From Planctomycetaceae bacterium (lineage in GTDB: Bacteria; Planctomycetota; Planctomycetia; Pirellulales; Pirellulaceae), in the NCBI GenBank assembly GCA_005778405.1, contig SXOA01000103.1, positions 1 through 58,504 of the forward strand: 58,504 bases of DNA, written 5' to 3'. This document shows positions 1 through 58,504 of this stretch, piece after piece; positions within the stretch are counted from its first letter, which is position 1; every line of letters starts with the position of its first letter. The notes below the pieces were generated by a model. That model saw only the letters and a program-made list of their open reading frames with translations. It had not been told where the DNA came from and made no database searches. The translations under genes were made by a program, and so were the position numbers.

Positions 1-40
1 GCATGCCATGCAAGCGCTCTCCCAACTGAGCTAATCCCCC
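1..40 (-). tRNA. tRNA-Ala (anticodon GGC), cut by the left edge
   Basis: The reverse complement begins GGGGGATTAGCTCAGTTGGG, a tRNA-Ala acceptor and D-arm sequence. GAGC closes the D stem, the anticodon stem starts CTTGC, and the loop ATGGCAT gives anticodon GGC. The window ends two bases into the 3' strand of the anticodon stem, so the variable loop, T arm and acceptor 3' strand are missing. The identity rests on the anticodon and on the typical Ala acceptor sequence. Confidence 0.85.
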
Positions 41-127
41 GACTTGAGAGCTCAACCTACCAGCGATTTTAGGCATCCCCTAAAATGGCTAGAAGCAGGC
101 GAATTCTCGGGCAAATTCAACTACTTG

Positions 128-156
128 AGGCTATCCGTCTCTTTTCCCGTTGTCAA
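128..156 (-). promoter_or_regulatory. possible sigma-70-type promoter of the tRNA-Ala gene
   Basis: On the minus strand a perfect -35 TTGACA (151-156) is followed after exactly 17 bases by TAGCCT (128-133), which keeps the TA---T of a -10 box. Transcription would start near 122 and give a leader of about 80 bases before the tRNA. The leader contains a small palindrome (ATTTTAGG / CCTAAAAT, about 67-87). The -10 is weak, so this is moderate evidence only. Confidence 0.4.
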
Positions 157-185
157 GGACGGCCGATTAGTGATAGGACAGACCC

Positions 186-1328
186 TTGGGCCTGCGGGTT
201 CGGTTCCCCTTGCCTCGCTGGCCGCCAAAATCACTCTTAGAGCATCGTCCTCCGTTGAACCCGACTTTGAAGAAGATTGGTCTGCTCGCCGCGAAAATCG
301 GCGTTTCGGTCGCCATTCTGGGCTACTTGATTTTCTCGGCTTTCCAAAACGACGACTTCGTCAACATGCTGGCAGGGTGGCGGAATTGGCTCTGGTGGCG
401 GTTGGCCGGCGCGGTGCTGCTGGTGCTGACGGCCGTGGCGCTCACCGTCTGCCGCTGGCAGATGCTGGCGCGGACGCTGGGGCTGGAGTTCTCCACGCGC
501 GAAGCGCTGCGGGTGGGCTTTCTCGGATACGCGGTAAATCTGCTGCCGCTGGGGCTCGTCGGGGGAGACGCGGTCAAGGCGGTCTTCTTATCGCGGCTCA
601 ATCCAACGCGCCGCACCGAAGCCGTGGCCACGGTATTCGTCGACCGGGTGATTGGCCTGGTGGCCCTGCTCATCCTGGCCTCACTGGGAACGCTGCTCAT
701 CGATGTCAACGAGATTGGCAAGGCGGATGCCGAGGTGCAACGCAAGCTGTCGCTCCTCTGCTGGGTGATTCGCGGCGCGGCGGTCGTGGGGATTGCGGCG
801 GGAAGCCTGCTGTTTGTGCCGGGCTTCACCACGTCTTCCGTTTGGAAATGGCTGGGCAAAACGCCGGTCCTAGGCGGCATCATCCAGAAGCTGGTCAGCG
901 CGATGCACATTTACAGCGGCCGTGCCGATCGGCTGCTGTTGGCGATGCTGATGAGCCTCGGCGTACATCTGCTGTTCGTGGCGATGATCTACGTCATCGG
1001 CAGCGCTCTCTTGGACGGGAATGGCCGGCCCACGCCCCAGCCGCCGCTCTTGGACCATGCCGTGTTTGTTCCCCTGGCGATGGCGGCGGGGACGCTGCCT
1101 CAGGGGTTGCTCGAATGGCTGCTGAAGATTTTTTACGAGGCGTTTTCGCCGACGAACACGGCGAACAAGGGCCTATTGATTGCCCTGGTCTACCGGGCGA
1201 TTCAGGTCGTCGCCGCGGGCCTGGGAATGGCTCCTTTTCTGCTGGCCGGCACCGCTCGTCCCGTCATCCATGCCGACGAATTGCTCGACAAGGACCTGCT
1301 GCCGCGTTCCGACGCCGCAGCGCCGTAA
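186..1328 (+). CDS. YbhN/UPF0104-family membrane protein (lysylphosphatidylglycerol synthase TM-like, flippase fold)
   Basis: A multi-spanning inner membrane protein of about 380 residues. It has several hydrophobic segments and the family's conserved central part with a GLVGGDAVKAVFLSR-like stretch followed by VFVDRVIGLVALL. This resembles the membrane half of MprF and YbhN-type proteins, which move or modify lipids. No aminoacyl-transferase domain is present, so lysyl-phosphatidylglycerol synthesis is not implied and the substrate is unknown. The first ~23 residues look unlike the family. A TTG at 255 (LNPTLKKIG) is an alternative start just before the first membrane helix. Convergent with carA across a hairpin. 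Confidence 0.8.
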   Translation: MGLRVRFPLPRWPPKSLLEHRPPLNPTLKKIGLLAAKIGVSVAILGYLIFSAFQNDDFVNMLAGWRNWLWWRLAGAVLLVLTAVALTVCRWQMLARTLGLEFSTREALRVGFLGYAVNLLPLGLVGGDAVKAVFLSRLNPTRRTEAVATVFVDRVIGLVALLILASLGTLLIDVNEIGKADAEVQRKLSLLCWVIRGAAVVGIAAGSLLFVPGFTTSSVWKWLGKTPVLGGIIQKLVSAMHIYSGRADRLLLAMLMSLGVHLLFVAMIYVIGSALLDGNGRPTPQPPLLDHAVFVPLAMAAGTLPQGLLEWLLKIFYEAFSPTNTANKGLLIALVYRAIQVVAAGLGMAPFLLAGTARPVIHADELLDKDLLPRSDAAAP

Positions 1329-1345
1329 CCTAGTTTGGACACAAG

Positions 1346-1378
1346 CCTGAAGCGCAAGTTTTGAAGGTGCGCTTCAGG
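1346..1378. terminator. bidirectional hairpin between convergent genes
   Basis: CCTGAAGCGCA (1346-1356) and TGCGCTTCAGG (1368-1378) form a perfect 11-bp stem in the 69-bp gap between the converging YbhN-like gene and carA. There is no clear U-run, so it may be a factor-assisted terminator or a dispersed palindrome. Confidence 0.5.
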
Positions 1379-1397
1379 TTAATGTCAGCCTCAACGT

Positions 1398-2540
1398 CTA
1401 CGCCGTCAGCTTTTCCGCCTGCATCATTTCCCGGAACCGTCGGAACAGATAGCGGCTATCGTGGGGGCCGCTGGAAGACTCCGGGTGATATTGCACGCTG
1501 AAAGCGGGGGCCTCTTTGTGCCGCAGGCCGGCGATCGTGTTGTCGTTGAGGTTGCGGTGGGTGATTTCCAAGCAAGAAGGAAGCGAATCTTCCTCCACCG
1601 CGAAGCCGTGATTCTGAGCCGTGATTTCCACTTTTCCGGTCAGCACGTTGAGCACCGGCTGGTTCGCGCCTCGGTGGCCAAACTTGAGCTTAAAAGTCTT
1701 GGCCCCGCACGCTAGCCCGAGCAGTTGATGGCCGAGGCAGATGCCGAAGACCGGCACTTTGCCGAGCACGCCGCGGATGCAGTTCTGGGCATAATCCAGC
1801 GGCTCGGGATCGCCCGGGCCGTTACTGAGAAACACGCCATCGGGATGGTATGCCAACACGTCCTCCGCCGTGGCGGTGCCGGGAAGTATGGTGACGCGGC
1901 TTCCTTCATCCCACAAATGGCGGGCGATGTTCCACTTCATGCCGTAATCGAGGGCAACGACATGAAAATCCTGTTTTTCAAATGCCGGATTGGCCTCCAG
2001 CGGCAGCTTCGCCCACTCGCTCAGCGGCTGCTTCCATTGGCTAGGCTGCGAAGGAAGTACTTCCCGCACCAGATCGCGGCCAACGAGACCGGGGCTCGCC
2101 TTCGCCTTGCGGATGAGGCTGGTATCATCGAGATCGGTCGTGGAAATGATCCCCTTCATCGCCCCGCCCGTGCGCAATCGCCGCACTAGCATCCGCGTAT
2201 CAATTCCCGCCAGGCCGACGATGCCATTCCGCTTGAGATACGCGCCCAGCGATTCCTGCGAACGAAAGTTGCTCGGCCGGTCCGTCACTTCCTTGACGAT
2301 GAAGCCGGAGAGGTGAGGTTTGCCGCTTTCCACGTCCTCTTCGTTGATGCCGTAGTTGCCGATCTCGGTGTACGTCATCGTGACGATTTGCCCGCGATAG
2401 CTCGGGTCGGTGAGAATCTCCTGATAGCCGGTCATGGAGGTGTTGAAGCAAACCTCCCCATCCACCTCGCCTGCCGCGCCGAACGAGACTCCGGTAAAAA
2501 CGGTGCCATCCTCCAGGGCAAGCTTTGCGGGCTGCGTCAT
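1398..2540 (-). CDS. carA: carbamoyl-phosphate synthase small subunit
   Basis: Glutamine amidotransferase subunit of carbamoyl-phosphate synthase. It hydrolyses glutamine and passes ammonia to the CarB large subunit for pyrimidine and arginine synthesis in the cytoplasm. The N-terminal CPSase small-chain domain starts LALEDGTVFTG. The class I amidotransferase domain carries the nucleophile in FGICLGHQLLG and the His/Glu pair in QYHPESSSGPHD. At 380 residues it has the normal length. I chose the ATG at 2540 (MTQPAKLALEDG) because GGTGGAG lies just upstream; a TTG at 2552 is the longer alternative. carB is not in the window. Confidence 0.96.
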   Translation of the reverse strand: MTQPAKLALEDGTVFTGVSFGAAGEVDGEVCFNTSMTGYQEILTDPSYRGQIVTMTYTEIGNYGINEEDVESGKPHLSGFIVKEVTDRPSNFRSQESLGAYLKRNGIVGLAGIDTRMLVRRLRTGGAMKGIISTTDLDDTSLIRKAKASPGLVGRDLVREVLPSQPSQWKQPLSEWAKLPLEANPAFEKQDFHVVALDYGMKWNIARHLWDEGSRVTILPGTATAEDVLAYHPDGVFLSNGPGDPEPLDYAQNCIRGVLGKVPVFGICLGHQLLGLACGAKTFKLKFGHRGANQPVLNVLTGKVEITAQNHGFAVEEDSLPSCLEITHRNLNDNTIAGLRHKEAPAFSVQYHPESSSGPHDSRYLFRRFREMMQAEKLTA

Positions 2541-2628
2541 TATCTCCACCAAATCCTTCTCTAGCTGTCGTGGTTTCGGCAGACCTTGCCTTTGTGTCGC
2601 ACCGGCCTCAAGTCGCCTAGAAGCAAGT

Positions 2629-2737
2629 CCCGATACCCCATGTACGGCTGTGGGTCTTCGGACTACGAAGCAATTCCGTGTCCGGAACAGCCAAATCGGG
2701 AGGGTTTCAGTTGCGGCGAGCTGAAACCCTCCTTTTT
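2629..2737 (+). ncRNA. candidate structured small RNA ending in an intrinsic terminator
   Basis: The gap upstream of carA contains nested helices on the plus strand: CCCGAT (2629-2634) with ATCGGG (2695-2700), GGCTGT (2646-2651) with ACAGCC (2687-2692), and CGGAC (2659-2663) with GTCCG (2680-2684). A 12-bp hairpin and a T-run follow directly. No plus-strand gene lies upstream to need that terminator. I did not recognise a known RNA family and found no convincing promoter. The outer helix shares two bases with the terminator stem. The 5' end is unknown and could be near 2560. Confidence 0.3.
2699..2737 (+). terminator. strong rho-independent terminator
   Basis: GGAGGGTTTCAG (2699-2710) pairs perfectly with CTGAAACCCTCC (2721-2732) and is followed by TTTTT (2733-2737). 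The U-run exists only on the plus strand. The only plus-strand transcription unit it could end is the candidate RNA just upstream or read-through from further left. Confidence 0.75.
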
Positions 2738-2765
2738 CGTTTCTTGAGGAAATCTTTCGCAGGCG

Positions 2766-3086
2766 TTACGGCCTGCGCAAACTCAGGAAATTATAACGAC
2801 GCGAGGGAAATGCGGTAGGGACGGGGCAATCCCTTTGGCGGGAAATCTCGGCCCGCCGCAGCTCACGCCGCAACCGCTGGTTCTCCACGCGCAGTTGGTC
2901 GAGCGAGGCGTTTTCGCCGCCTGGCTCGGGCTTGGGAGCCATCAGGCTCTGCTCGCCCACACCCACCGGTTTCGCCGCGGCCGCGCACGTATAATACTCA
3001 CTGACCACGAGTCGGACTGTATCCTGTTTGAACTCTTCCGAAAACACCCGCCGCGGCAGCGACGCTTCGACTTTGGAGTGACTCAT
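2766..3086 (-). pseudogene. IS3-family transposase OrfA remnant
   Basis: The predicted 106 residues start like an IS3-family OrfA helix-turn-helix protein (RRVFSEEFKQDTVRLV) and continue with the leucine-zipper-like part LRVENQRLRRELRRAE. After this the normal ERDILKKATAFF-type end degenerates into unrelated sequence, and no orfB (DDE integrase) follows. A strong ribosome binding site (CAGGAGGTCC) sits eight bases before the ATG, as in intact elements. No terminal inverted repeats were identified. I read it as an old insertion-sequence fragment. Confidence 0.75.
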
Positions 3087-3241
3087 TTTTCGGACCTCCT
3101 GAGGGGACCATTACCCGGCCCCCGCCGATATCCGAGAATCCTGGGTCATCGCACAGCCATTTCCCTCGCCATCGCTGCGGGCTAGTGATCCACTTCTTCC
3201 CCAGCACCGAGCCCCTATTCCCCAGCCCCAGGACTTCCGCC

Positions 3242-4603
3242 ATGCACCGCCGCCAATTCATCGCCGCCACCGCCACTACCGCCGGCCTCTCCCTTTCCGC
3301 TGCCGCCCAGCAGCGCCTCATTGCCGAAGAGGTCGCCGATCAAAAACCCAAGCGGGTCGGACTCATCGGCTGCGGGTGGTATGGCAAGAATGATCTCTTC
3401 CGACTCATCCAAGTGACGCCCACCGAGGTGGTCGCTCTCTGCGACGTGGACTCGAAGCAGCTCGGCAAGGCCGCCGAAATCGTCAAGCAGCGGAAGCCGA
3501 AAGACAAGCCGCAACTTTATGGCGACTATCGAAAGATGCTGGCCGACAACAAGCTCGACATCGTCCTCATCGGCACTCCCGACCACTGGCACGCCCTGAC
3601 CATGATTGCCGCCTGCGAAGCGGGGGCGGACGTCTACTGCCAGAAGCCAATCAGCGTCGACGTGGCCGAGGGACAAGCGATGCTGGCCGCCGCCCGCAAG
3701 CACAAGCGCGTCGTTCAAGTCGGCACGCAGCGCCGCAGCACGCCGCACCTCGTGGAAGCCCGTGAAAAAATCGTGAAGGCCGGCTTGCTCGGTAAAATCG
3801 CCTATGCCGAGGTCTGCTGCTACTACCACATGCGGGCCAACGGCAACCCACCGCTGGAAAAAGTACCGGAGCACCTCGACTACGAGATGTGGACCGGCCC
3901 CGCCCCCCTTCGCCCGTACGATGGCCTGCCGCACAAACGCTGGTGGCGGACCTTCATGGAATATGGCAACGGCATCATGGGGGACATGTGCATTCACATG
4001 CTCGACATGATCCGTTGGCAGCTCGACCTCGGCTGGCCGACCCGCATCAGCTCCGCCGGCGGCATTCTGGTGCAGAAGGAAGGGAAATCGAACACCGCCG
4101 ACACGCAGGCCGCCACGTTCGACTTCGGCGACCTGAAAGTCACCTGGCAGCACCGCACCTGGGGAAACCCCACCGACCCCGCGTTCCCCTGGGCCGGCTT
4201 CATCTACGGCGAAAAAGGAACCCTCAAGCTCGACGTCCACCGCTACGACTTCTTCCCCACCGGCAAAACCGAGCCGACCCTGAGCGGCACAGCCGTCTTC
4301 GACCCGCCGGAAAAATACCCCGAAGACAAAACCGAAGAAGACATGGAGCTCCACGCCGCCACCGCCAACCGCGCCCACCAGCGCGACTTCTTGAAGGCCA
4401 TCGCCAGCCGCGGCAAGCCCATCGCGGACATCGAACAGGGGCACATCTCCACAGCTTCGTGCTTGTTGGCGAACATTTCCATGCAACTCGGCCGGACGCT
4501 CGTCTGGGACCATGAGACGCATCAGGTTGTCGGCGATGTCGAGGCCAATAAGCTGCTGAAGCGGCCGTACCGGAAGCCGTGGGTGAGGCCGGAGGTGGGG
4601 TAA
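3242..4603 (+). CDS. Gfo/Idh/MocA-family oxidoreductase with Tat signal
   Basis: NAD(P)-dependent sugar or inositol dehydrogenase-like protein of 453 residues. The start at 3242 (MHRRQFIAATATTAG) gives a twin-arginine signal, implying export of the folded cofactor-loaded enzyme. The Rossmann motif is VGLIGCGWYGKND, and the typical EKP-like motif appears as YCQKPIS. The C-terminal Gfo/Idh domain follows with a conserved WMEYGNGIMGDMC-like region. Planctomycetes carry many such secreted paralogues and the substrate is unknown. Just upstream lies a C-rich simple tract (about 3196-3232) related to repeats elsewhere in the window. The next gene starts 2 bp after the stop codon. Confidence 0.9.
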   Translation: MHRRQFIAATATTAGLSLSAAAQQRLIAEEVADQKPKRVGLIGCGWYGKNDLFRLIQVTPTEVVALCDVDSKQLGKAAEIVKQRKPKDKPQLYGDYRKMLADNKLDIVLIGTPDHWHALTMIAACEAGADVYCQKPISVDVAEGQAMLAAARKHKRVVQVGTQRRSTPHLVEAREKIVKAGLLGKIAYAEVCCYYHMRANGNPPLEKVPEHLDYEMWTGPAPLRPYDGLPHKRWWRTFMEYGNGIMGDMCIHMLDMIRWQLDLGWPTRISSAGGILVQKEGKSNTADTQAATFDFGDLKVTWQHRTWGNPTDPAFPWAGFIYGEKGTLKLDVHRYDFFPTGKTEPTLSGTAVFDPPEKYPEDKTEEDMELHAATANRAHQRDFLKAIASRGKPIADIEQGHISTASCLLANISMQLGRTLVWDHETHQVVGDVEANKLLKRPYRKPWVRPEVG

Positions 4604-4605
4604 TC

Positions 4606-5202
4606 ATGGCGAATCTTCCAGACTGTAACGTCCTCTTCGAGCGTTATTTTGAGCGATGGTATCCAAAGGAATATGTTGCCGCGAGGGGCAAGCCGTCAAT
4701 TCTCCCAGACATATCCAATCGCCACGATTTGGTGGGAATGAACACCGAACAGATTTCGCCGTTGACTCCTGAATGGCAAGCACGGACTCAAAACCAAATT
4801 GACGAGATGCTACGTGCTGCGCAAGCTGACTGGCCGAAGTCCTGGGCGGTCAGAGAACCTGTTTCTCCACAGTGGGTCGAAGTTTTCGACAATTTTTTTA
4901 CTGCCCACAAGATCTCAGAGTTGTTGAAATCATCGCCGGAAGACAACTTCACCAATCAATATGTTGTGTTGTGCTGCGAATTTGGTGCTGTGATGGGTCA
5001 TGTCCTGCGGCAGGTCAATCCTCGCCTCGTTTGGCTGTTGGATTATCCGTATTGGGACTCATCGCTTTTCGATCCTGCTTCGGGAATTTCGATGGCCGTG
5101 TTTCATTGGGCGATAAAGAAGATGAGTAGCTATGGTGTGGCCGATGGATATGTTGCAAAAATGGGAATGTGCCTGCAATTATTGGAAAAACACGCCCGTT
5201 AG
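4606..5202 (+). CDS. hypothetical protein, locally AT-richer
   Basis: A 198-residue protein starting MANLPDCNVLFERYFERWYP, with no signal peptide, membrane segment or recognised domain. It is rich in aromatic residues (many Trp, Tyr, Phe) and looks like a soluble globular protein. The start at 4606 lies 2 bp after the oxidoreductase stop, so the two are probably co-transcribed. Base composition drops visibly relative to both neighbours, with many A/T-ending codons, suggesting later acquisition. I do not recognise a family. The length and an immunity-protein-like composition are only suggestive. Confidence 0.65.
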   Translation: MANLPDCNVLFERYFERWYPKEYVAARGKPSILPDISNRHDLVGMNTEQISPLTPEWQARTQNQIDEMLRAAQADWPKSWAVREPVSPQWVEVFDNFFTAHKISELLKSSPEDNFTNQYVVLCCEFGAVMGHVLRQVNPRLVWLLDYPYWDSSLFDPASGISMAVFHWAIKKMSSYGVADGYVAKMGMCLQLLEKHAR

Positions 5203-5231
5203 GCTACCTGTTCCTTCGAGGATTTAATAGC

Positions 5232-5320
5232 CGCGGCAGCGGCGTTAGAACCCAGCCCACAGCGAAGCTGTGGGTCAACGGAAGCGAGCGAACGAAAAAG
5301 CCCCGGCAGGGGCGCTAGAA
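5232..5320. repeat. tandem REP-like palindromes downstream of the toxin gene
   Basis: Two palindromes lie side by side. CCCACAGC-GAA-GCTGTGGG (5256-5274) is preceded by GGCGTTAGAACCC, and GCCCC-GGCA-GGGGC (5300-5313) is followed by GCTAGAATGG. The shared GGCG(T/C)TAGAA context suggests two units of one dispersed family. They occupy the 240-bp gap between the hypothetical gene and vapC and may also end transcription from both sides. Confidence 0.45.
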
Positions 5321-5442
5321 TGGTGGAACCGAGGGCGCACGTCGCCACCACCCGCGACCACGACGACACGGGCGCGACCATCGGCGATCGTTCGGACATG
5401 CCGCGTTCTTTTGCCGCAGCCCTGGCTGCAATCTTCAGGCGA

Positions 5443-5853
5443 CTACGGCTGCCGCCAATCTTCAATGACCAGACCGGGGATCCATGCGAAATGGACGGAA
5501 TTGCCGGTGACCAAATTGCGCCCATGTTCGAGCGCCGTGGCGGCGATAAGCAGGTCGGCATCGGCGCGAGGGTGGCCACCTTGGCCGGCGAGTACCCATA
5601 AGTCGGCGGCGCGGTCAAAGATGGCATCGGTGACGGGGAGAATCAGCGTGCGTCTGCAGAAGGCAATGAATCGCGAGAGCTGCGTCGTGGCGTTCACATC
5701 CTTGTAGCCGCGGATGATCTCGAACCGCGTGACGGCGGAAATTGCGAACTGACTATGCGAGCGCAGGTATTGCTTGGAATGCTGGCTGACATTCGCATTC
5801 CGCTGCTTCAGCACCTCGGACGTCATGTCCGTATCGAGCAGTGCTGCGTTCAT
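5443..5853 (-). CDS. PIN-domain ribonuclease toxin (VapC-like)
   Basis: A 136-residue PIN-domain protein and probable RNA-cleaving toxin of a type II toxin-antitoxin module. The first acidic residue is in ALLDTDMTSE, a conserved Glu lies in TRFEIIRGY, and the last acidic cluster is in HPRADADLLIAATALEHG, as expected for a metal-dependent PIN active site. The length is typical of VapC. The partner antitoxin gene ends 4 bp upstream in the same direction, the usual antitoxin-first order. The cellular target cannot be read from sequence. Confidence 0.85.
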   Translation of the reverse strand: MNAALLDTDMTSEVLKQRNANVSQHSKQYLRSHSQFAISAVTRFEIIRGYKDVNATTQLSRFIAFCRRTLILPVTDAIFDRAADLWVLAGQGGHPRADADLLIAATALEHGRNLVTGNSVHFAWIPGLVIEDWRQP

Positions 5854-5857
5854 CGGG

Positions 5858-6124
5858 CTACACCCCGGTTCGCGTTAAGTCGAGCCGCCGCGAGATGGCC
5901 CTTTCCAGTACGGCGATTTGCTCGTCATCAAGGCCGGCGTAGACGTTGCACCATTCGGGGAGCTGGTCGGTGTCGGCCGCCGTGTTTAGCATGGGCGAAG
6001 CCTCGACCTCTTTGATCTGAATGAGCAACTGCTGGTTCTCGCCTAGGGAATGCCCAACGAGCATTTCCGCAGCCGAACGGCCGGTGGCATCGAGATTGCT
6101 AACATCATGAATGATGGTTTCCAT
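5858..6124 (-). CDS. putative antitoxin partner of the PIN toxin
   Basis: An 88-residue protein starting METIIHDVSNLDATGRSAAEML, directly upstream of the PIN toxin gene with a 4-bp gap. The position, size and acidic character fit a VapB-like antitoxin. I do not recognise a specific DNA-binding fold, although the N-terminus could form a short strand-helix unit. The ATG at 6124 was chosen because longer in-frame sequence upstream has no family-like features. The function is inferred mainly from the partnership. Confidence 0.65.
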   Translation of the reverse strand: METIIHDVSNLDATGRSAAEMLVGHSLGENQQLLIQIKEVEASPMLNTAADTDQLPEWCNVYAGLDDEQIAVLERAISRRLDLTRTGV

Positions 6125-6279
6125 GCTGGAATTATACCTTGATTCTATTGCGATTGCATTGCCACCCTTCACGTCTCGCGGCTTGGACGCGATCTTGTCA
6201 TTACCCATCCAAGCGAACCTACCCGCCCGCCAACTTGTCTCGTCATTCGAAAGGGAAGGCCCCTCAGCCTTACGGAAAC

Positions 6280-7101
6280 ATGCGACAGCCGATCTATATT
6301 GTGGATGCCTTTACCAATCGGCCTTTTGGCGGGAACCCGGCTGCGGTTTGCCCGTTGTCTGGACCACCAGACCCGCAGTGGATGCAGGCGGTGGCGGCGG
6401 AGATGAACCTGGCGGAGACCGCCTTTTTCTACCAGGACCGGGACGCCTGGCAGTTGCGCTGGTTTACTCCGACCATGGAAGAAAATTTGTGCGGGCACGC
6501 GACCCTGGCGAGTGCCCATATCCTCTGGGAAACGGGAATGCTTTCTCGCGATGCCATCGCCCGATTTGATACGCGCAGCGGACGCCTCAGCGTAACCCCC
6601 TTGGGAGCCGGGTACGAAATGGACTTTCCTTCCCGGCCTCCAGTTTTGACGGAGCCGTCGGCTGGTTTTGCCGAGGCCCTGGGAATAGAGCCTGTTTGGG
6701 TCGGGACCAACGGCATGGACCTCTTCGCCGAACTGTCGGGCGAGCAAACAGTCCGTTCGCTTCAGCCCGATCTGGGACGAATCGCCACGTTCCCTGTGCG
6801 GGGAGTGATCGTCACCGCGCGGTCAGAATCGTCCGGGGACTTCGATTTTGTATCGAGGTTCTTCGCCCCCACCAGCGGCGTGCCGGAAGACCCGGTCACA
6901 GGTTCGGCCCACTGCGCTCTCGGTCCCTATTGGGCGGACCGGCTGGGGAAGCTCGACCTGGTGGGCTATCAGGTTTCCAAACGAGGAGGGCGAGTCCAGG
7001 TTCGCGTCCGAGGAGAACGGGTGCTCCTGGGAGGCCAGGCCGTGACGGTGATGCAAGGGGAGTTGGCGGAACTGCTCAGTCCCCCGCGGATAGGTTTCTG
7101 A
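6280..7101 (+). CDS. PhzF-family isomerase/epimerase-like protein
   Basis: A 273-residue cytosolic enzyme of the diaminopimelate-epimerase fold. The family signature follows the start: YIVDAFTNRPFGGNPAAVCPL, with the catalytic Glu region in MNLAETAFFY. The second half carries RFFAPTSGVPEDPVTGSAHC, matching the PhzF substrate-binding loop. Members include phenazine biosynthesis isomerase and YddE-type proteins, and there is no phenazine cluster here, so the physiological substrate is unknown. The ATG at 6280 gives the canonical N-terminus. The gene is divergent from the toxin-antitoxin pair. Confidence 0.9.
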   Translation: MRQPIYIVDAFTNRPFGGNPAAVCPLSGPPDPQWMQAVAAEMNLAETAFFYQDRDAWQLRWFTPTMEENLCGHATLASAHILWETGMLSRDAIARFDTRSGRLSVTPLGAGYEMDFPSRPPVLTEPSAGFAEALGIEPVWVGTNGMDLFAELSGEQTVRSLQPDLGRIATFPVRGVIVTARSESSGDFDFVSRFFAPTSGVPEDPVTGSAHCALGPYWADRLGKLDLVGYQVSKRGGRVQVRVRGERVLLGGQAVTVMQGELAELLSPPRIGF

Positions 7102-7155
7102 CGCACCGCTGCTATCTCGCCTCACGCCGAACTGAAAGCCTCCTCGCAGCCACTT

Positions 7156-9633
7156 CTACCTCACAAACAAAAACTGCTTGCTATTCACTAGCGCCCAGAG
7201 CAAATCCTGGTAGCACTCCTCCGCCGACTCGCTCTCGCACAAAAACCGGGCTGCGGCGGCGCGTTCACCCTCACTCGGCAATCGACTCAAAGACGCAACG
7301 TAAAGCTGCGTGACGATGTCATCATGCGGGGTCTTAGCAGCGAGGAGTTTGGCGATGCGGCCCGTTTTGTCGGCGATTTTTCCGGAGAGCGTGTCGCCAT
7401 TGAGGGTGTGCAGGGCCTGGGCCAGGTTTTCGTCGGGGGAGCGCTCGCATTCGCAGACGCTGGCCCGCCGCGGCTTGGCGAAGGTGTTCAGGAAGTAGTC
7501 GGGATATTCCGCGTCGGGGAGCTCGATGGCGAGCGTTCCCAGCGGCATCGATTTGTACTTCGTTTGTGTACCGGTGATCCGGTCAATCGCGTCCGCCAGC
7601 GGCTCCGCTTTCAGCCGCTTTACCTGGTAGTAGCTGAAGAACCGCCGGTCGCCGATGTTGCCCGGCGTCGGCTGCGAATCGAGCTGGTAGAGCCGGCTGT
7701 TCATCACGGTCCGCATCAGCTCCTTGAGATTGAAGCCGCTATCGGTGAACTGCTTGGCGAGGGCGTCCATGAGGGCCGGGTTGCTGGGCGGGTTGGTGCT
7801 TCGCATGTCGTCCACCGGCTCGACGAGGCCGCGACCCAGCAGGTAGCTCACGTAGCGGTTGACGACCGCGCGGGCGAAGAGCGGGTTGTCTTTGCCGGTC
7901 ATCCAGTCGGCGAGCGGCAGGCGGCGGTCGAGCGGGTGGTCCACGGCGGGGGCGTCGAGCGGTTTGGGGTCCATCTTTTTGCCGTTGCGGGGATTGTTGA
8001 CTTCCCCCCGGTCGCTCATCCAGACCACCTGCTCGCCGCCGAAAATGCCGAACTCCTCGCTCCCCTTCAGGCTGACGCGGGCGAAGAACGCGGCCAGGCC
8101 GTAGTAGTCGTCCTGGCTGTATTTCTCCAGCGGGTGATGGTGGCACTTGGCACACTCCAGCCGCACGCCGAGGAACAGCATGGATGTGCTTTCCGCCATC
8201 TCCGGGGGCGAGTTGTTGAGGCGGAAATAATTGGCCGGGCCGTTTTTGTAGATCGAGCCCTTGCCGGTGATCAGCTCGCGGACGAACTTGTCAAAACCCT
8301 TGTTCGTGCGGAACGATTCCTTGATCCAGTTGTGCAGCGACCACATCCCCTGGTCCCCCAGCTCGCGGCTGCTGTTGCGGATGAGGTCGGACCATTTGAG
8401 GGACCAGTAGGCGGCATAGAGGTCGTTGTAATTATTCAGCGGGCCGCCGGTCTCGAAGCCGAGCAGCCGATCGACGAGCTTGGCCCGCTTGCTGGGCTCC
8501 TGGGAATTAAGGAACGCCAGAGTTTCCTCCGGCGTGGGGAGCGTGCCGAGGGCGTCTTCATACGCCCGGCGGATGAACGTGGAGTCGTCGCAGAGGGGGG
8601 AAGGCTCGATGCCGAGTTCGCGGAACTTGGCGGCGGCCAGCTCATCGACGAAGTTGTGATTCTGCCAGCCGGCGAGCTCGACTTTGTCGGCATAGGGGAC
8701 GACGAACTGGGCGATTTCAGCCTGACCCTCAAAGCGGACCATCAGAGCCGCCTGCCCCTTGCCGACGGTGGTGACAAGGCCGTCGCGATTCACACTGAGG
8801 ACGCCGTCGTCCATCGAGTCGAAGCGGGCCAGCGCGGTGACGTCCTTTCGCTTGCCACCGGCATATTCCGCTTCGACGCGGAGCTGCTGCTTGAGGCCGG
8901 TCTGGCCGACGCGGCGAGGAGGGTAGAGATGGAGCTTGGTTACTTCGAGATCGGTCGCTGCTGGCTTAGGTGCATGGGCCTTCACCCAGGCGAGCATCGT
9001 TTGGTATTCGACCGAGCCTTTTTCAATCCGTTTGCCGCCGCCGTGGGGGACTTGCATCGTCGGCTTCTGAATTACGAGGCTGCTTTCCGGCAGAACAAAG
9101 TCCGTCCGCCGCTGTACGCTGTCTCGCGCCATCGCCGTCCAGTCCTGACTCGGCTCGCTGCCGAAGACGGAGAGCTTGAAGCCCGCCTTGCCGTGCTGCG
9201 AGGCATGACAAGCCGCCATCGCGCAACCAGCTTTGTTGAGGATGGGGCGGATATGTTCCGTGAACCCGACTGCTGGCTGCGGCAGTATGCCGCTGACGGT
9301 GACCGGTACTTCTTTGGTGAGTGAACCGGCCGTGATCGTGATTTTGACCTGACCATCGGCGACCGCGAGCAACAATCCCCGTTCATTCACGCTGACAATC
9401 TTCGCATCCGACGAAGCAAACTTCGTCTGCCCCGTCAAATCCTCGCTCCGCTCATTCACCATCCCGCCCGCATCCGCGGCCGTCACCACAAGCTGCAAAC
9501 GGGCGAAATTCCCTTCAAGCTTCGGCTCGGCAGGAATCACCAGAAGTGTTTGCGCTTGTGCGGAAATGCTCGTAGCGACCAAAAGCAGAATCGCCAGCGG
9601 CGCACAGCGAGATGCTATCGAGCGAGCAAGCAT
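7156..9633 (-). CDS. secreted DUF1549/DUF1553 protein with Ig-like domain (planctomycete cytochrome-c-like)
   Basis: A protein of about 825 residues with a signal peptide (MLARSIASRCAPLAILLLVATSISAQA). A BIG2-like Ig domain comes first (about residues 30-115). Next is a degenerate haem-type motif, GCAMAACHAS, then a second Ig-like stretch. DUF1549 follows and contains CAKCHHHPLE, and DUF1553 forms the C-terminus. The family is typical of Planctomycetota and is assumed to act in the periplasm, possibly in redox or polysaccharide processing, but no activity is established. The ATG at 9633 places the signal peptide at the N-terminus. It is divergent from the DUF1592 gene across 271 bp. Confidence 0.88.
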   Translation of the reverse strand: MLARSIASRCAPLAILLLVATSISAQAQTLLVIPAEPKLEGNFARLQLVVTAADAGGMVNERSEDLTGQTKFASSDAKIVSVNERGLLLAVADGQVKITITAGSLTKEVPVTVSGILPQPAVGFTEHIRPILNKAGCAMAACHASQHGKAGFKLSVFGSEPSQDWTAMARDSVQRRTDFVLPESSLVIQKPTMQVPHGGGKRIEKGSVEYQTMLAWVKAHAPKPAATDLEVTKLHLYPPRRVGQTGLKQQLRVEAEYAGGKRKDVTALARFDSMDDGVLSVNRDGLVTTVGKGQAALMVRFEGQAEIAQFVVPYADKVELAGWQNHNFVDELAAAKFRELGIEPSPLCDDSTFIRRAYEDALGTLPTPEETLAFLNSQEPSKRAKLVDRLLGFETGGPLNNYNDLYAAYWSLKWSDLIRNSSRELGDQGMWSLHNWIKESFRTNKGFDKFVRELITGKGSIYKNGPANYFRLNNSPPEMAESTSMLFLGVRLECAKCHHHPLEKYSQDDYYGLAAFFARVSLKGSEEFGIFGGEQVVWMSDRGEVNNPRNGKKMDPKPLDAPAVDHPLDRRLPLADWMTGKDNPLFARAVVNRYVSYLLGRGLVEPVDDMRSTNPPSNPALMDALAKQFTDSGFNLKELMRTVMNSRLYQLDSQPTPGNIGDRRFFSYYQVKRLKAEPLADAIDRITGTQTKYKSMPLGTLAIELPDAEYPDYFLNTFAKPRRASVCECERSPDENLAQALHTLNGDTLSGKIADKTGRIAKLLAAKTPHDDIVTQLYVASLSRLPSEGERAAAARFLCESESAEECYQDLLWALVNSKQFLFVR

Positions 9634-9904
9634 GAGGCGGGACTCTTGGGGCGGGGTGATTGCAGGCGGGATGCTCTGCCGAGGAATGAGATGTCTCAAC
9701 CAGGCAGTGCATGAGTGAATTATGTCCCATCAATTCCCGGGACGCTATAGGAACGTGGAAAATAGAGGGGCCAGCTATGTTGTTGACGGACATCACATAG
9801 GGGGATAGGCTCGCGAATTGGTGCCACGTCAACGGAATAGGGGTGGTATTATCCAGGGCTGGTTCCTTCCCCTTCCCCGTTGATTGGTCGCTGAATTCCG
9901 ATTT

Positions 9905-12766
9905 ATGAAGCCTGACCATTTTCTCACCCCTTTCATGCTGCTGGTGGCTGGTGCGGCTATTGGAGCTGAGCCGGCGGCCACGGAATTGGATCGTCAATTT
10001 TCCGCGGAGGTCCAGCCGATTCTGAAAACGTATTGTCTGGATTGTCACGGTCAGGAGAAGCAGGAAGGAAAGCTCGACTTAGCGGGGTATGGTTCGCTGG
10101 CCGCGGTGACGAAGAACCAGCAACTCTGGGAGCTGATTCTTGAGCGGTTGAAGGCGAAAGAGATGCCTCCCGAGGACGCGCCTAAAACCATCAAGGACGA
10201 AGAACGTCTCATAGTCGTCCGGTGGATTGAAGCCATGCGCGACGACGAGGCAAAGCGAAACGCCGGCGACCCAGGGCCGGTGCTGGCCCGCCGGCTCTCC
10301 AATGCGGAATTTGACTACACCGTCCGCGATCTCACCGGCGTGGACCTCCGGCCGACGAAGGAGTTTCCCGTTGACCCGGCGAATGAAGCGGGCTTCGATA
10401 ACAGCGGCGAATCGCTCAGCATGTCGCCAGCGCTCGTCAAGAAATACCTGGCCGCGGCGCGGAATGTCGCGGACCATCTGGTTCTGAAGCCCCAGGGCTT
10501 CGCATTCGCGCCACATGTGGCGGTGACGGATACCGACCGGGACAAATACTGCGTGCAAAGGATTGTGGATTTTTATGAGCGGCAGAAAGCGGACATTGCG
10601 GATTACCTGTTCGCGGCGTGGCGTTATGAGCGCCGCGGAGAAGTCGGAAAGCCGCAAGTAACCCTGGATGACTTTGCGAACGAGGCGGGGATTTCCGCCA
10701 AGTACTTGAAATCGGTGTGGTCAGTCCTGCATGACGATGGTTTTGACGCTGGTCCACTGGGCGAACTGCGAGAGGATTGGCGTAAACTTCCAGTCGACGC
10801 GCAGAAGCATGTCGAAGCAAGTCGCGCATGTGAGAAGCTGCGTGATCAGATCCTCCAACGGCGCAAGGAGCTATCACCGAAAATCGACAAGTTGCAGGTG
10901 AATGGAATCTCCCCCGGCAGCCAGCCCTTGGTCCTGTGGAAGAACCGTGAAGTGGCCGCTCAGCGGATGAAGTATGTGCCGGGAAAGGATGATGCGGCAG
11001 ATGAAAAGCTGCGGAAATCCCTGGAACGTTTCTGCCAGGTGTTTCCCGATGCTTTCTATATCGCGGACCGGCCTCCCTACTTCGATGAGAAATCGGCGCC
11101 GTCTGGACGGCTGCTAACTGCGGGCTTTCACTTGATGCAGGGTTATTTCCGAGACGACGGGCCGCTGTATGAATTGATTCTGGATGATGCGGGCCGCAAA
11201 GAACTCGACGGGCTGTGGCAGGATCTGCATTTCGTCACCGGCACGCCGCAGCGGCAGTACAAGGACTTCATTTTCTTCGAACGGGCGGAGCCGCCCCGGT
11301 ATATGCGGGAAGCGCCGTTTGATTTTGCCCGCTCGGAGGACAAGGACGCGGGTGCCGAGGCCAAAGTCCAGCGGCTCCGCGAGGAGTATTTGAACAAGGC
11401 CAAGGATATCAACGCCGGCGAGAAGGCGATTGCCGCCATCGAGACCTATTTCACAAACATCAATGCCGAAGTCCGCTGGGTGGAGAAGGCTCGCCTGGCA
11501 GCGGAACCAAGCCATTTGGAGGCTTTGCAAAGATTCGCGCAAGCGGCTTATCGCCGGCCGCTGACCAAGGAAGAGCGAGAAGACCTTCTCGCATTCTATC
11601 GCTCGCTTCGCGAGAAAGAAGGATTGAGCCATGAGGAAGCGATGCGCGATTCCATTGCCAGCATTCTGATGTCGCCGAATTTCTGCTACCGAGTGGACCT
11701 CGCGCCAGAAGGCAAAAGGATTCAGCCCCTGTCCGATTACGCCCTCGCTAGCCGGCTCAGCTACTTCCTTTGGTCGTCCATGCCGGATGAAGAGTTGCTC
11801 GCTCATGCCGCCGCGGGAGACTTGCGACAAACCGAGGTACTTCTCGCCCAGACGCGGCGGATGCTGAGGGACAAGAAGGTTCGCGGCCAGGCCGTGGAAT
11901 TCGGCGGCAACTGGCTCGACTTCCGCCGCTTTGAGGAGCACAACAGCGTGGACCGCGAGCGGTTCGTAACTTTCAACAATGAACTGCGCCAGGCGATGTT
12001 CGAAGAGCCGGTGCGGTTCTTCCTCGATGTCGTGCAAGAGAATCGCTCGGTCCTTGATTTTCTCAGTGCCGAGCATACGTTTGTGAATCCGATGCTGGCG
12101 AAGCACTATGGGATGCCAGTTTCTGGAACCGATTCAGATAGCTGGGTTCGAGTTGACGATGCCGGCAAGTACGGTCGCGGCGGACTCCTTCCCATGTCGG
12201 TGTTCCTGACCAAGAATTCCCCCGGCCTCCGGACGAGCCCGGTCAAGCGGGGCTACTGGGTTGCCCGACGCATTCTGGGAGAGCGGATTCCCCCTCCGCC
12301 GCCGACCGTGCCGGAGCTTCCCAAGGACGAAGCCCAACTCGGGGAGCTTACGTTGGCTCAGTTACTTGCCAAGCATCGCGAGAACAAGAGCTGCGCCTCC
12401 TGCCATGCCCGATTCGACTCGCTCGGCCTCGTCTACGAAGGGTACGGCCCCATCGGCGAGAGGCGGGAAAAGGATCTCAGCGGCCACGCGGTCGAAATCA
12501 AGGCTACGTTCCCTGGCGGCAGCGAAGGTAGCGGCCTACCGGGGCTCCGCGATTATTTGCGGGACCATCGCCAGAACGAATTCGTCGATAACCTCAGTCG
12601 CAAGCTATTGTCCTATGCCCTGGGAAGAACTCTCTTGCTATCGGACAAGGCGTTGGTCGAGAATATGAAGCAGAAGCTGAAGAAAGACGAGTATCGGTTC
12701 GATGGGCTGATGGAGATGATAGTCACGAGCCAGCAGTTTTTGAACAAAAGAGGGCGAGAAGAGTAG
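9905..12766 (+). CDS. DUF1587/DUF1592/DUF1588/DUF1585 planctomycete cytochrome-c-like protein
   Basis: A 953-residue exported protein starting MKPDHFLTPFMLLVAGAAIGA. A haem-binding-type motif CLDCHG lies at residues 44-49. The order of planctomycete domains follows: DUF1587 (LSNAEFDYTVRDLTG), DUF1592 (LASRLSYFLWSSMPDEELL), DUF1588 with a second CASCH motif (KSCASCHARFDSLG), and C-terminal DUF1585. This protein is normally encoded next to a DUF1552 protein, as here, and the pair is thought to work together outside the cytoplasm. The central region between DUF1587 and DUF1592 is unusually long. The start at 9905 was chosen for the signal peptide. Confidence 0.9.
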   Translation: MKPDHFLTPFMLLVAGAAIGAEPAATELDRQFSAEVQPILKTYCLDCHGQEKQEGKLDLAGYGSLAAVTKNQQLWELILERLKAKEMPPEDAPKTIKDEERLIVVRWIEAMRDDEAKRNAGDPGPVLARRLSNAEFDYTVRDLTGVDLRPTKEFPVDPANEAGFDNSGESLSMSPALVKKYLAAARNVADHLVLKPQGFAFAPHVAVTDTDRDKYCVQRIVDFYERQKADIADYLFAAWRYERRGEVGKPQVTLDDFANEAGISAKYLKSVWSVLHDDGFDAGPLGELREDWRKLPVDAQKHVEASRACEKLRDQILQRRKELSPKIDKLQVNGISPGSQPLVLWKNREVAAQRMKYVPGKDDAADEKLRKSLERFCQVFPDAFYIADRPPYFDEKSAPSGRLLTAGFHLMQGYFRDDGPLYELILDDAGRKELDGLWQDLHFVTGTPQRQYKDFIFFERAEPPRYMREAPFDFARSEDKDAGAEAKVQRLREEYLNKAKDINAGEKAIAAIETYFTNINAEVRWVEKARLAAEPSHLEALQRFAQAAYRRPLTKEEREDLLAFYRSLREKEGLSHEEAMRDSIASILMSPNFCYRVDLAPEGKRIQPLSDYALASRLSYFLWSSMPDEELLAHAAAGDLRQTEVLLAQTRRMLRDKKVRGQAVEFGGNWLDFRRFEEHNSVDRERFVTFNNELRQAMFEEPVRFFLDVVQENRSVLDFLSAEHTFVNPMLAKHYGMPVSGTDSDSWVRVDDAGKYGRGGLLPMSVFLTKNSPGLRTSPVKRGYWVARRILGERIPPPPPTVPELPKDEAQLGELTLAQLLAKHRENKSCASCHARFDSLGLVYEGYGPIGERREKDLSGHAVEIKATFPGGSEGSGLPGLRDYLRDHRQNEFVDNLSRKLLSYALGRTLLLSDKALVENMKQKLKKDEYRFDGLMEMIVTSQQFLNKRGREE

Positions 12767-12795
12767 GCTCAAGCAAAAGGAATGTTAATCCGCTG

Positions 12796-13095
12796 TTACG
12801 GTGAAGAGAGTTCGCTGGAGCACTTGATACAATTTTTTGCATCCGGAGAGTTCCTTCGGCCGCATTTCGGACAGCAGTATTGGTTTTCTTGGACATTGGC
12901 GGCCTGTTGAGTAGACGCTCGATCCAGGAACCAGACGACAAGCCCGCCCAGAAAACCGATGGCCGACGCGACAAGTGGTACTGCAATCCGAGCAGCCAAT
13001 GCGTACCCATTCAATTCAAGAACGCTTACCAAAAGCCCAATCACGAAACCAATCGCAGCTCCAACAGGAGGTCCGAGTCTGCCGCTAAATTGCAT
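12796..13095 (-). CDS. small membrane protein with C-terminal zinc ribbon
   Basis: About 99 residues. Two hydrophobic segments (VGAAIGFVIGLLVSVL and LVASAIGFLGGLVVWFL) are followed by a zinc ribbon, CPKCGRRNSPDAKNCIKC, with four cysteines in CxxC-x10-CxxC spacing. The ATG at 13095 (MQFSGRLGPP) has GGAG upstream; a GTG at 13116 would add seven residues. It faces the end of the DUF1592 gene and lies between it and its usual partner DUF1552. Composition is AT-richer than both. Function unknown, with the ribbon probably cytoplasmic. Confidence 0.7.
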   Translation of the reverse strand: MQFSGRLGPPVGAAIGFVIGLLVSVLELNGYALAARIAVPLVASAIGFLGGLVVWFLDRASTQQAANVQENQYCCPKCGRRNSPDAKNCIKCSSELSSP

Positions 13096-13246
13096 CTGAA
13101 TCCCCACTCCCTTCACGCCAAAGGATGATCAGGACGATGTGACGATACTATCTGACGGCTAGGTTAGACTCAAGCTTCGTATCAAGAATTCTCATTGTTC
13201 ACTTTGACTACAATATCAGAATGTCGGCACAACCGAGGAATTGGAC

Positions 13247-14590
13247 ATGATAAGTCGGAACAAGACCTCCCGTCGCACCGTCCTCCAAGGGGTCGGCGTC
13301 GCCATGGCCCTTCCGTGGCTGGAATCGATCTCCGTTTGGGGAGCGGAAGAACCGCGCAAGACTCCTAGTGGTGAAAAGAAAGCAGATCAGTTTCCCACTC
13401 GCTTCGCCGCTCTCTTCATGGGAAACGGCATCAGCCCGAACAACTGGTGGGCCAAGGGGGCGGGCGAAGAGATGGAGCTGAGCAAGACGCTCGAGCCCCT
13501 CGCGCCGTTCAAGAGCAAGCTCAATGTCGTAAGTGGCCTCTTCAACAAGAACGCCACGCACGTCGGCATTCATCCGGGGCAGACGGGGAACATTCTCTCC
13601 GGGGCATCGCTGCAAAAAGGGGCGGTCCTGCGCGGCGGCATCAGCATGGACCAGGTGCTGGCGGCGAAGCTCGGCGAAGAGACACCGCAGCCGAGCCTGG
13701 TGCTGGGATGCGAGCAGCCGATCACCGGCTATCACGAGACGAATTTTTCGATGGCCTACAGCTCGCACATTTCCTGGCAGGACGCCGATTCGCCAGTGCC
13801 GATGGAGGTCTATCCGTCCCTCGCCTTCGACAGCCTGTTCGGTAACCACGGCAGCCGGCGGATGCAGAGCATTCTGGACCGAGTGCGGGACCACGCCGCC
13901 CACCTTAGCCGGCAAGTGAGCCGCAGCGACCAGGCGAAGCTGGACGAATACCTGACCAGCGTGCGGGAAGTGGAGAAGCAAATCGAGCGGACGCGGGCTC
14001 TCAAGGACAAAGCCGAGAACAACGCCGCCGGCAGGGACCGCCCCGCCGCTGCCATGCCCCGCCCGGACAACGGCCTCCCCGAGGACATCCGCGAGCACAT
14101 GCGGCTGATGACGGAGATCATCGCCCTCGCCTTCCAGACCAACAAAACGCGGGTCGCCACGCTCCTCCTCTGCCGCGACATTTCGGGGCTGTTCTATCCG
14201 TTCCTCGACGTCCGGACGGCCCACCACAACACGTCGCACGACGACCAGGGAGAAGCCTACGAGCGAGTCTCGCGGTTCTACGTCAGCCAGCTCGCTCACC
14301 TCGCCACCCGCCTGGCCGCGATGCCCGAAGGGGACCGCAGCGTCCTCGACCACTCCTGCCTGATGTTCATCAACAGCATGTGGTCCGGCAGCCAGCACGA
14401 CAGCTCGAAAGTCCCGCTGCTCCTCGTCGGCGGCCTGGGCGGCCAGCTCGAAACCGGCCGCGTCCTCGACTTCAAAGAGAAGGGGGGCGACAACCGCAAG
14501 CTCTGCAGCCTGTACTTGTCGCTGATGGACAAGATGGGGGTGAAGCAGGAGCGGTTTGGGGATGCGGAAGGGAAGCTGGAAGGGTTATAG
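13247..14590 (+). CDS. DUF1552 protein with Tat signal
   Basis: A 447-residue exported protein. The N-terminus ISRNKTSRRTVLQGVGVAMA is a twin-arginine signal ending before the sequence WLESISVWGAEE. The rest matches the DUF1552 family (sulfatase/alkaline-phosphatase-like fold), including FMGNGISPNNWWAKGAG and a histidine-rich region DVRTAHHNTSHDDQ that could bind metal. In planctomycetes it accompanies the DUF1592 cytochrome-like protein. ATG 13247 has GAGG eight bases upstream. The partner gene is 480 bp upstream with an opposite-strand gene in between. Confidence 0.88.
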   Translation: MISRNKTSRRTVLQGVGVAMALPWLESISVWGAEEPRKTPSGEKKADQFPTRFAALFMGNGISPNNWWAKGAGEEMELSKTLEPLAPFKSKLNVVSGLFNKNATHVGIHPGQTGNILSGASLQKGAVLRGGISMDQVLAAKLGEETPQPSLVLGCEQPITGYHETNFSMAYSSHISWQDADSPVPMEVYPSLAFDSLFGNHGSRRMQSILDRVRDHAAHLSRQVSRSDQAKLDEYLTSVREVEKQIERTRALKDKAENNAAGRDRPAAAMPRPDNGLPEDIREHMRLMTEIIALAFQTNKTRVATLLLCRDISGLFYPFLDVRTAHHNTSHDDQGEAYERVSRFYVSQLAHLATRLAAMPEGDRSVLDHSCLMFINSMWSGSQHDSSKVPLLLVGGLGGQLETGRVLDFKEKGGDNRKLCSLYLSLMDKMGVKQERFGDAEGKLEGL

Positions 14591-14634
14591 TCGCGTTTTC
14601 GGCCATCGAACCATGCCCATGGCGCGAGCCTCGA

Positions 14635-15639
14635 ATGACCACTTCCATGTCTCGTGCCATTACCGTCACCGCCCCCAGCCGACTGCACTTCGGCCTGTTT
14701 GGCTTGCAGCAGGACGAAGGACGGATGTACGGTGGCGTGGGGGCAATGGTGGACAGGCCGGCGCTGAAGATACGACTCTTGCCAGCAGCACGATTCGAAT
14801 GCAGCGGCAGTTTGGCGGATCGCACGCAGGACTTTGCTGAGCATTGGGCGAAGTTTCATGGGGCTGGGCAACTTCCGGCCTGCCTCATCGAAGTGCTGGA
14901 GTCTCCCCCCAATCATATCGGACTGGGTGTCGGGACGCAGCTCGGGCTGTCGGTCGCCGCGGGGCTGAATGCCTTTGCTGGCCTGCCTGCCGCGGGGCCG
15001 CGGGAGTTGGCGCTTTCCGTTGGCCGGGGGCAGCGCTCGGCGATCGGCACTTATGGGTTTGTGATGGGAGGACTGATTGTCGAGCGGGGAAAACTGCCGG
15101 GAGAACCAATCTCGACGCTGGATTGCCGCGTCGATTTTCCGGACGACTGGCGGTTCGTGCTTCTCCGTCCTGCCGGTGGACGGGGACTGAGCGGGGAGCA
15201 GGAAGAGCAGGCCATCGGCGGGCTGCCGCGAGTGCCGGCAAATGTGACCGAGCGGCTCATCGCCATGGCCCGGGATGAACTGATTCCGGCGGCAGCCACG
15301 GCAAACTTCCCGCAGTTTGCCGAGAGCCTATTCCAATTTGGCCATCTCGCCGGAGATTGCTTCTCCGCTCGGCAGGGAGGCCCCTACAACGGCCCGGTGC
15401 TGACGCGGCTGATTGGCTGGCTACGCGGTCGCGGCTATGCGGGGGTGGGGCAGAGCTCTTGGGGACCGACCCTTTTTGCCGCGTTTCCCGACCAGCACTC
15501 TGCACTTGGGCTCGCGGACTTGCTACAACAGGAACAACCAGAAGGTTCTCTGGAAGTCACGATTGCCGCTCCGAGCAACCGGGGGGCTCTCGTGCAGTCC
15601 GCACTTGGGGAAGTCAGCGGTACTGAGGTTTCAGACTGA
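14635..15639 (+). CDS. beta-ribofuranosylaminobenzene 5'-phosphate synthase homologue (GHMP superfamily)
   Basis: A 334-residue GHMP-kinase-superfamily protein. It begins SRAITVTAPSRLHFGLFGL, and the glycine-rich loop region reads NHIGLGVGTQLGLSVAAGL. Both are typical of beta-RFAP synthase, which condenses p-hydroxybenzoate or p-aminobenzoate with PRPP at the first committed step to tetrahydromethanopterin. Planctomycetes use that cofactor for C1 transfer. Other pathway genes (mch, fhc, mtd) are not in the window. The start was set at ATG 14635; ATG 14647 is possible. The lipoprotein gene follows 26 bp later, so they may share a transcript. Confidence 0.85.
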   Translation: MTTSMSRAITVTAPSRLHFGLFGLQQDEGRMYGGVGAMVDRPALKIRLLPAARFECSGSLADRTQDFAEHWAKFHGAGQLPACLIEVLESPPNHIGLGVGTQLGLSVAAGLNAFAGLPAAGPRELALSVGRGQRSAIGTYGFVMGGLIVERGKLPGEPISTLDCRVDFPDDWRFVLLRPAGGRGLSGEQEEQAIGGLPRVPANVTERLIAMARDELIPAAATANFPQFAESLFQFGHLAGDCFSARQGGPYNGPVLTRLIGWLRGRGYAGVGQSSWGPTLFAAFPDQHSALGLADLLQQEQPEGSLEVTIAAPSNRGALVQSALGEVSGTEVSD

Positions 15640-15665
15640 ACTAATATCGCTGCTTTTGCGTAGGC

Positions 15666-17150
15666 ATGTCCATGCTCCCGCGAATTTTTTGCGCCCGCCT
15701 GGCTGACGTCTTCTTTGCCTGCGTCCTGGGCGGGTTTGTCTTCCTTTCGCTTTTGGCGGGCTGTGGCCCTGATAGTTCCTCTTTGAATAAGCCGGGGAAC
15801 AAGAAGCGGCTGATTCCGCAGCTCACGGTGCTGATCGTCGACGACCCGACACTGGGGGATGCCATCAAATCGGAATGGCGGTCACGCACGGAAGACGAGG
15901 TCATCATCCGCGAGATTACGTGGCAAGAGGCCGCGGCCGCCAAGCGGCTGCCGGGGGATTTGATTGTCTATCCCGCCGGGCAACTTGGCGAACTGGCGGA
16001 GGCGGGACTGCTGGCTCCGATTTCGAGCAGAACGCTGGAGAACGACGCCTTCGCGATGCGGGATATCTACAAGCTGTTGCGACTGCACGAAATGAAATGG
16101 GGGGACAAAGTGGTCGGGCTGCCGCTCGGTTCGCCGCAACTGATGCTGGTATACCGGCTGGATATTTTTGCCAGGCTCCAAATCAAACCGCCACGGACCT
16201 GGGCCGAGTACGACGCCCTGGCGGCTCGCCTCGCCAAGCGTGAGGAGCTGGGTGAACTTGCGCCTCCCGCCGATGCAACCTGGCGCGGCACGGTCGAGCC
16301 GCTGGCCCCGAGTTATGCCGGGCAGATGCTGCTGGCCCGCTCGGCGACATACGCGGCGCACAAGGAGCAGATTTCGCCCCTTTTGGATATTTCCTCGCTC
16401 AAGGCACTGATTGACCAGCCTCCTTACGTGCGGGCATTGAAAGAGATGGCCGCCACTTGCGGTGAAACCAAGGCTAAGCTGCCGCAGTTCACTCCCGCGC
16501 AGGCCTATCAGGAGCTGGCCCAAGGCCGATGTGCCATGGCGATTGCTTGGCCCTCCTCGGCCACGGCCACCGCGGACAAAGCCGTGGCAGGACGGGCCGC
16601 GAATCTCGGTTTTGCGGAGCTGCCGGGGGCGAGTGAGACGTATGATTTTGGGAAGAAGCAGTGGGCCGCGCGCAGCGCGGGAGAAAGCCCGCATGTGCCG
16701 CTCCTCGCCGTCAGCGGACGGATGGTGTCCGTCACTGCCACCAGCGGCGAACAAGAAGCGTCAGAGAACATGGCAACCTGGCTGGCGGGCTCGGAAGTGG
16801 CCGTGCAAATCAGCCCCTCCAGTCCCGACACCACTTTGTTCCGGGTCTCGCAGGAGCCCGATGCGGCAAGCTGGCTGGGGAGCATCGGGGACCAGGGTCG
16901 CGGCGAATATGTCGCCGCACTTCGTCAGACCCAGGAGAGGCCGCAGCACTCGCAGGGAATTCGCCTTCCCGGCCGGCGCGAGTACTTGAGTGCCCTCGAT
17001 CAGGCCGCGGTCGACGCGCTGCGCGGGAAGAAGAGCCCCGAGGAAGCGCTCGCCGCCGCCGCCGCCGCCTGGGATAAGATTACAGCCCGCCGCGGACTCG
17101 ATGGCCAAAGGATTGCGCTGGAACGGAGCCTGGGGCTGAATAACCAATAG
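15666..17150 (+). CDS. extracellular solute-binding lipoprotein (ABC type 1 family)
   Basis: A 494-residue lipoprotein. The hydrophobic N-terminus ends in the lipobox LLAGC with Cys33 as the acylated residue. The mature part resembles family 1 periplasmic binding proteins (MalE/UgpB-like), with LIVYPAGQLGELAEAGLL and a central hinge-like region RLDIFARLQIKPPRTWAEYD. No permease or ATPase gene is adjacent, so either the transporter is elsewhere or the protein has another extracytoplasmic role. The C-terminal helix is rich in alanine (SPEEALAAAAAAWDKI). It follows the beta-RFAP synthase gene closely. Confidence 0.82.
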   Translation: MSMLPRIFCARLADVFFACVLGGFVFLSLLAGCGPDSSSLNKPGNKKRLIPQLTVLIVDDPTLGDAIKSEWRSRTEDEVIIREITWQEAAAAKRLPGDLIVYPAGQLGELAEAGLLAPISSRTLENDAFAMRDIYKLLRLHEMKWGDKVVGLPLGSPQLMLVYRLDIFARLQIKPPRTWAEYDALAARLAKREELGELAPPADATWRGTVEPLAPSYAGQMLLARSATYAAHKEQISPLLDISSLKALIDQPPYVRALKEMAATCGETKAKLPQFTPAQAYQELAQGRCAMAIAWPSSATATADKAVAGRAANLGFAELPGASETYDFGKKQWAARSAGESPHVPLLAVSGRMVSVTATSGEQEASENMATWLAGSEVAVQISPSSPDTTLFRVSQEPDAASWLGSIGDQGRGEYVAALRQTQERPQHSQGIRLPGRREYLSALDQAAVDALRGKKSPEEALAAAAAAWDKITARRGLDGQRIALERSLGLNNQ

Positions 17151-17167
17151 CTTGCGAACGGCCGCAC

Positions 17168-17482
17168 CTATTCCTCGGAGAACGGCTGGTCCCGGGAGAT
17201 CACATCCGGTCCCTTGCCCGCCCGTTTCTCGTAAAAGCCATCGCCGGCTTTGACGTATTTGGTGAAACCCAGCTTGTCGAGCTTTTTGTCGTCGGCGACG
17301 GACTTCCCCATCGCCGACTCCGACCATTTGCCGCCGACCGCAGGGGCCAGAAAGACGCGGCGGACGGGTTTGCCCGTTTCCGGATGTTTCGTTAACGGGG
17401 CGTCCGCCATGCTCTGAAAGATCTCGAACTGCTCGCCGTCGGAGTTGTCGTCAGTAATTACTTCGTAAACATAAACTGGCAT
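17168..17482 (-). CDS. FmdB-like small protein lacking all zinc-ribbon cysteines
   Basis: A 104-residue protein that starts MPVYVYEVITDDNSDGEQFE and continues FQSMADAPLTKHPETGKPVRR. This aligns by eye with the FmdB family pattern (MPxYEYxCxxCGxxFE ... ltxCPxCGgxvrr), but every cysteine is replaced and the protein contains no Cys at all. The strand pattern therefore seems kept while zinc binding is lost. The rest (VADDKKLDKLGFTKYVKAG) is charged. Its role is unknown. It is the last gene of a minus-strand run that begins with ribosomal protein genes. Confidence 0.7.
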   Translation of the reverse strand: MPVYVYEVITDDNSDGEQFEIFQSMADAPLTKHPETGKPVRRVFLAPAVGGKWSESAMGKSVADDKKLDKLGFTKYVKAGDGFYEKRAGKGPDVISRDQPFSEE

Positions 17483-17508
17483 GCTAGCCTCCGACAGGGT
17501 TCAACTTT

Positions 17509-17547
17509 CCTTCTACCTTGCCGGTCGCACATTAGCAAGGTAGAAGG
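17509..17547. terminator. perfect 13-bp inverted repeat between the metallopeptidase and FmdB-like genes
   Basis: CCTTCTACCTTGC (17509-17521) pairs with GCAAGGTAGAAGG (17535-17547) across a 13-base loop. It lies in the 77-bp gap of two minus-strand genes. There is no T-run on either side, so it could attenuate or process the transcript instead of ending it. Confidence 0.45.
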
Positions 17548-17559
17548 GCGCGTGACTTG

Positions 17560-18183
17560 TCAGGTAATGGGAACCAGCTTGGGCCGCTTTACCCGCAGAC
17601 CGAAAATCGGACCGGCAGCGGTATGGAGCTTGGAAAAATCGTGCTGCAAGAAACTCCACAACTCCGGCTCTGGAGATTGGGCCAGCCAGCGGTCGGCGAT
17701 GATTCCCATTTGCCGGTCATATTCCGCCTGCGAGTGCGTGTGGGCAAAGCACCTTCCCTCGTGGCGGCGGAGGTCGCCATCGAACTCTGGCCCGATGTGC
17801 CACAGCTCGTGAAAGATGGTGATCAATTTCTCGCGGAACTCCAGGTTCATGAACCGCGGCAGATAAAAGCTGAGCAGATATAGCATCTCGCGCCCCGAGC
17901 CGTCGACAATCGGCTGCACCTGGTATTGCCGGCCGCGACGAATTGTGGTCCGCGAGCCCCCCGCAAAGCGGAGCGGCGTCAGCGAGGCGTACATCCCCCA
18001 GCTCACCCCTTTGCGGGCCTGGCTGAACGTGAGCGCAATGCGAGAAAGATCGACATGCGCGAGATCCGGCGTGCGTGCAACTATATCCGCACACAACAAC
18101 CGCATCCGCGAGGTGAAGTCAAACCCCGCGGCCTGAGCAGGTACGAACGTCTGCTGGCGTGAATCGGACAAGAGTTGTTGCAT
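17560..18183 (-). CDS. putative zinc metallopeptidase-like protein
   Basis: A 207-residue protein with an HExxH-type motif, FHELWHIGPEFDG, where H125, E126 and H129 would bind zinc and catalyse. Histidines and acids in the next stretch (DLRRHEGRCFAHTHSQAEYD) could supply the third ligand. No signal peptide is visible, so it is probably cytoplasmic. It starts 29 bp after rplQ with an AAGGA ribosome site and is likely co-transcribed with the ribosomal operon. I do not recognise a named family and the peptidase activity is inference from the motif. Confidence 0.7.
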   Translation of the reverse strand: MQQLLSDSRQQTFVPAQAAGFDFTSRMRLLCADIVARTPDLAHVDLSRIALTFSQARKGVSWGMYASLTPLRFAGGSRTTIRRGRQYQVQPIVDGSGREMLYLLSFYLPRFMNLEFREKLITIFHELWHIGPEFDGDLRRHEGRCFAHTHSQAEYDRQMGIIADRWLAQSPEPELWSFLQHDFSKLHTAAGPIFGLRVKRPKLVPIT

Positions 18184-18212
18184 CGGGGGGTTCCTTCCCC
18201 AAGAATAGTCGC

Positions 18213-18812
18213 CTACGTGGCCGCTGCTTCGCTCTTTTCGTCCGCACCCTCTTCGCTGAATGCCGGCTTGGCGCTCTTTTCGACTTTGCGATCGCGCACG
18301 CCGACAAATTCCAGGATGGCTCTGGCACCGGAATCCCCCAGGCGGGGTTTGGCCAGCTTGACGATCCGGGTGTAGCCGCCATCGCGATCCTTGAACCGCG
18401 GGGCAATATCAGCAATCAGAATGGAAACCGCCTGTTTGTCGCCGAGCAGTTGCACCAGGCGCCGGCGAGCATTGACGGCGGGCGCCATGGCTGTGGCCCA
18501 CTTGCGCCAGTTTTCTCCCTTACGCCATGTCCGCCATTCGGCCGTGTTCCGCTTGGCGTTCGTGGCAAACTCACTGGCGCTCTCCAAGTCGGCGAGAGTC
18601 TTGCGAGCAATAGTAATGCACTTTTCGACCAACGGGCGGACCTCTTTGGCCTTGTGCAGCGTGGTGATAATCCGTCCCTTCACCTTGGGCGTGTTCTCGT
18701 CATCCTCGGCGTCTCGTTCGGTCAGAATGAGAGCGCTCGCCATGTTCTTGAACAAGGCCTTGCGATGGCTGGGGGAGCGACCGAGGACTCGGCTTCGACG
18801 ACGATGACGCAT
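18213..18812 (-). CDS. rplQ: 50S ribosomal protein L17
   Basis: Large-subunit protein near the exit tunnel. The N-terminus RHRRRSRVLGRSPSHRKALF matches L17 closely (RHRKxGRxLGRxxxHRxAL). At 199 residues it is far longer than E. coli L17 (127). It has extra sequence in the middle (about NTAEWRTWRKGENWRKWATA) and an acidic, alanine-rich tail ending SEEGADEKSEAAAT. The start was set at the canonical MRHRR (18812). It follows rpoA in the usual order. Confidence 0.95.
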   Translation of the reverse strand: MRHRRRSRVLGRSPSHRKALFKNMASALILTERDAEDDENTPKVKGRIITTLHKAKEVRPLVEKCITIARKTLADLESASEFATNAKRNTAEWRTWRKGENWRKWATAMAPAVNARRRLVQLLGDKQAVSILIADIAPRFKDRDGGYTRIVKLAKPRLGDSGARAILEFVGVRDRKVEKSAKPAFSEEGADEKSEAAAT

Positions 18813-18891
18813 GGGAAACTCGAAATCTTGAAATAACTGAAATGGGTGGTTCGTCCACGGCATTGCGTGGGCATGAATATAGCGTTGGCCC

Positions 18892-19875
18892 TTACCGCAT
18901 AGCGGGAACGCGCATCCCCAGGTACAACCCCAGGTCGTGCAGCTTTTCCTTGACTTCGGTGAGCGTGGTCTCGCCAAAGTTGCGAACTTCGAGGAGCTGG
19001 TCTTCCGATTTCTGCACCAAGTCCCGAACCGTATGAATGTTCTCGGTCTCCAGGCAGTTCATGGCCCGCACGGAAAGCTTGAGTTCCGCCAGGCTCATGC
19101 TCAGCTTGGATTCCAGGATGCCGTCGAGGCCGGCTACGCCGCCACGGTTGGGGGAATGGACTCGCGGGCCTAGCTCCGAATACTGCACAAACGGGTTGAG
19201 GTGCTTGCGGAGGATTTTGGCCGATTCGACGAGGGCCATTTCCGGATTCACCGAACCATTCGTCCAGATTTCCAGTGTCAGGCGGTCGTAGTTGGTCTTT
19301 TGGCCGACGCGGGTCTCTTCCACTTCATAGCGGACTCGAACCACGGGGCTGTAAACCGCGTCAATCGGAATAATTCCGATTTCGTGATCCCCCGTGCTGT
19401 GCTCCGTGGAAGGAATGTAGCCCCGGCCATTTTCAACGACCATTTCCATCATGAAGGGAACGTTGTCCGTGAGCGTGGCCAGAACATGCCCCTTATTGAT
19501 GATTTCGACATCCGAATCGGTCTGGATATCGGCTCCGGTGACCAGGCCGGTTGAGTTCTTTTCGACGGTGATGACGCGGGTGGAGTCGCTGTGGTTTTTG
19601 ACCACAAGGGACTTCACATTGAGCACGATTTCGGTCACGTCCTCGAGTACGCCGGGAATGGTCGTGAACTCGTGCTGAGCGCCGCGAATCTTGATCTGGG
19701 TGACGGCGCTCCCCTCCAGGCTGGAGAGGAGAATACGCCGCAGGCTGTTGCCGATGGTGACGCCAAACCCGCGCTCGAACGGCTCGGCGGTGAACTTGCC
19801 GTAGGTCGAGGTGAGCGAGTTAGCGTCGCAATTGACAATGTTGGGAAGCTCAAACCCGCGCCAGCGAATATGCAT
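18892..19875 (-). CDS. rpoA: DNA-directed RNA polymerase subunit alpha
   Basis: A 327-residue alpha subunit that scaffolds RNA polymerase assembly. The N-terminal dimerisation domain has [20 protein letters not shown]. The C-terminal domain carries the helix-hairpin-helix region [19 protein letters not shown] followed by [19 protein letters not shown], which contacts DNA UP elements and activators. The start [11 protein letters not shown] at 19875 gives the normal length. It lies between rpsK and rplQ; rpsD, often found just before rpoA, is absent here. Confidence 0.97.
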
Positions 19876-19955
19876 CTGCGATCTCCCTTGCGAAATGCCC
19901 CGAAGGGCGAATGTCTTGGTGCTGTGTATTGCGTGCCGTCTATTACTAGCCGTGG

Positions 19956-20342
19956 TTAAACGCGGCGGCGCTTGGGGGGCCGGCATCCATTGTGCGGAAT
20001 CGGGGTCACATCCTCGATGGTCTTCACGGTCATGCCAGCCGTTTGCAGGGCAGTAATGGCGCTCTCGCGGCCGGAGCCAGGGCCCTTCACCAACACTTCC
20101 AGTTCCTTGACGCCGAACTTGGCCGCCTTTTCCGCAGCTTGCTGTCCCGCGCACTGTCCGGCGAAGGGGGTCGATTTGCGACTCCCTTTGAAGCCGCTGG
20201 TGCCGGCGCTGGCCCAGCAAAGCGTGTCACCCTTGGAATCGGTGATGGTCACGGTAGTGTTGTTGAAAGTGGCGCGGACGTGGGCGATAGCCACGGTCAC
20301 GTTGCGGCGGACTTTCTTTTTCTTGGCAACTGCTTTGGACAC
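19956..20342 (-). CDS. rpsK: 30S ribosomal protein S11
   Basis: Platform protein of the small subunit, 128 residues. It has the family's [19 protein letters not shown] and ends [17 protein letters not shown], both nearly universal in S11. The start codon is GTG at 20342, preceded by the rpsM gene in the same direction. It is part of the rpmJ-rpsM-rpsK-rpoA-rplQ operon. Confidence 0.97.
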
Positions 20343-20384
20343 TGCTTAACTCCTGGAACCCAGTATTTGATTGATCGGCAAGGA

Positions 20385-20768
20385 CTAACGGAGGTCCTTG
20401 ACCCCCTTCTTGCCGGCCACGGTTTTCTTCGGGCCCTTGCGAGTGCGAGCGTTGGTGCGGGTCCGCTGTCCGCGAACAGGCAGCCCCAGCCGATGCCGCA
20501 TGCCGCGATAGCACTTGATATCACGTAGGCGGTTGATGTTCTGTTGAACCTGGCGGCGGAGCGGGCCTTCCACGGTGTAGTCTCGCTCCAGCAATACGGC
20601 CAGTCGAGAGAGCTCTTCCTCCGCCAAGTCGCGGGCATGTTTCTGCGGATCGATGCCAGCCTTGTGACAAAGTTCCAGCGCCACTTTGTCACCCACGCCA
20701 TACAAATAGCGGAGGGAAAAGACGGTGGGTTTGTCGTTGGGAATATCGACACCGAGCAAACGAGGCAT
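20385..20768 (-). CDS. rpsM: 30S ribosomal protein S13
   Basis: Small-subunit head protein of 127 residues contacting the P-site tRNA and the large subunit. It starts MPRLLGVDIPNDKPTVFSLR and has LRDIKCYRGMRHRLGLPVRG and the basic tail RTRTNARTRKGPKKTV, all diagnostic of S13. The ATG at 20768 gives the canonical N-terminus. It is second in the operon after rpmJ. Confidence 0.97.
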   Translation of the reverse strand: MPRLLGVDIPNDKPTVFSLRYLYGVGDKVALELCHKAGIDPQKHARDLAEEELSRLAVLLERDYTVEGPLRRQVQQNINRLRDIKCYRGMRHRLGLPVRGQRTRTNARTRKGPKKTVAGKKGVKDLR

Positions 20769-20832
20769 GTTCTCTCTCCAAAAAACCAATCGGACCCGCG
20801 AAGATAAAAGAAACCCAGGCTGGAATTCCACG

Positions 20833-20859
20833 AGGCGGCCACAACCAATTCGGCCGCCT
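20833..20859. promoter_or_regulatory. 8-bp hairpin in the rpmJ-rpsM spacer
   Basis: AGGCGGCC (20833-20840) and GGCCGCCT (20852-20859) form a perfect stem in the leader between rpmJ and rpsM. No T-run follows on the minus strand. It could be an internal regulatory or processing structure in the ribosomal transcript, but the role is not shown. Confidence 0.3.
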
Positions 20860-20871
20860 ATTCCGGCGAAG

Positions 20872-20985
20872 TTAACCCTGACGCTGCTTGTGGCGGGCGT
20901 TGGTGCAAACGACGTAAACCCGGCCCTTGCGGCGCACGACTTTGCAATTCTCGCAAATCTTCCGTACGCTGGTACGCACTTTCAT
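20872..20985 (-). CDS. rpmJ: 50S ribosomal protein L36
   Basis: A 37-residue protein, [20 protein letters not shown] followed by [17 protein letters not shown]. It is the zinc-binding type of L36 with C11, C14, C27 and H32 in the C-x2-C-x12-C-x4-H pattern. The ATG at 20985 is 24 bases after a good promoter's expected start. It is the first gene of the alpha operon here; infA, secY and map are not upstream. Confidence 0.97.
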
Positions 20986-21016
20986 GTCATCACCCAAAGT
21001 TCAGGTAAAGCGGCTC

Positions 21017-21046
21017 AGTATAGAGCTTTGCGAGTACTTTCGACAA
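21017..21046 (-). promoter_or_regulatory. sigma-70-type promoter of the rpmJ-rpsM-rpsK-rpoA-rplQ operon
   Basis: On the minus strand TTGTCG (21041-21046) and TATACT (21017-21022) are separated by 18 bases. The -10 matches 5 of 6 consensus positions and the -35 matches 4 of 6. A transcript starting near 21009 would have a 24-base leader before rpmJ. The position in the 175-bp gap after the ribonuclease gene supports it. Confidence 0.55.
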
Positions 21047-21160
21047 GGGGCAGCAGACCGATAAACAGGCCAAAAATCTGCGTTTCCGTAGCTTCGCAGC
21101 CTCAAGGTTACGCAATCTACCACGGAAGAAGCCGCTTCCATAAACGGTGCCTGGTTAACG

Positions 21161-22933
21161 TTATGCCACCGGCATCTTCACTTCGCGCCCTTCTTCATCC
21201 CGTAAATCCAGTTCCAGGTGTTCTGGAAACAAGCCGTCGCTGCCGAGAATTTGCACATTCAGACGGGCGTCGTCTTCGAGCTGCATGATCTCACGCCGCT
21301 TCTTATTGCTCAGGTAGGTCGCAACTTCTTGATTGACTTTGACCGTCACCCGGCGGACGCCCGGCTGCTGGCTGGAAAGCATGATCAGGCGAACGACTTC
21401 GATGGCCATGCTTTCGGCGGTCTTCACCACGCCGCGGCCGCTGCAGCAGGGGCAGTCGCCATAGACACTTTTCTTCACGCTGGGGCGAATCCGCTGCCGT
21501 GTCATTTCAATCAGGCCGAAGGGGCTGGTGCGGAGGATTTTGGTCCGCGCCCGGTCCCGCTTCATGGCGTCGTGCAAGGCCCGCTCCACTCCGCGGCGAT
21601 GGCGCTCGCGGCGCATGTCGATGAAGTCGTTGACGATCACCCCCCCCAGGTCCCGCAGGCGAAGTTGCCGAGCGATTTCCTTGGCCGCGGAGATGTTGAG
21701 TTGGAAAGCCGTCTCGTCGGCATCCTCCGCCTTGGCCCGAAAACTGCCGCTGTTGACGTCGATGGCTACCAGGGCCTCGGTTTGATCAATCACAATCGAG
21801 CCGCCGCCGCGGAGGGCCACTTTGCGCTGATAGATCTGAGCGATCTCTTGTTCCAGCTTGTACTTGTGGAACAGGGGCTCTTTGCCGATGTAATGGTGCA
21901 AGCGATTGACGTGGCGGGGCATCACGAGCTGCAAAAACTCCTTGGCCCGCTCAAAGGCTTCATTGTTGTCGATGTAAATGGAGTCAATTTCGGAAGTAAA
22001 AATGTCTCGGATGGTCCGGATGATCATGTCGCTTTCTTCGTAGATGGTCCCCGGCCCTTCCGTCTTTTTCAGCCGGCGAACGATCACCTTCCACAGTCGC
22101 AGCAGATAGGCCATGTCGCGGCTGAGCTCTTTCTTCGTCCGCTCTTGGCCGGCGGTCCGGACGATGAAGCCCAGCCCCTTGGGCGGATTAAGCTCCAGCA
22201 TGATGTCCCGCAACTCGCGGCGGGCGCGGTCATCCTCGATTTTCCGGGATACGCCGACCCGACCCAAAGCGGGCATCAGTACCAGGTAGCGGCCAGGAAT
22301 GCTCAGATACGTGGAAAGTGTTGGCCCTTTGGTCCCAATCCCTTCCTTGATGACTTGCACGAGGACTTCGTCACCCCGTCGCAGGATGTCTTGAATGGGG
22401 GGCTTGATGCGGGGACGTCCGCCGCGCGGCGGACGAGCTCCCCGGCTTTGGCCGCGGGGACCCCGATCGTCTCGGACCCCACGGTCACGGTCTCCGCGGC
22501 CCCGTCCACCCCGGTCCCCTTCACCTCGCCCCTGGTCACGCCGCGGCGGGCGATCGCCGCGCGGTCCCTGGTCCCCTTCGCTCGGCCCATCTCCTTCGTC
22601 GTTCTCGCTCGGCGGACCCTGGTCGTCATCACCCACGTCAATGTCGGCCATCCGCCCCGCGCCAAAGGACTCGCCGGGATCGTAGCCACCCTGGCGGAAG
22701 TATTGTGGCTCCACGTCGCTGATGTGCAGGAAGCCGTTGCGGCCGACTCCAAAATCCACAAACGCCGCCTGGATGCTCGGCTCCAAATTGACAATCCGCC
22801 CCTTGTAGATGTTGCCAACATAGTTGTCCGCGCTGGCCCGTTCGATGTAGAGCTCCTCCAGCAAGCCGTCCTCCACAATGGCGATGCGGCACTCTTCGGG
22901 CTGCGAGACATTAATCAGCATTTCATTCTTCAT
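21161..22933 (-). CDS. ribonuclease E/G family endoribonuclease with disordered RG-rich insert
   Basis: A 590-residue RNA-processing enzyme. The S1 domain starts near residue 35 (NYVGNIYKGRIVNLEPSIQA). Catalytic aspartates are in ALVAIDVNSG (D392) and VIVNDFIDMRRE (D436), equivalent to E. coli D303 and D346. The zinc link CPCCSGRG uses C494 and C497. Inside the S1 domain an insert spans about residues 96-173, first acidic and then arginine-glycine rich (GRGEGDRGGRGRGDRDRG). No long C-terminal scaffold like that of E. coli RNase E is present, so overall size is nearer RNase G. It is upstream of the ribosomal operon. Confidence 0.93.
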   Translation of the reverse strand: MKNEMLINVSQPEECRIAIVEDGLLEELYIERASADNYVGNIYKGRIVNLEPSIQAAFVDFGVGRNGFLHISDVEPQYFRQGGYDPGESFGAGRMADIDVGDDDQGPPSENDEGDGPSEGDQGPRGDRPPRRDQGRGEGDRGGRGRGDRDRGVRDDRGPRGQSRGARPPRGGRPRIKPPIQDILRRGDEVLVQVIKEGIGTKGPTLSTYLSIPGRYLVLMPALGRVGVSRKIEDDRARRELRDIMLELNPPKGLGFIVRTAGQERTKKELSRDMAYLLRLWKVIVRRLKKTEGPGTIYEESDMIIRTIRDIFTSEIDSIYIDNNEAFERAKEFLQLVMPRHVNRLHHYIGKEPLFHKYKLEQEIAQIYQRKVALRGGGSIVIDQTEALVAIDVNSGSFRAKAEDADETAFQLNISAAKEIARQLRLRDLGGVIVNDFIDMRRERHRRGVERALHDAMKRDRARTKILRTSPFGLIEMTRQRIRPSVKKSVYGDCPCCSGRGVVKTAESMAIEVVRLIMLSSQQPGVRRVTVKVNQEVATYLSNKKRREIMQLEDDARLNVQILGSDGLFPEHLELDLRDEEGREVKMPVA

Positions 22934-23361
22934 GAGTCGTGTTTTCTAGGCGCGCGAGCGCCCGGCAGAAGGGATGACTTGGGAGCTGCTCGAAAGAGTC
23001 AAGCGGCGACGAAAGTGCCCCCGGCGGAATTCGCCCGTGGAAAGCACAGGAAACAAGCGGCACGGGTGAGCCCTGCGGATTTGGTGCCTCCGCGGGCCGC
23101 CGCGCCCAAACATATGTAACATGGAAACTCATGCGGCCACTGCCTACAGGACCTCAAGCCGCACGGGGCGAGGTCAACTGCGAGCGAGAGCACGCCTTCT
23201 CATAAGGAACCACTGGTCCAGGCCCGGCCGCTGCTTCCCCCCCTGCCGCACCGATGCGGCAATTATTGGTTTTGCCCAAGGAGGCGAGCGCGGCAAAGCC
23301 GCTATCAACTTCTTGCCGGCCCATCGCCGGCTGTCCATCTCCAATACTTTCAAAACTACAA
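22934..23361. other. 428-bp gap between ptsH and the ribonuclease gene
   Basis: I see no credible gene here. It should hold the ribonuclease E/G promoter on the minus strand and the end of the hpf-ptsN-ptsH transcript. On the minus strand after ptsH the only candidate terminator is a weak GCCGGC-GATGG-GCCGGC hairpin (about 23323-23340), without a T-run. No clear -35/-10 pair was found. Confidence 0.4.
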
Positions 23362-23646
23362 CTACTCGTCCATTAACCCAAAGCCACCTTCAACGAGCTG
23401 GGCAAGTGCATCGACGGCGGCTTGGGCATCTGGGCCACGAGCCTGCAGTGTCAGTGTTGTACCGTTTGGAGCGAACAACGTCATCATGTCCATGATGCTT
23501 TTTCCGTCCACGGCATGATTTTCCTTGATAATCTTGACTTCCGATTTGTATTCAGCCGCTGTTTTCATCACGAGGTGGGCCGGGCGGATATGAAATCCCT
23601 TGCTGTTCACAAGCGTCACGTCTCGGCTGACTGTGAAATCCGGCAT
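23362..23646 (-). CDS. HPr-family phosphocarrier protein
   Basis: A 94-residue HPr-like protein. The phosphorylatable histidine is H19 in GFHIRPAHLV, and the regulatory serine region is S50 in DGKSIMDMM. Residues around the His differ slightly from the common GLHARPA. It lies 58 bp after ptsN, so this is probably an NPr-type, nitrogen-PTS relative and not a sugar-PTS protein. No enzyme I or HPr kinase gene is in the window. ATG 23646 gives the canonical start. Confidence 0.9.
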   Translation of the reverse strand: MPDFTVSRDVTLVNSKGFHIRPAHLVMKTAAEYKSEVKIIKENHAVDGKSIMDMMTLFAPNGTTLTLQARGPDAQAAVDALAQLVEGGFGLMDE

Positions 23647-23704
23647 GGCGAACAGACGAAGCGCGGCGGAAGAATCTGAGACAAAAGGGGGAGACCCGGC
23701 ACTA

Positions 23705-24181
23705 TTAGCTGCCAAATTGATGAGCGTCCGATTCGTCGAGCAGTAGCTGGATTTCCGAAGTGCTGTGGGCCTGTTTCAGGAACCGGCAAAAGGTGTCATC
23801 CCGCAACTGGCGGCTGATGTTTTCCAGAGCCCGCAAATGGTCCGCCGGGCGATCCGGGGGCGAAATCAAGAGGAACATCAAATGCACCTTCTCGCCGTCC
23901 AGGCTGTCAAAGTCCACGCCGTGATGGCTGATGCCGACGGTACCAATTAGCTTCCCCACGCTGGGGTGCTTGGTGTGCGGCACCGCCACGCCGCGTCCGA
24001 TGCCCGTGCTCCCCAGTTCCTCGCGCTTCATGATGGCCGCCACAATGCCCGCGGCGTCTTCCGAGCGGACGACCCCGGACTGAGCCAACGAAGCCACCAT
24101 CTCCTCAATCACGCTCGACTTGTCGTCGGCGGCAATCTCCGCCCGGATGGCCGGGACCACCACAAAATCAGAAAACTTCAT
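23705..24181 (-). CDS. PTS IIA-type nitrogen regulatory protein (PtsN-like)
   Basis: A 158-residue EIIA of the fructose/mannitol/Ntr family. The phosphorylation site is H69 in GIGRGVAVPHTKHP. The C-terminal part reads LMFLLISPPDRPADHLRAL, as in PtsN. It probably accepts phosphate from the HPr-like protein encoded next and acts as a regulator, since no IIB or IIC domain is present. It follows hpf by 75 bp, the same neighbourhood as in the proteobacterial rpoN operon. Confidence 0.9.
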   Translation of the reverse strand: MKFSDFVVVPAIRAEIAADDKSSVIEEMVASLAQSGVVRSEDAAGIVAAIMKREELGSTGIGRGVAVPHTKHPSVGKLIGTVGISHHGVDFDSLDGEKVHLMFLLISPPDRPADHLRALENISRQLRDDTFCRFLKQAHSTSEIQLLLDESDAHQFGS

Positions 24182-24256
24182 GGGATGATTTCCTTAACCT
24201 TTCGGGGCCAAGAACAGCGGCTGAAAATGAAGGTTCGCCGCGGCTGAAAATGAATA

Positions 24257-24601
24257 TTAGCTCGGCTCCCCGTCGGCGGGTGGCTCCAAATGTTTGTGGC
24301 CGGAAGCCTTGTGGTCCTTAAGCCGTTCCTTGTGCTTGCGCAGCTGTTGCTCCAGCTTGTCCACGGCTCCGTCCAGGGCGGCATGAACCGAATCGCTCTG
24401 CACCGTGGCCGCGAAGGGGTCGTGGTGCTCGGCATGCGCGGTGATTTCCACCGAGGGGCTGTCCTTGTGGCTCAAATCGACAATCACGTGGATGGAGGTC
24501 AGCCGGTCGTAGAACTTTCGCACCGACTCGACTTTTTCCTTAATCCGTTCCTGTGTGGCTGGGCTCAAATGACCGTGCCGGGCAGAAATGTTGATTTGCA
24601 C
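24257..24601 (-). CDS. hpf: ribosome hibernation promoting factor / RaiA-like (short form)
   Basis: A 114-residue protein of the HPF/YfiA family, binding the 30S decoding region in resting cells. It starts MQINISARHGHLSPATQERI and continues KFYDRLTSIHVIVDLSH. The basic helix after HAALDGAVDKLEQQLRKHK fits the family, and the tail is short, so it lacks the dimerisation domain of long HPF. The start is GTG at 24601, with AGGAG about ten bases upstream. It is first gene of the hpf-ptsN-HPr run. Confidence 0.9.
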   Translation of the reverse strand: MQINISARHGHLSPATQERIKEKVESVRKFYDRLTSIHVIVDLSHKDSPSVEITAHAEHHDPFAATVQSDSVHAALDGAVDKLEQQLRKHKERLKDHKASGHKHLEPPADGEPS

Positions 24602-24846
24602 CGGTGCTGACTCCTGGGGGCCTTGCGGGACGCGTCCAATCTTTCAGTTTACCCGAACCGGCCGGATGCGGAAGGGTAAGCGCCAGCGCAGTGGTAGCAA
24701 GTTTGGCCCCCGCGCCCACGCGGGGATTTGCCGTACGAACGCCTCCAGCGAGCCACTTGCGTAAGCGATTGGAGTTCTTAGCGCGAAAACTCCCCACGCT
24801 GACGCTTGGTGCTCTCCGGGAATGCGCTCACGAACGCGTTGGGAAA

Positions 24847-25131
24847 CTAGTGCTTATAAATCTTGTGCTGCGGGCGGCCGGAGAGGATTTGCTCTTTGCC
24901 CCAGTTAGTGACATCGCGGAAGGCCTGGCTGCGGATGAAGTCGGTGAAGGCTTGTTCTTCGGACCATTCGCTCGTAATGAGGTAAGAAGCGTCGTCCGCA
25001 ACGTCGCGCCACAGGGTGGAACTGGTGTGCCCCTGGGCCGCCTTGAGGGCGGCCACGACGCCGGCGAATTTGGTTTCAAAGTCCTGCTGTTGGCCAGGAA
25101 GGACGTGGTAGTTCATGCCGACGGTGATCAT
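24847..25131 (-). CDS. antibiotic biosynthesis monooxygenase (ABM) domain protein
   Basis: A 94-residue dimeric alpha+beta barrel (ABM fold) protein. It has MITVGMNYHVLPGQQQDFET followed by GHTSSTLWRDVADDASYL and ITSEWSEEQAFTDFIRSQAF, the usual pattern of the heme-degrading or small-molecule monooxygenase family. Partner and substrate are unknown. It lies 39 bp after the YdjY-domain gene in the same direction. The gap downstream to hpf (245 bp) shows only GC-rich palindromic stretches. Confidence 0.85.
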   Translation of the reverse strand: MITVGMNYHVLPGQQQDFETKFAGVVAALKAAQGHTSSTLWRDVADDASYLITSEWSEEQAFTDFIRSQAFRDVTNWGKEQILSGRPQHKIYKH

Positions 25132-25170
25132 GGGGAGAGTAGGGAGAGGTTAGAGTTTGGAGGGCAGAGG

Positions 25171-26055
25171 TTAGGGAGTAGATTTTTTCTCGGTGGGCTT
25201 GTCTTCCGTGGGCTTTTCCTCGGTGGTCTTCGGCTCTTCTGGTTTGGGTTCCGGTTTTTTCTCGGGCTTGGGCTCGGCCTCCTTGGGTTGCCGCGGAATC
25301 AGGACCACGCGGATTTTTGTGCCGCGGGGGGGGATGCGGTCGGTGAAGGCGACGAACATGAGCGAGGCATTGGCCTGCGAGCTTTCCACGGGGAGGTCCA
25401 TCGTGGCGGTGTTGAAGTTGGAGACGCAAATCAAGTCGCCGCTGTTGGCCATGTAGTGCGTTTTGCCCGTATCCTCGTCGGTCCAAAATCCGCTTCCGGC
25501 GAAGACCCAGTCGAAGGCCATTTCCTTGTCGGTTTTGGCCTGCTTGACCCACTCCTGTGCCCGTACCTTGTGCTTTTCCCCTTTCTCATCCAGCCACAGA
25601 ACCATCACGTCGACGATCGGCCCTGTCGCCGCTTTGTATTCGGGGGTGAATTTAACCGTCGTTCCCGGCTTGGCTCCGACCGCCAGGAGCGCGGCATGAG
25701 CCTGTTCGGCCGTACAATTGAGCGAGACGACCGATTCATGTTCCTTGGTCCCCTTGGGACAGGCGAACATTTCCAGTTGCCCTTCCCGCAGGCAGACCTC
25801 CCCGTCGATGACCACGGCCTTTCGCTTGAGGTCCAGATAGATGTCGTGATCCTTGGCGATTTTTTTCAGTCCGCTCTCCGCCTTAGGGGCTTCCTTCGCC
25901 GGTTTGTTGGCGGGCTCTTCCCTTTTCGTCTCTTCGCTCGCCGCTCTGACCTTCGGTTCGGTCTCATCGGCCGGCAGCGAGTAAACCACTCCCAGAGCGA
26001 TAGCGCCGCAGGCGGCCAGCAGAATCTGCGCGAACCAGGTCATCTTGCAGCACAT
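25171..26055 (-). CDS. YdjY-domain protein, membrane-anchored or exported
   Basis: A 294-residue protein. The N-terminus MCCKMTWFAQILLAACGAIA is a single hydrophobic segment. A Lys/Glu/Pro-rich linker (SEETKREEPANKPAKEAPKA) precedes the YdjY-like core: IYLDLKRKAVVIDGEVCLRE, then an EHESVVSLNCTAEQAHAALL segment, as in other planctomycete members. The tail is a long charged run of KPE/EKP repeats. Role unknown; probably periplasmic or membrane-anchored. ATG 26055 was chosen, and ATG 26043 is also possible. Confidence 0.75.
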   Translation of the reverse strand: MCCKMTWFAQILLAACGAIALGVVYSLPADETEPKVRAASEETKREEPANKPAKEAPKAESGLKKIAKDHDIYLDLKRKAVVIDGEVCLREGQLEMFACPKGTKEHESVVSLNCTAEQAHAALLAVGAKPGTTVKFTPEYKAATGPIVDVMVLWLDEKGEKHKVRAQEWVKQAKTDKEMAFDWVFAGSGFWTDEDTGKTHYMANSGDLICVSNFNTATMDLPVESSQANASLMFVAFTDRIPPRGTKIRVVLIPRQPKEAEPKPEKKPEPKPEEPKTTEEKPTEDKPTEKKSTP

Positions 26056-26153
26056 GGCATAGCTCCCAATTTCAGCCCATAGCGGATTTCGGATGGGCAT
26101 GCTAAAACGGCCCAGCCGGTTCGCGACTCATTATACACGTTTTCGCCCGCCCG

Positions 26154-27023
26154 ATGCGCACTCCCACGCCCGCCACCCACTCGGAGGACGCCCGGCGAGC
26201 TTTGCTGCGGCGGACTTGGCAACCTCCATTCGACTCTTTGGAGGTTGACTATTCCCAGCCCGAGTTGCGGCTGGCGCTGATTGCCGGGGACCAATCGCTA
26301 CTGCGGGGCATCTGGTCCTTTGAAACAACCGTCGACGGCAGTCCGCTGACAGCCGCGGGGCCCTGGGAAGAAGTTTGCTGGCACTCCGATCAGGAAGCCG
26401 ACTATCTGGAGTTGGAATTGCCGCTCACGAGTGGCTGGGTGTTGCAACGCCAGATGGCCTTGGCGCGGAAGGATCAGTTTCTGTATTTGGCCGATGCGCT
26501 GATTGGCGAACAGGTGCTTTCGGAAGGTGCCAAGTCTGAAATCCGCCACTCGTTTCAGCTTCCTTTGGCCGACGAGGCCACCTTTCAGCCCGCGGCGGAG
26601 ACCCGTGAAGGAACGCTTGGCCTCAAACGAAAGCGTGTCGCCCGAGTTCTTTCCCTCGCGCTGCCGGAGTGGCGAGCGGAGTTTTGCTCCGGCGAGTTGG
26701 AGTGTCACCAAAACCGCCTCGTTCTGCGCAACGCTGGACATGGCCGCAACCTCTATTCACCATTGTGGCTCGATCTTTCGCCGGAGCGCCTCCGCCGCGA
26801 AAACACTTGGCGACGACTGACTGTAGGGGAGAATCTCGAAGTTCAGCCGCGAGACGTCGCCGCCGGCTATCGAGTGCAAAGCGGCAAGGAGCAATGGCTC
26901 ATCTACCGCACGCTGGCACCCAGCCGGAGCCGGACGGTTCTCGGCCAGAACTATGACACGGACTTTGTGCTCAGCCGATTTCTTTCCAGCGGCCAGACCG
27001 AGGACATGCTGGAGATTGAGTGA
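26154..27023 (+). CDS. hypothetical protein (planctomycete type)
   Basis: A 289-residue soluble protein without signal peptide or membrane helix. The alternating hydrophobic pattern suggests a mostly beta structure (WSFETTVDGSPLTAAGPWEE; EVCWHSDQEADYLELELPL). It contains several Trp and Arg residues and ends DFVLSRFLSSGQTEDMLEIE. The texture recalls the beta domains of heparinase II/III-like proteins, but I cannot place it in a family. It is divergent from the YdjY gene across 98 bp and is followed by the PilZ gene. Confidence 0.65.
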   Translation: MRTPTPATHSEDARRALLRRTWQPPFDSLEVDYSQPELRLALIAGDQSLLRGIWSFETTVDGSPLTAAGPWEEVCWHSDQEADYLELELPLTSGWVLQRQMALARKDQFLYLADALIGEQVLSEGAKSEIRHSFQLPLADEATFQPAAETREGTLGLKRKRVARVLSLALPEWRAEFCSGELECHQNRLVLRNAGHGRNLYSPLWLDLSPERLRRENTWRRLTVGENLEVQPRDVAAGYRVQSGKEQWLIYRTLAPSRSRTVLGQNYDTDFVLSRFLSSGQTEDMLEIE

Positions 27024-27199
27024 TTCTGGTTCCCCCCCAAAGGGCCGTTCCCGGCCGTTTCATTCGCTACGACAGCACCTTTCTCACCCCATTCGGAACG
27101 GGGATTGATGGCCTCGATCTTCACATCGAATGGCTCGTCAATCGGGCAGTTCGATTGCGACGTAATGTTGGATATGCGACACGCCTCTTGAGGTCCAAC

Positions 27200-27550
27200 A
27201 TGACAACCCCCTTACATCTCCCGGCCTATTTGCAGCCCCGCGTGGACCGGCTGATCGAACAGGCCAAGGATCAGGCGGCCGAGGACAACCGCGGTGAACA
27301 ACGGTTCCCACTCTTTCAGCCGGTCACCTTGCGTCGCGGTTCGCAAATCTTGTCGGCATTTTCCCGCGACGTTTCCGAAGTCGGCATTGGCCTGTTGCAC
27401 GACATGCCCATTGGCGGCAAATACACCATTTCCATTCAGGACAATGCCGGCGGTCAATACGATTTGCCGGGAGTCGTCCTCTGGTGCCGCCCCTGCGGCC
27501 AAGGCTGGTACATCAGCGGCGTTGGCTTCTGCCGCAATGAGCCGGCTTAG
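27200..27550 (+). CDS. PilZ-domain protein, probable c-di-GMP receptor
   Basis: A 116-residue single-domain protein. The c-di-GMP-binding motifs are intact: an R-x3-R pair in NRGEQRFPLF and the D-x-S-x2-G element in DVSEVGIGLL. The remaining strands (KYTISIQDNAGGQYDLPGVV, LWCRPCGQGWYISGVGF) form the PilZ barrel. No output domain is attached, so it probably acts through a partner. ATG 27200 has GAGG upstream. The gene stands alone between the hypothetical gene and the opposing kinase-like gene. Confidence 0.85.
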   Translation: MTTPLHLPAYLQPRVDRLIEQAKDQAAEDNRGEQRFPLFQPVTLRRGSQILSAFSRDVSEVGIGLLHDMPIGGKYTISIQDNAGGQYDLPGVVLWCRPCGQGWYISGVGFCRNEPA

Positions 27551-27601
27551 CCCCAATCCTTCAAGCAGTGCATAGTTATGAAAGCATGAACGGCATCGGG
27601 G

Positions 27602-28594
27602 CTAGGCTCCCGCCAGTTGGGAGAGGATTTCGTCCAGCCGGGCATGAATGACCGCCAGGTTTTCGAATTTGCGTCCCTGGATGCAGATCCAATCGAGCCA
27701 GTTCAGCCCGGCCAGAAGGACATTGGCCGCATCAAGGGCTTGGGTCAGCTTCCATTCGTCCGCGGAGAGGGGGCGAATCGAACCGTAACTCTGCCGAGCG
27801 AATTCCCACGCGGCGCGGTCATTTCGCACCAGGCTGCCGAGCAGGCGGGAGAGGTCGCAGGCGACTGAATCCACCCGCACCGCGCCGAAATCGACGATGC
27901 CGGTGACTTCGTCTCCGGTGAAGAAGATATGGTCGTGCCAAAGATCCCGGATGACGGGAAAAAGCGGTACCGGAGTGCTGTGCAGTGCGTCCAACAATGC
28001 CATCGCGGTCGAAGCCCGCTGGCGAAAGTGAGCGAGAAGTTGGCGGCCACGGGACTGCAGCTCGCAGTCCTGGTGCCGCTCCACGGCAGCCGCCAGTTGG
28101 TCGGCTCCGCCATGCAGGAGCCGCTGCAACTGCTCGCGTCGGGAAAGGAGCGTTGGGGAAGTCTGCTGGAGCGGCGGGGAGAAGGATTGCGCTTGCTGGT
28201 GAATTCGCGCCGTCGCTTCTATCACATTCGCCAGGCGTGTCCGCGACGGATTTTCGTGAAAGTCGGCTTTGCCTGGCATCCAAGGGACGAGCTCCCAAAA
28301 GTGGCTAGAGTGCGAAAGGAAGGTCAGGCCTCCGCGGGTGAGAAGCGGAACCGGGATGAAGGTCAATCCACTCTTGACCAGCGCGGCGAGCACCCCGTGA
28401 ATCATCGTCAGTCGCTCTTGGGAGGGATGCTCCTGGGACCAGCGCCGCAGACAAAGGTCCCCAGCTTCCCGCTCAATCCGCCAGAGCAAACAGCCGCTAA
28501 AGCCGCCAGCATTGCCCAATTCGTGAATCTGTCGAACTGGCCCAAGTCCAGGATAGTTTTTCAGTACGGCAATCACGGATTCTCCAGAAGCCAT
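27602..28594 (-). CDS. aminoglycoside phosphotransferase (APH)-fold kinase-like protein
   Basis: A 330-residue protein with an N-lobe (AVLKNYPGLGPVRQIHELGN) and the APH-type C-lobe. The catalytic-loop equivalent is DLWHDHIFFTGDEV and the metal-binding motif is GIVDFGAVRVD. The Asn normally five residues after the catalytic Asp (HxDxxxxN) is Thr here. Families like this include homoserine kinase type II and choline-kinase relatives, and the substrate is unknown. It is divergent from the DUF1444-like gene. Confidence 0.8.
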   Translation of the reverse strand: MASGESVIAVLKNYPGLGPVRQIHELGNAGGFSGCLLWRIEREAGDLCLRRWSQEHPSQERLTMIHGVLAALVKSGLTFIPVPLLTRGGLTFLSHSSHFWELVPWMPGKADFHENPSRTRLANVIEATARIHQQAQSFSPPLQQTSPTLLSRREQLQRLLHGGADQLAAAVERHQDCELQSRGRQLLAHFRQRASTAMALLDALHSTPVPLFPVIRDLWHDHIFFTGDEVTGIVDFGAVRVDSVACDLSRLLGSLVRNDRAAWEFARQSYGSIRPLSADEWKLTQALDAANVLLAGLNWLDWICIQGRKFENLAVIHARLDEILSQLAGA

Positions 28595-28707
28595 AAGAAC
28601 ATTCTACTGGCAAGTTCAATTCGCGGCCTTGCGACAAACGCGCTGTTTGGACGGCGGACATTGGTTATGCTACGAGCTTCGGACGGCTTCACTTCCCATT
28701 CCGGTCG

Positions 28708-30885
28708 ATGGCAATGCACGAGCGGGTGAACTTCGCGAGCCAGATTGTGGCCCGGCTGGCGGCCGCGGGAGTCAAGCCGTTGCCGACATATGACGCCGGC
28801 AGCGACATGCTGGTTGTTCCCCAAAACTACGGTGGACAAACGGTTCACATCCTGCTGTCGCGGTATTTTGAGCGTTATCGAATGGCATTGCACCCGCGCG
28901 CGAAGGAGCAGGTGCTTGATGACTTTGTGCGGTTCTGGCTCAGCGGCTCACTCGAGACCAGCAACCTGCAACCCCATCGCTGGTTGCCGCTGCTCCGGTC
29001 GCGATGGCATTTTGAGGTAAGCAAGCTCCGATTAGGCGGAGCGCCCTTGCCCCCGGAACTGCAGCAGTCGGGACTGTTCGCCTTTCGGTTGATTACGGAC
29101 GACCTGGCCCTCACGGTTGCGGAAGACCTGGGCGAGACCTACCGCTTCTTGAGTCCCCTCGATCTGAAGCAGGCCGGACTGACGCTGGAACAGGCATTGC
29201 AACGGGCTTTCGCCAACCTTCCTCCGGCCAGCGGCCCTGGCTTATCCGAGCCACCCTTTGAGGAAATGCAGGGGTTGGCGTGGCTCCCAACTGGCAACCG
29301 CGATGAACACTATGCCACGCGCCTCTTGGATGTTGCGGCCATCCGGAAGCTGCCGGTTCGTGGTCAGCACGTGGCCTTTGCGCCGCACACCCATGTCCTT
29401 TGGATCTCCGGGACATATCAGCACCAGGAGGTCGGATTGCTCGTCGAGCTCGCGATGCAAGAATGCGACGATCCACCCGACGATTTACCCAGCAAGCCGC
29501 TCGTATCTGGACCGCTGGTTCTGGATGAAGACGGTCGCTGGCATCCGTGGCATCCGGCCCCCGAGCATCCCAATTACTGGAATGTCAAACGGCTGCACAC
29601 GCTAGGCAACGAGCAGATATATTCCTTGCAAAAGGAAGTACTGGACCAGCAGCGGACCGGCAACAACCTGCCGTTCGTGGCCAGTTATCGTGCGCTCGAA
29701 ACTGGCCGCGAGGGAAGCGGCCGTCTTTATTCTTACTGCCTGTTTACCGTCACCAGCCTGTTGCCGCGAACCGAATACGTGATGCTGCTCACAATCGCGA
29801 ATGAGGCAGAATTGGCGGCAAACCCGAAAGCCGAGCCGCGCTTTGGCGAATCGTTGGTTTTGACCTGGGAGAGTTTTGCCGCCTTCAATGGCGAGAACCT
29901 GCGGCCGCAGGGGATGTACCCCGAGCGGTATTACATCGACCAGTTTCCGGACGACCTGGAGTGGAAGAAGCTGAAATCCGAACAGCAAGATGTGGCGAGG
30001 GAGTTTCTCGACATTGTCCTGAAGCCTGACTTCCGTAACGACCGCAGCCCCGTCAGGCATCCATCACCGGTTTCGAAGAGACCTCCGGTTTCAGGAACAC
30101 CGGCTGCTGGGCCACAATCGGCCAACTGGATGCTCGCCATCATGGCCGCGATCATTGTCGTCCCTGCGGCTTTGATTCTGGCCGTGGGTGTGATGTTTTA
30201 CTTGTTCATCTGGATTCCGACCCAAGCGGCGCGCAAGGCGGCACCGAGGGCAGGTCCGCCAATGCCGTTTGTTGCTGGCCAGCCCCCAGTCGCGTTTCCA
30301 GTCGTGGAACTCCAGGTGTTCAACGACGAGTGGCACGCCATGGATGAGCCGCTGGCACTTCCGATCGTGGAAGGATCTGTGCCGGCCATTGGTCTCGACA
30401 CGACCGAAAGTCGCCGCGAGCAGCCGACTTCAACCGACTCACGCGGAAACAAGCAGTTCTCGGAGCGCTCACCCAATGGAGAGCCGCTAGTCGGCCTGAG
30501 AATCATCCAGGGGGACAATTGGGGTGGCGCAATCCAAGCTCTCCAGCCGGTCTATTCAGGGCCAGACCGCTATTTCTTAGGAAGCTGGCACGGCGCGCCG
30601 GGAGGGAAACAGCAAGCTCAGTCGATCGCCGAGCCGGGCTATGCTATCGGTGCGATTCAGGTTCACCAGGGACTGGTAGTGAACGCAGTTCGGATCGAAT
30701 ACTGGCGGATGGAAGACGGAAAGCTGGATCCCTCGGATAAGTACGTCACCGACTGGTATGGTTGCCCAGGAGGAGGAAAGCAACCGCCGATGAGCAGCAG
30801 CCAAGGTAATCCATTGATCGGAATCACCGGCAAGTTCCACGAAGACATCCATGAATTGAGAGTCATTGTCTCCACCAACGATTGA
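28708..30885 (+). CDS. DUF1444-like / transmembrane / jacalin-like domain protein
   Basis: A 725-residue protein in three parts. The N-terminal ~200 residues resemble DUF1444 (AEDLGETYRFLSPLDLKQAG, then LTLEQALQRAFANL). A middle part follows with an YRALETGREGSGRLYSY-like region, then a single transmembrane helix (WMLAIMAAIIVVPAALILAV). The C-terminal ~130 residues read like a jacalin-type beta-prism repeat: GYAIGAIQVHQGLVVNAVRI, then DWYGCPGGGKQPP and NPLIGITGKFHEDIHELRV. The TM helix would separate a cytoplasmic enzyme-like or binding half from an outside lectin-like half. Carbohydrate binding is inference. Confidence 0.7.
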   Translation: MAMHERVNFASQIVARLAAAGVKPLPTYDAGSDMLVVPQNYGGQTVHILLSRYFERYRMALHPRAKEQVLDDFVRFWLSGSLETSNLQPHRWLPLLRSRWHFEVSKLRLGGAPLPPELQQSGLFAFRLITDDLALTVAEDLGETYRFLSPLDLKQAGLTLEQALQRAFANLPPASGPGLSEPPFEEMQGLAWLPTGNRDEHYATRLLDVAAIRKLPVRGQHVAFAPHTHVLWISGTYQHQEVGLLVELAMQECDDPPDDLPSKPLVSGPLVLDEDGRWHPWHPAPEHPNYWNVKRLHTLGNEQIYSLQKEVLDQQRTGNNLPFVASYRALETGREGSGRLYSYCLFTVTSLLPRTEYVMLLTIANEAELAANPKAEPRFGESLVLTWESFAAFNGENLRPQGMYPERYYIDQFPDDLEWKKLKSEQQDVAREFLDIVLKPDFRNDRSPVRHPSPVSKRPPVSGTPAAGPQSANWMLAIMAAIIVVPAALILAVGVMFYLFIWIPTQAARKAAPRAGPPMPFVAGQPPVAFPVVELQVFNDEWHAMDEPLALPIVEGSVPAIGLDTTESRREQPTSTDSRGNKQFSERSPNGEPLVGLRIIQGDNWGGAIQALQPVYSGPDRYFLGSWHGAPGGKQQAQSIAEPGYAIGAIQVHQGLVVNAVRIEYWRMEDGKLDPSDKYVTDWYGCPGGGKQPPMSSSQGNPLIGITGKFHEDIHELRVIVSTND

Positions 30886-30896
30886 AAACGCCGATT

Positions 30897-30925
30897 TCAC
30901 CCGGAGGGTGCCTCCCTCCGGGTGA
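30897..30925. terminator. bidirectional hairpin between convergent genes
   Basis: TCACCCGGAGGG (30897-30908) pairs perfectly with CCCTCCGGGTGA (30914-30925) over a 5-base loop. It lies 12 bp after the end of the DUF1444-like gene and 30 bp before the end of the converging VIT/vWFA gene. The stem is GC-rich but no U-run follows. Confidence 0.6.
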
Positions 30926-30954
30926 GTGGTCCGTCTCATTGGCGGCAATGACTA

Positions 30955-33318
30955 CTAATCAATCCGATAGACCTGACCGCGAAGCTTGACGATCAACTCG
31001 TCTCCTTCTTGCTGGCGGGCCATGAGGGCGTTTTCTTCGGAAGTGTTGGCCTTGACCAGCGCGAAGTACTCGTCGCTGAACCGCTTGACCTTTTTGATCT
31101 TGGCGTCGTCCTTGTCGGGGTCGACTTCCTGGGCGTTAGCGGCATAGAGTGTGCGGCCCCGTTTGTAGAGCGTTTCGTTGCCGACGTTCTGCACCGAGTC
31201 GCCGGCGGCGACTTCCTTGTCGCTGTCGATGTCGCGGAACTTCGCGCCGCCATAGCCGCCGAGACGACCGGCCGCATCCGTCCTGGCGGGGGCGGCGGAA
31301 GCGCCCGGCAAGCCTCCTGCGCCCGGCTTACCCCCTCCAAATCCGGCTCCTCCGCCAGACTGGGCTTGTTTGGCGGACTGCAGGTCGAACTTTGCCCCAC
31401 GCTGGGCGACGCCGTCCTTCCCTTCGGCCAAAGAGAGGCGGTCGAGGTTTCGTCGAGTCGCTTCGACGTTGGCGCCAAAGTTAGACGATGCCAGTTGCGA
31501 CGGCCGGGCGTTCTCGTCCGCCAGGAACGAGGTGTACGCCGTCAGAATCCCGTGCTTAATGGAAAGTCCGACCAGCTCCTTCACGAGCTCGTCGTTCTTT
31601 CCCTTGAGGTCCATCTCGTCGATGATTTCGCCAATCCGCCGCATTGCCCAGAGCTTCTCGACGAAGGCGAAGGACTGGTCATTGCTCTTTTCGATCAGCG
31701 AGGCCGGGAAGTCGAACTTCTTCTCTTCGTTCCCAACTTTGCCGGTGATCGTCACTTTCGCGCCGCCGGCTTTCTTATAGCGGCCGACGATGACCATCTG
31801 GTCCCCGGCGAAGATGTCGTAGACTTCCTTGGGATACATCCGGTTGATGGAAGGAGCGCCGCTGTCGGTCATGGCGTCCACGTCTACCTTCACGCTGACA
31901 TGCGTCATCACCGGGGCAGCCATCTTAGTGCTGAGCCGGCCGACGGACGACTCGATGTTCTCATCGGGCCGGACGTAGTCACTTTGGCCGTAATTGTCCC
32001 GGGCAATCCGGTCCAGCAGGCGGCTGTTGACGTCGTAGCCGACACCGAAGCTAATGATGCGACTGCGGACCTTGTTGTTTTGCTTGGCATTTTGGGCGAT
32101 TTTCGCCTCGTTCGTTTCGCCAGCGGTCGGCAGACCATCCGTGAGAAACAGGACGTAGTTCGGCCGCGAATCGTCCTTGATCATCGCCAAAGCCGTGGTC
32201 ATTGCCCCGTCGATATTCGTGCTGCCGCCGGCGTAGATACCGTCTACAAAGGCGAGGGCCGACTTTCGCGTCTCGTCGTCGTATTTTTGGAGCTCAGGTT
32301 TGAAGGACTCGACCGCGCTGTCATAAGCGACGATGTTGAACATGTCCCCGGTGCGGAGATTGTTGAGGACGAACTTGAGTGCGTCCTTTGCCTGTTCAAT
32401 CTTCTTGCCGCTCATGGAGCCGGAGCGGTCGACTACGAAGATGAGGGTCTTCGCCGGCCGGTCGCTGTTCATCGCTTTCACCTCGGGGCTGGCGAGGAGC
32501 AGGAAAAATCCGTCCTCGTTTCCCTCGGGCCGATAGCTGATGACGCTCGCTCCCAGCGAGCCGTCGTTGGTGTCGAAGAGCAGACGGAAATCGGTCGTCG
32601 GAATTTGATTGGTTACTTCATACTTCACAATCGCGTGCTTGCCGTCCGGCCGCTGCACATTAATGGCATGCGACGGACTGTAGACGCTCTTCATCTCGGC
32701 GGTCGTTTCGATCGAGGCGTCGATGGAGATTTTTTCGACGGGCGTGGAGCTGTACTTAGCCGTGGAAAGCGGAATGACGAGGTCCGTGAGCTGGCCGCTC
32801 TTCCGGAGCAGTTGGCTGAACTTGAGGGTCACTTTCCGCTCCGCACCGGCCGGCACGGGGAAGACGCTGGTCTGGAACATGCCGTAGCCGACCCATTCCA
32901 ACAGAGCGGGATCCTGATTGCGGCGGACGTACCCTTCATAAATGGTGCGGGCCTCCTTCGCCGGCAGCAGCTTGGCGTCGTATTCCTTGCCGTCAACCAT
33001 GAAGGTCATCCGGTCAATCGCCCCTTCATACGGCAGCGGGAAGACGAAGCTGACCTCCATCTGGGCCGAGCCGGTGTTCACGAAGGACTGCGAAACCTGG
33101 ACCTGAGCGACCTGGTCCTTGATCTTGGCCTGATACGACAGCTCCTTGATTTTGTACGAGACTGGCGGCGGCGTGGGCCGCGGAATGGGCCGCGGCAGCG
33201 GGACCGGATGCGGCCAGTGATGAATGATGAGCACCCCCTGGCCAAAGGCCGGCGTGCCGACCAGGGCCAGTAGGAGAATTGCCAGAAACGACCCGATGCT
33301 TGCGATAGCCCGTTTCAT
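30955..33318 (-). CDS. VIT and von Willebrand factor A domain protein (inter-alpha-trypsin-inhibitor-like)
   Basis: A 787-residue exported protein with a signal peptide (MKRAIASIGSFLAILLLALV, cleaved near GTPAFG). A VIT domain comes first (SYQAKIKDQVAQVQVSQSF, FPLPYEGAIDRMTF). The vWFA domain has a complete MIDAS: DRSGSMSG, then the Thr region GSTNIDGAMT, and the Asp in FLTDGLPTAGE. The C-terminus has a Gly-rich linker (QSGGGAGFGGGKPGAGG) and a charged tail. Such proteins are common in planctomycete envelopes and are assumed to bind proteins through a divalent metal. No adjacent AAA ATPase is present. It is divergent from hemL. Confidence 0.92.
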   Translation of the reverse strand: MKRAIASIGSFLAILLLALVGTPAFGQGVLIIHHWPHPVPLPRPIPRPTPPPVSYKIKELSYQAKIKDQVAQVQVSQSFVNTGSAQMEVSFVFPLPYEGAIDRMTFMVDGKEYDAKLLPAKEARTIYEGYVRRNQDPALLEWVGYGMFQTSVFPVPAGAERKVTLKFSQLLRKSGQLTDLVIPLSTAKYSSTPVEKISIDASIETTAEMKSVYSPSHAINVQRPDGKHAIVKYEVTNQIPTTDFRLLFDTNDGSLGASVISYRPEGNEDGFFLLLASPEVKAMNSDRPAKTLIFVVDRSGSMSGKKIEQAKDALKFVLNNLRTGDMFNIVAYDSAVESFKPELQKYDDETRKSALAFVDGIYAGGSTNIDGAMTTALAMIKDDSRPNYVLFLTDGLPTAGETNEAKIAQNAKQNNKVRSRIISFGVGYDVNSRLLDRIARDNYGQSDYVRPDENIESSVGRLSTKMAAPVMTHVSVKVDVDAMTDSGAPSINRMYPKEVYDIFAGDQMVIVGRYKKAGGAKVTITGKVGNEEKKFDFPASLIEKSNDQSFAFVEKLWAMRRIGEIIDEMDLKGKNDELVKELVGLSIKHGILTAYTSFLADENARPSQLASSNFGANVEATRRNLDRLSLAEGKDGVAQRGAKFDLQSAKQAQSGGGAGFGGGKPGAGGLPGASAAPARTDAAGRLGGYGGAKFRDIDSDKEVAAGDSVQNVGNETLYKRGRTLYAANAQEVDPDKDDAKIKKVKRFSDEYFALVKANTSEENALMARQQEGDELIVKLRGQVYRID

Positions 33319-33559
33319 AACCCACCTCGCTGTTTGTACGAACCCCTAAATGCTGACCGCGGCTGCCGAAAGTAAGACGGCCTTACCTCGGCAAGTGTTT
33401 CCCCCCTGGCAGTAAGTTTCCGCTTCCTGGCCGCTCTTGCCAAGCGCGGGCAGGGGGTTGTTACCGGGGGGTTACAGTAAGGAACGAGATGTCTTTGCCT
33501 ATCTTGCCAGGCCATTCCGAGCTAAAAATAAGGAACCGCCGAACTTACGAGGGTTTTTA

Positions 33560-34843
33560 ATGCTCCACGACCAAAGCCACGCCATCTTCTCCCGTGCCCA
33601 GCAGCTGATACCAGGTGGCGTGAACAGCCCGGCGCGGGCGTTCGGCGGCGTTGGTGGGGAGCCGGTGGTGTTTGAGCGAGCGGCGGGGGCGTATTTGTTC
33701 GATGTCGATGGGAACCGGTACATCGATTATGTCGGGGCCTGGGGGCCGATGATTCTGGGGCATCAGCATCCGGTTGTGGTAGAGGCGGTGAAGAAAGCGG
33801 CGGATCGCGGGTTCAGTTTTGGAGCGCCGACGCGGGCGGAAAATGAACTGGCGGAGTTGATTTCGGCCTGCGTGCCGAGCATCGAGATGGTTCGGCTAGT
33901 CAGCAGCGGAACGGAAGCGACGATGAGCGCCATTCGCCTCGCTCGCGGCTTTACGGGGCGGGATGTGATCATCAAGTTTGCCGGGAATTATCACGGCCAC
34001 GTCGATAGCCTGCTGGTTGCGGCGGGCAGTAGTGCGGCGACGCTGGGGGTGCCGAATTCTCCCGGCGTCACCGCGGGGACGACGAAGGACACGCTGATTT
34101 TGCAGTACAACGACGTGCCTGGCTTGGAAGAAGCCTTTGCCAAACACGGTTCGCGCATCGCCGGCGTCATTTTTGAGCCGGTGGTGGGGAATATGGGTGT
34201 CGTGGTTCCTTCGCCGGCATTCTTAACAGGACTTCGCAGCCTCTCGCAGCAGCATGGCGCGCTCCTAATCTGTGACGAAGTGATGACCGGCTTTCGGGTC
34301 GCTCTCGGCGGGGCTCAGGAGCGGCTGAAGATTCAACCGGATATCACGACGCTGGGAAAAATTGTCGGCGGCGGACTTCCCATTGGCGCATACGGCGGCC
34401 GGCGGGACATCATGCAGCACATTCTTCCCGCCGGCAAAGTCTTTCAAGCCGGCACCAACAGCGGCAACCCTATCGCCACGGCAGCTGGCATCGCCACGCT
34501 GCAAGAATTGCGGAAGAACCCGCCGCATGAAAAACTGGAGCAGCTCAGCGCCCGCCTGGCGGATGGCTTGCTCACGGCTGCGAAGTCCGCGGGAGTGCCT
34601 CACTCCCTCAGTCGCGTCGGAAGCATGCTCACCCTGTTCTTCAACGAGCAGGCCCCGCATGACTGGCCCACAGCGGCCAAGTGCGACACGGCCCGCTTTG
34701 CCCAATACTTTTGGGGGCTGCTGGAGAGTGGCGTCTACATGCCCTGCAGCCAGTACGAAGCCCTGTTCGTTTCCGCCGCCCACACTGAAGCGGACATCGA
34801 CGCCACGATTACCGCGGCGCAAGCGGCACTTCAATCGCCGTGA
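33560..34843 (+). CDS. hemL: glutamate-1-semialdehyde 2,1-aminomutase
   Basis: A PLP-dependent enzyme making 5-aminolevulinate in the C5 haem pathway. The 427 residues include the N-terminal AQQLIPGGVNSPARAFGGVG and the Schiff-base lysine in TTLGKIVGGGLPIGAYGGR, both characteristic. ATG 33560 gives the standard start. Its 3' end overlaps the opposing sugE gene by 35 bp. It is not linked here to hemA or hemB. Confidence 0.96.
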   Translation: MLHDQSHAIFSRAQQLIPGGVNSPARAFGGVGGEPVVFERAAGAYLFDVDGNRYIDYVGAWGPMILGHQHPVVVEAVKKAADRGFSFGAPTRAENELAELISACVPSIEMVRLVSSGTEATMSAIRLARGFTGRDVIIKFAGNYHGHVDSLLVAAGSSAATLGVPNSPGVTAGTTKDTLILQYNDVPGLEEAFAKHGSRIAGVIFEPVVGNMGVVVPSPAFLTGLRSLSQQHGALLICDEVMTGFRVALGGAQERLKIQPDITTLGKIVGGGLPIGAYGGRRDIMQHILPAGKVFQAGTNSGNPIATAAGIATLQELRKNPPHEKLEQLSARLADGLLTAAKSAGVPHSLSRVGSMLTLFFNEQAPHDWPTAAKCDTARFAQYFWGLLESGVYMPCSQYEALFVSAAHTEADIDATITAAQAALQSP

Positions 34844-35147
34844 ATCTCAAACCCACAATGGCCACCAGCAGCAGCACCAGGAAGAAAATCCTGGCCGGGC
34901 TGGCCGGTTCCTTCAGCAGCCAGATTCCCAGCACAGCCGCGCCAAAGGCTCCGATGCCAGTCCAGACTGCATAGGCGGTGCCAATGGGCAGCGTCTTTGC
35001 CGACCAGGCCAGCAAATACATGCTGGCGGCAATCGCCAGAATCGTCAGCACGCTGGGAACCGGCTTGCGAAAGCCGTCGGTGTATTTCAGCCCGATGGCC
35101 CAGCCAGTTTCAAGCAGTCCCGCCAGGATGAGAATGATCCATGCCAT
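34809..35147 (-). CDS. sugE: small multidrug resistance family, SugE/Gdx-type guanidinium exporter
   Basis: A 112-residue inner membrane protein with four helices. The sequence is close to E. coli SugE: MAWIILILAGLLETGWAIGL, then KYTDGFRKPVPSVLT and AKTLPIGTAYAVWTGIGAFG. The essential Glu of the family is in LLETGWA. It works as a dual-topology dimer coupling guanidinium or cation export to protons. Only 10 bp separate it from tilS upstream, so it probably shares that transcript and there is no room for its own guanidine riboswitch. It overlaps hemL at the 3' end. Confidence 0.93.
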   Translation of the reverse strand: MAWIILILAGLLETGWAIGLKYTDGFRKPVPSVLTILAIAASMYLLAWSAKTLPIGTAYAVWTGIGAFGAAVLGIWLLKEPASPARIFFLVLLLVAIVGLRFTAIEVPLAPR

Positions 35148-35157
35148 GAAGGAATCC

Positions 35158-36156
35158 CTATTTGACGGATCGATTAAGCCGCAGTTCGTCTCTCTGTCTT
35201 TCGGCCCGGATGCCACCGGGAAGCGACTGGGGAGCGGTGTCCGCCGGCTGTTGCACGAGCGCGGCGAGCTGGTCCCATTTCTCCAGCGTCATGTCCTGCT
35301 GGGGCCAGTGGTGGTCGGACCAGATGCGGAGGAAGAGCTCACGAAGGAGATGGCGGTGAAGATGGGCGAGAGCCTCGCAGTCGAGGATGACGGACTTGCC
35401 GCGAACGTGAACGTGCTGAGTTAGTAGTGGCTCCAATTGTGAAGCCAGAAATGCCTGGTTTTCTTCCGCCAGCTTACTCAGCCGTAGAAGTGAGTCGCGA
35501 AGTGCGGGGGCGAATTCCTTTTCTAGGTGCGGCAGCAGCTTGTGGCGAAGGCGGTTGCGGGTGAAGGCAGGGGAGGCGTTGCTGGAGTCTTCGCGGAAGG
35601 GCTGTTGGAGCAATGTGAGGTAGTCAAGGACTTCGGTCCTGGTGACGGCAAGCAGCGGCCGCAGCAAGGAAATGCCCGGCGAGAGTTCGCGGGCTCTTGG
35701 AATGCCTGCCAGTCCGCCGATGCCGGTGCCGCGCAGGAAGCGGTGCAGTATGGTCTCCACCTGGTCGTCCGCTGTGTGAGCGGTCACGACATAGCGAGCG
35801 CCTAAGTGGTGAGCCGCTTCGGTCAGAAAGTCATATCTCGCCGCGCGGGCTGCCGCCTCCAAGCCGTCGCCCGTTGAATCCGTGGGTGCCTGACTGCGGC
35901 CGGCTTCGAGCGGCAAATTCAAATCTTGCGCGAGTTGGCGAACGAAGGCTTCGTCGGCCTCCGACTCGGCTCCCCGTAGGCGGTGGTTGAAATGAGCGGC
36001 GATCAATCGTCCTTCGGCGGCACCACTTTTAAGTTGCGACAAGCCCCGCAGCAACGCCACACTATCCGCACCGCCCGAGACAGCGACCAGAACCGTCACA
36101 TCCCGCCAGGTCGCGGGCGGAAAGGTGGCAGCGAGCTGGACAAGGAATTCAGTCAT
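35158..36156 (-). CDS. tilS: tRNA(Ile)-lysidine synthase
   Basis: Modifies C34 of tRNA-Ile(CAU) to lysidine so that it reads AUA. The PP-loop is LVAVSGGADSVALL, and the N-type ATP pyrophosphatase domain continues with AAHFNHRLRGAESEADEAFV and YVVTAHTADDQVETILHRFL. The 332 residues have a shorter C-terminal domain than E. coli TilS. It is the first gene of a two-gene run with sugE. Confidence 0.95.
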   Translation of the reverse strand: MTEFLVQLAATFPPATWRDVTVLVAVSGGADSVALLRGLSQLKSGAAEGRLIAAHFNHRLRGAESEADEAFVRQLAQDLNLPLEAGRSQAPTDSTGDGLEAAARAARYDFLTEAAHHLGARYVVTAHTADDQVETILHRFLRGTGIGGLAGIPRARELSPGISLLRPLLAVTRTEVLDYLTLLQQPFREDSSNASPAFTRNRLRHKLLPHLEKEFAPALRDSLLRLSKLAEENQAFLASQLEPLLTQHVHVRGKSVILDCEALAHLHRHLLRELFLRIWSDHHWPQQDMTLEKWDQLAALVQQPADTAPQSLPGGIRAERQRDELRLNRSVK

Positions 36157-36372
36157 GGTCCGTTAATATCGCATTGCTATCCTCTTACGGGAACATGAGT
36201 TGCGCGAACCTGTCTAGATGAGCCACCGTCTCTTGCCGCACACGCCAGCTTGGCAGTGGTGACAAGAGAGGCGGGCAAGGGCGGTTTCCCTTTCCCGTTC
36301 CCACCCAGCGACCCGATGAGTTATGTTGAGAGCTGGGAACACTTTACGTGCTAGCGAAGATGGGATGGCGGT

Positions 36373-37686
36373 ATGACAGTGCTGGGCGAAAAACAGGAGT
36401 CAGGAGTCAGGAGTCAGGGAACAGGGGACAGGGGACATGCGACACTGGTCGCGGCACCTATCTCTCCTTCTCTCCCTCTCTCCGTTTCTCCGTCTTCCCC
36501 CGCGCCCTTCAAAATCCAGCTCGCCGATCGCCTCACCAAGCTCCCCCCTTACGTCCTCGCCCGCGTGAATGCCCTGCGGGACCAGAAACGCAAGGCGGGG
36601 CAAGATGTCATCGACCTCGGCATGGGAAACCCCAGCGAGCCGCCGCAGGAAATTGTGATCGAGAAGCTGATGGAGGCGGCTCAGGATCCGAACAATCATG
36701 GCTATAGCAAGGCGACGGGCATTTTGAATCTGCGGCGGGAAGTCGCGGCCAAGTACTTTAAGAAATTCGGCGTGCGGCTGGATCCCGAGAGCGAAATCAT
36801 TGTCACCATCGGCTCCAAGGAAGGCTTCAGCCACCTGATGCTGGCGTCAGTCGGGCCGGGGGACAACGTCATCATTCCGGCTCCGTTTTTTCCAGCTCAC
36901 AAATACGCCGTGGCGATGGCCGGGGCCAGTGTCATTGCATTGGAAGTCGAAAAGGAGGACGAGTTCCTTTCCAACATTGCCTTCACCTGCGAGCACCTCT
37001 CGCCGTCGCCCAAGGTCGTGGTCTTCAACTATCCTCATAACCCGTCGAGCGTCACCGTCGACCCGGCGTTCTGGGTGGAAGTGGTGAAGCTGGCCCGCAA
37101 GTACGGCTTCATGGTGGTCAGCGACTTCGCCTACGCCGATGTGGCTTTCGACGGCTATACGCCGCCGAGCTTTCTGGCCGCGCCGGGGGCGAAAGATGTC
37201 GGCGTCGAATTCACCACAATGAGCAAAGGCTACAACATGGCCGGCTGGCGATGCGGCTTCTGCGCCGGCAACCCGGAGTTGGTGAAGGCCCTCGGGACCA
37301 TCAAGGGATACTACGATTACGGCCTGTTTCAGGCGATTCAAATCGCCGCCATCGTCGCCCTGCGGCACACTGACGCCGCCGTCGAGGCCCAGTCGCGACT
37401 CTATCAGTCGCGGCGGGATCTGCTGCTCGACGGTCTCCGTAAGCAGGGTTGGCAAGTCCCCACTCCGCGAGCCGGAATGTTCGTTTGGGGCCGCATCCCC
37501 GAACCCTGGGTCAGCCGCATGAGCAGCGTGGACTTCGCCATGCTGATGCTCGACCAGGCCAATGTCGCCCTCTCCCCCGGCAGCGGCTTTGGCGACGCCG
37601 GCGAAGGGCACTGCCGCATGGCCCTGGTCGAAAACGAAAACCGGCTGAAGCAAGCGGTGCGGCAGATGGGGCGGGTGCTGGGGTAG
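36373..37686 (+). CDS. class I/II aminotransferase (AlaC / aspartate aminotransferase-like)
   Basis: A PLP-dependent aminotransferase. The conserved enzyme begins around residue 46 (FKIQLADRLTKLPPYVLARV). It has IDLGMGNPSEPP, the cofactor-binding NYPHNPSS, and the Schiff-base lysine in TTMSKGYNMAGWRCGF. It resembles glutamate-pyruvate type (AlaC) enzymes. The N-terminal ~43 residues are encoded by simple repeats (GGAGTCA and GGGGACA units, then a polypyrimidine tract) and have no counterpart in the family. No in-frame alternative ATG lies nearer the conserved part. The gene is probably functional, with an unusual leader or an uncertain start. Confidence 0.85.
   Translation: MTVLGEKQESGVRSQGTGDRGHATLVAAPISPSLPLSVSPSSPAPFKIQLADRLTKLPPYVLARVNALRDQKRKAGQDVIDLGMGNPSEPPQEIVIEKLMEAAQDPNNHGYSKATGILNLRREVAAKYFKKFGVRLDPESEIIVTIGSKEGFSHLMLASVGPGDNVIIPAPFFPAHKYAVAMAGASVIALEVEKEDEFLSNIAFTCEHLSPSPKVVVFNYPHNPSSVTVDPAFWVEVVKLARKYGFMVVSDFAYADVAFDGYTPPSFLAAPGAKDVGVEFTTMSKGYNMAGWRCGFCAGNPELVKALGTIKGYYDYGLFQAIQIAAIVALRHTDAAVEAQSRLYQSRRDLLLDGLRKQGWQVPTPRAGMFVWGRIPEPWVSRMSSVDFAMLMLDQANVALSPGSGFGDAGEGHCRMALVENENRLKQAVRQMGRVLG
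36394..36500. repeat. simple-repeat tract at the 5' end of the aminotransferase gene
   Basis: Three direct repeats CAGGAGT (36394-36414) are followed by CAGGG and two copies of ACAGGGG (36421-36434), then from 36461 a 40-base pyrimidine-rich tract of CTCTC and TTCTC units. They form part of the predicted coding sequence and resemble low-complexity DNA near other gene starts in this window. Confidence 0.7.
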
Positions 37687-37720
37687 CGTTCTGCCTCCCT
37701 TGAATGCGGCAAGACGCCTT

Positions 37721-37753
37721 ACGCGTGCATTTCGCGGTGCTCATTTACCCTAC
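37721..37753. repeat. diverged REP arm
   Basis: The sequence ACGCGTGCATTTCGC, then GGTGCTCATTTACCCTAC, matches the 50258-50291 REP arm with a few changes (GGTGCTCATT for TGCGCTTCATGC). It ends in CTAC, the reverse complement of the GTAG foot. It lies just downstream of the aminotransferase stop and just before the anti-sigma gene's stop codon. Confidence 0.5.
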
Positions 37754-37756
37754 GGC

Positions 37757-39208
37757 TCATCGCGCGGGGGGACCGAAGGTGCCGGCCGGCCAGGGGAAAA
37801 AGCCGCCGGAGGGGCTGGCCTTTTGGCTGTAGTACAGGTCGTGCAGGGCGTTCTTCATTTCGTCGGCCGTCTTGTTCTCCAGGGCCTCGCGCTGTTCCGG
37901 CTTAAGCGTGGCGGCGAACTTGCGCAGGTCTTCGTCGCTGAGACGAGGGTAGCGTTTGCTTTGCTGGACCTGATGAATCAGCTCTTGCACATACTGCCAT
38001 TCCTGCTCGCGGCTCTCCGTTTCTTCCAGGACGACTTGGGCCTTGGGACTGAGGACGGAAACGAGCGCGTCGAGCTCCTGCTGGGTGGGCTGGGGGAGCA
38101 ACTCCTTGCGGCCCAATCGCCAGGCGATGCCGCGGCGGTGGCGATCGATGCGCTCCTTGACCGGCAGCTTGTCCAGGGCGGCTCGGAACTGGGAGGGAGT
38201 CAACCGACCGAATTCTGCCAGGTGGCCGGAGACGTACAAATCCAACCAATCCGTAATAGCGCTCATGTCCTGGCTAGAGAGTTCCAGCGCCACGGTCTTC
38301 AGACGCTTGGTCGCCTGACGATTCTGAACCTCCTTGATTTTCAAAATCCGCTGGTCCACGGGAGCCGCGAGAACTTCCGACTGATCCTTGGCTCCCAGCG
38401 ACTTGAGCCACTCATGATAATTGGTCAGCACTTGCTTGAGCTTGTCACCCTGGGGGTCCGCGTCAATCTCCTGGGCCAGGGCTCGCAGTCGCTCTTGATC
38501 CGGCAAACTTAGCGCGGCAAACCGCTGCTGGCGTTCGAAGATGGCCCCCTTCTGCTCGGGGGTCATTCTTTGCAATCGGTCGCGGCGCTGCTCGTCCGTC
38601 TCCCGGTTGCGAGGAGCGGTGGCGGGTTCGGCATCCTCGCCGGACTCCAGCACAAACAAGCCTTGTTCTTCCATCGACCGCAGAAACGCCACGCTTTCGG
38701 CATCGGCGGCGGCCTGACGATAGTGCTGGCCAAAGAGCCCCTCCAGCGACTTCAAAAAGGCCACGCTTTCGGCATGTTTGTATTCGTCCAGGTGCTCAAT
38801 CAGCGGCAACTCCCGCACCAGTTGCCGATCGGAAACGGAAAGGAGCCAACTGCCGATGCTGTACGCAATCAGCCCGCAGGCCAAAGTGCTGACCACCACT
38901 CCCACCCGAAACAGCAGGCCAAAACGCTGCGTGCTTTCCTTCTGTACGTCAGTCGCCTCCCTGGCCTTCAGCGCGACCATCGCCACGGTCGTTCGCGTAA
39001 AGCCTTCGTCCGGCTCGCTCCGCGCCAGCAGGTCGAGCATGTCCCAGCTCTTCTGCATGTGCCGGAGCTTATCGCGATAGCAAGGATCCGCCGCCAGCCG
39101 ATGCTCGACCCGCGCGCGATGCTCCGGCTCGAGTTCCTCGTCGAGATACGCGACCAGTTCTTCCTCGACGGGGTCAATCGCCGGCAAAGTTGGGTCTTGA
39201 TGATTCAT
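37757..39208 (-). CDS. anti-sigma-factor-like membrane protein with long extracytoplasmic region
   Basis: A 483-residue protein overlapping the ECF sigma gene by 4 bp (ATGA). The N-terminus EELVAYLDEELEPEHRARVE resembles anti-sigma domains (zf-HC2-like fold) but has no zinc-binding cysteines. One transmembrane helix follows (about residues 98-125, RVGVVVSTLACGLIAYSIGS). The rest, about 360 residues, is charged and helical with DUF3106-like repeats (LQRMTPEQKGAIFERQQRFA; LSLPDQERLRALAQE). The arrangement suggests that an external signal is passed to the sigma factor bound at the membrane. The input signal is unknown. Confidence 0.75.
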   Translation of the reverse strand: MNHQDPTLPAIDPVEEELVAYLDEELEPEHRARVEHRLAADPCYRDKLRHMQKSWDMLDLLARSEPDEGFTRTTVAMVALKAREATDVQKESTQRFGLLFRVGVVVSTLACGLIAYSIGSWLLSVSDRQLVRELPLIEHLDEYKHAESVAFLKSLEGLFGQHYRQAAADAESVAFLRSMEEQGLFVLESGEDAEPATAPRNRETDEQRRDRLQRMTPEQKGAIFERQQRFAALSLPDQERLRALAQEIDADPQGDKLKQVLTNYHEWLKSLGAKDQSEVLAAPVDQRILKIKEVQNRQATKRLKTVALELSSQDMSAITDWLDLYVSGHLAEFGRLTPSQFRAALDKLPVKERIDRHRRGIAWRLGRKELLPQPTQQELDALVSVLSPKAQVVLEETESREQEWQYVQELIHQVQQSKRYPRLSDEDLRKFAATLKPEQREALENKTADEMKNALHDLYYSQKASPSGGFFPWPAGTFGPPAR

Positions 39209-39915
39209 GATTCGTCCTCCAGTCCGGCATCCTGGCCCGCGGCACTCGTGGCGGCCTCTGTCCCCAATTCAACCCCGTCGCTCGCCGGTCGGGTTCCTTC
39301 TTCCATGTAGGGAGCCAGTATCCGTTGCAAATTGACGCGGGCCCGCGACAGCAGCGATTTTGTCGCCTGCACCGACATGTCCATGGCCTCAGCAATGTCC
39401 TGATAACTCATCCCCTCGAACTTGGAGAGCAGCAGGGCCATTTTCTGCCGTTCACCCAGCGATTCCAAGGCCTGTCGCACCACCTCGGCCGCCTCCGCCT
39501 TGTCGATCAAGCGGGCCGGCATCAAACTGCTGGCGGCGAGGGCCATCTGGTCCAGGCCGAACGACGATGTATCGGTATTCGCTTTGTCGGGAACCCCTAC
39601 TTCTTTCCGCCGCGAACGGGACCGCAGCGAATTGCTAGCCACGTTGTTGGCAATCGTAAACAGCCAGGTGCAAAACTTGGCCTCAGGCTGATACCGCTCG
39701 CGGGCTTTGAAGACCCGCAGGAAGGTTTCCTGGGCCAGGTCTTCCGCTTGCTCGCGATTGCCGACCAGGTGCTCCAATACCGTCAGCAGCCGCCCCTGAT
39801 AGCGGACCACCAACTCTTCAAAAGCGGCCGCATCCCCCGCGCGCACCTGAAGCATCAGCCGCACGTCGGGGTCGTGCAATTCGTAGCGCAGGGGCTGGCT
39901 TGCGGAGCTGGACAA
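39205..39915 (-). CDS. ECF sigma factor (RpoE-like)
   Basis: A 236-residue alternative sigma factor. Region 2 has FEELVVRYQGRLLTVLEHLV and AEDLAQETFLRVFKARERYQ, followed by the WLFTIANNVASNSLR segment. Region 4 has LGERQKMALLLSKFEGMSYQ and DIAEAMDMSVQATKSLLSRA. The predicted start is TTG at 39915 with no obvious ribosome site; no in-frame ATG gives a better start. A C-terminal extension of about 25 residues is present. The overlapping anti-sigma-like gene is its probable regulator. Confidence 0.9.
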   Translation of the reverse strand: MSSSASQPLRYELHDPDVRLMLQVRAGDAAAFEELVVRYQGRLLTVLEHLVGNREQAEDLAQETFLRVFKARERYQPEAKFCTWLFTIANNVASNSLRSRSRRKEVGVPDKANTDTSSFGLDQMALAASSLMPARLIDKAEAAEVVRQALESLGERQKMALLLSKFEGMSYQDIAEAMDMSVQATKSLLSRARVNLQRILAPYMEEGTRPASDGVELGTEAATSAAGQDAGLEDES

Positions 39916-39941
39916 AGGTGGGCTGCGGGTGGGATGGTTTT

Positions 39942-39991
39942 CTATCTCGCCTGGGGAGATTTATGTAAGTCTATACCCGTTAGCGAGATAG
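39942..39991. promoter_or_regulatory. inverted repeat in the sigma / TPR-gene intergenic region
   Basis: CTATCTCGC (39942-39950) and GCGAGATAG (39983-39991) form a perfect 9-bp inverted repeat 27 bp upstream of the sigma factor start. It could be an operator or an RNA hairpin in the sigma leader. No clear ECF -35 (GAAC) and -10 pair could be placed around it. Confidence 0.3.
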
Positions 39992-40185
39992 GGAAACGTC
40001 CCCCCAAACGCGATACGCTGCCCTACCCGCTATTGAACCCCGCGAAGGGGCCTGTGTTTCGGACGTTGATTGCTTGCTGGATTGGTCGCGCAACTTAGCC
40101 AGTTGGTTGAGAAGACTCTGGCAATTGGTAGATTACTTTCAGTCCGCAGCAGAAAAGGCACGAACAAGAAGGATCTTCCACTGTC

Positions 40186-42459
40186 ATGACGACCTCTGCC
40201 GAATTCCTCAGTCAGGGCTGGCGTCACCACCAGGCCGGCGACCTCGCCGGAGCGGAGAAGCTTTACCACCAGGTTCTTGCCTCCGAGCCGGCCAATGCCA
40301 ACGCCTGGTGCTATCTCGGCATCTGCCTGTTCGATACGCAGCGGCTGCAGGATTCCGTGGCGGCCTATCAGCGGGCAGTGGCGATTCAACCGGCGTTCGC
40401 GATCGCCTGGAACAACCTGGGAAACTCGCTCCGCCGGCTGAATCGGTATAAGGAGTCGATTGCCGCCTACGACACGGCTCTGCGTCACGACGGCAAGTAT
40501 GTCAACGCCTTCATGAACCGGGCGACGGCTTTGCTCTGGGATGGACAACTGCAGGCAGGACTCGAATCGGTGCAACGGGCGCTGGCCCTGGCACCGGAAG
40601 ACCTGGAAGCCAGAAAGGTGCTGGCGACGGCGAAGCTTTGGCTCGGTCAACTTGCGGATGCGGAGCGGGAATACCTCGACATTATCAAGCTCAAGCCCGA
40701 TGACGCGGAATTACACAAGAACCTGAGCATGATTCTGCTCCTTCGCGGCGAATTCAAGCAAGGGTGGAAGGAATATTCCTGGCGGCAGAAGGGGGGAGAA
40801 TTCGGCGTTCCCAGCCTGCCGGGACCGCAATGGAATGGTGCTTCGCTCCACGGCCGCACGGTCCTGCTACTGGCGGAGCAAGGGCTGGGAGACACGATTC
40901 AGTTCATCCGGTACGCCAGCCTTTTGAAAGCCCGGTATGACTGCCGCGTTGTCGCCGCCGTGCAAAGGCCGCTGCTGAGGTTGCTGCACGATGTTGCTGG
41001 CGTGGATGAGTGGGCGATTCGCGGAGAAAAGCTGCCGGCACATGATGTCTGGGCTCCGATGCTCAGCCTCCCCGCGCTCCTGGAGCAACATGATGTAGCC
41101 GACCTCCCCGCGGCCACGACTTACCTGCAATCCGACGAACAACTCGTGGAGAAGTGGCGCGAAGCACTCGCTCCGCTCGGCGGCTTTAGAATCGGCATCG
41201 CCTGGCAAGGGAATCCCGGGATGGACACCGATCGCTTCCGTAGCATTCCGCTCGCCCTCTTCGAGCCGCTCGCCAAAATCTCGGGGGTGAAGCTCATCAG
41301 CTTGCAACGCGGTTTTGGAACGGAGCAACTGGCATCGCTTGGCGGGCGGATGGAGATTCACACACTCGGCGATGACCTCGATACTTCGAGCGGCCCGTTC
41401 ATGGATACGGCAGCGGTGATGCAGAACCTGGATCTCGTTATCACCTCCGACACCGCGATCGCCCATCTGGCCGGCGCACTGGGAGTGCCGGTCTGGGTTG
41501 CCCTGACGCATGTGCCCGATTGGCGTTGGTTACTAAACCGCGAGGATTCCCCCTGGTATCTCTCGCTACGGCTCTTCCGGCAAGATCAGCCGGGGGACTG
41601 GAATTCGGTCTTCCACAAAATTGCCGCCGCGCTTCTCAAGGATAACCAACAGCTCAAGATCAAGTCGCCCGAAGAATATCGTCTCGCCGATGGGGACCTG
41701 AACCGACTGATTCGCGGGCGGCATGGGCTGACGCTCTACAACAGGCACGACAAGTATATCGGCCGCTCGCTAGAGCTTTACGGCGAATTCTCGCAGCTCG
41801 AAGTCGAACTCATCGAGCAAGTCGTCCGTCCCGGCTGGCAGGTGGTCGAAGCGGGGGCCAACATCGGCAGTCACACCGTCCCGCTGGCTCGGCTGGTCGG
41901 CGAAAGTGGCCAGGTCCACGCTTTTGAGCCGCAGCGAGTGGTTTTTCAAGCGCTCTGCGCCAATGTGGCGCTCGCGGGTCTGACCAACGTTCATTGCCAC
42001 CATGCGGCAGTCGGCGAAGCGGCAGGAAATGTCATTATTCCACCACTCGATTATCGGCATGAGAACAACTTCGGCGGCCTAGGCCTCGGCGAATTCAAGC
42101 AAGGCGAGAAAGTCCCCCTGATCACGATCGACAGTTTGAATCTCCCCGCCTGCCACTTCCTCAAAGCGGACGTGGAAGGGATGGAGTTGGCCGTCCTTCG
42201 CGGAGCACGAGCAACCATCGAGAAGTTCCGCCCGATCCTGTACGTCGAAAACGATCGGCAGGACAAATCGGCCCCGCTCGAACAGTTCATCCGCGAACTG
42301 GGCTACAAGCTTTTCTGGCACCGGCCGCCGCTGTTCAATCCCGGCAACCACTTTGAAAACCGGGAGAACGTCTTCGGCACCGTCGTCTCCCTGAACATGC
42401 TTTGCGTCCACGCCAGCGTGAAGGCAAACATAAGCGGACTGAAGGAAGTGACCGCTTAG
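40186..42459 (+). CDS. TPR - glycosyltransferase-like - FkbM methyltransferase fusion
   Basis: A 757-residue three-part protein. The N-terminal ~175 residues are TPR repeats (NANAWCYLGICLFDTQRLQD, AIAWNNLGNSLRRLNRYKES). The middle resembles a GT9/heptosyltransferase-like module: LLLAEQGLGDTIQFIRYASL, then LDLVITSDTAIAHLAGALGV. The C-terminal FkbM domain binds SAM at VVEAGANIGSHTVPLARLV and has the FkbM acid motif VHAFEPQRVV and FLKADVEGMELAVLRG. It probably modifies a surface glycan. The ATG at 40186 follows AAGGA. The protein lacks membrane helices, so it is cytoplasmic or membrane-associated. Confidence 0.85.
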   Translation: MTTSAEFLSQGWRHHQAGDLAGAEKLYHQVLASEPANANAWCYLGICLFDTQRLQDSVAAYQRAVAIQPAFAIAWNNLGNSLRRLNRYKESIAAYDTALRHDGKYVNAFMNRATALLWDGQLQAGLESVQRALALAPEDLEARKVLATAKLWLGQLADAEREYLDIIKLKPDDAELHKNLSMILLLRGEFKQGWKEYSWRQKGGEFGVPSLPGPQWNGASLHGRTVLLLAEQGLGDTIQFIRYASLLKARYDCRVVAAVQRPLLRLLHDVAGVDEWAIRGEKLPAHDVWAPMLSLPALLEQHDVADLPAATTYLQSDEQLVEKWREALAPLGGFRIGIAWQGNPGMDTDRFRSIPLALFEPLAKISGVKLISLQRGFGTEQLASLGGRMEIHTLGDDLDTSSGPFMDTAAVMQNLDLVITSDTAIAHLAGALGVPVWVALTHVPDWRWLLNREDSPWYLSLRLFRQDQPGDWNSVFHKIAAALLKDNQQLKIKSPEEYRLADGDLNRLIRGRHGLTLYNRHDKYIGRSLELYGEFSQLEVELIEQVVRPGWQVVEAGANIGSHTVPLARLVGESGQVHAFEPQRVVFQALCANVALAGLTNVHCHHAAVGEAAGNVIIPPLDYRHENNFGGLGLGEFKQGEKVPLITIDSLNLPACHFLKADVEGMELAVLRGARATIEKFRPILYVENDRQDKSAPLEQFIRELGYKLFWHRPPLFNPGNHFENRENVFGTVVSLNMLCVHASVKANISGLKEVTA

Positions 42460-42460
42460 C

Positions 42461-42499
42461 CCCCGCGACCACGCGGGGAATCGCCGCGTGGACGCGGCG
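42461..42499. terminator. paired GC-rich hairpins between convergent genes
   Basis: CCCCGCG-ACCA-CGCGGGG (42461-42478) and CGCCGCG-TGGA-CGCGGCG (42482-42499) lie in the 47-bp gap between the converging TPR-FkbM and efp genes. No U-run follows either, so they may be dispersed palindromes acting as a bidirectional end. Confidence 0.5.
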
Positions 42500-42506
42500 G
42501 CTAGGC

Positions 42507-43076
42507 TTACGTTGAGACTCGCTCGATATATTCCCCCGTCCGCGTGTCAATCTTCAGCACGTTGCCGATGTTGATGAACAGCGGGGCGAGGATTTCCGCG
42601 CCGGTCTCCAGCTTGACCGGTTTGGTGACGTTGGTGGCCGTGTCGCCGCGGGCTCCCGGTTCGCAGTATTCCACTTTGAGCTGCACATGAGGGGGAGGGG
42701 TGATGCTGATCGGCTGACCATTGAAGATCATCATCGTGCAGGGCATCCCTTCCTTGAGATACTTGGCCGATTCATCGACCTTGTCCGCTGGAATCTCGAA
42801 TTGCTCAAACGACGTGTTGTCCATGAACACAAACGTGTCCTGCTGCCTATAAAGGTACTGGACCTCCGTCTCTTCGCAGTCAGCGGCTTCCAGCGTGTCG
42901 CCACCTTTGTAAACGCGGTCGAGCGTGGTGCCGCGAATGAGGTTTTTGAGGCGGACCTCGTAGAGGGCGTTTCCTTTGCCCGGCTTACGGAAATTCATCT
43001 CCACCATCAGCCACGGCTCGTTGTTGATGGTTACTTTCAATCCTTTGCGGAAATCACTGGTCTTGTACGTCGCCAC
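42507..43076 (-). CDS. efp: elongation factor P
   Basis: Relieves ribosome stalling at polyproline. The 189-residue protein has the three-domain EF-P layout. The modifiable lysine is K34 in FRKPGKGNA, at the same position as in E. coli, and the C-terminus has LKIDTRTGEYIERV. The start is GTG at 43076. The divergent neighbour is epmB, the aminomutase family that modifies this lysine, so the pair forms a functional unit, though no epmA gene is in the window. Confidence 0.96.
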   Translation of the reverse strand: MATYKTSDFRKGLKVTINNEPWLMVEMNFRKPGKGNALYEVRLKNLIRGTTLDRVYKGGDTLEAADCEETEVQYLYRQQDTFVFMDNTSFEQFEIPADKVDESAKYLKEGMPCTMMIFNGQPISITPPPHVQLKVEYCEPGARGDTATNVTKPVKLETGAEILAPLFINIGNVLKIDTRTGEYIERVST

Positions 43077-43213
43077 GGGTCGTCCCTACTTCGCTGGTTG
43101 GATGGGGTGGGTTATTCTCAATTGGAAAGGCGGTGCCAGAGGCAATCGCCTCACTTCATTGTTCGCGGCTCGCCGGTTCTGCACAGGCGGCTGCGGGATT
43201 TGCTGGTGGAAAA

Positions 43214-44254
43214 ATGACCATTGTAGCTTCCCCTGGCAATCCTGTCCGCGCCGGTAACGGCTCGGTGGTGAAAAGGGATGCTGCTTGGCGAGAATCCTTG
43301 AAGCGGGCGATCCGTAGCGAGGCGCAACTCCTTGAAGAGCTTGAACTTCCGGCCGAACTCCTCGGCCCGGCCAAGCTGGCGTCCTCCTCCTTTCCCCTCT
43401 TTGTGCCGCGCGAATATGTGGCTCGGATAAAGAAAGGGGACCCTCACGACCCTCTCCTACTGCAGGTCCTGCCTCTGGGGGCGGAACTGGAGTCTCCAGC
43501 TGGTTTCATCACTGACCCCGTGGGGGATCTGGCGGCGGAAAAGACTGCGGGTCTGCTCAAGAAGTACGACCGTCGGGCGCTCCTCATCACAACGGGGGCC
43601 TGCGCCGTCCACTGCCGCTATTGCTTCCGCCGGCACTTCCCTTATTCGGAAGGTCCGCGGTCGGTGGAGGAGTGGGAGCCGGCACTCGACATCATTCGCG
43701 GTGACGAGAGTTTGGATGAGGTGATTCTGTCTGGCGGCGACCCTCTGACATTAGTCGACGACCATCTCGCGGAACTTGCACAGCGCCTGGCGGTCATTCC
43801 ACATCTCAAGCGGCTCCGCGTTCACACGCGGCTTCCGATCATGATTCCACAACGGGTGAACCAGGAGTTGTTGAGTTGGCTTTGCGGAACTCGCCTCGCG
43901 CCGATTATGGTGGTGCATGCCAACCATGCTCAGGAGATCGACAACGCGGTTGCGAAGTCGCTGGCACGATTAGTCGACGCTGGCATTCCCGTTCTCAACC
44001 AGTCGGTTCTACTCCGCGGCATCAACGACACAGCCGCCGCTTTGATGGATTTATCTCGCCGGTTAGTGGACCTTCGCGTGATGCCGTATTACTTGCACCA
44101 GCTTGACCGGGTGCAAGGAGCGGCACATTTCGAAGTCCCCGTTTGCCAGGGGCTGGAGCTAGTCGAGGAGATGCGGCAGCACCTGCCGGGCTATGCGGTG
44201 CCGAGATATGTGCAGGAGGTCGCGGGAGATTTACATAAGCGGGTTTTAGCGTGA
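43214..44254 (+). CDS. epmB: EF-P beta-lysylation protein EpmB (lysine 2,3-aminomutase-like radical SAM enzyme)
   Basis: A 346-residue radical SAM enzyme. The cluster-binding cysteines are C130, C134 and C137 in GACAVHCRYCFRRHFPY, and the family's aminomutase signature ILSGGDPLTLVDDHLAELA follows. EpmB converts alpha-lysine to beta-lysine for transfer to EF-P. ATG 43214 has a GG-rich upstream site. It is divergent from efp with 137 bp between, the strongest functional link in this part of the window. It ends 5 bp before the converging DapA-like gene. Confidence 0.9.
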   Translation: MTIVASPGNPVRAGNGSVVKRDAAWRESLKRAIRSEAQLLEELELPAELLGPAKLASSSFPLFVPREYVARIKKGDPHDPLLLQVLPLGAELESPAGFITDPVGDLAAEKTAGLLKKYDRRALLITTGACAVHCRYCFRRHFPYSEGPRSVEEWEPALDIIRGDESLDEVILSGGDPLTLVDDHLAELAQRLAVIPHLKRLRVHTRLPIMIPQRVNQELLSWLCGTRLAPIMVVHANHAQEIDNAVAKSLARLVDAGIPVLNQSVLLRGINDTAAALMDLSRRLVDLRVMPYYLHQLDRVQGAAHFEVPVCQGLELVEEMRQHLPGYAVPRYVQEVAGDLHKRVLA

Positions 44255-44259
44255 AAGGG

Positions 44260-45183
44260 TCAAATCGCCAGCTTCCCTTCCTGCGCCAAGATCGGCTCCA
44301 CCAGCGCCTCAATCTCCCGCTGCTCGTTCGCCGTAATCGGCCGCTGCGGCAGCCGGGCGGGGCCGAAGTCGCGGCCGGTCGCTTTCATGGCCGCTTTGAG
44401 CATGCTGATGTTGAAGGAGTCGCCGGCTCGGGCCCGGTAGTCCTCAATAGGGCGCAAGATACTCAGCAGGCGCGTCGCTTCAGCATAATCGCTTCGCACC
44501 AGCGCCCCATGCATCGCCAGCGTCAGCCGTGGGCACAGATTGCCGGCTCCCGAGGTGTAGCCGACGGCTCCCGCGAGATGAAAGTAAGCCGCGTACCGCT
44601 CCGCGATTCCGCAGGAGACGATGGCCGCATCGCCGACCGCCTTGATCAGCTTCGCGGCGGCATCCAGATTGTTCTCGCCGTACTTCACGCCGGCGAGCTT
44701 GCCCGATTTGCACAGCTCCAGCAGCAACGCATCGCTCGGTGCCGGCCCTTTTTTATAGGCCAGCATTGGCAGCGGCAGTTCTTTGGCCAGGGCCAGCAGA
44801 TAATCACGAACTCCCTCATCACACAAATACGGATGCACCGGCGGCATCACCAGCAAGCCATCGGCTTCGTTCTCGATCGCTCCGCGGCCAATCTCCAGCG
44901 CGTGAGCGAGGCCAAAGCCTACCGGCGCGATGACCACCGCATCCGGTCCCACGCCGGCCTTCGTCGCCTCCACGCACTGCACCACTTCTTTGGCGGACAG
45001 GGAATGAAACTCTCCCGTCCCCGCCGCCGGCAGGAAGACCCGGATGCCCGCGTCGTACAAATCCCGAGTAAACATCGTCAGCCGCTCGTACTCCACCCGC
45101 TTGCCGTCCTGGGACATCGGCGTGAGAGGGACGAGCTGCACGGTCGCCATCGTGCGAGCACTGATTCGGGCAGTCGTGTTCAT
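44260..45183 (-). CDS. DapA-family aldolase/dehydratase (DHDPS/NAL superfamily)
   Basis: A 307-residue class I aldolase-like TIM barrel. The Schiff-base lysine is in LAGVKYGENNLDAA. The usual Tyr motif is LPMLAYKKGPAP instead of YNVP-type. The N-terminal GTGEFHSLSAKEVVQCVEA resembles the GTTGE-type loop. Related enzymes include dihydrodipicolinate synthase, N-acetylneuraminate lyase, and 5-dehydro-4-deoxyglucarate dehydratase; the loop changes argue against a simple DapA. With an enolase-superfamily gene 1.7 kb away it may act in sugar-acid breakdown. Substrate unknown. Confidence 0.8.
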   Translation of the reverse strand: MNTTARISARTMATVQLVPLTPMSQDGKRVEYERLTMFTRDLYDAGIRVFLPAAGTGEFHSLSAKEVVQCVEATKAGVGPDAVVIAPVGFGLAHALEIGRGAIENEADGLLVMPPVHPYLCDEGVRDYLLALAKELPLPMLAYKKGPAPSDALLLELCKSGKLAGVKYGENNLDAAAKLIKAVGDAAIVSCGIAERYAAYFHLAGAVGYTSGAGNLCPRLTLAMHGALVRSDYAEATRLLSILRPIEDYRARAGDSFNISMLKAAMKATGRDFGPARLPQRPITANEQREIEALVEPILAQEGKLAI

Positions 45184-45185
45184 TA

Positions 45186-46187
45186 CTATTGGGCGCTCAC
45201 TCTGCCGTCCTCACGGTGCCCCTGCCGGTTGAAGGAGTTCCGGTCGATGGTGAAGGGGATAAACTTCACGGATGCGTCCGCGTAGCAAACATTGAGGCCG
45301 TTGGGATGGGCGGAGCCGAAATGGTAGCCGATGTCCCCCACGGTGCCAGTGTTCTGATCGATCTGGGCCGTTTTGTCCGAACCCAGAGGTGCTGATGTAA
45401 GCCTCAGGATGTCGGGGTCCCAGCCATCGGTCCAGCCGCGGTCATCGTGCCAGGCGCCGGAGTCGTATTGGGCCGGGATGAGGCGCTTTTCGCCGAGCAT
45501 GATCGTATTGCTGGTGCCATCCTTGATTCCGCCGATGCTGATTGGGGGGTCGGAGCCAACGTCCCGCTGTGTCCTCCAATTCCAATTGGTCCGGACGATG
45601 ACGCCGAAATACATCCGGTTCTGGGAAGAGGCGATATCGTGAGCGTTGCCCCCTTTGAAAAAGGAATTGAACTGCAACGATGACGTGTTATCCAGACGCA
45701 GGTTGTCGGACGGAGTAGCCGCGGCATAGTCCATGAGGATTCGCTGCTGCTGCTTGGCATTTTTCCGCCGGGACGGGCAGAAATAGTTTTCCTTGGCGGT
45801 TCGTTCGATGTTTGTCTGGGTCTGCACGTTTGTCCCGGCCCGCTGGCCGTGAACAGTGCTCCCCTCCATGTAGGGCAAGACCTGAAAGGCCCAACCCATG
45901 CCTTGCTTTTCTGGACCATTCAACTCGCCGTAGGTGGACATGTAGTTGTAGACAAGGGGCCACGGCATGTCTCCGCCCGTCGGGAGCACGCGCAGGGCAT
46001 CGTGGTGGTTGTGGATGCCGATTCCAATTTGCCGCAGGTTGTTGGCGCACTGCATGCGGCGAGCGGCTTCCCTCGCGAACTGAACCGCCGGCAAAAGCAG
46101 CGCCACGAGAACGCCAATGATGGCAATGACCACGAGCAATTCGACGAGCGTAAAGGCCCGCCTGAGACCTGAATGAGATGGTTTCAT
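45186..46187 (-). CDS. DUF1559 family protein with type IV pilin-like N-terminus
   Basis: A 333-residue planctomycete pseudopilin-like protein. The N-terminus [20 protein letters not shown], with [16 protein letters not shown] after it, is the prepilin methylation and helix signal, processed by a prepilin peptidase. The DUF1559 region follows ([17 protein letters not shown]) and the C-terminal H-x-G part [15 protein letters not shown] is typical of the family. ATG 46187 gives this N-terminus directly. The role is unknown, probably in secretion or surface assembly. The small lipoprotein upstream is its common partner in planctomycetes. Confidence 0.92.
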
Positions 46188-46330
46188 GAATATTCCCTCA
46201 AGTGGATTCGCACGCGCCTGGGTCCCAGATGTGGAACGATCAAGCGCCATGTGCATCGCGTTGTAAAACTTCAAATCAAATTCAAAACCTCTTCCCGGAC
46301 ACGACTGGCGTGTGTCTGGGTGCCCCTCCC

Positions 46331-46777
46331 CTACGGGCTGGGAGCCATCATCGTCTGGAACCGCTCGGCATCCACTTCCTCTACGGCACCCATGTTGCTG
46401 GCGACAAAGCGCTTCCCTGCCACGCCCTCCTGCTCATAAGCCACCACAGGCGCGCCCGCGGGACCTTGCCCCGAAACCGGCCCGTAGATCACGACATATG
46501 GTTTCTTGTCTCGACTGGAAATGAAAATGGCGTCGATGTCGGTGAAGTTAAAAGTATCTTTCAGCTGCTCTGCGTTCTGCGGCTCTTTCAGATATGCCTT
46601 GAACTCGGCCTCATCCTTGGGTGGCTGACCCTGATGCTGGGCAACATAACGGCCGTAGAAAATGGCGAGCGGCTTAAGACCCGAATCCTCTTGCGCGCGA
46701 TTTGGCTCTCCGATGCTGCCGCAGCCCCAACAGGCGACGACCAGGCCCAATGCCAGCAAACGCCGCCGGCGCAGCAT
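46331..46777 (-). CDS. small lipoprotein, typical DUF1559 partner
   Basis: A 148-residue protein. ATG 46777 gives a short signal [16 protein letters not shown] with Cys16 as the probable lipidation site, then WGCGS. An upstream GTG (46792) is less likely. The mature part is acidic and beta-rich ([20 protein letters not shown]). Proteins of this size and pattern commonly precede DUF1559 genes in planctomycetes. Function unknown. It is separated by 143 bp from the DUF1559 gene. Confidence 0.75.
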
Positions 46778-46926
46778 AAACTTGTTCCCCACGCGAACCC
46801 CCCTAAGATTCCCGGTAGCCGATGATTGTGATTACAGCCAAACAACGCCAGGAAAGTGAGAATAGACCATTGTTCGGAAAAAAACTAGATAATTAGCAAA
46901 AAAAACGACTTGAGTGCTAAGCCTGG

Positions 46927-48039
46927 TTACGACTGATACCTCTCCAGCTGGGCTTCATCCAGTTCTACCCCGAGTCCCGGTCCACTGGGCACCTTCGCCA
47001 CGGCTGGGCCGAGCGAAAGCGGTTCGGTCAGCAGGTCGGCTTCATGATAGAGCGGGCCGATGAGGTCGGCGGGGCACAGCTCGCTATCGACTTCCGGCAG
47101 GGCAGCGGCAACATGGAGCATGGCTGCCGTTCCGATGCCGAGTTCCAGGTTGCTGCCGATGGCGCACTTGAGTCCGGCGGCCCGCGCGACGTGAGCGATT
47201 TCCACGGTCCCTGCGATGCCGCCGTGCTTGCCGGGATAGATGCTCAGGATGTCGCAGGCCCGCGCGGTGGTCAGTTGCCAGGCGTCGTTGAGCGTGAAGA
47301 CGCTTTCATCCGCCATGATGGGAATCGTCGTATCGCGGCGGACCTCCGCCATCGCGGAAGGATCATCGGGCGGAATCGGCTGCTCGGCGACGGTCACGCC
47401 CAGGTCCGCCAGCTTCCGTAGCGTCTGTTTCGCCGTCGTCACCGTCCAGCCGCAGTTGGAGTCGATCGTAATGGGAAAACTCGGCCCGACCAGTTCGCGC
47501 ACCGCTCGCACTCGGGCAACGTCCTCCTCGGGAATCAAGCCGGTCTTCACCTTGATGCAGGTCACCCCCCATTCCAAAAACTGCTGGGCCAGGCTGCGGA
47601 CGCGGGGAATGTCAAAAGCCCCCACCACCATCTTGATGCGGGCCGAATCCCGCACCTTTCCACCAAGCAGTTGATACACCGGCATCCCAGCCGCCTTGCC
47701 GGCGATGTCCCAAAGGGCCATTTCGATGCCGGCTTTGGTGAACGGGTTGAGCTTGGCGGCCACATCCATCGCCTGCCTCGCTCGGGTGATCTCCAGCGGA
47801 TTCGCGCCCGCCAGGGCCGGCCCCAAAATTGTCTCGATCAGACTGACGCAGCTCTGGCTGGTCTCTCCCGTCCAGCGGACAGCAACGGTCGCCTCTCCCA
47901 GGCCAACCAGCCCCTCATCCGTATGCACCCGGATGATCACGATCTCAGTAACGACATGCTCCCCATGAGCCGTCTTGGTGCTCATCCCCTTCTTCAGCGG
48001 GACGCGGACCGGAATCGTTTCAATACGGGTAATTTTCAT
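46927..48039 (-). CDS. mandelate racemase / muconate lactonizing enzyme family protein (enolase superfamily)
   Basis: A 370-residue (beta/alpha)7-beta-barrel enzyme. Catalytic bases: the KxK pair in CIKVKTGLIP and a Lys in YPGKHGG. Metal ligands: D in ITIDSNCGW, E in VAEQPIPPDD and D in MADESVF. This pattern is that of the MLE subgroup, which includes cycloisomerases, dipeptide epimerases and OSBS. The substrate cannot be read here. ATG 48039 begins MKITRIETIPVRVP. A REP arm lies 13 bp upstream of the start, in the expected 5' leader. Confidence 0.9.
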   Translation of the reverse strand: MKITRIETIPVRVPLKKGMSTKTAHGEHVVTEIVIIRVHTDEGLVGLGEATVAVRWTGETSQSCVSLIETILGPALAGANPLEITRARQAMDVAAKLNPFTKAGIEMALWDIAGKAAGMPVYQLLGGKVRDSARIKMVVGAFDIPRVRSLAQQFLEWGVTCIKVKTGLIPEEDVARVRAVRELVGPSFPITIDSNCGWTVTTAKQTLRKLADLGVTVAEQPIPPDDPSAMAEVRRDTTIPIMADESVFTLNDAWQLTTARACDILSIYPGKHGGIAGTVEIAHVARAAGLKCAIGSNLELGIGTAAMLHVAAALPEVDSELCPADLIGPLYHEADLLTEPLSLGPAVAKVPSGPGLGVELDEAQLERYQS

Positions 48040-48052
48040 GATTCGTAAAATC

Positions 48053-48089
48053 GTAGGGTGCATGAAGCGCAGCGCAATGCACGCGTAAT
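48053..48089. repeat. single REP arm in the 5' leader of the MLE-family gene
   Basis: The sequence starts GTAGGGTGCATGAAGCGCAG and continues CGCAATGCACGCGTAAT. GTGCAT and ATGCAC pair around a 13-base loop. It matches the left arm of the 49562 unit exactly. It sits between the transcript leader and the MLE start on the minus strand. Confidence 0.85.
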
Positions 48090-48099
48090 TTGTTTCTGA

Positions 48100-48204
48100 T
48101 CATCGATTCGAAGATTGTACCGAATACAACCCCGATTTCCTGACCCCGCTGGAGCGAGGAACCACTGGGAGAGCCGAGCACTGCAATAGGTCGGTTTGAT
48201 ACAT
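48100..48204 (-). pseudogene. short IS-like remnant with strong ribosome site
   Basis: An ATG at 48204 follows CAGGAGGTCCCAAAA, almost the same leader as the IS3 orfA remnant at 3086. It opens a 34-codon frame starting MYQTDLLQC. This could be the 5' end of an IS5-type transposase gene (those often start MYxTDLTDAxW), but the rest does not match. Very weak support. Confidence 0.25.
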
Positions 48205-48671
48205 GTTTTGGGACCTCCTGTTTCGCGCCCGGCGACTTGCCGCAACTCGTGGCGATGCATGGCTTTAACGTGGATTATCTTGATTCATTTTGGTCAAAAT
48301 GTCGCTTGTTTTGATTCACAACTGCGTAAGTGTAAGTGCGTAAGTATTGTATTTCGTTGACTTTGCGTCACGGGCCGGCCCTGTATCACTCCCATTGAAT
48401 CACCAACTTATAAGCTCTTTTTCGATTCACTCACCAGCCTGCCGCTCGTTCCAAGTCTTTGCCAATCCAAGGTTTGCGAGCTCCGGCCGGGCTGATTCAC
48501 CGAAAAGCTCCATAAGCGGCGATAAGCCCCCCGCGCCAAGCCTGCTCGCAAATGGAGCCCCGCTGCTTACGAACAACAATCCGCGCGCAGCGAGCCCCAG
48601 AGACTAGATGCGCGAAACGACTCATTTGTTCACTATTTTCAAAAGAATTTTTTTCGCTTGGCGCGGCAACT
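48205..48671. other. AT-richer intergenic stretch without recognised gene
   Basis: About 470 bp between the IS-like remnant and the first REP pair. It contains several ATTCA/TGATTCA elements (for example at 48275-48282, 48314-48318 and 48394-48400) and no convincing coding sequence. Nothing else could be named. Confidence 0.4.
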
Positions 48672-48783
48672 GTAGGGTGCATGGAGCGCAGCGCAATGCA
48701 CGCGTAATACGGACGGCTATAGGAGTGCGCGCTTTAGGCGGAACGAACCACGCGTGCACTGCGCTCGGCTTCATGCACCCTAC
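48672..48783. repeat. inverted REP pair (BIME-like unit)
   Basis: The left arm starts with GTAG at 48672 (GTAGGGTGCATGGAGCGCAG) and the right arm ends with CTAC at 48783 (CTTCATGCACCCTAC). The two arms are near-perfect inverted repeats of about 35 bases and flank a 40-base spacer resembling that of the 49562 unit (ACGGxCxGC(C)ATAGGAGTGC). The right arm has CTCGG in place of the CGCTGC-type loop. Confidence 0.9.
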
Positions 48784-48970
48784 TCCGGCCCTTCAAGAAA
48801 AGTCGGCCGCCAGTCCTCTGGCGAGCCCCGAGAGTTCGGTTTCCATGCGAGAAGACATGGAGCGGTGAAAGAACGTCGCATCGGACGCTCGGGACAAGGC
48901 ATTTTGGCGCGATGATTTTTGGCCTGGAATGTTGATTGGCCTGTCACCTCCACTCTGCTGGAGTATTGAT

Positions 48971-48999
48971 TTGACCCGTCCATTGGTGCTCGGTATGAT
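48971..48999 (+). promoter_or_regulatory. sigma-70-type promoter of the 49035 gene
   Basis: TTGACC (48971-48976) and TATGAT (48994-48999) are 17 bases apart and each matches 5 of 6 consensus positions. The expected transcript would begin near 49006, leaving about 29 bases of leader before the ATG at 49035. It is the best promoter in the window. Confidence 0.7.
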
Positions 49000-49034
49000 A
49001 CGAACGGTTTTTTGGAATAGACATAATTTGGAAC

Positions 49035-49382
49035 ATGGACCCACAGTTCAAAAACCCGTCGACGCTTGGTCACTACACGCGCCATTTGAATCAATGGCAC
49101 GAAGGGGGATGGCTATTCATTCGAGATGATTCGAAGGTTGCTCTTGATACCCACTGCGTCCAGCAGGCTTGGGACGCTAAAGACCTCAGTCCCGAAGAGC
49201 AGGAGGAATTTGATCGGCGCATCCCTGAGTTGGGATACCGCCACTTTCTGGAATGGGGGCAACTATCCGATATCGTTGGCAACCACGAAGATCAGAAGCC
49301 CGATTTCACCGATTCAGATTTGGAGAAAGCGATCCTCTTTTACTGGCAGCGAGATGCGTTCATTGATCTCGCCGTTGGCTGA
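49035..49382 (+). CDS. hypothetical acidic small protein
   Basis: A 115-residue soluble protein starting MDPQFKNPSTLGHYTRHLNQ, with many acidic residues (DAKDLSPEEQEEFDRRIPEL) and aromatic clusters, ending LFYWQRDAFIDLAVG. Composition is AT-richer than its neighbours. A strong promoter at 48971-48999 supports expression. I do not recognise a named family with certainty. The pattern WLFI...DTHC...DIVGN...LFYWQRDAFI suggests a small conserved domain. It is flanked by REP elements. Confidence 0.65.
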   Translation: MDPQFKNPSTLGHYTRHLNQWHEGGWLFIRDDSKVALDTHCVQQAWDAKDLSPEEQEEFDRRIPELGYRHFLEWGQLSDIVGNHEDQKPDFTDSDLEKAILFYWQRDAFIDLAVG

Positions 49383-49411
49383 TAACCAAGCCATATAGTG
49401 CCGCCCATAGT

Positions 49412-49556
49412 TCACGCATACTCCGGCAGCGCCCGTTTCCAATTCTCGTAAATGATATTGTGGATCATCTCGTCGGGGACTTTCGGAAAGTTGGTCCCGG
49501 CGACGATGTTGTTCACTTTCCACTGGCCGGCGATGACTTGCTGCGGCGTGGCGGAG
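49412..49556 (-). pseudogene. detached 3' end of an amidohydrolase gene (duplicate of the 50288 gene)
   Basis: The last 45 codons (ATPQQVIAGQWKVNNIVAGT onwards to LPEYA and a TGA stop) match the 3' end of the amidohydrolase gene at 50288. 134 aligned bases (49422-49555 versus 50301-50434) show 9 differences, no gaps, and all 9 are synonymous third-codon changes. The protein sequence is identical over that stretch. Upstream it breaks off at 49556, and the REP unit begins at 49562. No ribosome site or start is present, so it is not expressed as a gene by itself. Confidence 0.85.
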
Positions 49557-49561
49557 TAGGT

Positions 49562-49674
49562 GTAGGGTGCATGAAGCGCAGCGCAATGCACGCGTAATAC
49601 GGCCAGCCATAGGAGTGCTTCGCTCGGGGCAGAACGAACCACGCGTGCATGGCGCTGCGCTTCATGCACCCTAC
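49562..49674. repeat. inverted REP pair (BIME-like unit) next to RAYT
   Basis: The left arm begins GTAG at 49562 (GTAGGGTGCATGAAGCGCAG) and the right arm ends CTAC at 49674 (GCTTCATGCACCCTAC). Arms of about 35 bases are inverted copies with a spacer of about 40 bases. The unit ends 9 bp before the transposase gene's stop side and begins 6 bp after the truncated amidohydrolase copy. Confidence 0.9.
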
Positions 49675-49683
49675 TCCGTCACG

Positions 49684-50232
49684 TTACTCCAGGTCTAATC
49701 CCGCGATGGATGCCGGTTCCGACCGACCCCAATCGATCTCATATTCGCCCGCTGCCACGAATCGCAAAAAGGTGCTCTGCGGCCAGTCTCGCGGGCGCAG
49801 CACATAGCCGTGCTTCACGGGGTTGTAGTGGATGTAGTCGCAGACTTGTATCAGATATTCCTGGTCGTCAATCGTGTTTTCTCGAAAGCGTTTTTGCCAG
49901 ATTCCCCGGTTTCCTCTCCGCTCCTGCGCCAGGGTGACTCGCTCTTCGTGGCCGCCACTGGCCAGCCAACGATCGGTAAAGCGGGCCTTGATCCGCTTCC
50001 AGCGAGTGGAGTAATCGCTGTCGCCGGCGGGGAGAGTCCAGACCGCGTGAAGATGGTCCGGCAGCAAAACTGTCGCGACGACCTGGAATGGGGACTCCGT
50101 TTGTACTTCACGCATGACCTCGCCGAGCAACTGTCGTGCTGCATCTGACTGGAAGTAGGGATACCGATGATACGTGACCACCGTAATGAAATAAGTCCCT
50201 CCGGGAACGTACCAGCGGCGATAGTGGGACAT
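49684..50232 (-). CDS. REP-associated tyrosine transposase (RAYT, IS200-like Y1 family)
   Basis: A 182-residue single-domain Y1 transposase. The HUH motif is in LPDHLHAVWTLP (H60 and H62), the nucleophilic tyrosine is probably Y136 in YIHYNPVKHG, and the RAYT signature IWQKRFRENTIDD precedes it. RAYTs cut and join single-stranded REP DNA beginning with GTAG. The ATG at 50232 (MSHYRRWYVPGG) was chosen; a longer frame runs upstream into the REP. It has a REP arm 26 bp upstream and a REP pair 10 bp downstream, the standard layout. Confidence 0.93.
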   Translation of the reverse strand: MSHYRRWYVPGGTYFITVVTYHRYPYFQSDAARQLLGEVMREVQTESPFQVVATVLLPDHLHAVWTLPAGDSDYSTRWKRIKARFTDRWLASGGHEERVTLAQERRGNRGIWQKRFRENTIDDQEYLIQVCDYIHYNPVKHGYVLRPRDWPQSTFLRFVAAGEYEIDWGRSEPASIAGLDLE

Positions 50233-50257
50233 GGGTTTCCCCTCGGCGGTATCTATC

Positions 50258-50291
50258 ACGCGTGCATTTCGCTGCGCTTCATGCACCCTAC
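50258..50291. repeat. single REP arm at the 3' end of the amidohydrolase gene
   Basis: ACGCGTGCATTTCGCTGCGC followed by TTCATGCACCCTAC ends in CTAC at 50291; on the minus strand this reads GTAGGGTGCATGAAGC. The TAG of GTAG (plus-strand CTA at 50288-50290) is the stop codon of the amidohydrolase gene. Confidence 0.9.
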
Positions 50292-51187
50292 GGGAGATAT
50301 TCCGGCAGCGCCCGTTTCCAGTTTTCGTAGATGATGTTGTGGATCATCTCATCGGGGACTTTGGGGAAATTGGTGCCGGCGACGATGTTGTTCACTTTCC
50401 ACTGGCCGGCGATGACTTGCTGCGGCGTGGCGGAGGGGAAGTCGGAGCCGAAGAGGAGCTTGTGCTCGACGCCGTATTCGATGGCGGTCATGAAGGCTTG
50501 CCAGTGCCGCCAGGGGCGGTAGTGGAGGGCGGAAATGTTGGCGTAGAGATTGGGGTGCTTGCGGATCAGGACGATGCATTCGGTTTCCCACGGATGCCCC
50601 ATGTGGGCGATGATGATCCGGAGGTCGGGGCAGGCGATGGCGATGTCTTCCAGAAGGATGGGATTGGCGTGTTTCAGCGGCCCCGGGCGGACGAAGCTGG
50701 TCCCCTGATGGATGTTGACCGGAATGCCGAGCTGCTCCGCCTTCTTAAACAGGCCGATGTGCCGCGGATCCTGCGGATCCCAGTTCTGGTAGATGGGAGA
50801 AACCTTCAGCCCACGAAAGCCGAGGTCGTTGACGTAGTACGCGAGTTTCCGCACGCAGTCGGGGTCGCCCGGATCGACCGAGCACCAGCCGACGAAACGC
50901 CCTCCTTGTTCCTTCACGAACTTTGCAATCAATTCTTGATCGGCCCGGATGCCGCAGAACGGAGCCTGAATCCCAAAGACGATGACCTTGTCACAGTCCT
51001 TCGTCGCGGCCAGGAGCGCATCGGGGCGGGAATCGAAGGCGTTGTTTTGGCTCGCAGTTGCTCCGGCGAAGTAGACGTCGGGCGAAAGCTTCATCTTGGC
51101 CTTCTTGGCCTCCCAGGCGTATTGCACGAATTCATCCGAGAGGTGCTCGGGATACCACATCAGGTTGGTGTGTGTGTCGAAAAGCAT
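50288..51187 (-). CDS. amidohydrolase 2-family TIM-barrel protein, 3' end replaced by REP
   Basis: A 299-residue metal-dependent hydrolase or decarboxylase of the ACMSD-like amidohydrolase family. It starts MLFDTHTNLMWYPEHLSDEF; the expected HxH metal motif is HTN. Other ligand positions are kept: VNIHQGTS, IIIAHMGHPW and LLFGSDFPSA. The last residues are LPEYLP, then the stop TAG lies in the REP; the related fragment at 49412 ends LPEYA and TGA. It is divergent from the MFS gene with only 47 bp between starts. Confidence 0.85.
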   Translation of the reverse strand: MLFDTHTNLMWYPEHLSDEFVQYAWEAKKAKMKLSPDVYFAGATASQNNAFDSRPDALLAATKDCDKVIVFGIQAPFCGIRADQELIAKFVKEQGGRFVGWCSVDPGDPDCVRKLAYYVNDLGFRGLKVSPIYQNWDPQDPRHIGLFKKAEQLGIPVNIHQGTSFVRPGPLKHANPILLEDIAIACPDLRIIIAHMGHPWETECIVLIRKHPNLYANISALHYRPWRHWQAFMTAIEYGVEHKLLFGSDFPSATPQQVIAGQWKVNNIVAGTNFPKVPDEMIHNIIYENWKRALPEYLP

Positions 51188-51234
51188 GGCGCGATTGTAT
51201 CTTGCTCCGCAGGCGAATACAGTCAGGCTCATCG

Positions 51235-52605
51235 ATGAGCAAGAACCCGAATCAGAGTCCGCAGCCGTTTCCGGAATTCCCTCCGGACCCCTTCGCACCG
51301 CCGTCGCGGACGCGGTTGGGGGTACTTGCCTTTCTCTGTGCCTTGGCGGGGATTTTGTATCTGGACCGAATCTGTCTGGGAACCGCGGCGGACGACATTC
51401 AGAAAGAATTTACAACCAGCTCGTTCAAATTTACCGACACGCACATCAGCTACGTCCACATGGCGTTCACGCTGGCCTACGGTTTATTCGAGCTTCCGGT
51501 CGGTCGCTTGGGAGACCGCATCGGAGCCCGCAAAGTTCTGACACGGATTACGCTCTGCTGGTCGCTGTTCACGGCGCTGACCGGCGCGGCCACGGGGCTT
51601 TACTCTCTCATCGTGGTCCGCTTCCTGTTCGGAGCGGGTGAATCCGGAGCCTATCCGAATGCCGCGCGAGTGCTGGCTCGCTGGTTTCCGGATCAGGAGC
51701 GAGGCCGGGCGCAAGGATTTCTGATCACGTGCGGCCAGTTGGGGGGAGCCTTGGCACCGCTTATCACGGCACCGCTCATCAAGGCGATCGGCTGGCGGTG
51801 GTCCTTTGTAATCTTCGGTTCGACCGGAATTTTCTGGGCCGTCGCGTTTTGGCTCTGGTATCGGGATGACCCGGCAGAACATCCCGGCGTGAACGAGCAG
51901 GAGTTGAAACTCATTCAAGCCGGCGCCGCGGCTCCGGCGAAGGCACAGGGATCGGTTCCGTGGGGACTGGTCTTTACGAATCCCAGCATCTGGATTCTGG
52001 CGGGGATCATCGTTTGCTCGTCGTTCAATTCGTACTTCTACTTTTCGTGGCTAAACAAATATCTGGTCTCAGCTCGCGGAGTAGAAAAAGTCTGGTCAGG
52101 AGTGTTAACCTCAGTCGTGCTCGGTGGATCGGCCATTGGCACGATTACAGGCGGCTGGGTCGCGGATCGCATTCTGCGGACCTCCACAAGTCCTGACCGA
52201 ACGCGGCGTTATCTCGGCTCGACTTGTTTCACCCTGGCTGCCCTGTTTCTCGGACTTTCAGTCCTCTGCGACTCGGCCGAAGCGTCCTGTGTGATGGCGG
52301 CCTTCTCCTGCCTCTGTGCGTTCTTGATGCTTCCCACCTGGTGGAGCTGCGCGACCAAGATCAGCGGCAGGCACACCGGTTCAATGTTCGGCCTGATGAA
52401 TATGCTCGGGGTCTTTGGGGCGATGTGCAGCCAGTATTTCGTCGGAGCCTACGCCGATTCGCGGGCAAAACTGGGCTACACCGGACGGGAAGCCTGGGAC
52501 GGTGCCTTCCTGGTGTTCATCGTGGTGCTGCTTTTGGCTGCCATCGGCTGGGGGAGTTTTCGCTCGGTGCCTGTGGAACCCGACGCGGAACAGGCCAGCC
52601 CCTGA
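51235..52605 (+). CDS. MFS transporter, ACS (anion:cation symporter) family
   Basis: A 456-residue 12-helix secondary transporter. The first loop has YLDRICLGTAADDIQKEF and the motif A-like region is FELPVGRLGDRIGARKVL, with FLFGAGESGAYPNAARVLAR as in hexuronate/glucarate-type ACS transporters. The substrate is probably an organic anion such as a sugar acid. ATG 51235 was chosen because it precedes a short hydrophilic N-terminus and helix 1. The amidohydrolase gene is transcribed away from it. Confidence 0.9.
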   Translation: MSKNPNQSPQPFPEFPPDPFAPPSRTRLGVLAFLCALAGILYLDRICLGTAADDIQKEFTTSSFKFTDTHISYVHMAFTLAYGLFELPVGRLGDRIGARKVLTRITLCWSLFTALTGAATGLYSLIVVRFLFGAGESGAYPNAARVLARWFPDQERGRAQGFLITCGQLGGALAPLITAPLIKAIGWRWSFVIFGSTGIFWAVAFWLWYRDDPAEHPGVNEQELKLIQAGAAAPAKAQGSVPWGLVFTNPSIWILAGIIVCSSFNSYFYFSWLNKYLVSARGVEKVWSGVLTSVVLGGSAIGTITGGWVADRILRTSTSPDRTRRYLGSTCFTLAALFLGLSVLCDSAEASCVMAAFSCLCAFLMLPTWWSCATKISGRHTGSMFGLMNMLGVFGAMCSQYFVGAYADSRAKLGYTGREAWDGAFLVFIVVLLLAAIGWGSFRSVPVEPDAEQASP

Positions 52606-52653
52606 CCGAGTCCGCTATCGTCATTTTTCGCAAAACTGTATGTTGGTTGTGCT

Positions 52654-53478
52654 ATGCCCCGCTATGTCCTCCGCTATGGCGTCATGCGCCTCCTGGGTGT
52701 CTTCGGCACTCGGGGGCAGGATCGCTATTTGCGCAGCGCGAAAGTCATCGCCCGCACCAGTCGCGGCTTGGAAGCGGCGGAGGTGCTGCTGGAAGCCACG
52801 GACGAAGTCGCGCAGCAGATGCAGGATTCGCCGGGGGGTCAGATCCTTCGGGAGATGTCCGCCGACGATTCGGGCGAGCTGACGCACTTGCATGCTAAGG
52901 AGCGGAGCGAGTTTGAAATCTGCCGCCAACACGTGCAGCGGTCGGGGTTGCAAATGCAACTGGTCGATATCGAGCACTTGTTCGGCGGCGAGCGGATTGT
53001 CATTTATTATCTGGCGGAGGATCGGATCGATTTCCGCGAGCTGGTCAAAGGTTTGGCCAGCGAGTTCCAAACGCGGATCGAAATGCGGCAAATTGGGGTA
53101 CGGGACGAAGCAAAGCTGCTGGCCGACTATGGCGATTGCGGCAAGCCCCTCTGCTGCAATACTCACCTGCAGGAAATGCCCCCCGTTTCCATGCGCATGG
53201 CCAAGCTGCAAAAGGCCACGCTCGACCCCACAAAAATCTCCGGCCGCTGCGGACGGCTTAAATGTTGTCTCCGTTATGAGTACGATACTTACGAGGATCT
53301 CGTCAAGGATATGCCGGCCATCGGCAGCGACATAGTTACTGCCGAGGGACGGGCCCGCATCCTCAACCATGAAATCCTGGCTCAGCAACTGCTGGTGCAA
53401 ATGGAAGACAACCGCCGTCTCTTGATTGCCGTGAAGGATGTTTTGTCCGTCATCAAGCAAGGGACCGGCAGACGCTGA
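52654..53478 (+). CDS. PSP1-domain protein, RicT/YaaT-like
   Basis: A 274-residue protein. The PSP1 C-terminal domain carries the two cysteine clusters of RicT: YGDCGKPLCCNTHL and SGRCGRLKCCLRYEYD, which in Bacillus bind an iron-sulfur cluster. RicT assists RNase Y-dependent RNA maturation; here only the domain is certain. An N-terminal unit precedes it (VLRYGVMRLLGVFGTRGQDR). It is followed by the Minf_1886 gene and transaldolase with short gaps, so an operon is likely. Confidence 0.87.
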   Translation: MPRYVLRYGVMRLLGVFGTRGQDRYLRSAKVIARTSRGLEAAEVLLEATDEVAQQMQDSPGGQILREMSADDSGELTHLHAKERSEFEICRQHVQRSGLQMQLVDIEHLFGGERIVIYYLAEDRIDFRELVKGLASEFQTRIEMRQIGVRDEAKLLADYGDCGKPLCCNTHLQEMPPVSMRMAKLQKATLDPTKISGRCGRLKCCLRYEYDTYEDLVKDMPAIGSDIVTAEGRARILNHEILAQQLLVQMEDNRRLLIAVKDVLSVIKQGTGRR

Positions 53479-53548
53479 CAACCACCCACTCCTTACCACC
53501 TCTCCATTCCCACCTTTGTCATCCCATCAACTTCGATTGAGGTATCCG

Positions 53549-53977
53549 GTGCCCCGAGCCATTCCTGACGAAGTCCATCCGCTGATCAAGCTGTTGTGCG
53601 AAGACCAGCGTTACAAAATCGACGCCTATCAGTTCATCCGCGAAGGGCTCCGCTACGCTCAGAAAGTCCTGGATCCACCCCAAGGCGAGGGAGACCTGGA
53701 AGTCAAAGTCTCGCGCCATATTTCCGGTCAGGACTTGTGCCATGCCTTGCGGCACCTGGCCCACGACCGTTACGGCTATCTGGCGCTGCCGGTGCTCCAG
53801 AGTTGGGGGCTGCGCTGCACGGGTGATTTTGGCGAAGTCGTTTACAACCTCATCAAGATTGGCGAAATGTCCAAGTCCCCCGGCGACTGCCGCGAACACT
53901 TTGACGACGTGTACGATTTCGAGCAGGCCTTGCTGCTCGACTTCGCCATCAGCTCCACGAAAGAAATGGTGAAATAA
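53549..53977 (+). CDS. Minf_1886-family protein
   Basis: A 142-residue protein of the uncharacterised Minf_1886 family, with LLCEDQRYKIDAYQFIREGL, HISGQDLCHALRHLAHDRYG and VVYNLIKIGEMSKSPGDCRE. The start is GTG at 53549 with TTGAGG about seven bases upstream; a longer in-frame stretch upstream has no similar features. Function unknown. It overlaps nothing and lies 3 bp before the transaldolase gene, so co-expression is likely. Confidence 0.85.
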   Translation: MPRAIPDEVHPLIKLLCEDQRYKIDAYQFIREGLRYAQKVLDPPQGEGDLEVKVSRHISGQDLCHALRHLAHDRYGYLALPVLQSWGLRCTGDFGEVVYNLIKIGEMSKSPGDCREHFDDVYDFEQALLLDFAISSTKEMVK

Positions 53978-53980
53978 GTC

Positions 53981-55027
53981 ATGTCGCCGCTAGAATCCCT
54001 CATCGCCTGCGGCACCAGGCTCTGGCTCGATTCCATCGACCCCGAACTGGTGAAGCGTGACCGGGCCGCCGGGGCGACTGGCGCCACTTCCAACCCCGTC
54101 ATCATTTCCGATCTCATCCGCACCGGCCGTTTTGACGCCGACATTCAGCGGCTGGTGAAGCAAGGTCTGTCCGATAACGACGTGGCCTGGCAGTTGACGG
54201 ACGAACTGGTCAAGCAGGCCCAGTCGGTTTTCCTGCCAGTTTGGGAGGAAACCAAGGGGAACGACGGCTACGTCAGCTTTGAGCTCGACCCGCTACTCGA
54301 GGATCCTCACGCCAACATGCCGCATGACGAGCGAGTACGGCGGTATATCGAGCTCGGCAAAAAGTGGTCGGCCGGCCACAAGAACCGGATGATCAAAGTT
54401 CCCGCCACACCCGCCGGCCTGGCGGCGCTCGAGGAGCTGTGCGCCTTCGGAATCACCTTGAACGTCACTCTCATTTTCTCGCCGCGCCAGTATCAGGCCG
54501 CCCGAGATGCAGTTTGGCGCGGAGCCCAGCGCCGCGATAATCTGACGCAATTTAAAAGCGTTTACAGCATCTTCGTTTCACGGGTCGATATCTACACCGA
54601 GAAGCAAGTCCCGTCGCTCTCGCCGGCCGCCCAGGGGCAAGTCGGCATCGTCAACGCCAAGCAAATCTGGGCGGCGAACCGCGCCTATTGGGCCGACAAA
54701 AAGCTGCCGCTCGCCCAGGAAATGATTTTTGCCAGCACCGGCACCAAGAAGCCGGAAGACCCACCTTGGAAATACGTGGATTCTTTCGCCGGCAGCGATA
54801 TCCAGACAAATCCCCCCGCCACCAACGACGCGGTGGCCAAGTCCGGTCGCAGCTTCTCCCGCCAGGTCGATCAGCTTCCACCGCAGGAAGTGCTCAGCGA
54901 AATTGCTGCGAAAGTTGACATCGCGAAACTGGAAACCGTCCTAATGCAGGAGGGGATCCAAAAATTCGCCGACCCGCAGAAGGCCCTGCTGAAAGTGATC
55001 GGGGAAAAACGGGGAGCACTATCGTAG
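53981..55027 (+). CDS. tal: transaldolase
   Basis: A 348-residue pentose phosphate pathway enzyme that transfers a dihydroxyacetone unit. The Schiff-base lysine is in [16 protein letters not shown], and the family region [16 protein letters not shown] is intact. [18 protein letters not shown] is also typical. The N-terminal [16 protein letters not shown] resembles long transaldolases. It starts 3 bp after the Minf_1886 stop codon. Confidence 0.94.
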
Positions 55028-55108
55028 CCTGTACACTCCGTATGCAGGGATGTCCGCTCACGTAGTGAGCGGACTACTATTATCGGCCAATCGCCATATC
55101 ATGGTGGG

Positions 55109-55579
55109 ATGAGTACATCCATCACCATTCGCAATGCCCAGCCGCAGGATCTTTCCCTGATCGTCGATTTCAACTTCATTCTCGCGGAAGAGTCGGAAGG
55201 CAAGCAGCTCGACCGGGACGTTCTCACTCGAGGTGTCGGGCGGGCCTTGGCTTCGCCCGACATGTGCCGCTATTTCATGGCGGAAGTGAATGGCCAGGTT
55301 GCCGGGCAGACGATGATTACGTTCGAGCTCACCGATTGGCGCGACGGCGTCCTGTGGTGGCTGCAAAGCGTTTATGTGCGGCCGGAGTTCCGCAAGCTGG
55401 GGGTCTTTAAGGCCCTCTTTCAGCATATTGCCTCGCTCGCCAGGTCCACCGCCGAAGTCCGCGGCTTGAGGCTCTATGTGGAGCAAGGGAACTCGCGGGC
55501 CCAGCGAGTCTATGAGCAGATGGGGATGCAGCCGGGTGGCTATTTGGTGTACGAGCAAGACTGGTCGGGGGCGTTTTAG
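55109..55579 (+). CDS. GNAT-family N-acetyltransferase
   Basis: A 156-residue acetyltransferase. Motif A is VYVRPEFRKLGVFKALFQHI, with the pyrophosphate loop R-K-L-G-V-F-K in place of the common QxxGxA. Motif B is LYVEQGNSRAQRVYEQMGM. The N-terminal TIRNAQPQDLSLIVDFN is also typical. The acceptor substrate is unknown. It stands after the transaldolase gene with an 81-bp gap. Confidence 0.87.
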   Translation: MSTSITIRNAQPQDLSLIVDFNFILAEESEGKQLDRDVLTRGVGRALASPDMCRYFMAEVNGQVAGQTMITFELTDWRDGVLWWLQSVYVRPEFRKLGVFKALFQHIASLARSTAEVRGLRLYVEQGNSRAQRVYEQMGMQPGGYLVYEQDWSGAF

Positions 55580-55582
55580 GAC

Positions 55583-55662
55583 AGCGGAGGTCGGAAAGCG
55601 GAAAGCGGAGTGGTAGAGTAGTTTGGTGTGCCACATCGGCTTTCCGCTTTCCGACCTCCGCT
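55583..55662. repeat. 24-bp perfect inverted repeat before the GT-C gene
   Basis: AGCGGAGGTCGGAAAGCGGA and AAGC (55583-55606) pair perfectly with 55639-55662 across a 32-base loop. Each arm contains the repeated unit GGAAAGC twice. It occupies the whole 95-bp gap between the GNAT and GT-C genes, a possible terminator and dispersed repeat. Confidence 0.75.
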
Positions 55663-55674
55663 CTTACCTCCCCC

Positions 55675-57072
55675 TTGTCTCCCCGTTACCAGCTTCTGTG
55701 CATCCTGCTTTTCACGGCAGCGCTCCGTGGCGGCGTACTGTGGGCCATGCGGAACAACTTGAACGATGACCGGGATGCGTATCGAGAGATTGCGGAGAAC
55801 CTGGCGAACTATCGTGTATATGGCCTGGGGAAGAACGGCGAACAGCCTCGGCCGACCGCTTATCGCCCGCCGCTCTATCCGGTAATGCTGGCGACGTTGG
55901 ACGGAGAAGGACTCGCGGTCACGCCGCTGCGAGTGGCCATGTTGCACTGGCTGCTGGGATTAGGGACGGTGTGGCTGACATGGATCGTTGCGAGCAAGAT
56001 GTGCGGCGACATCGGCGGTGCTGGGTTGCGGCCTCCATTGGCGGCAATACTGGTCGCTTGCGATCCGATCTTACTCCACTGGTCCACATACGTGATGACC
56101 GAAACGCTGGCTGCGTTCCTCGCCATCCTCGCCCTTTACACCCTCGTTCGCTTTAATTTCGATCGCCGCCCGCTAAACGCCGCCTTCTCCGGCTGCGCGC
56201 TGGGTCTGGCCGTTCTCTGCCGGCCGACTTTCTTGCCTTGGGCGGGGCTCTGCGGCATCGGCCTCCTGTTTCTTCAGGCTAGTGCCTGGCGAAAGCCTGC
56301 GGATACTTCAGCCCCAACGAAACAGAATGTTTTTCCGCAATTCGCACGTCGCCTCGCCAACTTGGCGGCATTTGGCATCGTCGCTGCTATTGTCGTTTCT
56401 CCCTGGTGCTATCGAAACTACCAGCAGTTCGGCAAGCCGATCATTACAACGACGCATGGAGGGTACACGTTTTACTTGGCAAACAACACCTATTTCTACG
56501 ACTATCTCAGAAATGACAAAGCTGGTCTCCCATGGAATCCATCGGCAAGGCAAACCTTGCCGAGCGACGAATACCAAAACGAACCATCGAGTTTCGAAGA
56601 AGCCGAGTGGCTTCGAAAATGGCCGGCTTATGGATATAACACCCAGAATTCAGTTCGTCACTTTGAAGTCGTTATTGATGATGTCCTTTATCGGGGCGCT
56701 GCCGCCGAACTCTCCGAGCAACCCCTCATGTTCGCCTACTCCTCCCTCTACCGCATCGCCCAGCTCTGGAGCCCGTTACCGCACAAACTCACCGCCGACG
56801 AATCCTGGAAGCGAGCCCTGCTGCGATACGCCATCTGCGCCTGGTATCTCGCCGTCTATGCGGCTGCTTTAGCGGGAGTCTGGCCGATGCGTGGGAAGCT
56901 GCTCCGCTCTCCCTGGATCTGGGGCGTGATCCTCTGCCTGGTCTTCACCGGCGTCCACACGTTTTACTGGAGCAACCTACGGATGCGAGCACCGCTGATG
57001 CCGTTTGTGGCCATCGTTGCCGCGGCCGGCGTTACTTTTCTGTCCGTTGCTGGTCGAGCACGTCGAACTTAG
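55675..57072 (+). CDS. ArnT/PMT-like GT-C glycosyltransferase
   Basis: A 465-residue multi-spanning membrane glycosyltransferase using a polyprenyl-phosphate sugar donor. The extracytoplasmic DD-type motif is NNLNDDRDAYREIAENL after the first helix, and TAYRPPLYPVMLATLDG fits the family. Many later hydrophobic segments follow. The start at 55675 is TTG, with no clear ribosome site; the next ATG (55747) would cut into the first helix. It overlaps the opposing DUF6174-like gene by 41 bp. Confidence 0.85.
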   Translation: MSPRYQLLCILLFTAALRGGVLWAMRNNLNDDRDAYREIAENLANYRVYGLGKNGEQPRPTAYRPPLYPVMLATLDGEGLAVTPLRVAMLHWLLGLGTVWLTWIVASKMCGDIGGAGLRPPLAAILVACDPILLHWSTYVMTETLAAFLAILALYTLVRFNFDRRPLNAAFSGCALGLAVLCRPTFLPWAGLCGIGLLFLQASAWRKPADTSAPTKQNVFPQFARRLANLAAFGIVAAIVVSPWCYRNYQQFGKPIITTTHGGYTFYLANNTYFYDYLRNDKAGLPWNPSARQTLPSDEYQNEPSSFEEAEWLRKWPAYGYNTQNSVRHFEVVIDDVLYRGAAAELSEQPLMFAYSSLYRIAQLWSPLPHKLTADESWKRALLRYAICAWYLAVYAAALAGVWPMRGKLLRSPWIWGVILCLVFTGVHTFYWSNLRMRAPLMPFVAIVAAAGVTFLSVAGRARRT

Positions 57073-57625
57073 TTACCTCCCACTCCATCTCCAGGCTCGA
57101 CTGGTATTGCAATCGCCGGTAGCGGGCGGGATAGCCGTAGCGAGGGTCGAAGGTGGCCCGCAGATGCAGGTCCGGCGTGAACATGTCCCCCTGGCCGGCG
57201 GCGCGACGCTCCAGGGCGTCCACGTCGCGGCTCATGGTGGCGAACATTCCGGGGACGCTCCAGGTGCTGAAGGTCCGCCGCTGCGTCAGCGGTTTGCCGT
57301 TACGGAGTGCGCGCTGGGCTTCGCCGCCGCGAACTTCCACACGGTAGATCGCCGGCTGATTGCCGCGAACCTGGATTTCGATGTCGTAGTCCCGCGGCTG
57401 TTCTTGCTTCCACCTGGCTTGGGCCTCTCGAAACAGCTCCGGCGTCAGACGGGGCGAAACGTTGCCGCGAGGGACGAGCGCGAGCAAAATCATCACCCCC
57501 AGCCCGACCACTAGTCCCACGACGATTCCCACGAGAACGCGGCGGAAAAGCGGGGCTGGGGGCTGGGGAATGGGGACTAGGGATTCGGAAGTCAGGGAAT
57601 CGCTTGCTTCGTCCATATCGTTCAT
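57032..57625 (-). CDS. DUF6174-like membrane-anchored protein
   Basis: A 197-residue protein. An N-terminal acidic part (DMDEASDSLTSESLVPIPQP) is followed by one transmembrane helix (VLVGIVVGLVVGLGVMILLA). The outside part has the DUF6174-like pattern (RWKQEQPRDYDIEIQVRGNQ, AIYRVEVRGGEAQRAL). The N-terminal proline-rich stretch is encoded by a CCCCAGCCCC-type simple tract (about 57552-57571) shared in part with the 5' region of the gene at 3242. Function unknown. Confidence 0.7.
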   Translation of the reverse strand: MNDMDEASDSLTSESLVPIPQPPAPLFRRVLVGIVVGLVVGLGVMILLALVPRGNVSPRLTPELFREAQARWKQEQPRDYDIEIQVRGNQPAIYRVEVRGGEAQRALRNGKPLTQRRTFSTWSVPGMFATMSRDVDALERRAAGQGDMFTPDLHLRATFDPRYGYPARYRRLQYQSSLEMEWEVTKFDVLDQQRTEK

Positions 57626-57712
57626 GGGTTGCCAAGGCTTCGCCGATAGCTGCTCACAGTATATTGGATGCGACTACTCACTACTCACTACCCGCTATTC
57701 ACTCCCAACCCC

Positions 57713-58504
57713 ATGACCCGTGCCCGCACCAAAATCGTCGCCACCGTCGGTCCCGCCTGCCGCAGCGTGGAGATGCTCGGCAAGTTGATCCAGGCCGGCG
57801 TCTCCGTCTTCCGCATCAACACAGCCCATGGCAATGAAGAGCAGCGGAACGAAGTGCTGCGGGATATTCGCTTGGCTGCGGAGCAAGTGGGAATTCCCGT
57901 CGGCGTGCTGGTGGACCTGGCCGGTCCGAAGATTCGGCTGGGAGAGCTGTTCAACGACCCCACCAATTGCCAGTCCGGGCAGACCTATCGTTTCGTCAAA
58001 AAACCCAAGCCAGAAGCGGCTGATGAATTGACCAGCAGCTATGGGCCACTCCTGACGGAGCTGTCGGTGGGAGACAGCGTGATGCTGGCGGATGGCACGG
58101 TCAGCATGAGCGTCATCGGCAAGTCGGCGGACGAAGTCCGCTGCCAGGTCATCGGCGGGGGCATGATCCGCAGCCGGCAGGGAATCAACTTGCCGGGAGT
58201 GAAGCTGTCCGTGGCGTCGCTGACCGAGGCGGACCTGACGAATGCGATGTGGGCGGCTCGCAACGAGATCGACTTCGTCAGCCTGAGCTTTGTCCGCTCG
58301 CCGGTCAACGTATTGCTCCTCAAGGAACTGCTGCACGCTCAGCATTCCAAAGCGATGGTCATCGCCAAGATTGAAAAACGGGAGGCCCTCGACCATCTCC
58401 TCGAAATCGTGAAGGCGGCGGACGGCGTGATGGTGGCCCGCGGCGATCTCGGCGTGGATATCGACGTGGCCGAAATCGCCGTCGTGCAGAAGCGGATCGT
58501 CCGC
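57713..58504 (+). CDS. pyk: pyruvate kinase, N-terminal part (cut by the right edge)
   Basis: At least 264 codons of pyruvate kinase, which makes ATP and pyruvate from phosphoenolpyruvate. It starts MTRARTKIVATVGPACRSVE and has AGVSVFRINTAHGNEEQ, VDLAGPKIRLGELF, then MVIAKIEKREALDHLLEIV, the MxKIEN-type segment with the catalytic Lys, and GVMVARGDLGVDI. The Lys in AGPKIRLG (Glu in K+-dependent enzymes) suggests a K+-independent type. Upstream DNA (57673-57705) has repeats of CTACTCACTACTCAC. The 3' part lies outside the window. Confidence 0.95.
   Translation, partial: MTRARTKIVATVGPACRSVEMLGKLIQAGVSVFRINTAHGNEEQRNEVLRDIRLAAEQVGIPVGVLVDLAGPKIRLGELFNDPTNCQSGQTYRFVKKPKPEAADELTSSYGPLLTELSVGDSVMLADGTVSMSVIGKSADEVRCQVIGGGMIRSRQGINLPGVKLSVASLTEADLTNAMWAARNEIDFVSLSFVRSPVNVLLLKELLHAQHSKAMVIAKIEKREALDHLLEIVKAADGVMVARGDLGVDIDVAEIAVVQKRIVR

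Follow-up and report, generated by a model that had tools for sequence, protein, structure and literature searches.

The 3′ end of an amidohydrolase gene occurs twice in the window (the complete stretch of 58,504 nucleotides analyzed here), once within the intact gene (copy B) and once detached from it (copy A), and the two copies lie on either side of a REP-associated tyrosine transposase (RAYT) gene and its flanking REP sequences. With a confidence just short of even, we interpret this arrangement as a long target duplication that would have been created by insertion of the REP-RAYT-REPIN unit into the gene's 3′ end, with the last 27 codons of one copy being exchanged at a later time. That interpretation leans by analogy on a case in genome G787, where a 63-bp duplication can be set beside a site in genome G852 that lacks the unit. 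We advance somewhat more tentatively the broader proposal that REP-RAYT-REP units of Planctomycetota may copy themselves whole to new sites, with GTAG feet as their ends, and survive preferentially at gene 3′ ends by means of target duplications of 45–138 bp.

The RAYT unit and the doubled gene end

The RAYT protein scored 177.8 bits against the NCBIfam model REP_Tyr_transpos (NF047646; cut-off 80) and 33.2 against the Pfam model Y1_Tnp (PF01797; cut-off 23), and its gene is flanked on both sides by inverted, GTAG-footed REPs (a single REP on one side and a REPIN on the other; Table 1). Measured from foot to foot, the unit is 730 bp long. Its feet are separated from copy B and copy A by 5 and 6 nt, respectively, placing the direct repeat at the ends of the element. 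The interval produced 71 matches within its own genome, mostly to its REP stretches and distributed across many contigs, and REPs were present at all 23 of the own-genome sites that were fetched. This RAYT is the only close copy in its genome, two others being 24–26% identical to it.

Table 1. Features of the amidohydrolase–RAYT region, in positions of the window
Feature	Position	Strand
Amidohydrolase gene (PF04909), 299 aa; last codons CTC CCG TAG enter the REP foot	50288..51187	-
Copy B, last 46 homologous codons within the intact amidohydrolase gene	50297..50434	-
Spacer of 5 nt (CTCCC in gene sense), copy B to REP	50292..50296	-
REP-RAYT-REPIN unit, REP foot to REPIN2 foot	49562..50291
REP upstream of RAYT, GTAGGG foot at 50291; supplies the amidohydrolase TAG stop	50254..50291	-
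RAYT gene, REP-associated tyrosine transposase, 182 aa (Y1_Tnp PF01797; NF047646)	49684..50232	-
REPIN2, two inverted REPs, far end of unit; foot CCCTAC (gene sense) at 49562	49562..49674
Spacer of 6 nt (ACCTAC in gene sense), REPIN2 to copy A	49556..49561	-
Copy A, detached 46-codon 3′ end of the amidohydrolase gene	49418..49555	-
GCG TGA, last codon and stop after copy A, outside any REP	49412..49417	-
DUF7716 gene, convergent with copy A; presumed native downstream neighbor	49035..49382	+
REPIN1, inside a dispersed repeat	48672..48783
Single REP at the start of the MR_MLE gene	48053..48089
MR_MLE gene (enolase superfamily)	46927..48063

The two copies matched in frame over 138 bp (46 codons) with 10 differences, all of which are synonymous third-position changes, leaving 46 of 46 residues identical. 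The original prediction had described a repeat of 134 bp with nine differences; the repeat is real, and its dimensions are revised here to include an additional third-position change (GAG/GAA) at the gene end. Its further statements, that every difference is a synonymous third-codon change between identical protein ends and that a RAYT/REP element lies between the copies, were borne out, and its inference that both copies diverged as coding DNA is supported. Synonymous divergence between the copies is 0.45 per site, with no amino-acid changes. With both copies neutral, ten synonymous changes out of ten would have a chance probability of 2e-7 to 4e-6; with only one of them neutral, the value is approximately 3e-5 to 3e-4 (across transition biases of 1–8), and neutral decay of one copy is an unlikely source of those changes. 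The changes are also unevenly placed: the last 27 codons hold all ten and the first 19 none (P = 0.001 for an identical run of that length at that end, 0.028 for one anywhere), and for that reason the pair looks like a mosaic.

An open frame of 85 aa (49412–49669) extends from REPIN2 across copy A, which it reads in the frame of the amidohydrolase. We dropped the idea that it represents a fused gene, as it has no Pfam family and its openness is all that speaks for it.

Copy A ends in PEYA and has its own TGA outside any REP, and copy B ends in PEYLP, with its TAG contributed by the GTAG foot of the REP; REPs of the GTAG class are known to provide a neighboring ORF with its stop codon (PMC3733652). 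A protein ending with copy A would comprise 298 aa, the same length as at 43 of the 81 orthologous amidohydrolase loci that have a normal stop (83 loci in all). Across those 81 loci alanine is the commonest residue after the motif LPE[YH] (24 loci), valine occupies that position at 17 and the motif is absent at 24, while the closest protein found (P0001, 97% identical) has the C-terminus RALPEYAG. P0001 has 45 member sequences and one contig of 2287 bp. These orthologue ends favor copy A, and we infer that it is the original gene end, an assignment that is not certain because the orthologue ends vary. The PEYL leucine of copy B may likewise be native, since the nearest DNA relative (L044) and proteins P0003, P0004 and P0006 all end in PEYL.

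An MR_MLE gene lies on the same strand and no more than about 200 bp after the amidohydrolase gene at 15 of the 83 relative loci (two of which are the same contig). In the window the two genes stand 2.2 kb apart, and the REP-rich DNA between them contains REPs, the RAYT gene, copy A and the DUF7716 gene. Pfam recognized only the RAYT and DUF7716 genes among the frames of at least 80 aa at 48.1–50.3 kb, and nine other such frames had no Pfam family. We considered whether the interval 48053–50291, with inverted REPs at its two ends, is a single composite element and dropped that description, as it consists of separate pieces (REPIN1 belongs to a dispersed repeat) of which the RAYT part forms the clean unit. 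The dispersed repeat (48233–48666 and 48791–48893) is matched on contig C10 of the same genome, first at 71% and then at 93% identity, by a copy without REPIN1; judging from the two, insertion of REPIN1 apparently produced no long duplication at this site. We likewise rejected the idea that REPINs in general give rise to long duplications. None of the 23 own-genome REP sites fetched has a long repeat at the REP and 19 have no flanking repeat; three (L195, L197 and L198) have flanking repeats of 14–21 nt, and at L193 repeats of 298 and 323 bp, possibly tandem paralogues, are found in the flanks away from the REP.

Other RAYT loci and a unit-free sister site

We compared the window with a panel of 104 RAYT loci (59 with the window included, plus 45), from which most partial and distant matches were excluded. 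Flanks were compared at 102 of these, two being lost at contig edges, and the 98 loci with 500 bp on both sides entered the repeat test. Of 120 control loci supplied, 106 were used in the repeat test and 94 in the gene-tail test, some of them representing one place under two identifiers. Most direct repeats between left and right RAYT flanks look like REPINs. A qualifying non-REP repeat was found at 6 of 98 RAYT loci (L245 counted) versus 1 of 106 controls (P = 0.057), or at 7 of 98 if the tandem RAYT duplication at L273 is included (P = 0.030). A translated search identified a detached gene tail at 5 of 104 RAYT loci versus 1 of 94 controls (P = 0.22), a count made after removal by eye of REP translations and weak matches. 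The excess of RAYT loci over controls is weak, and the geometry of the repeats is the stronger evidence.

A detached 3′ end of the neighboring gene was present in the window and at L217, L226, L239 and L267, and in three of these (the window, L226 and L267) the repeat lies 5–12 nt outside both outer REP feet. At L226, in genome G176, a 73-bp repeat that includes the stop codon is positioned 5 and 6 nt from the outer feet; the gene involved has no Pfam family and is present in seven of eight genus mates. The repeat at L267, in G787, is 63 bp long and reaches as far as the stop codon of an alpha/beta-hydrolase gene, with spacers of 6 and 12 nt. The remaining two loci have detached gene ends, yet also extra sequence between the copies. 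At L217 (G033:C81:24438-27938) the detached end is 63 bp long, the gene is without a Pfam family and a methyltransferase gene lies between the unit and the full gene, an arrangement that could represent an insertion with cargo. At L239 (G757) the detached end is found past the RAYT gene and further REPs, and shows four differences in 51 bp, three of them synonymous third-position changes and the fourth at the repeat edge; this is possibly a second case of synonymous-only divergence. At L245, a 45-bp repeat of 100% identity directly flanks the RAYT unit and is not clearly a gene end.

Several candidate repeats were set aside. Those at L262, L201 and L249 proved to be REPINs that had been translated, the repeat at L273 reflects a RAYT gene duplicated in tandem, and L135, L145 and L147 look like REPIN arrays. 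The repeats at L212, L266, L282, L240, L250, L270 and L274 failed the qualifying rule, and tail matches at, for example, L128, L132, L140, L149, L151, L209 and L252 were dropped by eye as REP translations or weak matches. The L273 locus (G808:C1:208421-212740) contains two tandem RAYT genes and a 162-bp repeat that is 98.8% identical. One control, L056 (CAMAWN010000035.1), has a 142-bp direct repeat of 87% identity on either side of an amidohydrolase orthologue (locus positions 2141–2282 and 4269–4410), with a 45-aa tail match of 91%; it was counted against the insertion reading.

A search for an empty site corresponding to L226 returned seven genus mates in which the gene is 46–63% identical, with no second tail and no RAYT within approximately 1.5 kb; the permease neighbor is absent from those seven, and the G176 site is not comparable in them.

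The clearest comparison comes from G787, which carries two units (L267 and L247) that are 97.1% identical over 694 nt and occupy different sites. The match between them begins 1 nt ahead of the GTAGGG foot and continues for 14 nt beyond the CCCTAC foot, and on this basis a unit seems to have been copied into a new location. The left flank of L247, together with its unit, is common to genome G749 at 92.6% identity, and the right flank is not; past the gene, the two genomes differ over several kb, and G749 serves only as a carrier of the second RAYT site. In the sister genome G852, the intact gene end on contig C279 continues without a break into the sequence found beyond the detached copy of G787, the two genomes being 90% identical over 1382 bp with the repeat included; this contig includes only 176 bp up to the end of the stop codon, so that the unit-free site carries a contig-edge caveat. 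No close RAYT was found in G852 (best matches 26–47%). The two gene-end copies in G787 have two states in common that neither G749 nor either of the G852 copies shows. They differ from each other at three positions; in each case the detached copy alone has the deviating state, and these differences alter the protein. Because of these shared states and private differences, the duplication would have occurred within the G787 lineage, where, as judged from the aligned copies, both it and the unit most likely arrived.

The G852 bin contains two versions of the hydrolase gene end, on contigs C107 (L295) and C279 (L296), that show 8 differences in 174 nt (7 of them synonymous third-position changes) and are followed by different downstream sequences. 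The second version probably represents a second strain, which suggests that strain mixtures occur in bins of this kind.

Origin of the repeat and of its synonymous differences

On the favored interpretation, insertion of the 730-bp unit at the amidohydrolase 3′ end would have doubled 138 bp of target. Copy B, on the gene side, would have kept the reading frame and acquired the TAG of the REP foot as its stop, and the native end with its TGA (copy A) would have been displaced to the far side of the unit. Two offset cuts by the RAYT protein, followed by fill-in, would suffice to generate such a duplication; RAYT enzymes cut single strands in vitro at CT or CA beside REPs (PMC8266576). A second step is needed, because a fresh duplication is identical and a stranded copy would decay without constraint. 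We suggest that a related strain's allele later took the place of the last 27 codons in one copy, either by recombination in the cell or through haplotype switching during metagenome assembly, which would leave only synonymous changes in those codons. An identical block of 19 codons followed by differences of a coding type fits such an exchange. The closest orthologues of the window species with DNA available are 84% identical (protein), and among the relatives found, none of which is close enough to show it, there was no empty site for the window.

All ten synonymous changes would be explained in one step if a related strain's gene end (B), together with the unit, had recombined into the gene by homology on one side and through an illegitimate joint on the other, stranding the resident end (A). 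Homology-facilitated illegitimate recombination has been described in bacteria (PMC3240628), and the differences at L239 are of a similar kind. Such a joint would be expected anywhere in the donor flank, whereas in the window and at L226 and L267 the far copy begins 6–12 nt from the outer REP foot; the identity of the first 19 codons and the descent of both G787 copies from one lineage also weigh against this route, which we consider rather unlikely as an account of the whole arrangement. Recombination with a related strain, as the original prediction had suggested, is still the best account of the synonymous changes themselves.

The joining of two strains' haplotypes by the metagenome assembler must also be weighed, given that the window genome consists of 203 contigs (91.65% complete), that the identical block is long enough to mislead a short-k assembly, and that the G852 bin does hold two gene-end versions differing mostly at synonymous third positions. 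An assembly error of this kind could swap the last 27 codons, but would hardly make the joint between REPIN2 and copy A, since REPIN and gene end show no long word in common at that point. The same sandwich is moreover found in genomes of one or two contigs (L226 in G176 and L267 in G787), and an artefact as the source of the repeat is distinctly unlikely.

A deletion starting from REPIN2 that cut an adjacent second amidohydrolase gene down to its 3′ end would fit the constraint on both copies, and two genomes of the family (G335 and G251) do carry two amidohydrolase copies. These copies are on different contigs, and in the 83 relative loci second amidohydrolase matches near the gene were only 33–37% identical. 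An identical block of 19 codons would be unexpected between paralogues, and the recurrence of a similar REP-RAYT-REPIN architecture around other genes would require a paralogue and a deletion each time. We regard this explanation, which the original prediction had put forward as loss of a tandem paralogue through REP recombination, as more doubtful still; it is not needed, as the same sandwich recurs elsewhere, once with a unit-free sister site. The duplication of a gene end in association with a RAYT, which had been thought less usual, is instead better supported, as it recurs in other genomes.

Phage 21 integrates at the 3′ end of icd. Prophage e14 at the same gene end provides a partial parallel to the window, in that the gene remains intact with a mostly synonymous substituted 3′ end and the original end is displaced (PMC4759930). 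An element bearing a substitute 3′ end could in principle have integrated here in the same manner, by a single crossover, and a crossover inside the identical block would yield the observed mosaic. In contrast to those phages, the interval in the window holds a RAYT unit, and no integrase was recognized by Pfam among its frames of at least 80 aa (48.1–50.3 kb); the G787 duplication, furthermore, behaves like a copy made within one lineage, whose detached piece has acquired non-synonymous changes. We consider integration at an attachment site highly improbable.

Relation to REPtrons and to IS200/IS605 elements

The unit resembles published REPtrons (PMC2817692, PMC6006769, PMC8266576) in having a Y1 transposase gene between GTAG-footed REPs, in the dispersal of cognate REPINs through the genome and in the use of a REP foot as the TAG stop of a neighboring ORF. 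It differs in being flanked by a duplicated gene end, and the available portions of those papers report no mobility of RAYT genes: RAYTs are characterized there as lacking IS-like mobility (PMC2817692) and as domesticated transposases, with no evidence for movement of tnpAREP (PMC8266576). Their appearance at novel sites, via duplication or transfer, is mentioned in accessible text elsewhere (PMC3686654). As regards the single-copy, immobile RAYT of the published systems, the window genome has one close copy, whereas G787 has two closely similar units at different sites.

A related Y1 transposase (PF01797) and stem-loop ends are shared with the IS200/IS605 elements, known members of which, according to the available text of the same source, generate no larger target duplications (PMC2817692), in contrast to the 63–138 bp observed here. 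The 138-bp repeat thus departs from that trait, a verdict that rests on the 63-bp case in G787 and G852. Host DNA is also repeated beside REPINs in Pseudomonas fluorescens SBW25, in tandem REPIN clusters that include flanking DNA (PMC3116915); in those clusters the REPIN itself is tandemly repeated, whereas here one unit is located between two gene-end copies. We found no report of such target duplications in the openly available parts of the literature on RAYTs, REPINs and REPtron duplication and transposition.

What is new is the suggestion that RAYT units, held to be immobile, likely move whole, since doubled gene ends adjoin RAYTs in four other genomes, and that they leave long target duplications. 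If this is true, REPtrons are not immobile, and insertion would leave the gene intact while stranding its old end beyond the unit, which would explain stray gene ends beside RAYT genes. The insertion chemistry would be new to the IS200/IS605 superfamily, as the duplications point to staggered double cutting where single-strand transposition has been assumed. With defined unit ends, a measurable duplication and an unoccupied sister site, movement of a whole REPtron would become testable, and moving units would bear on the question of how REPs spread.
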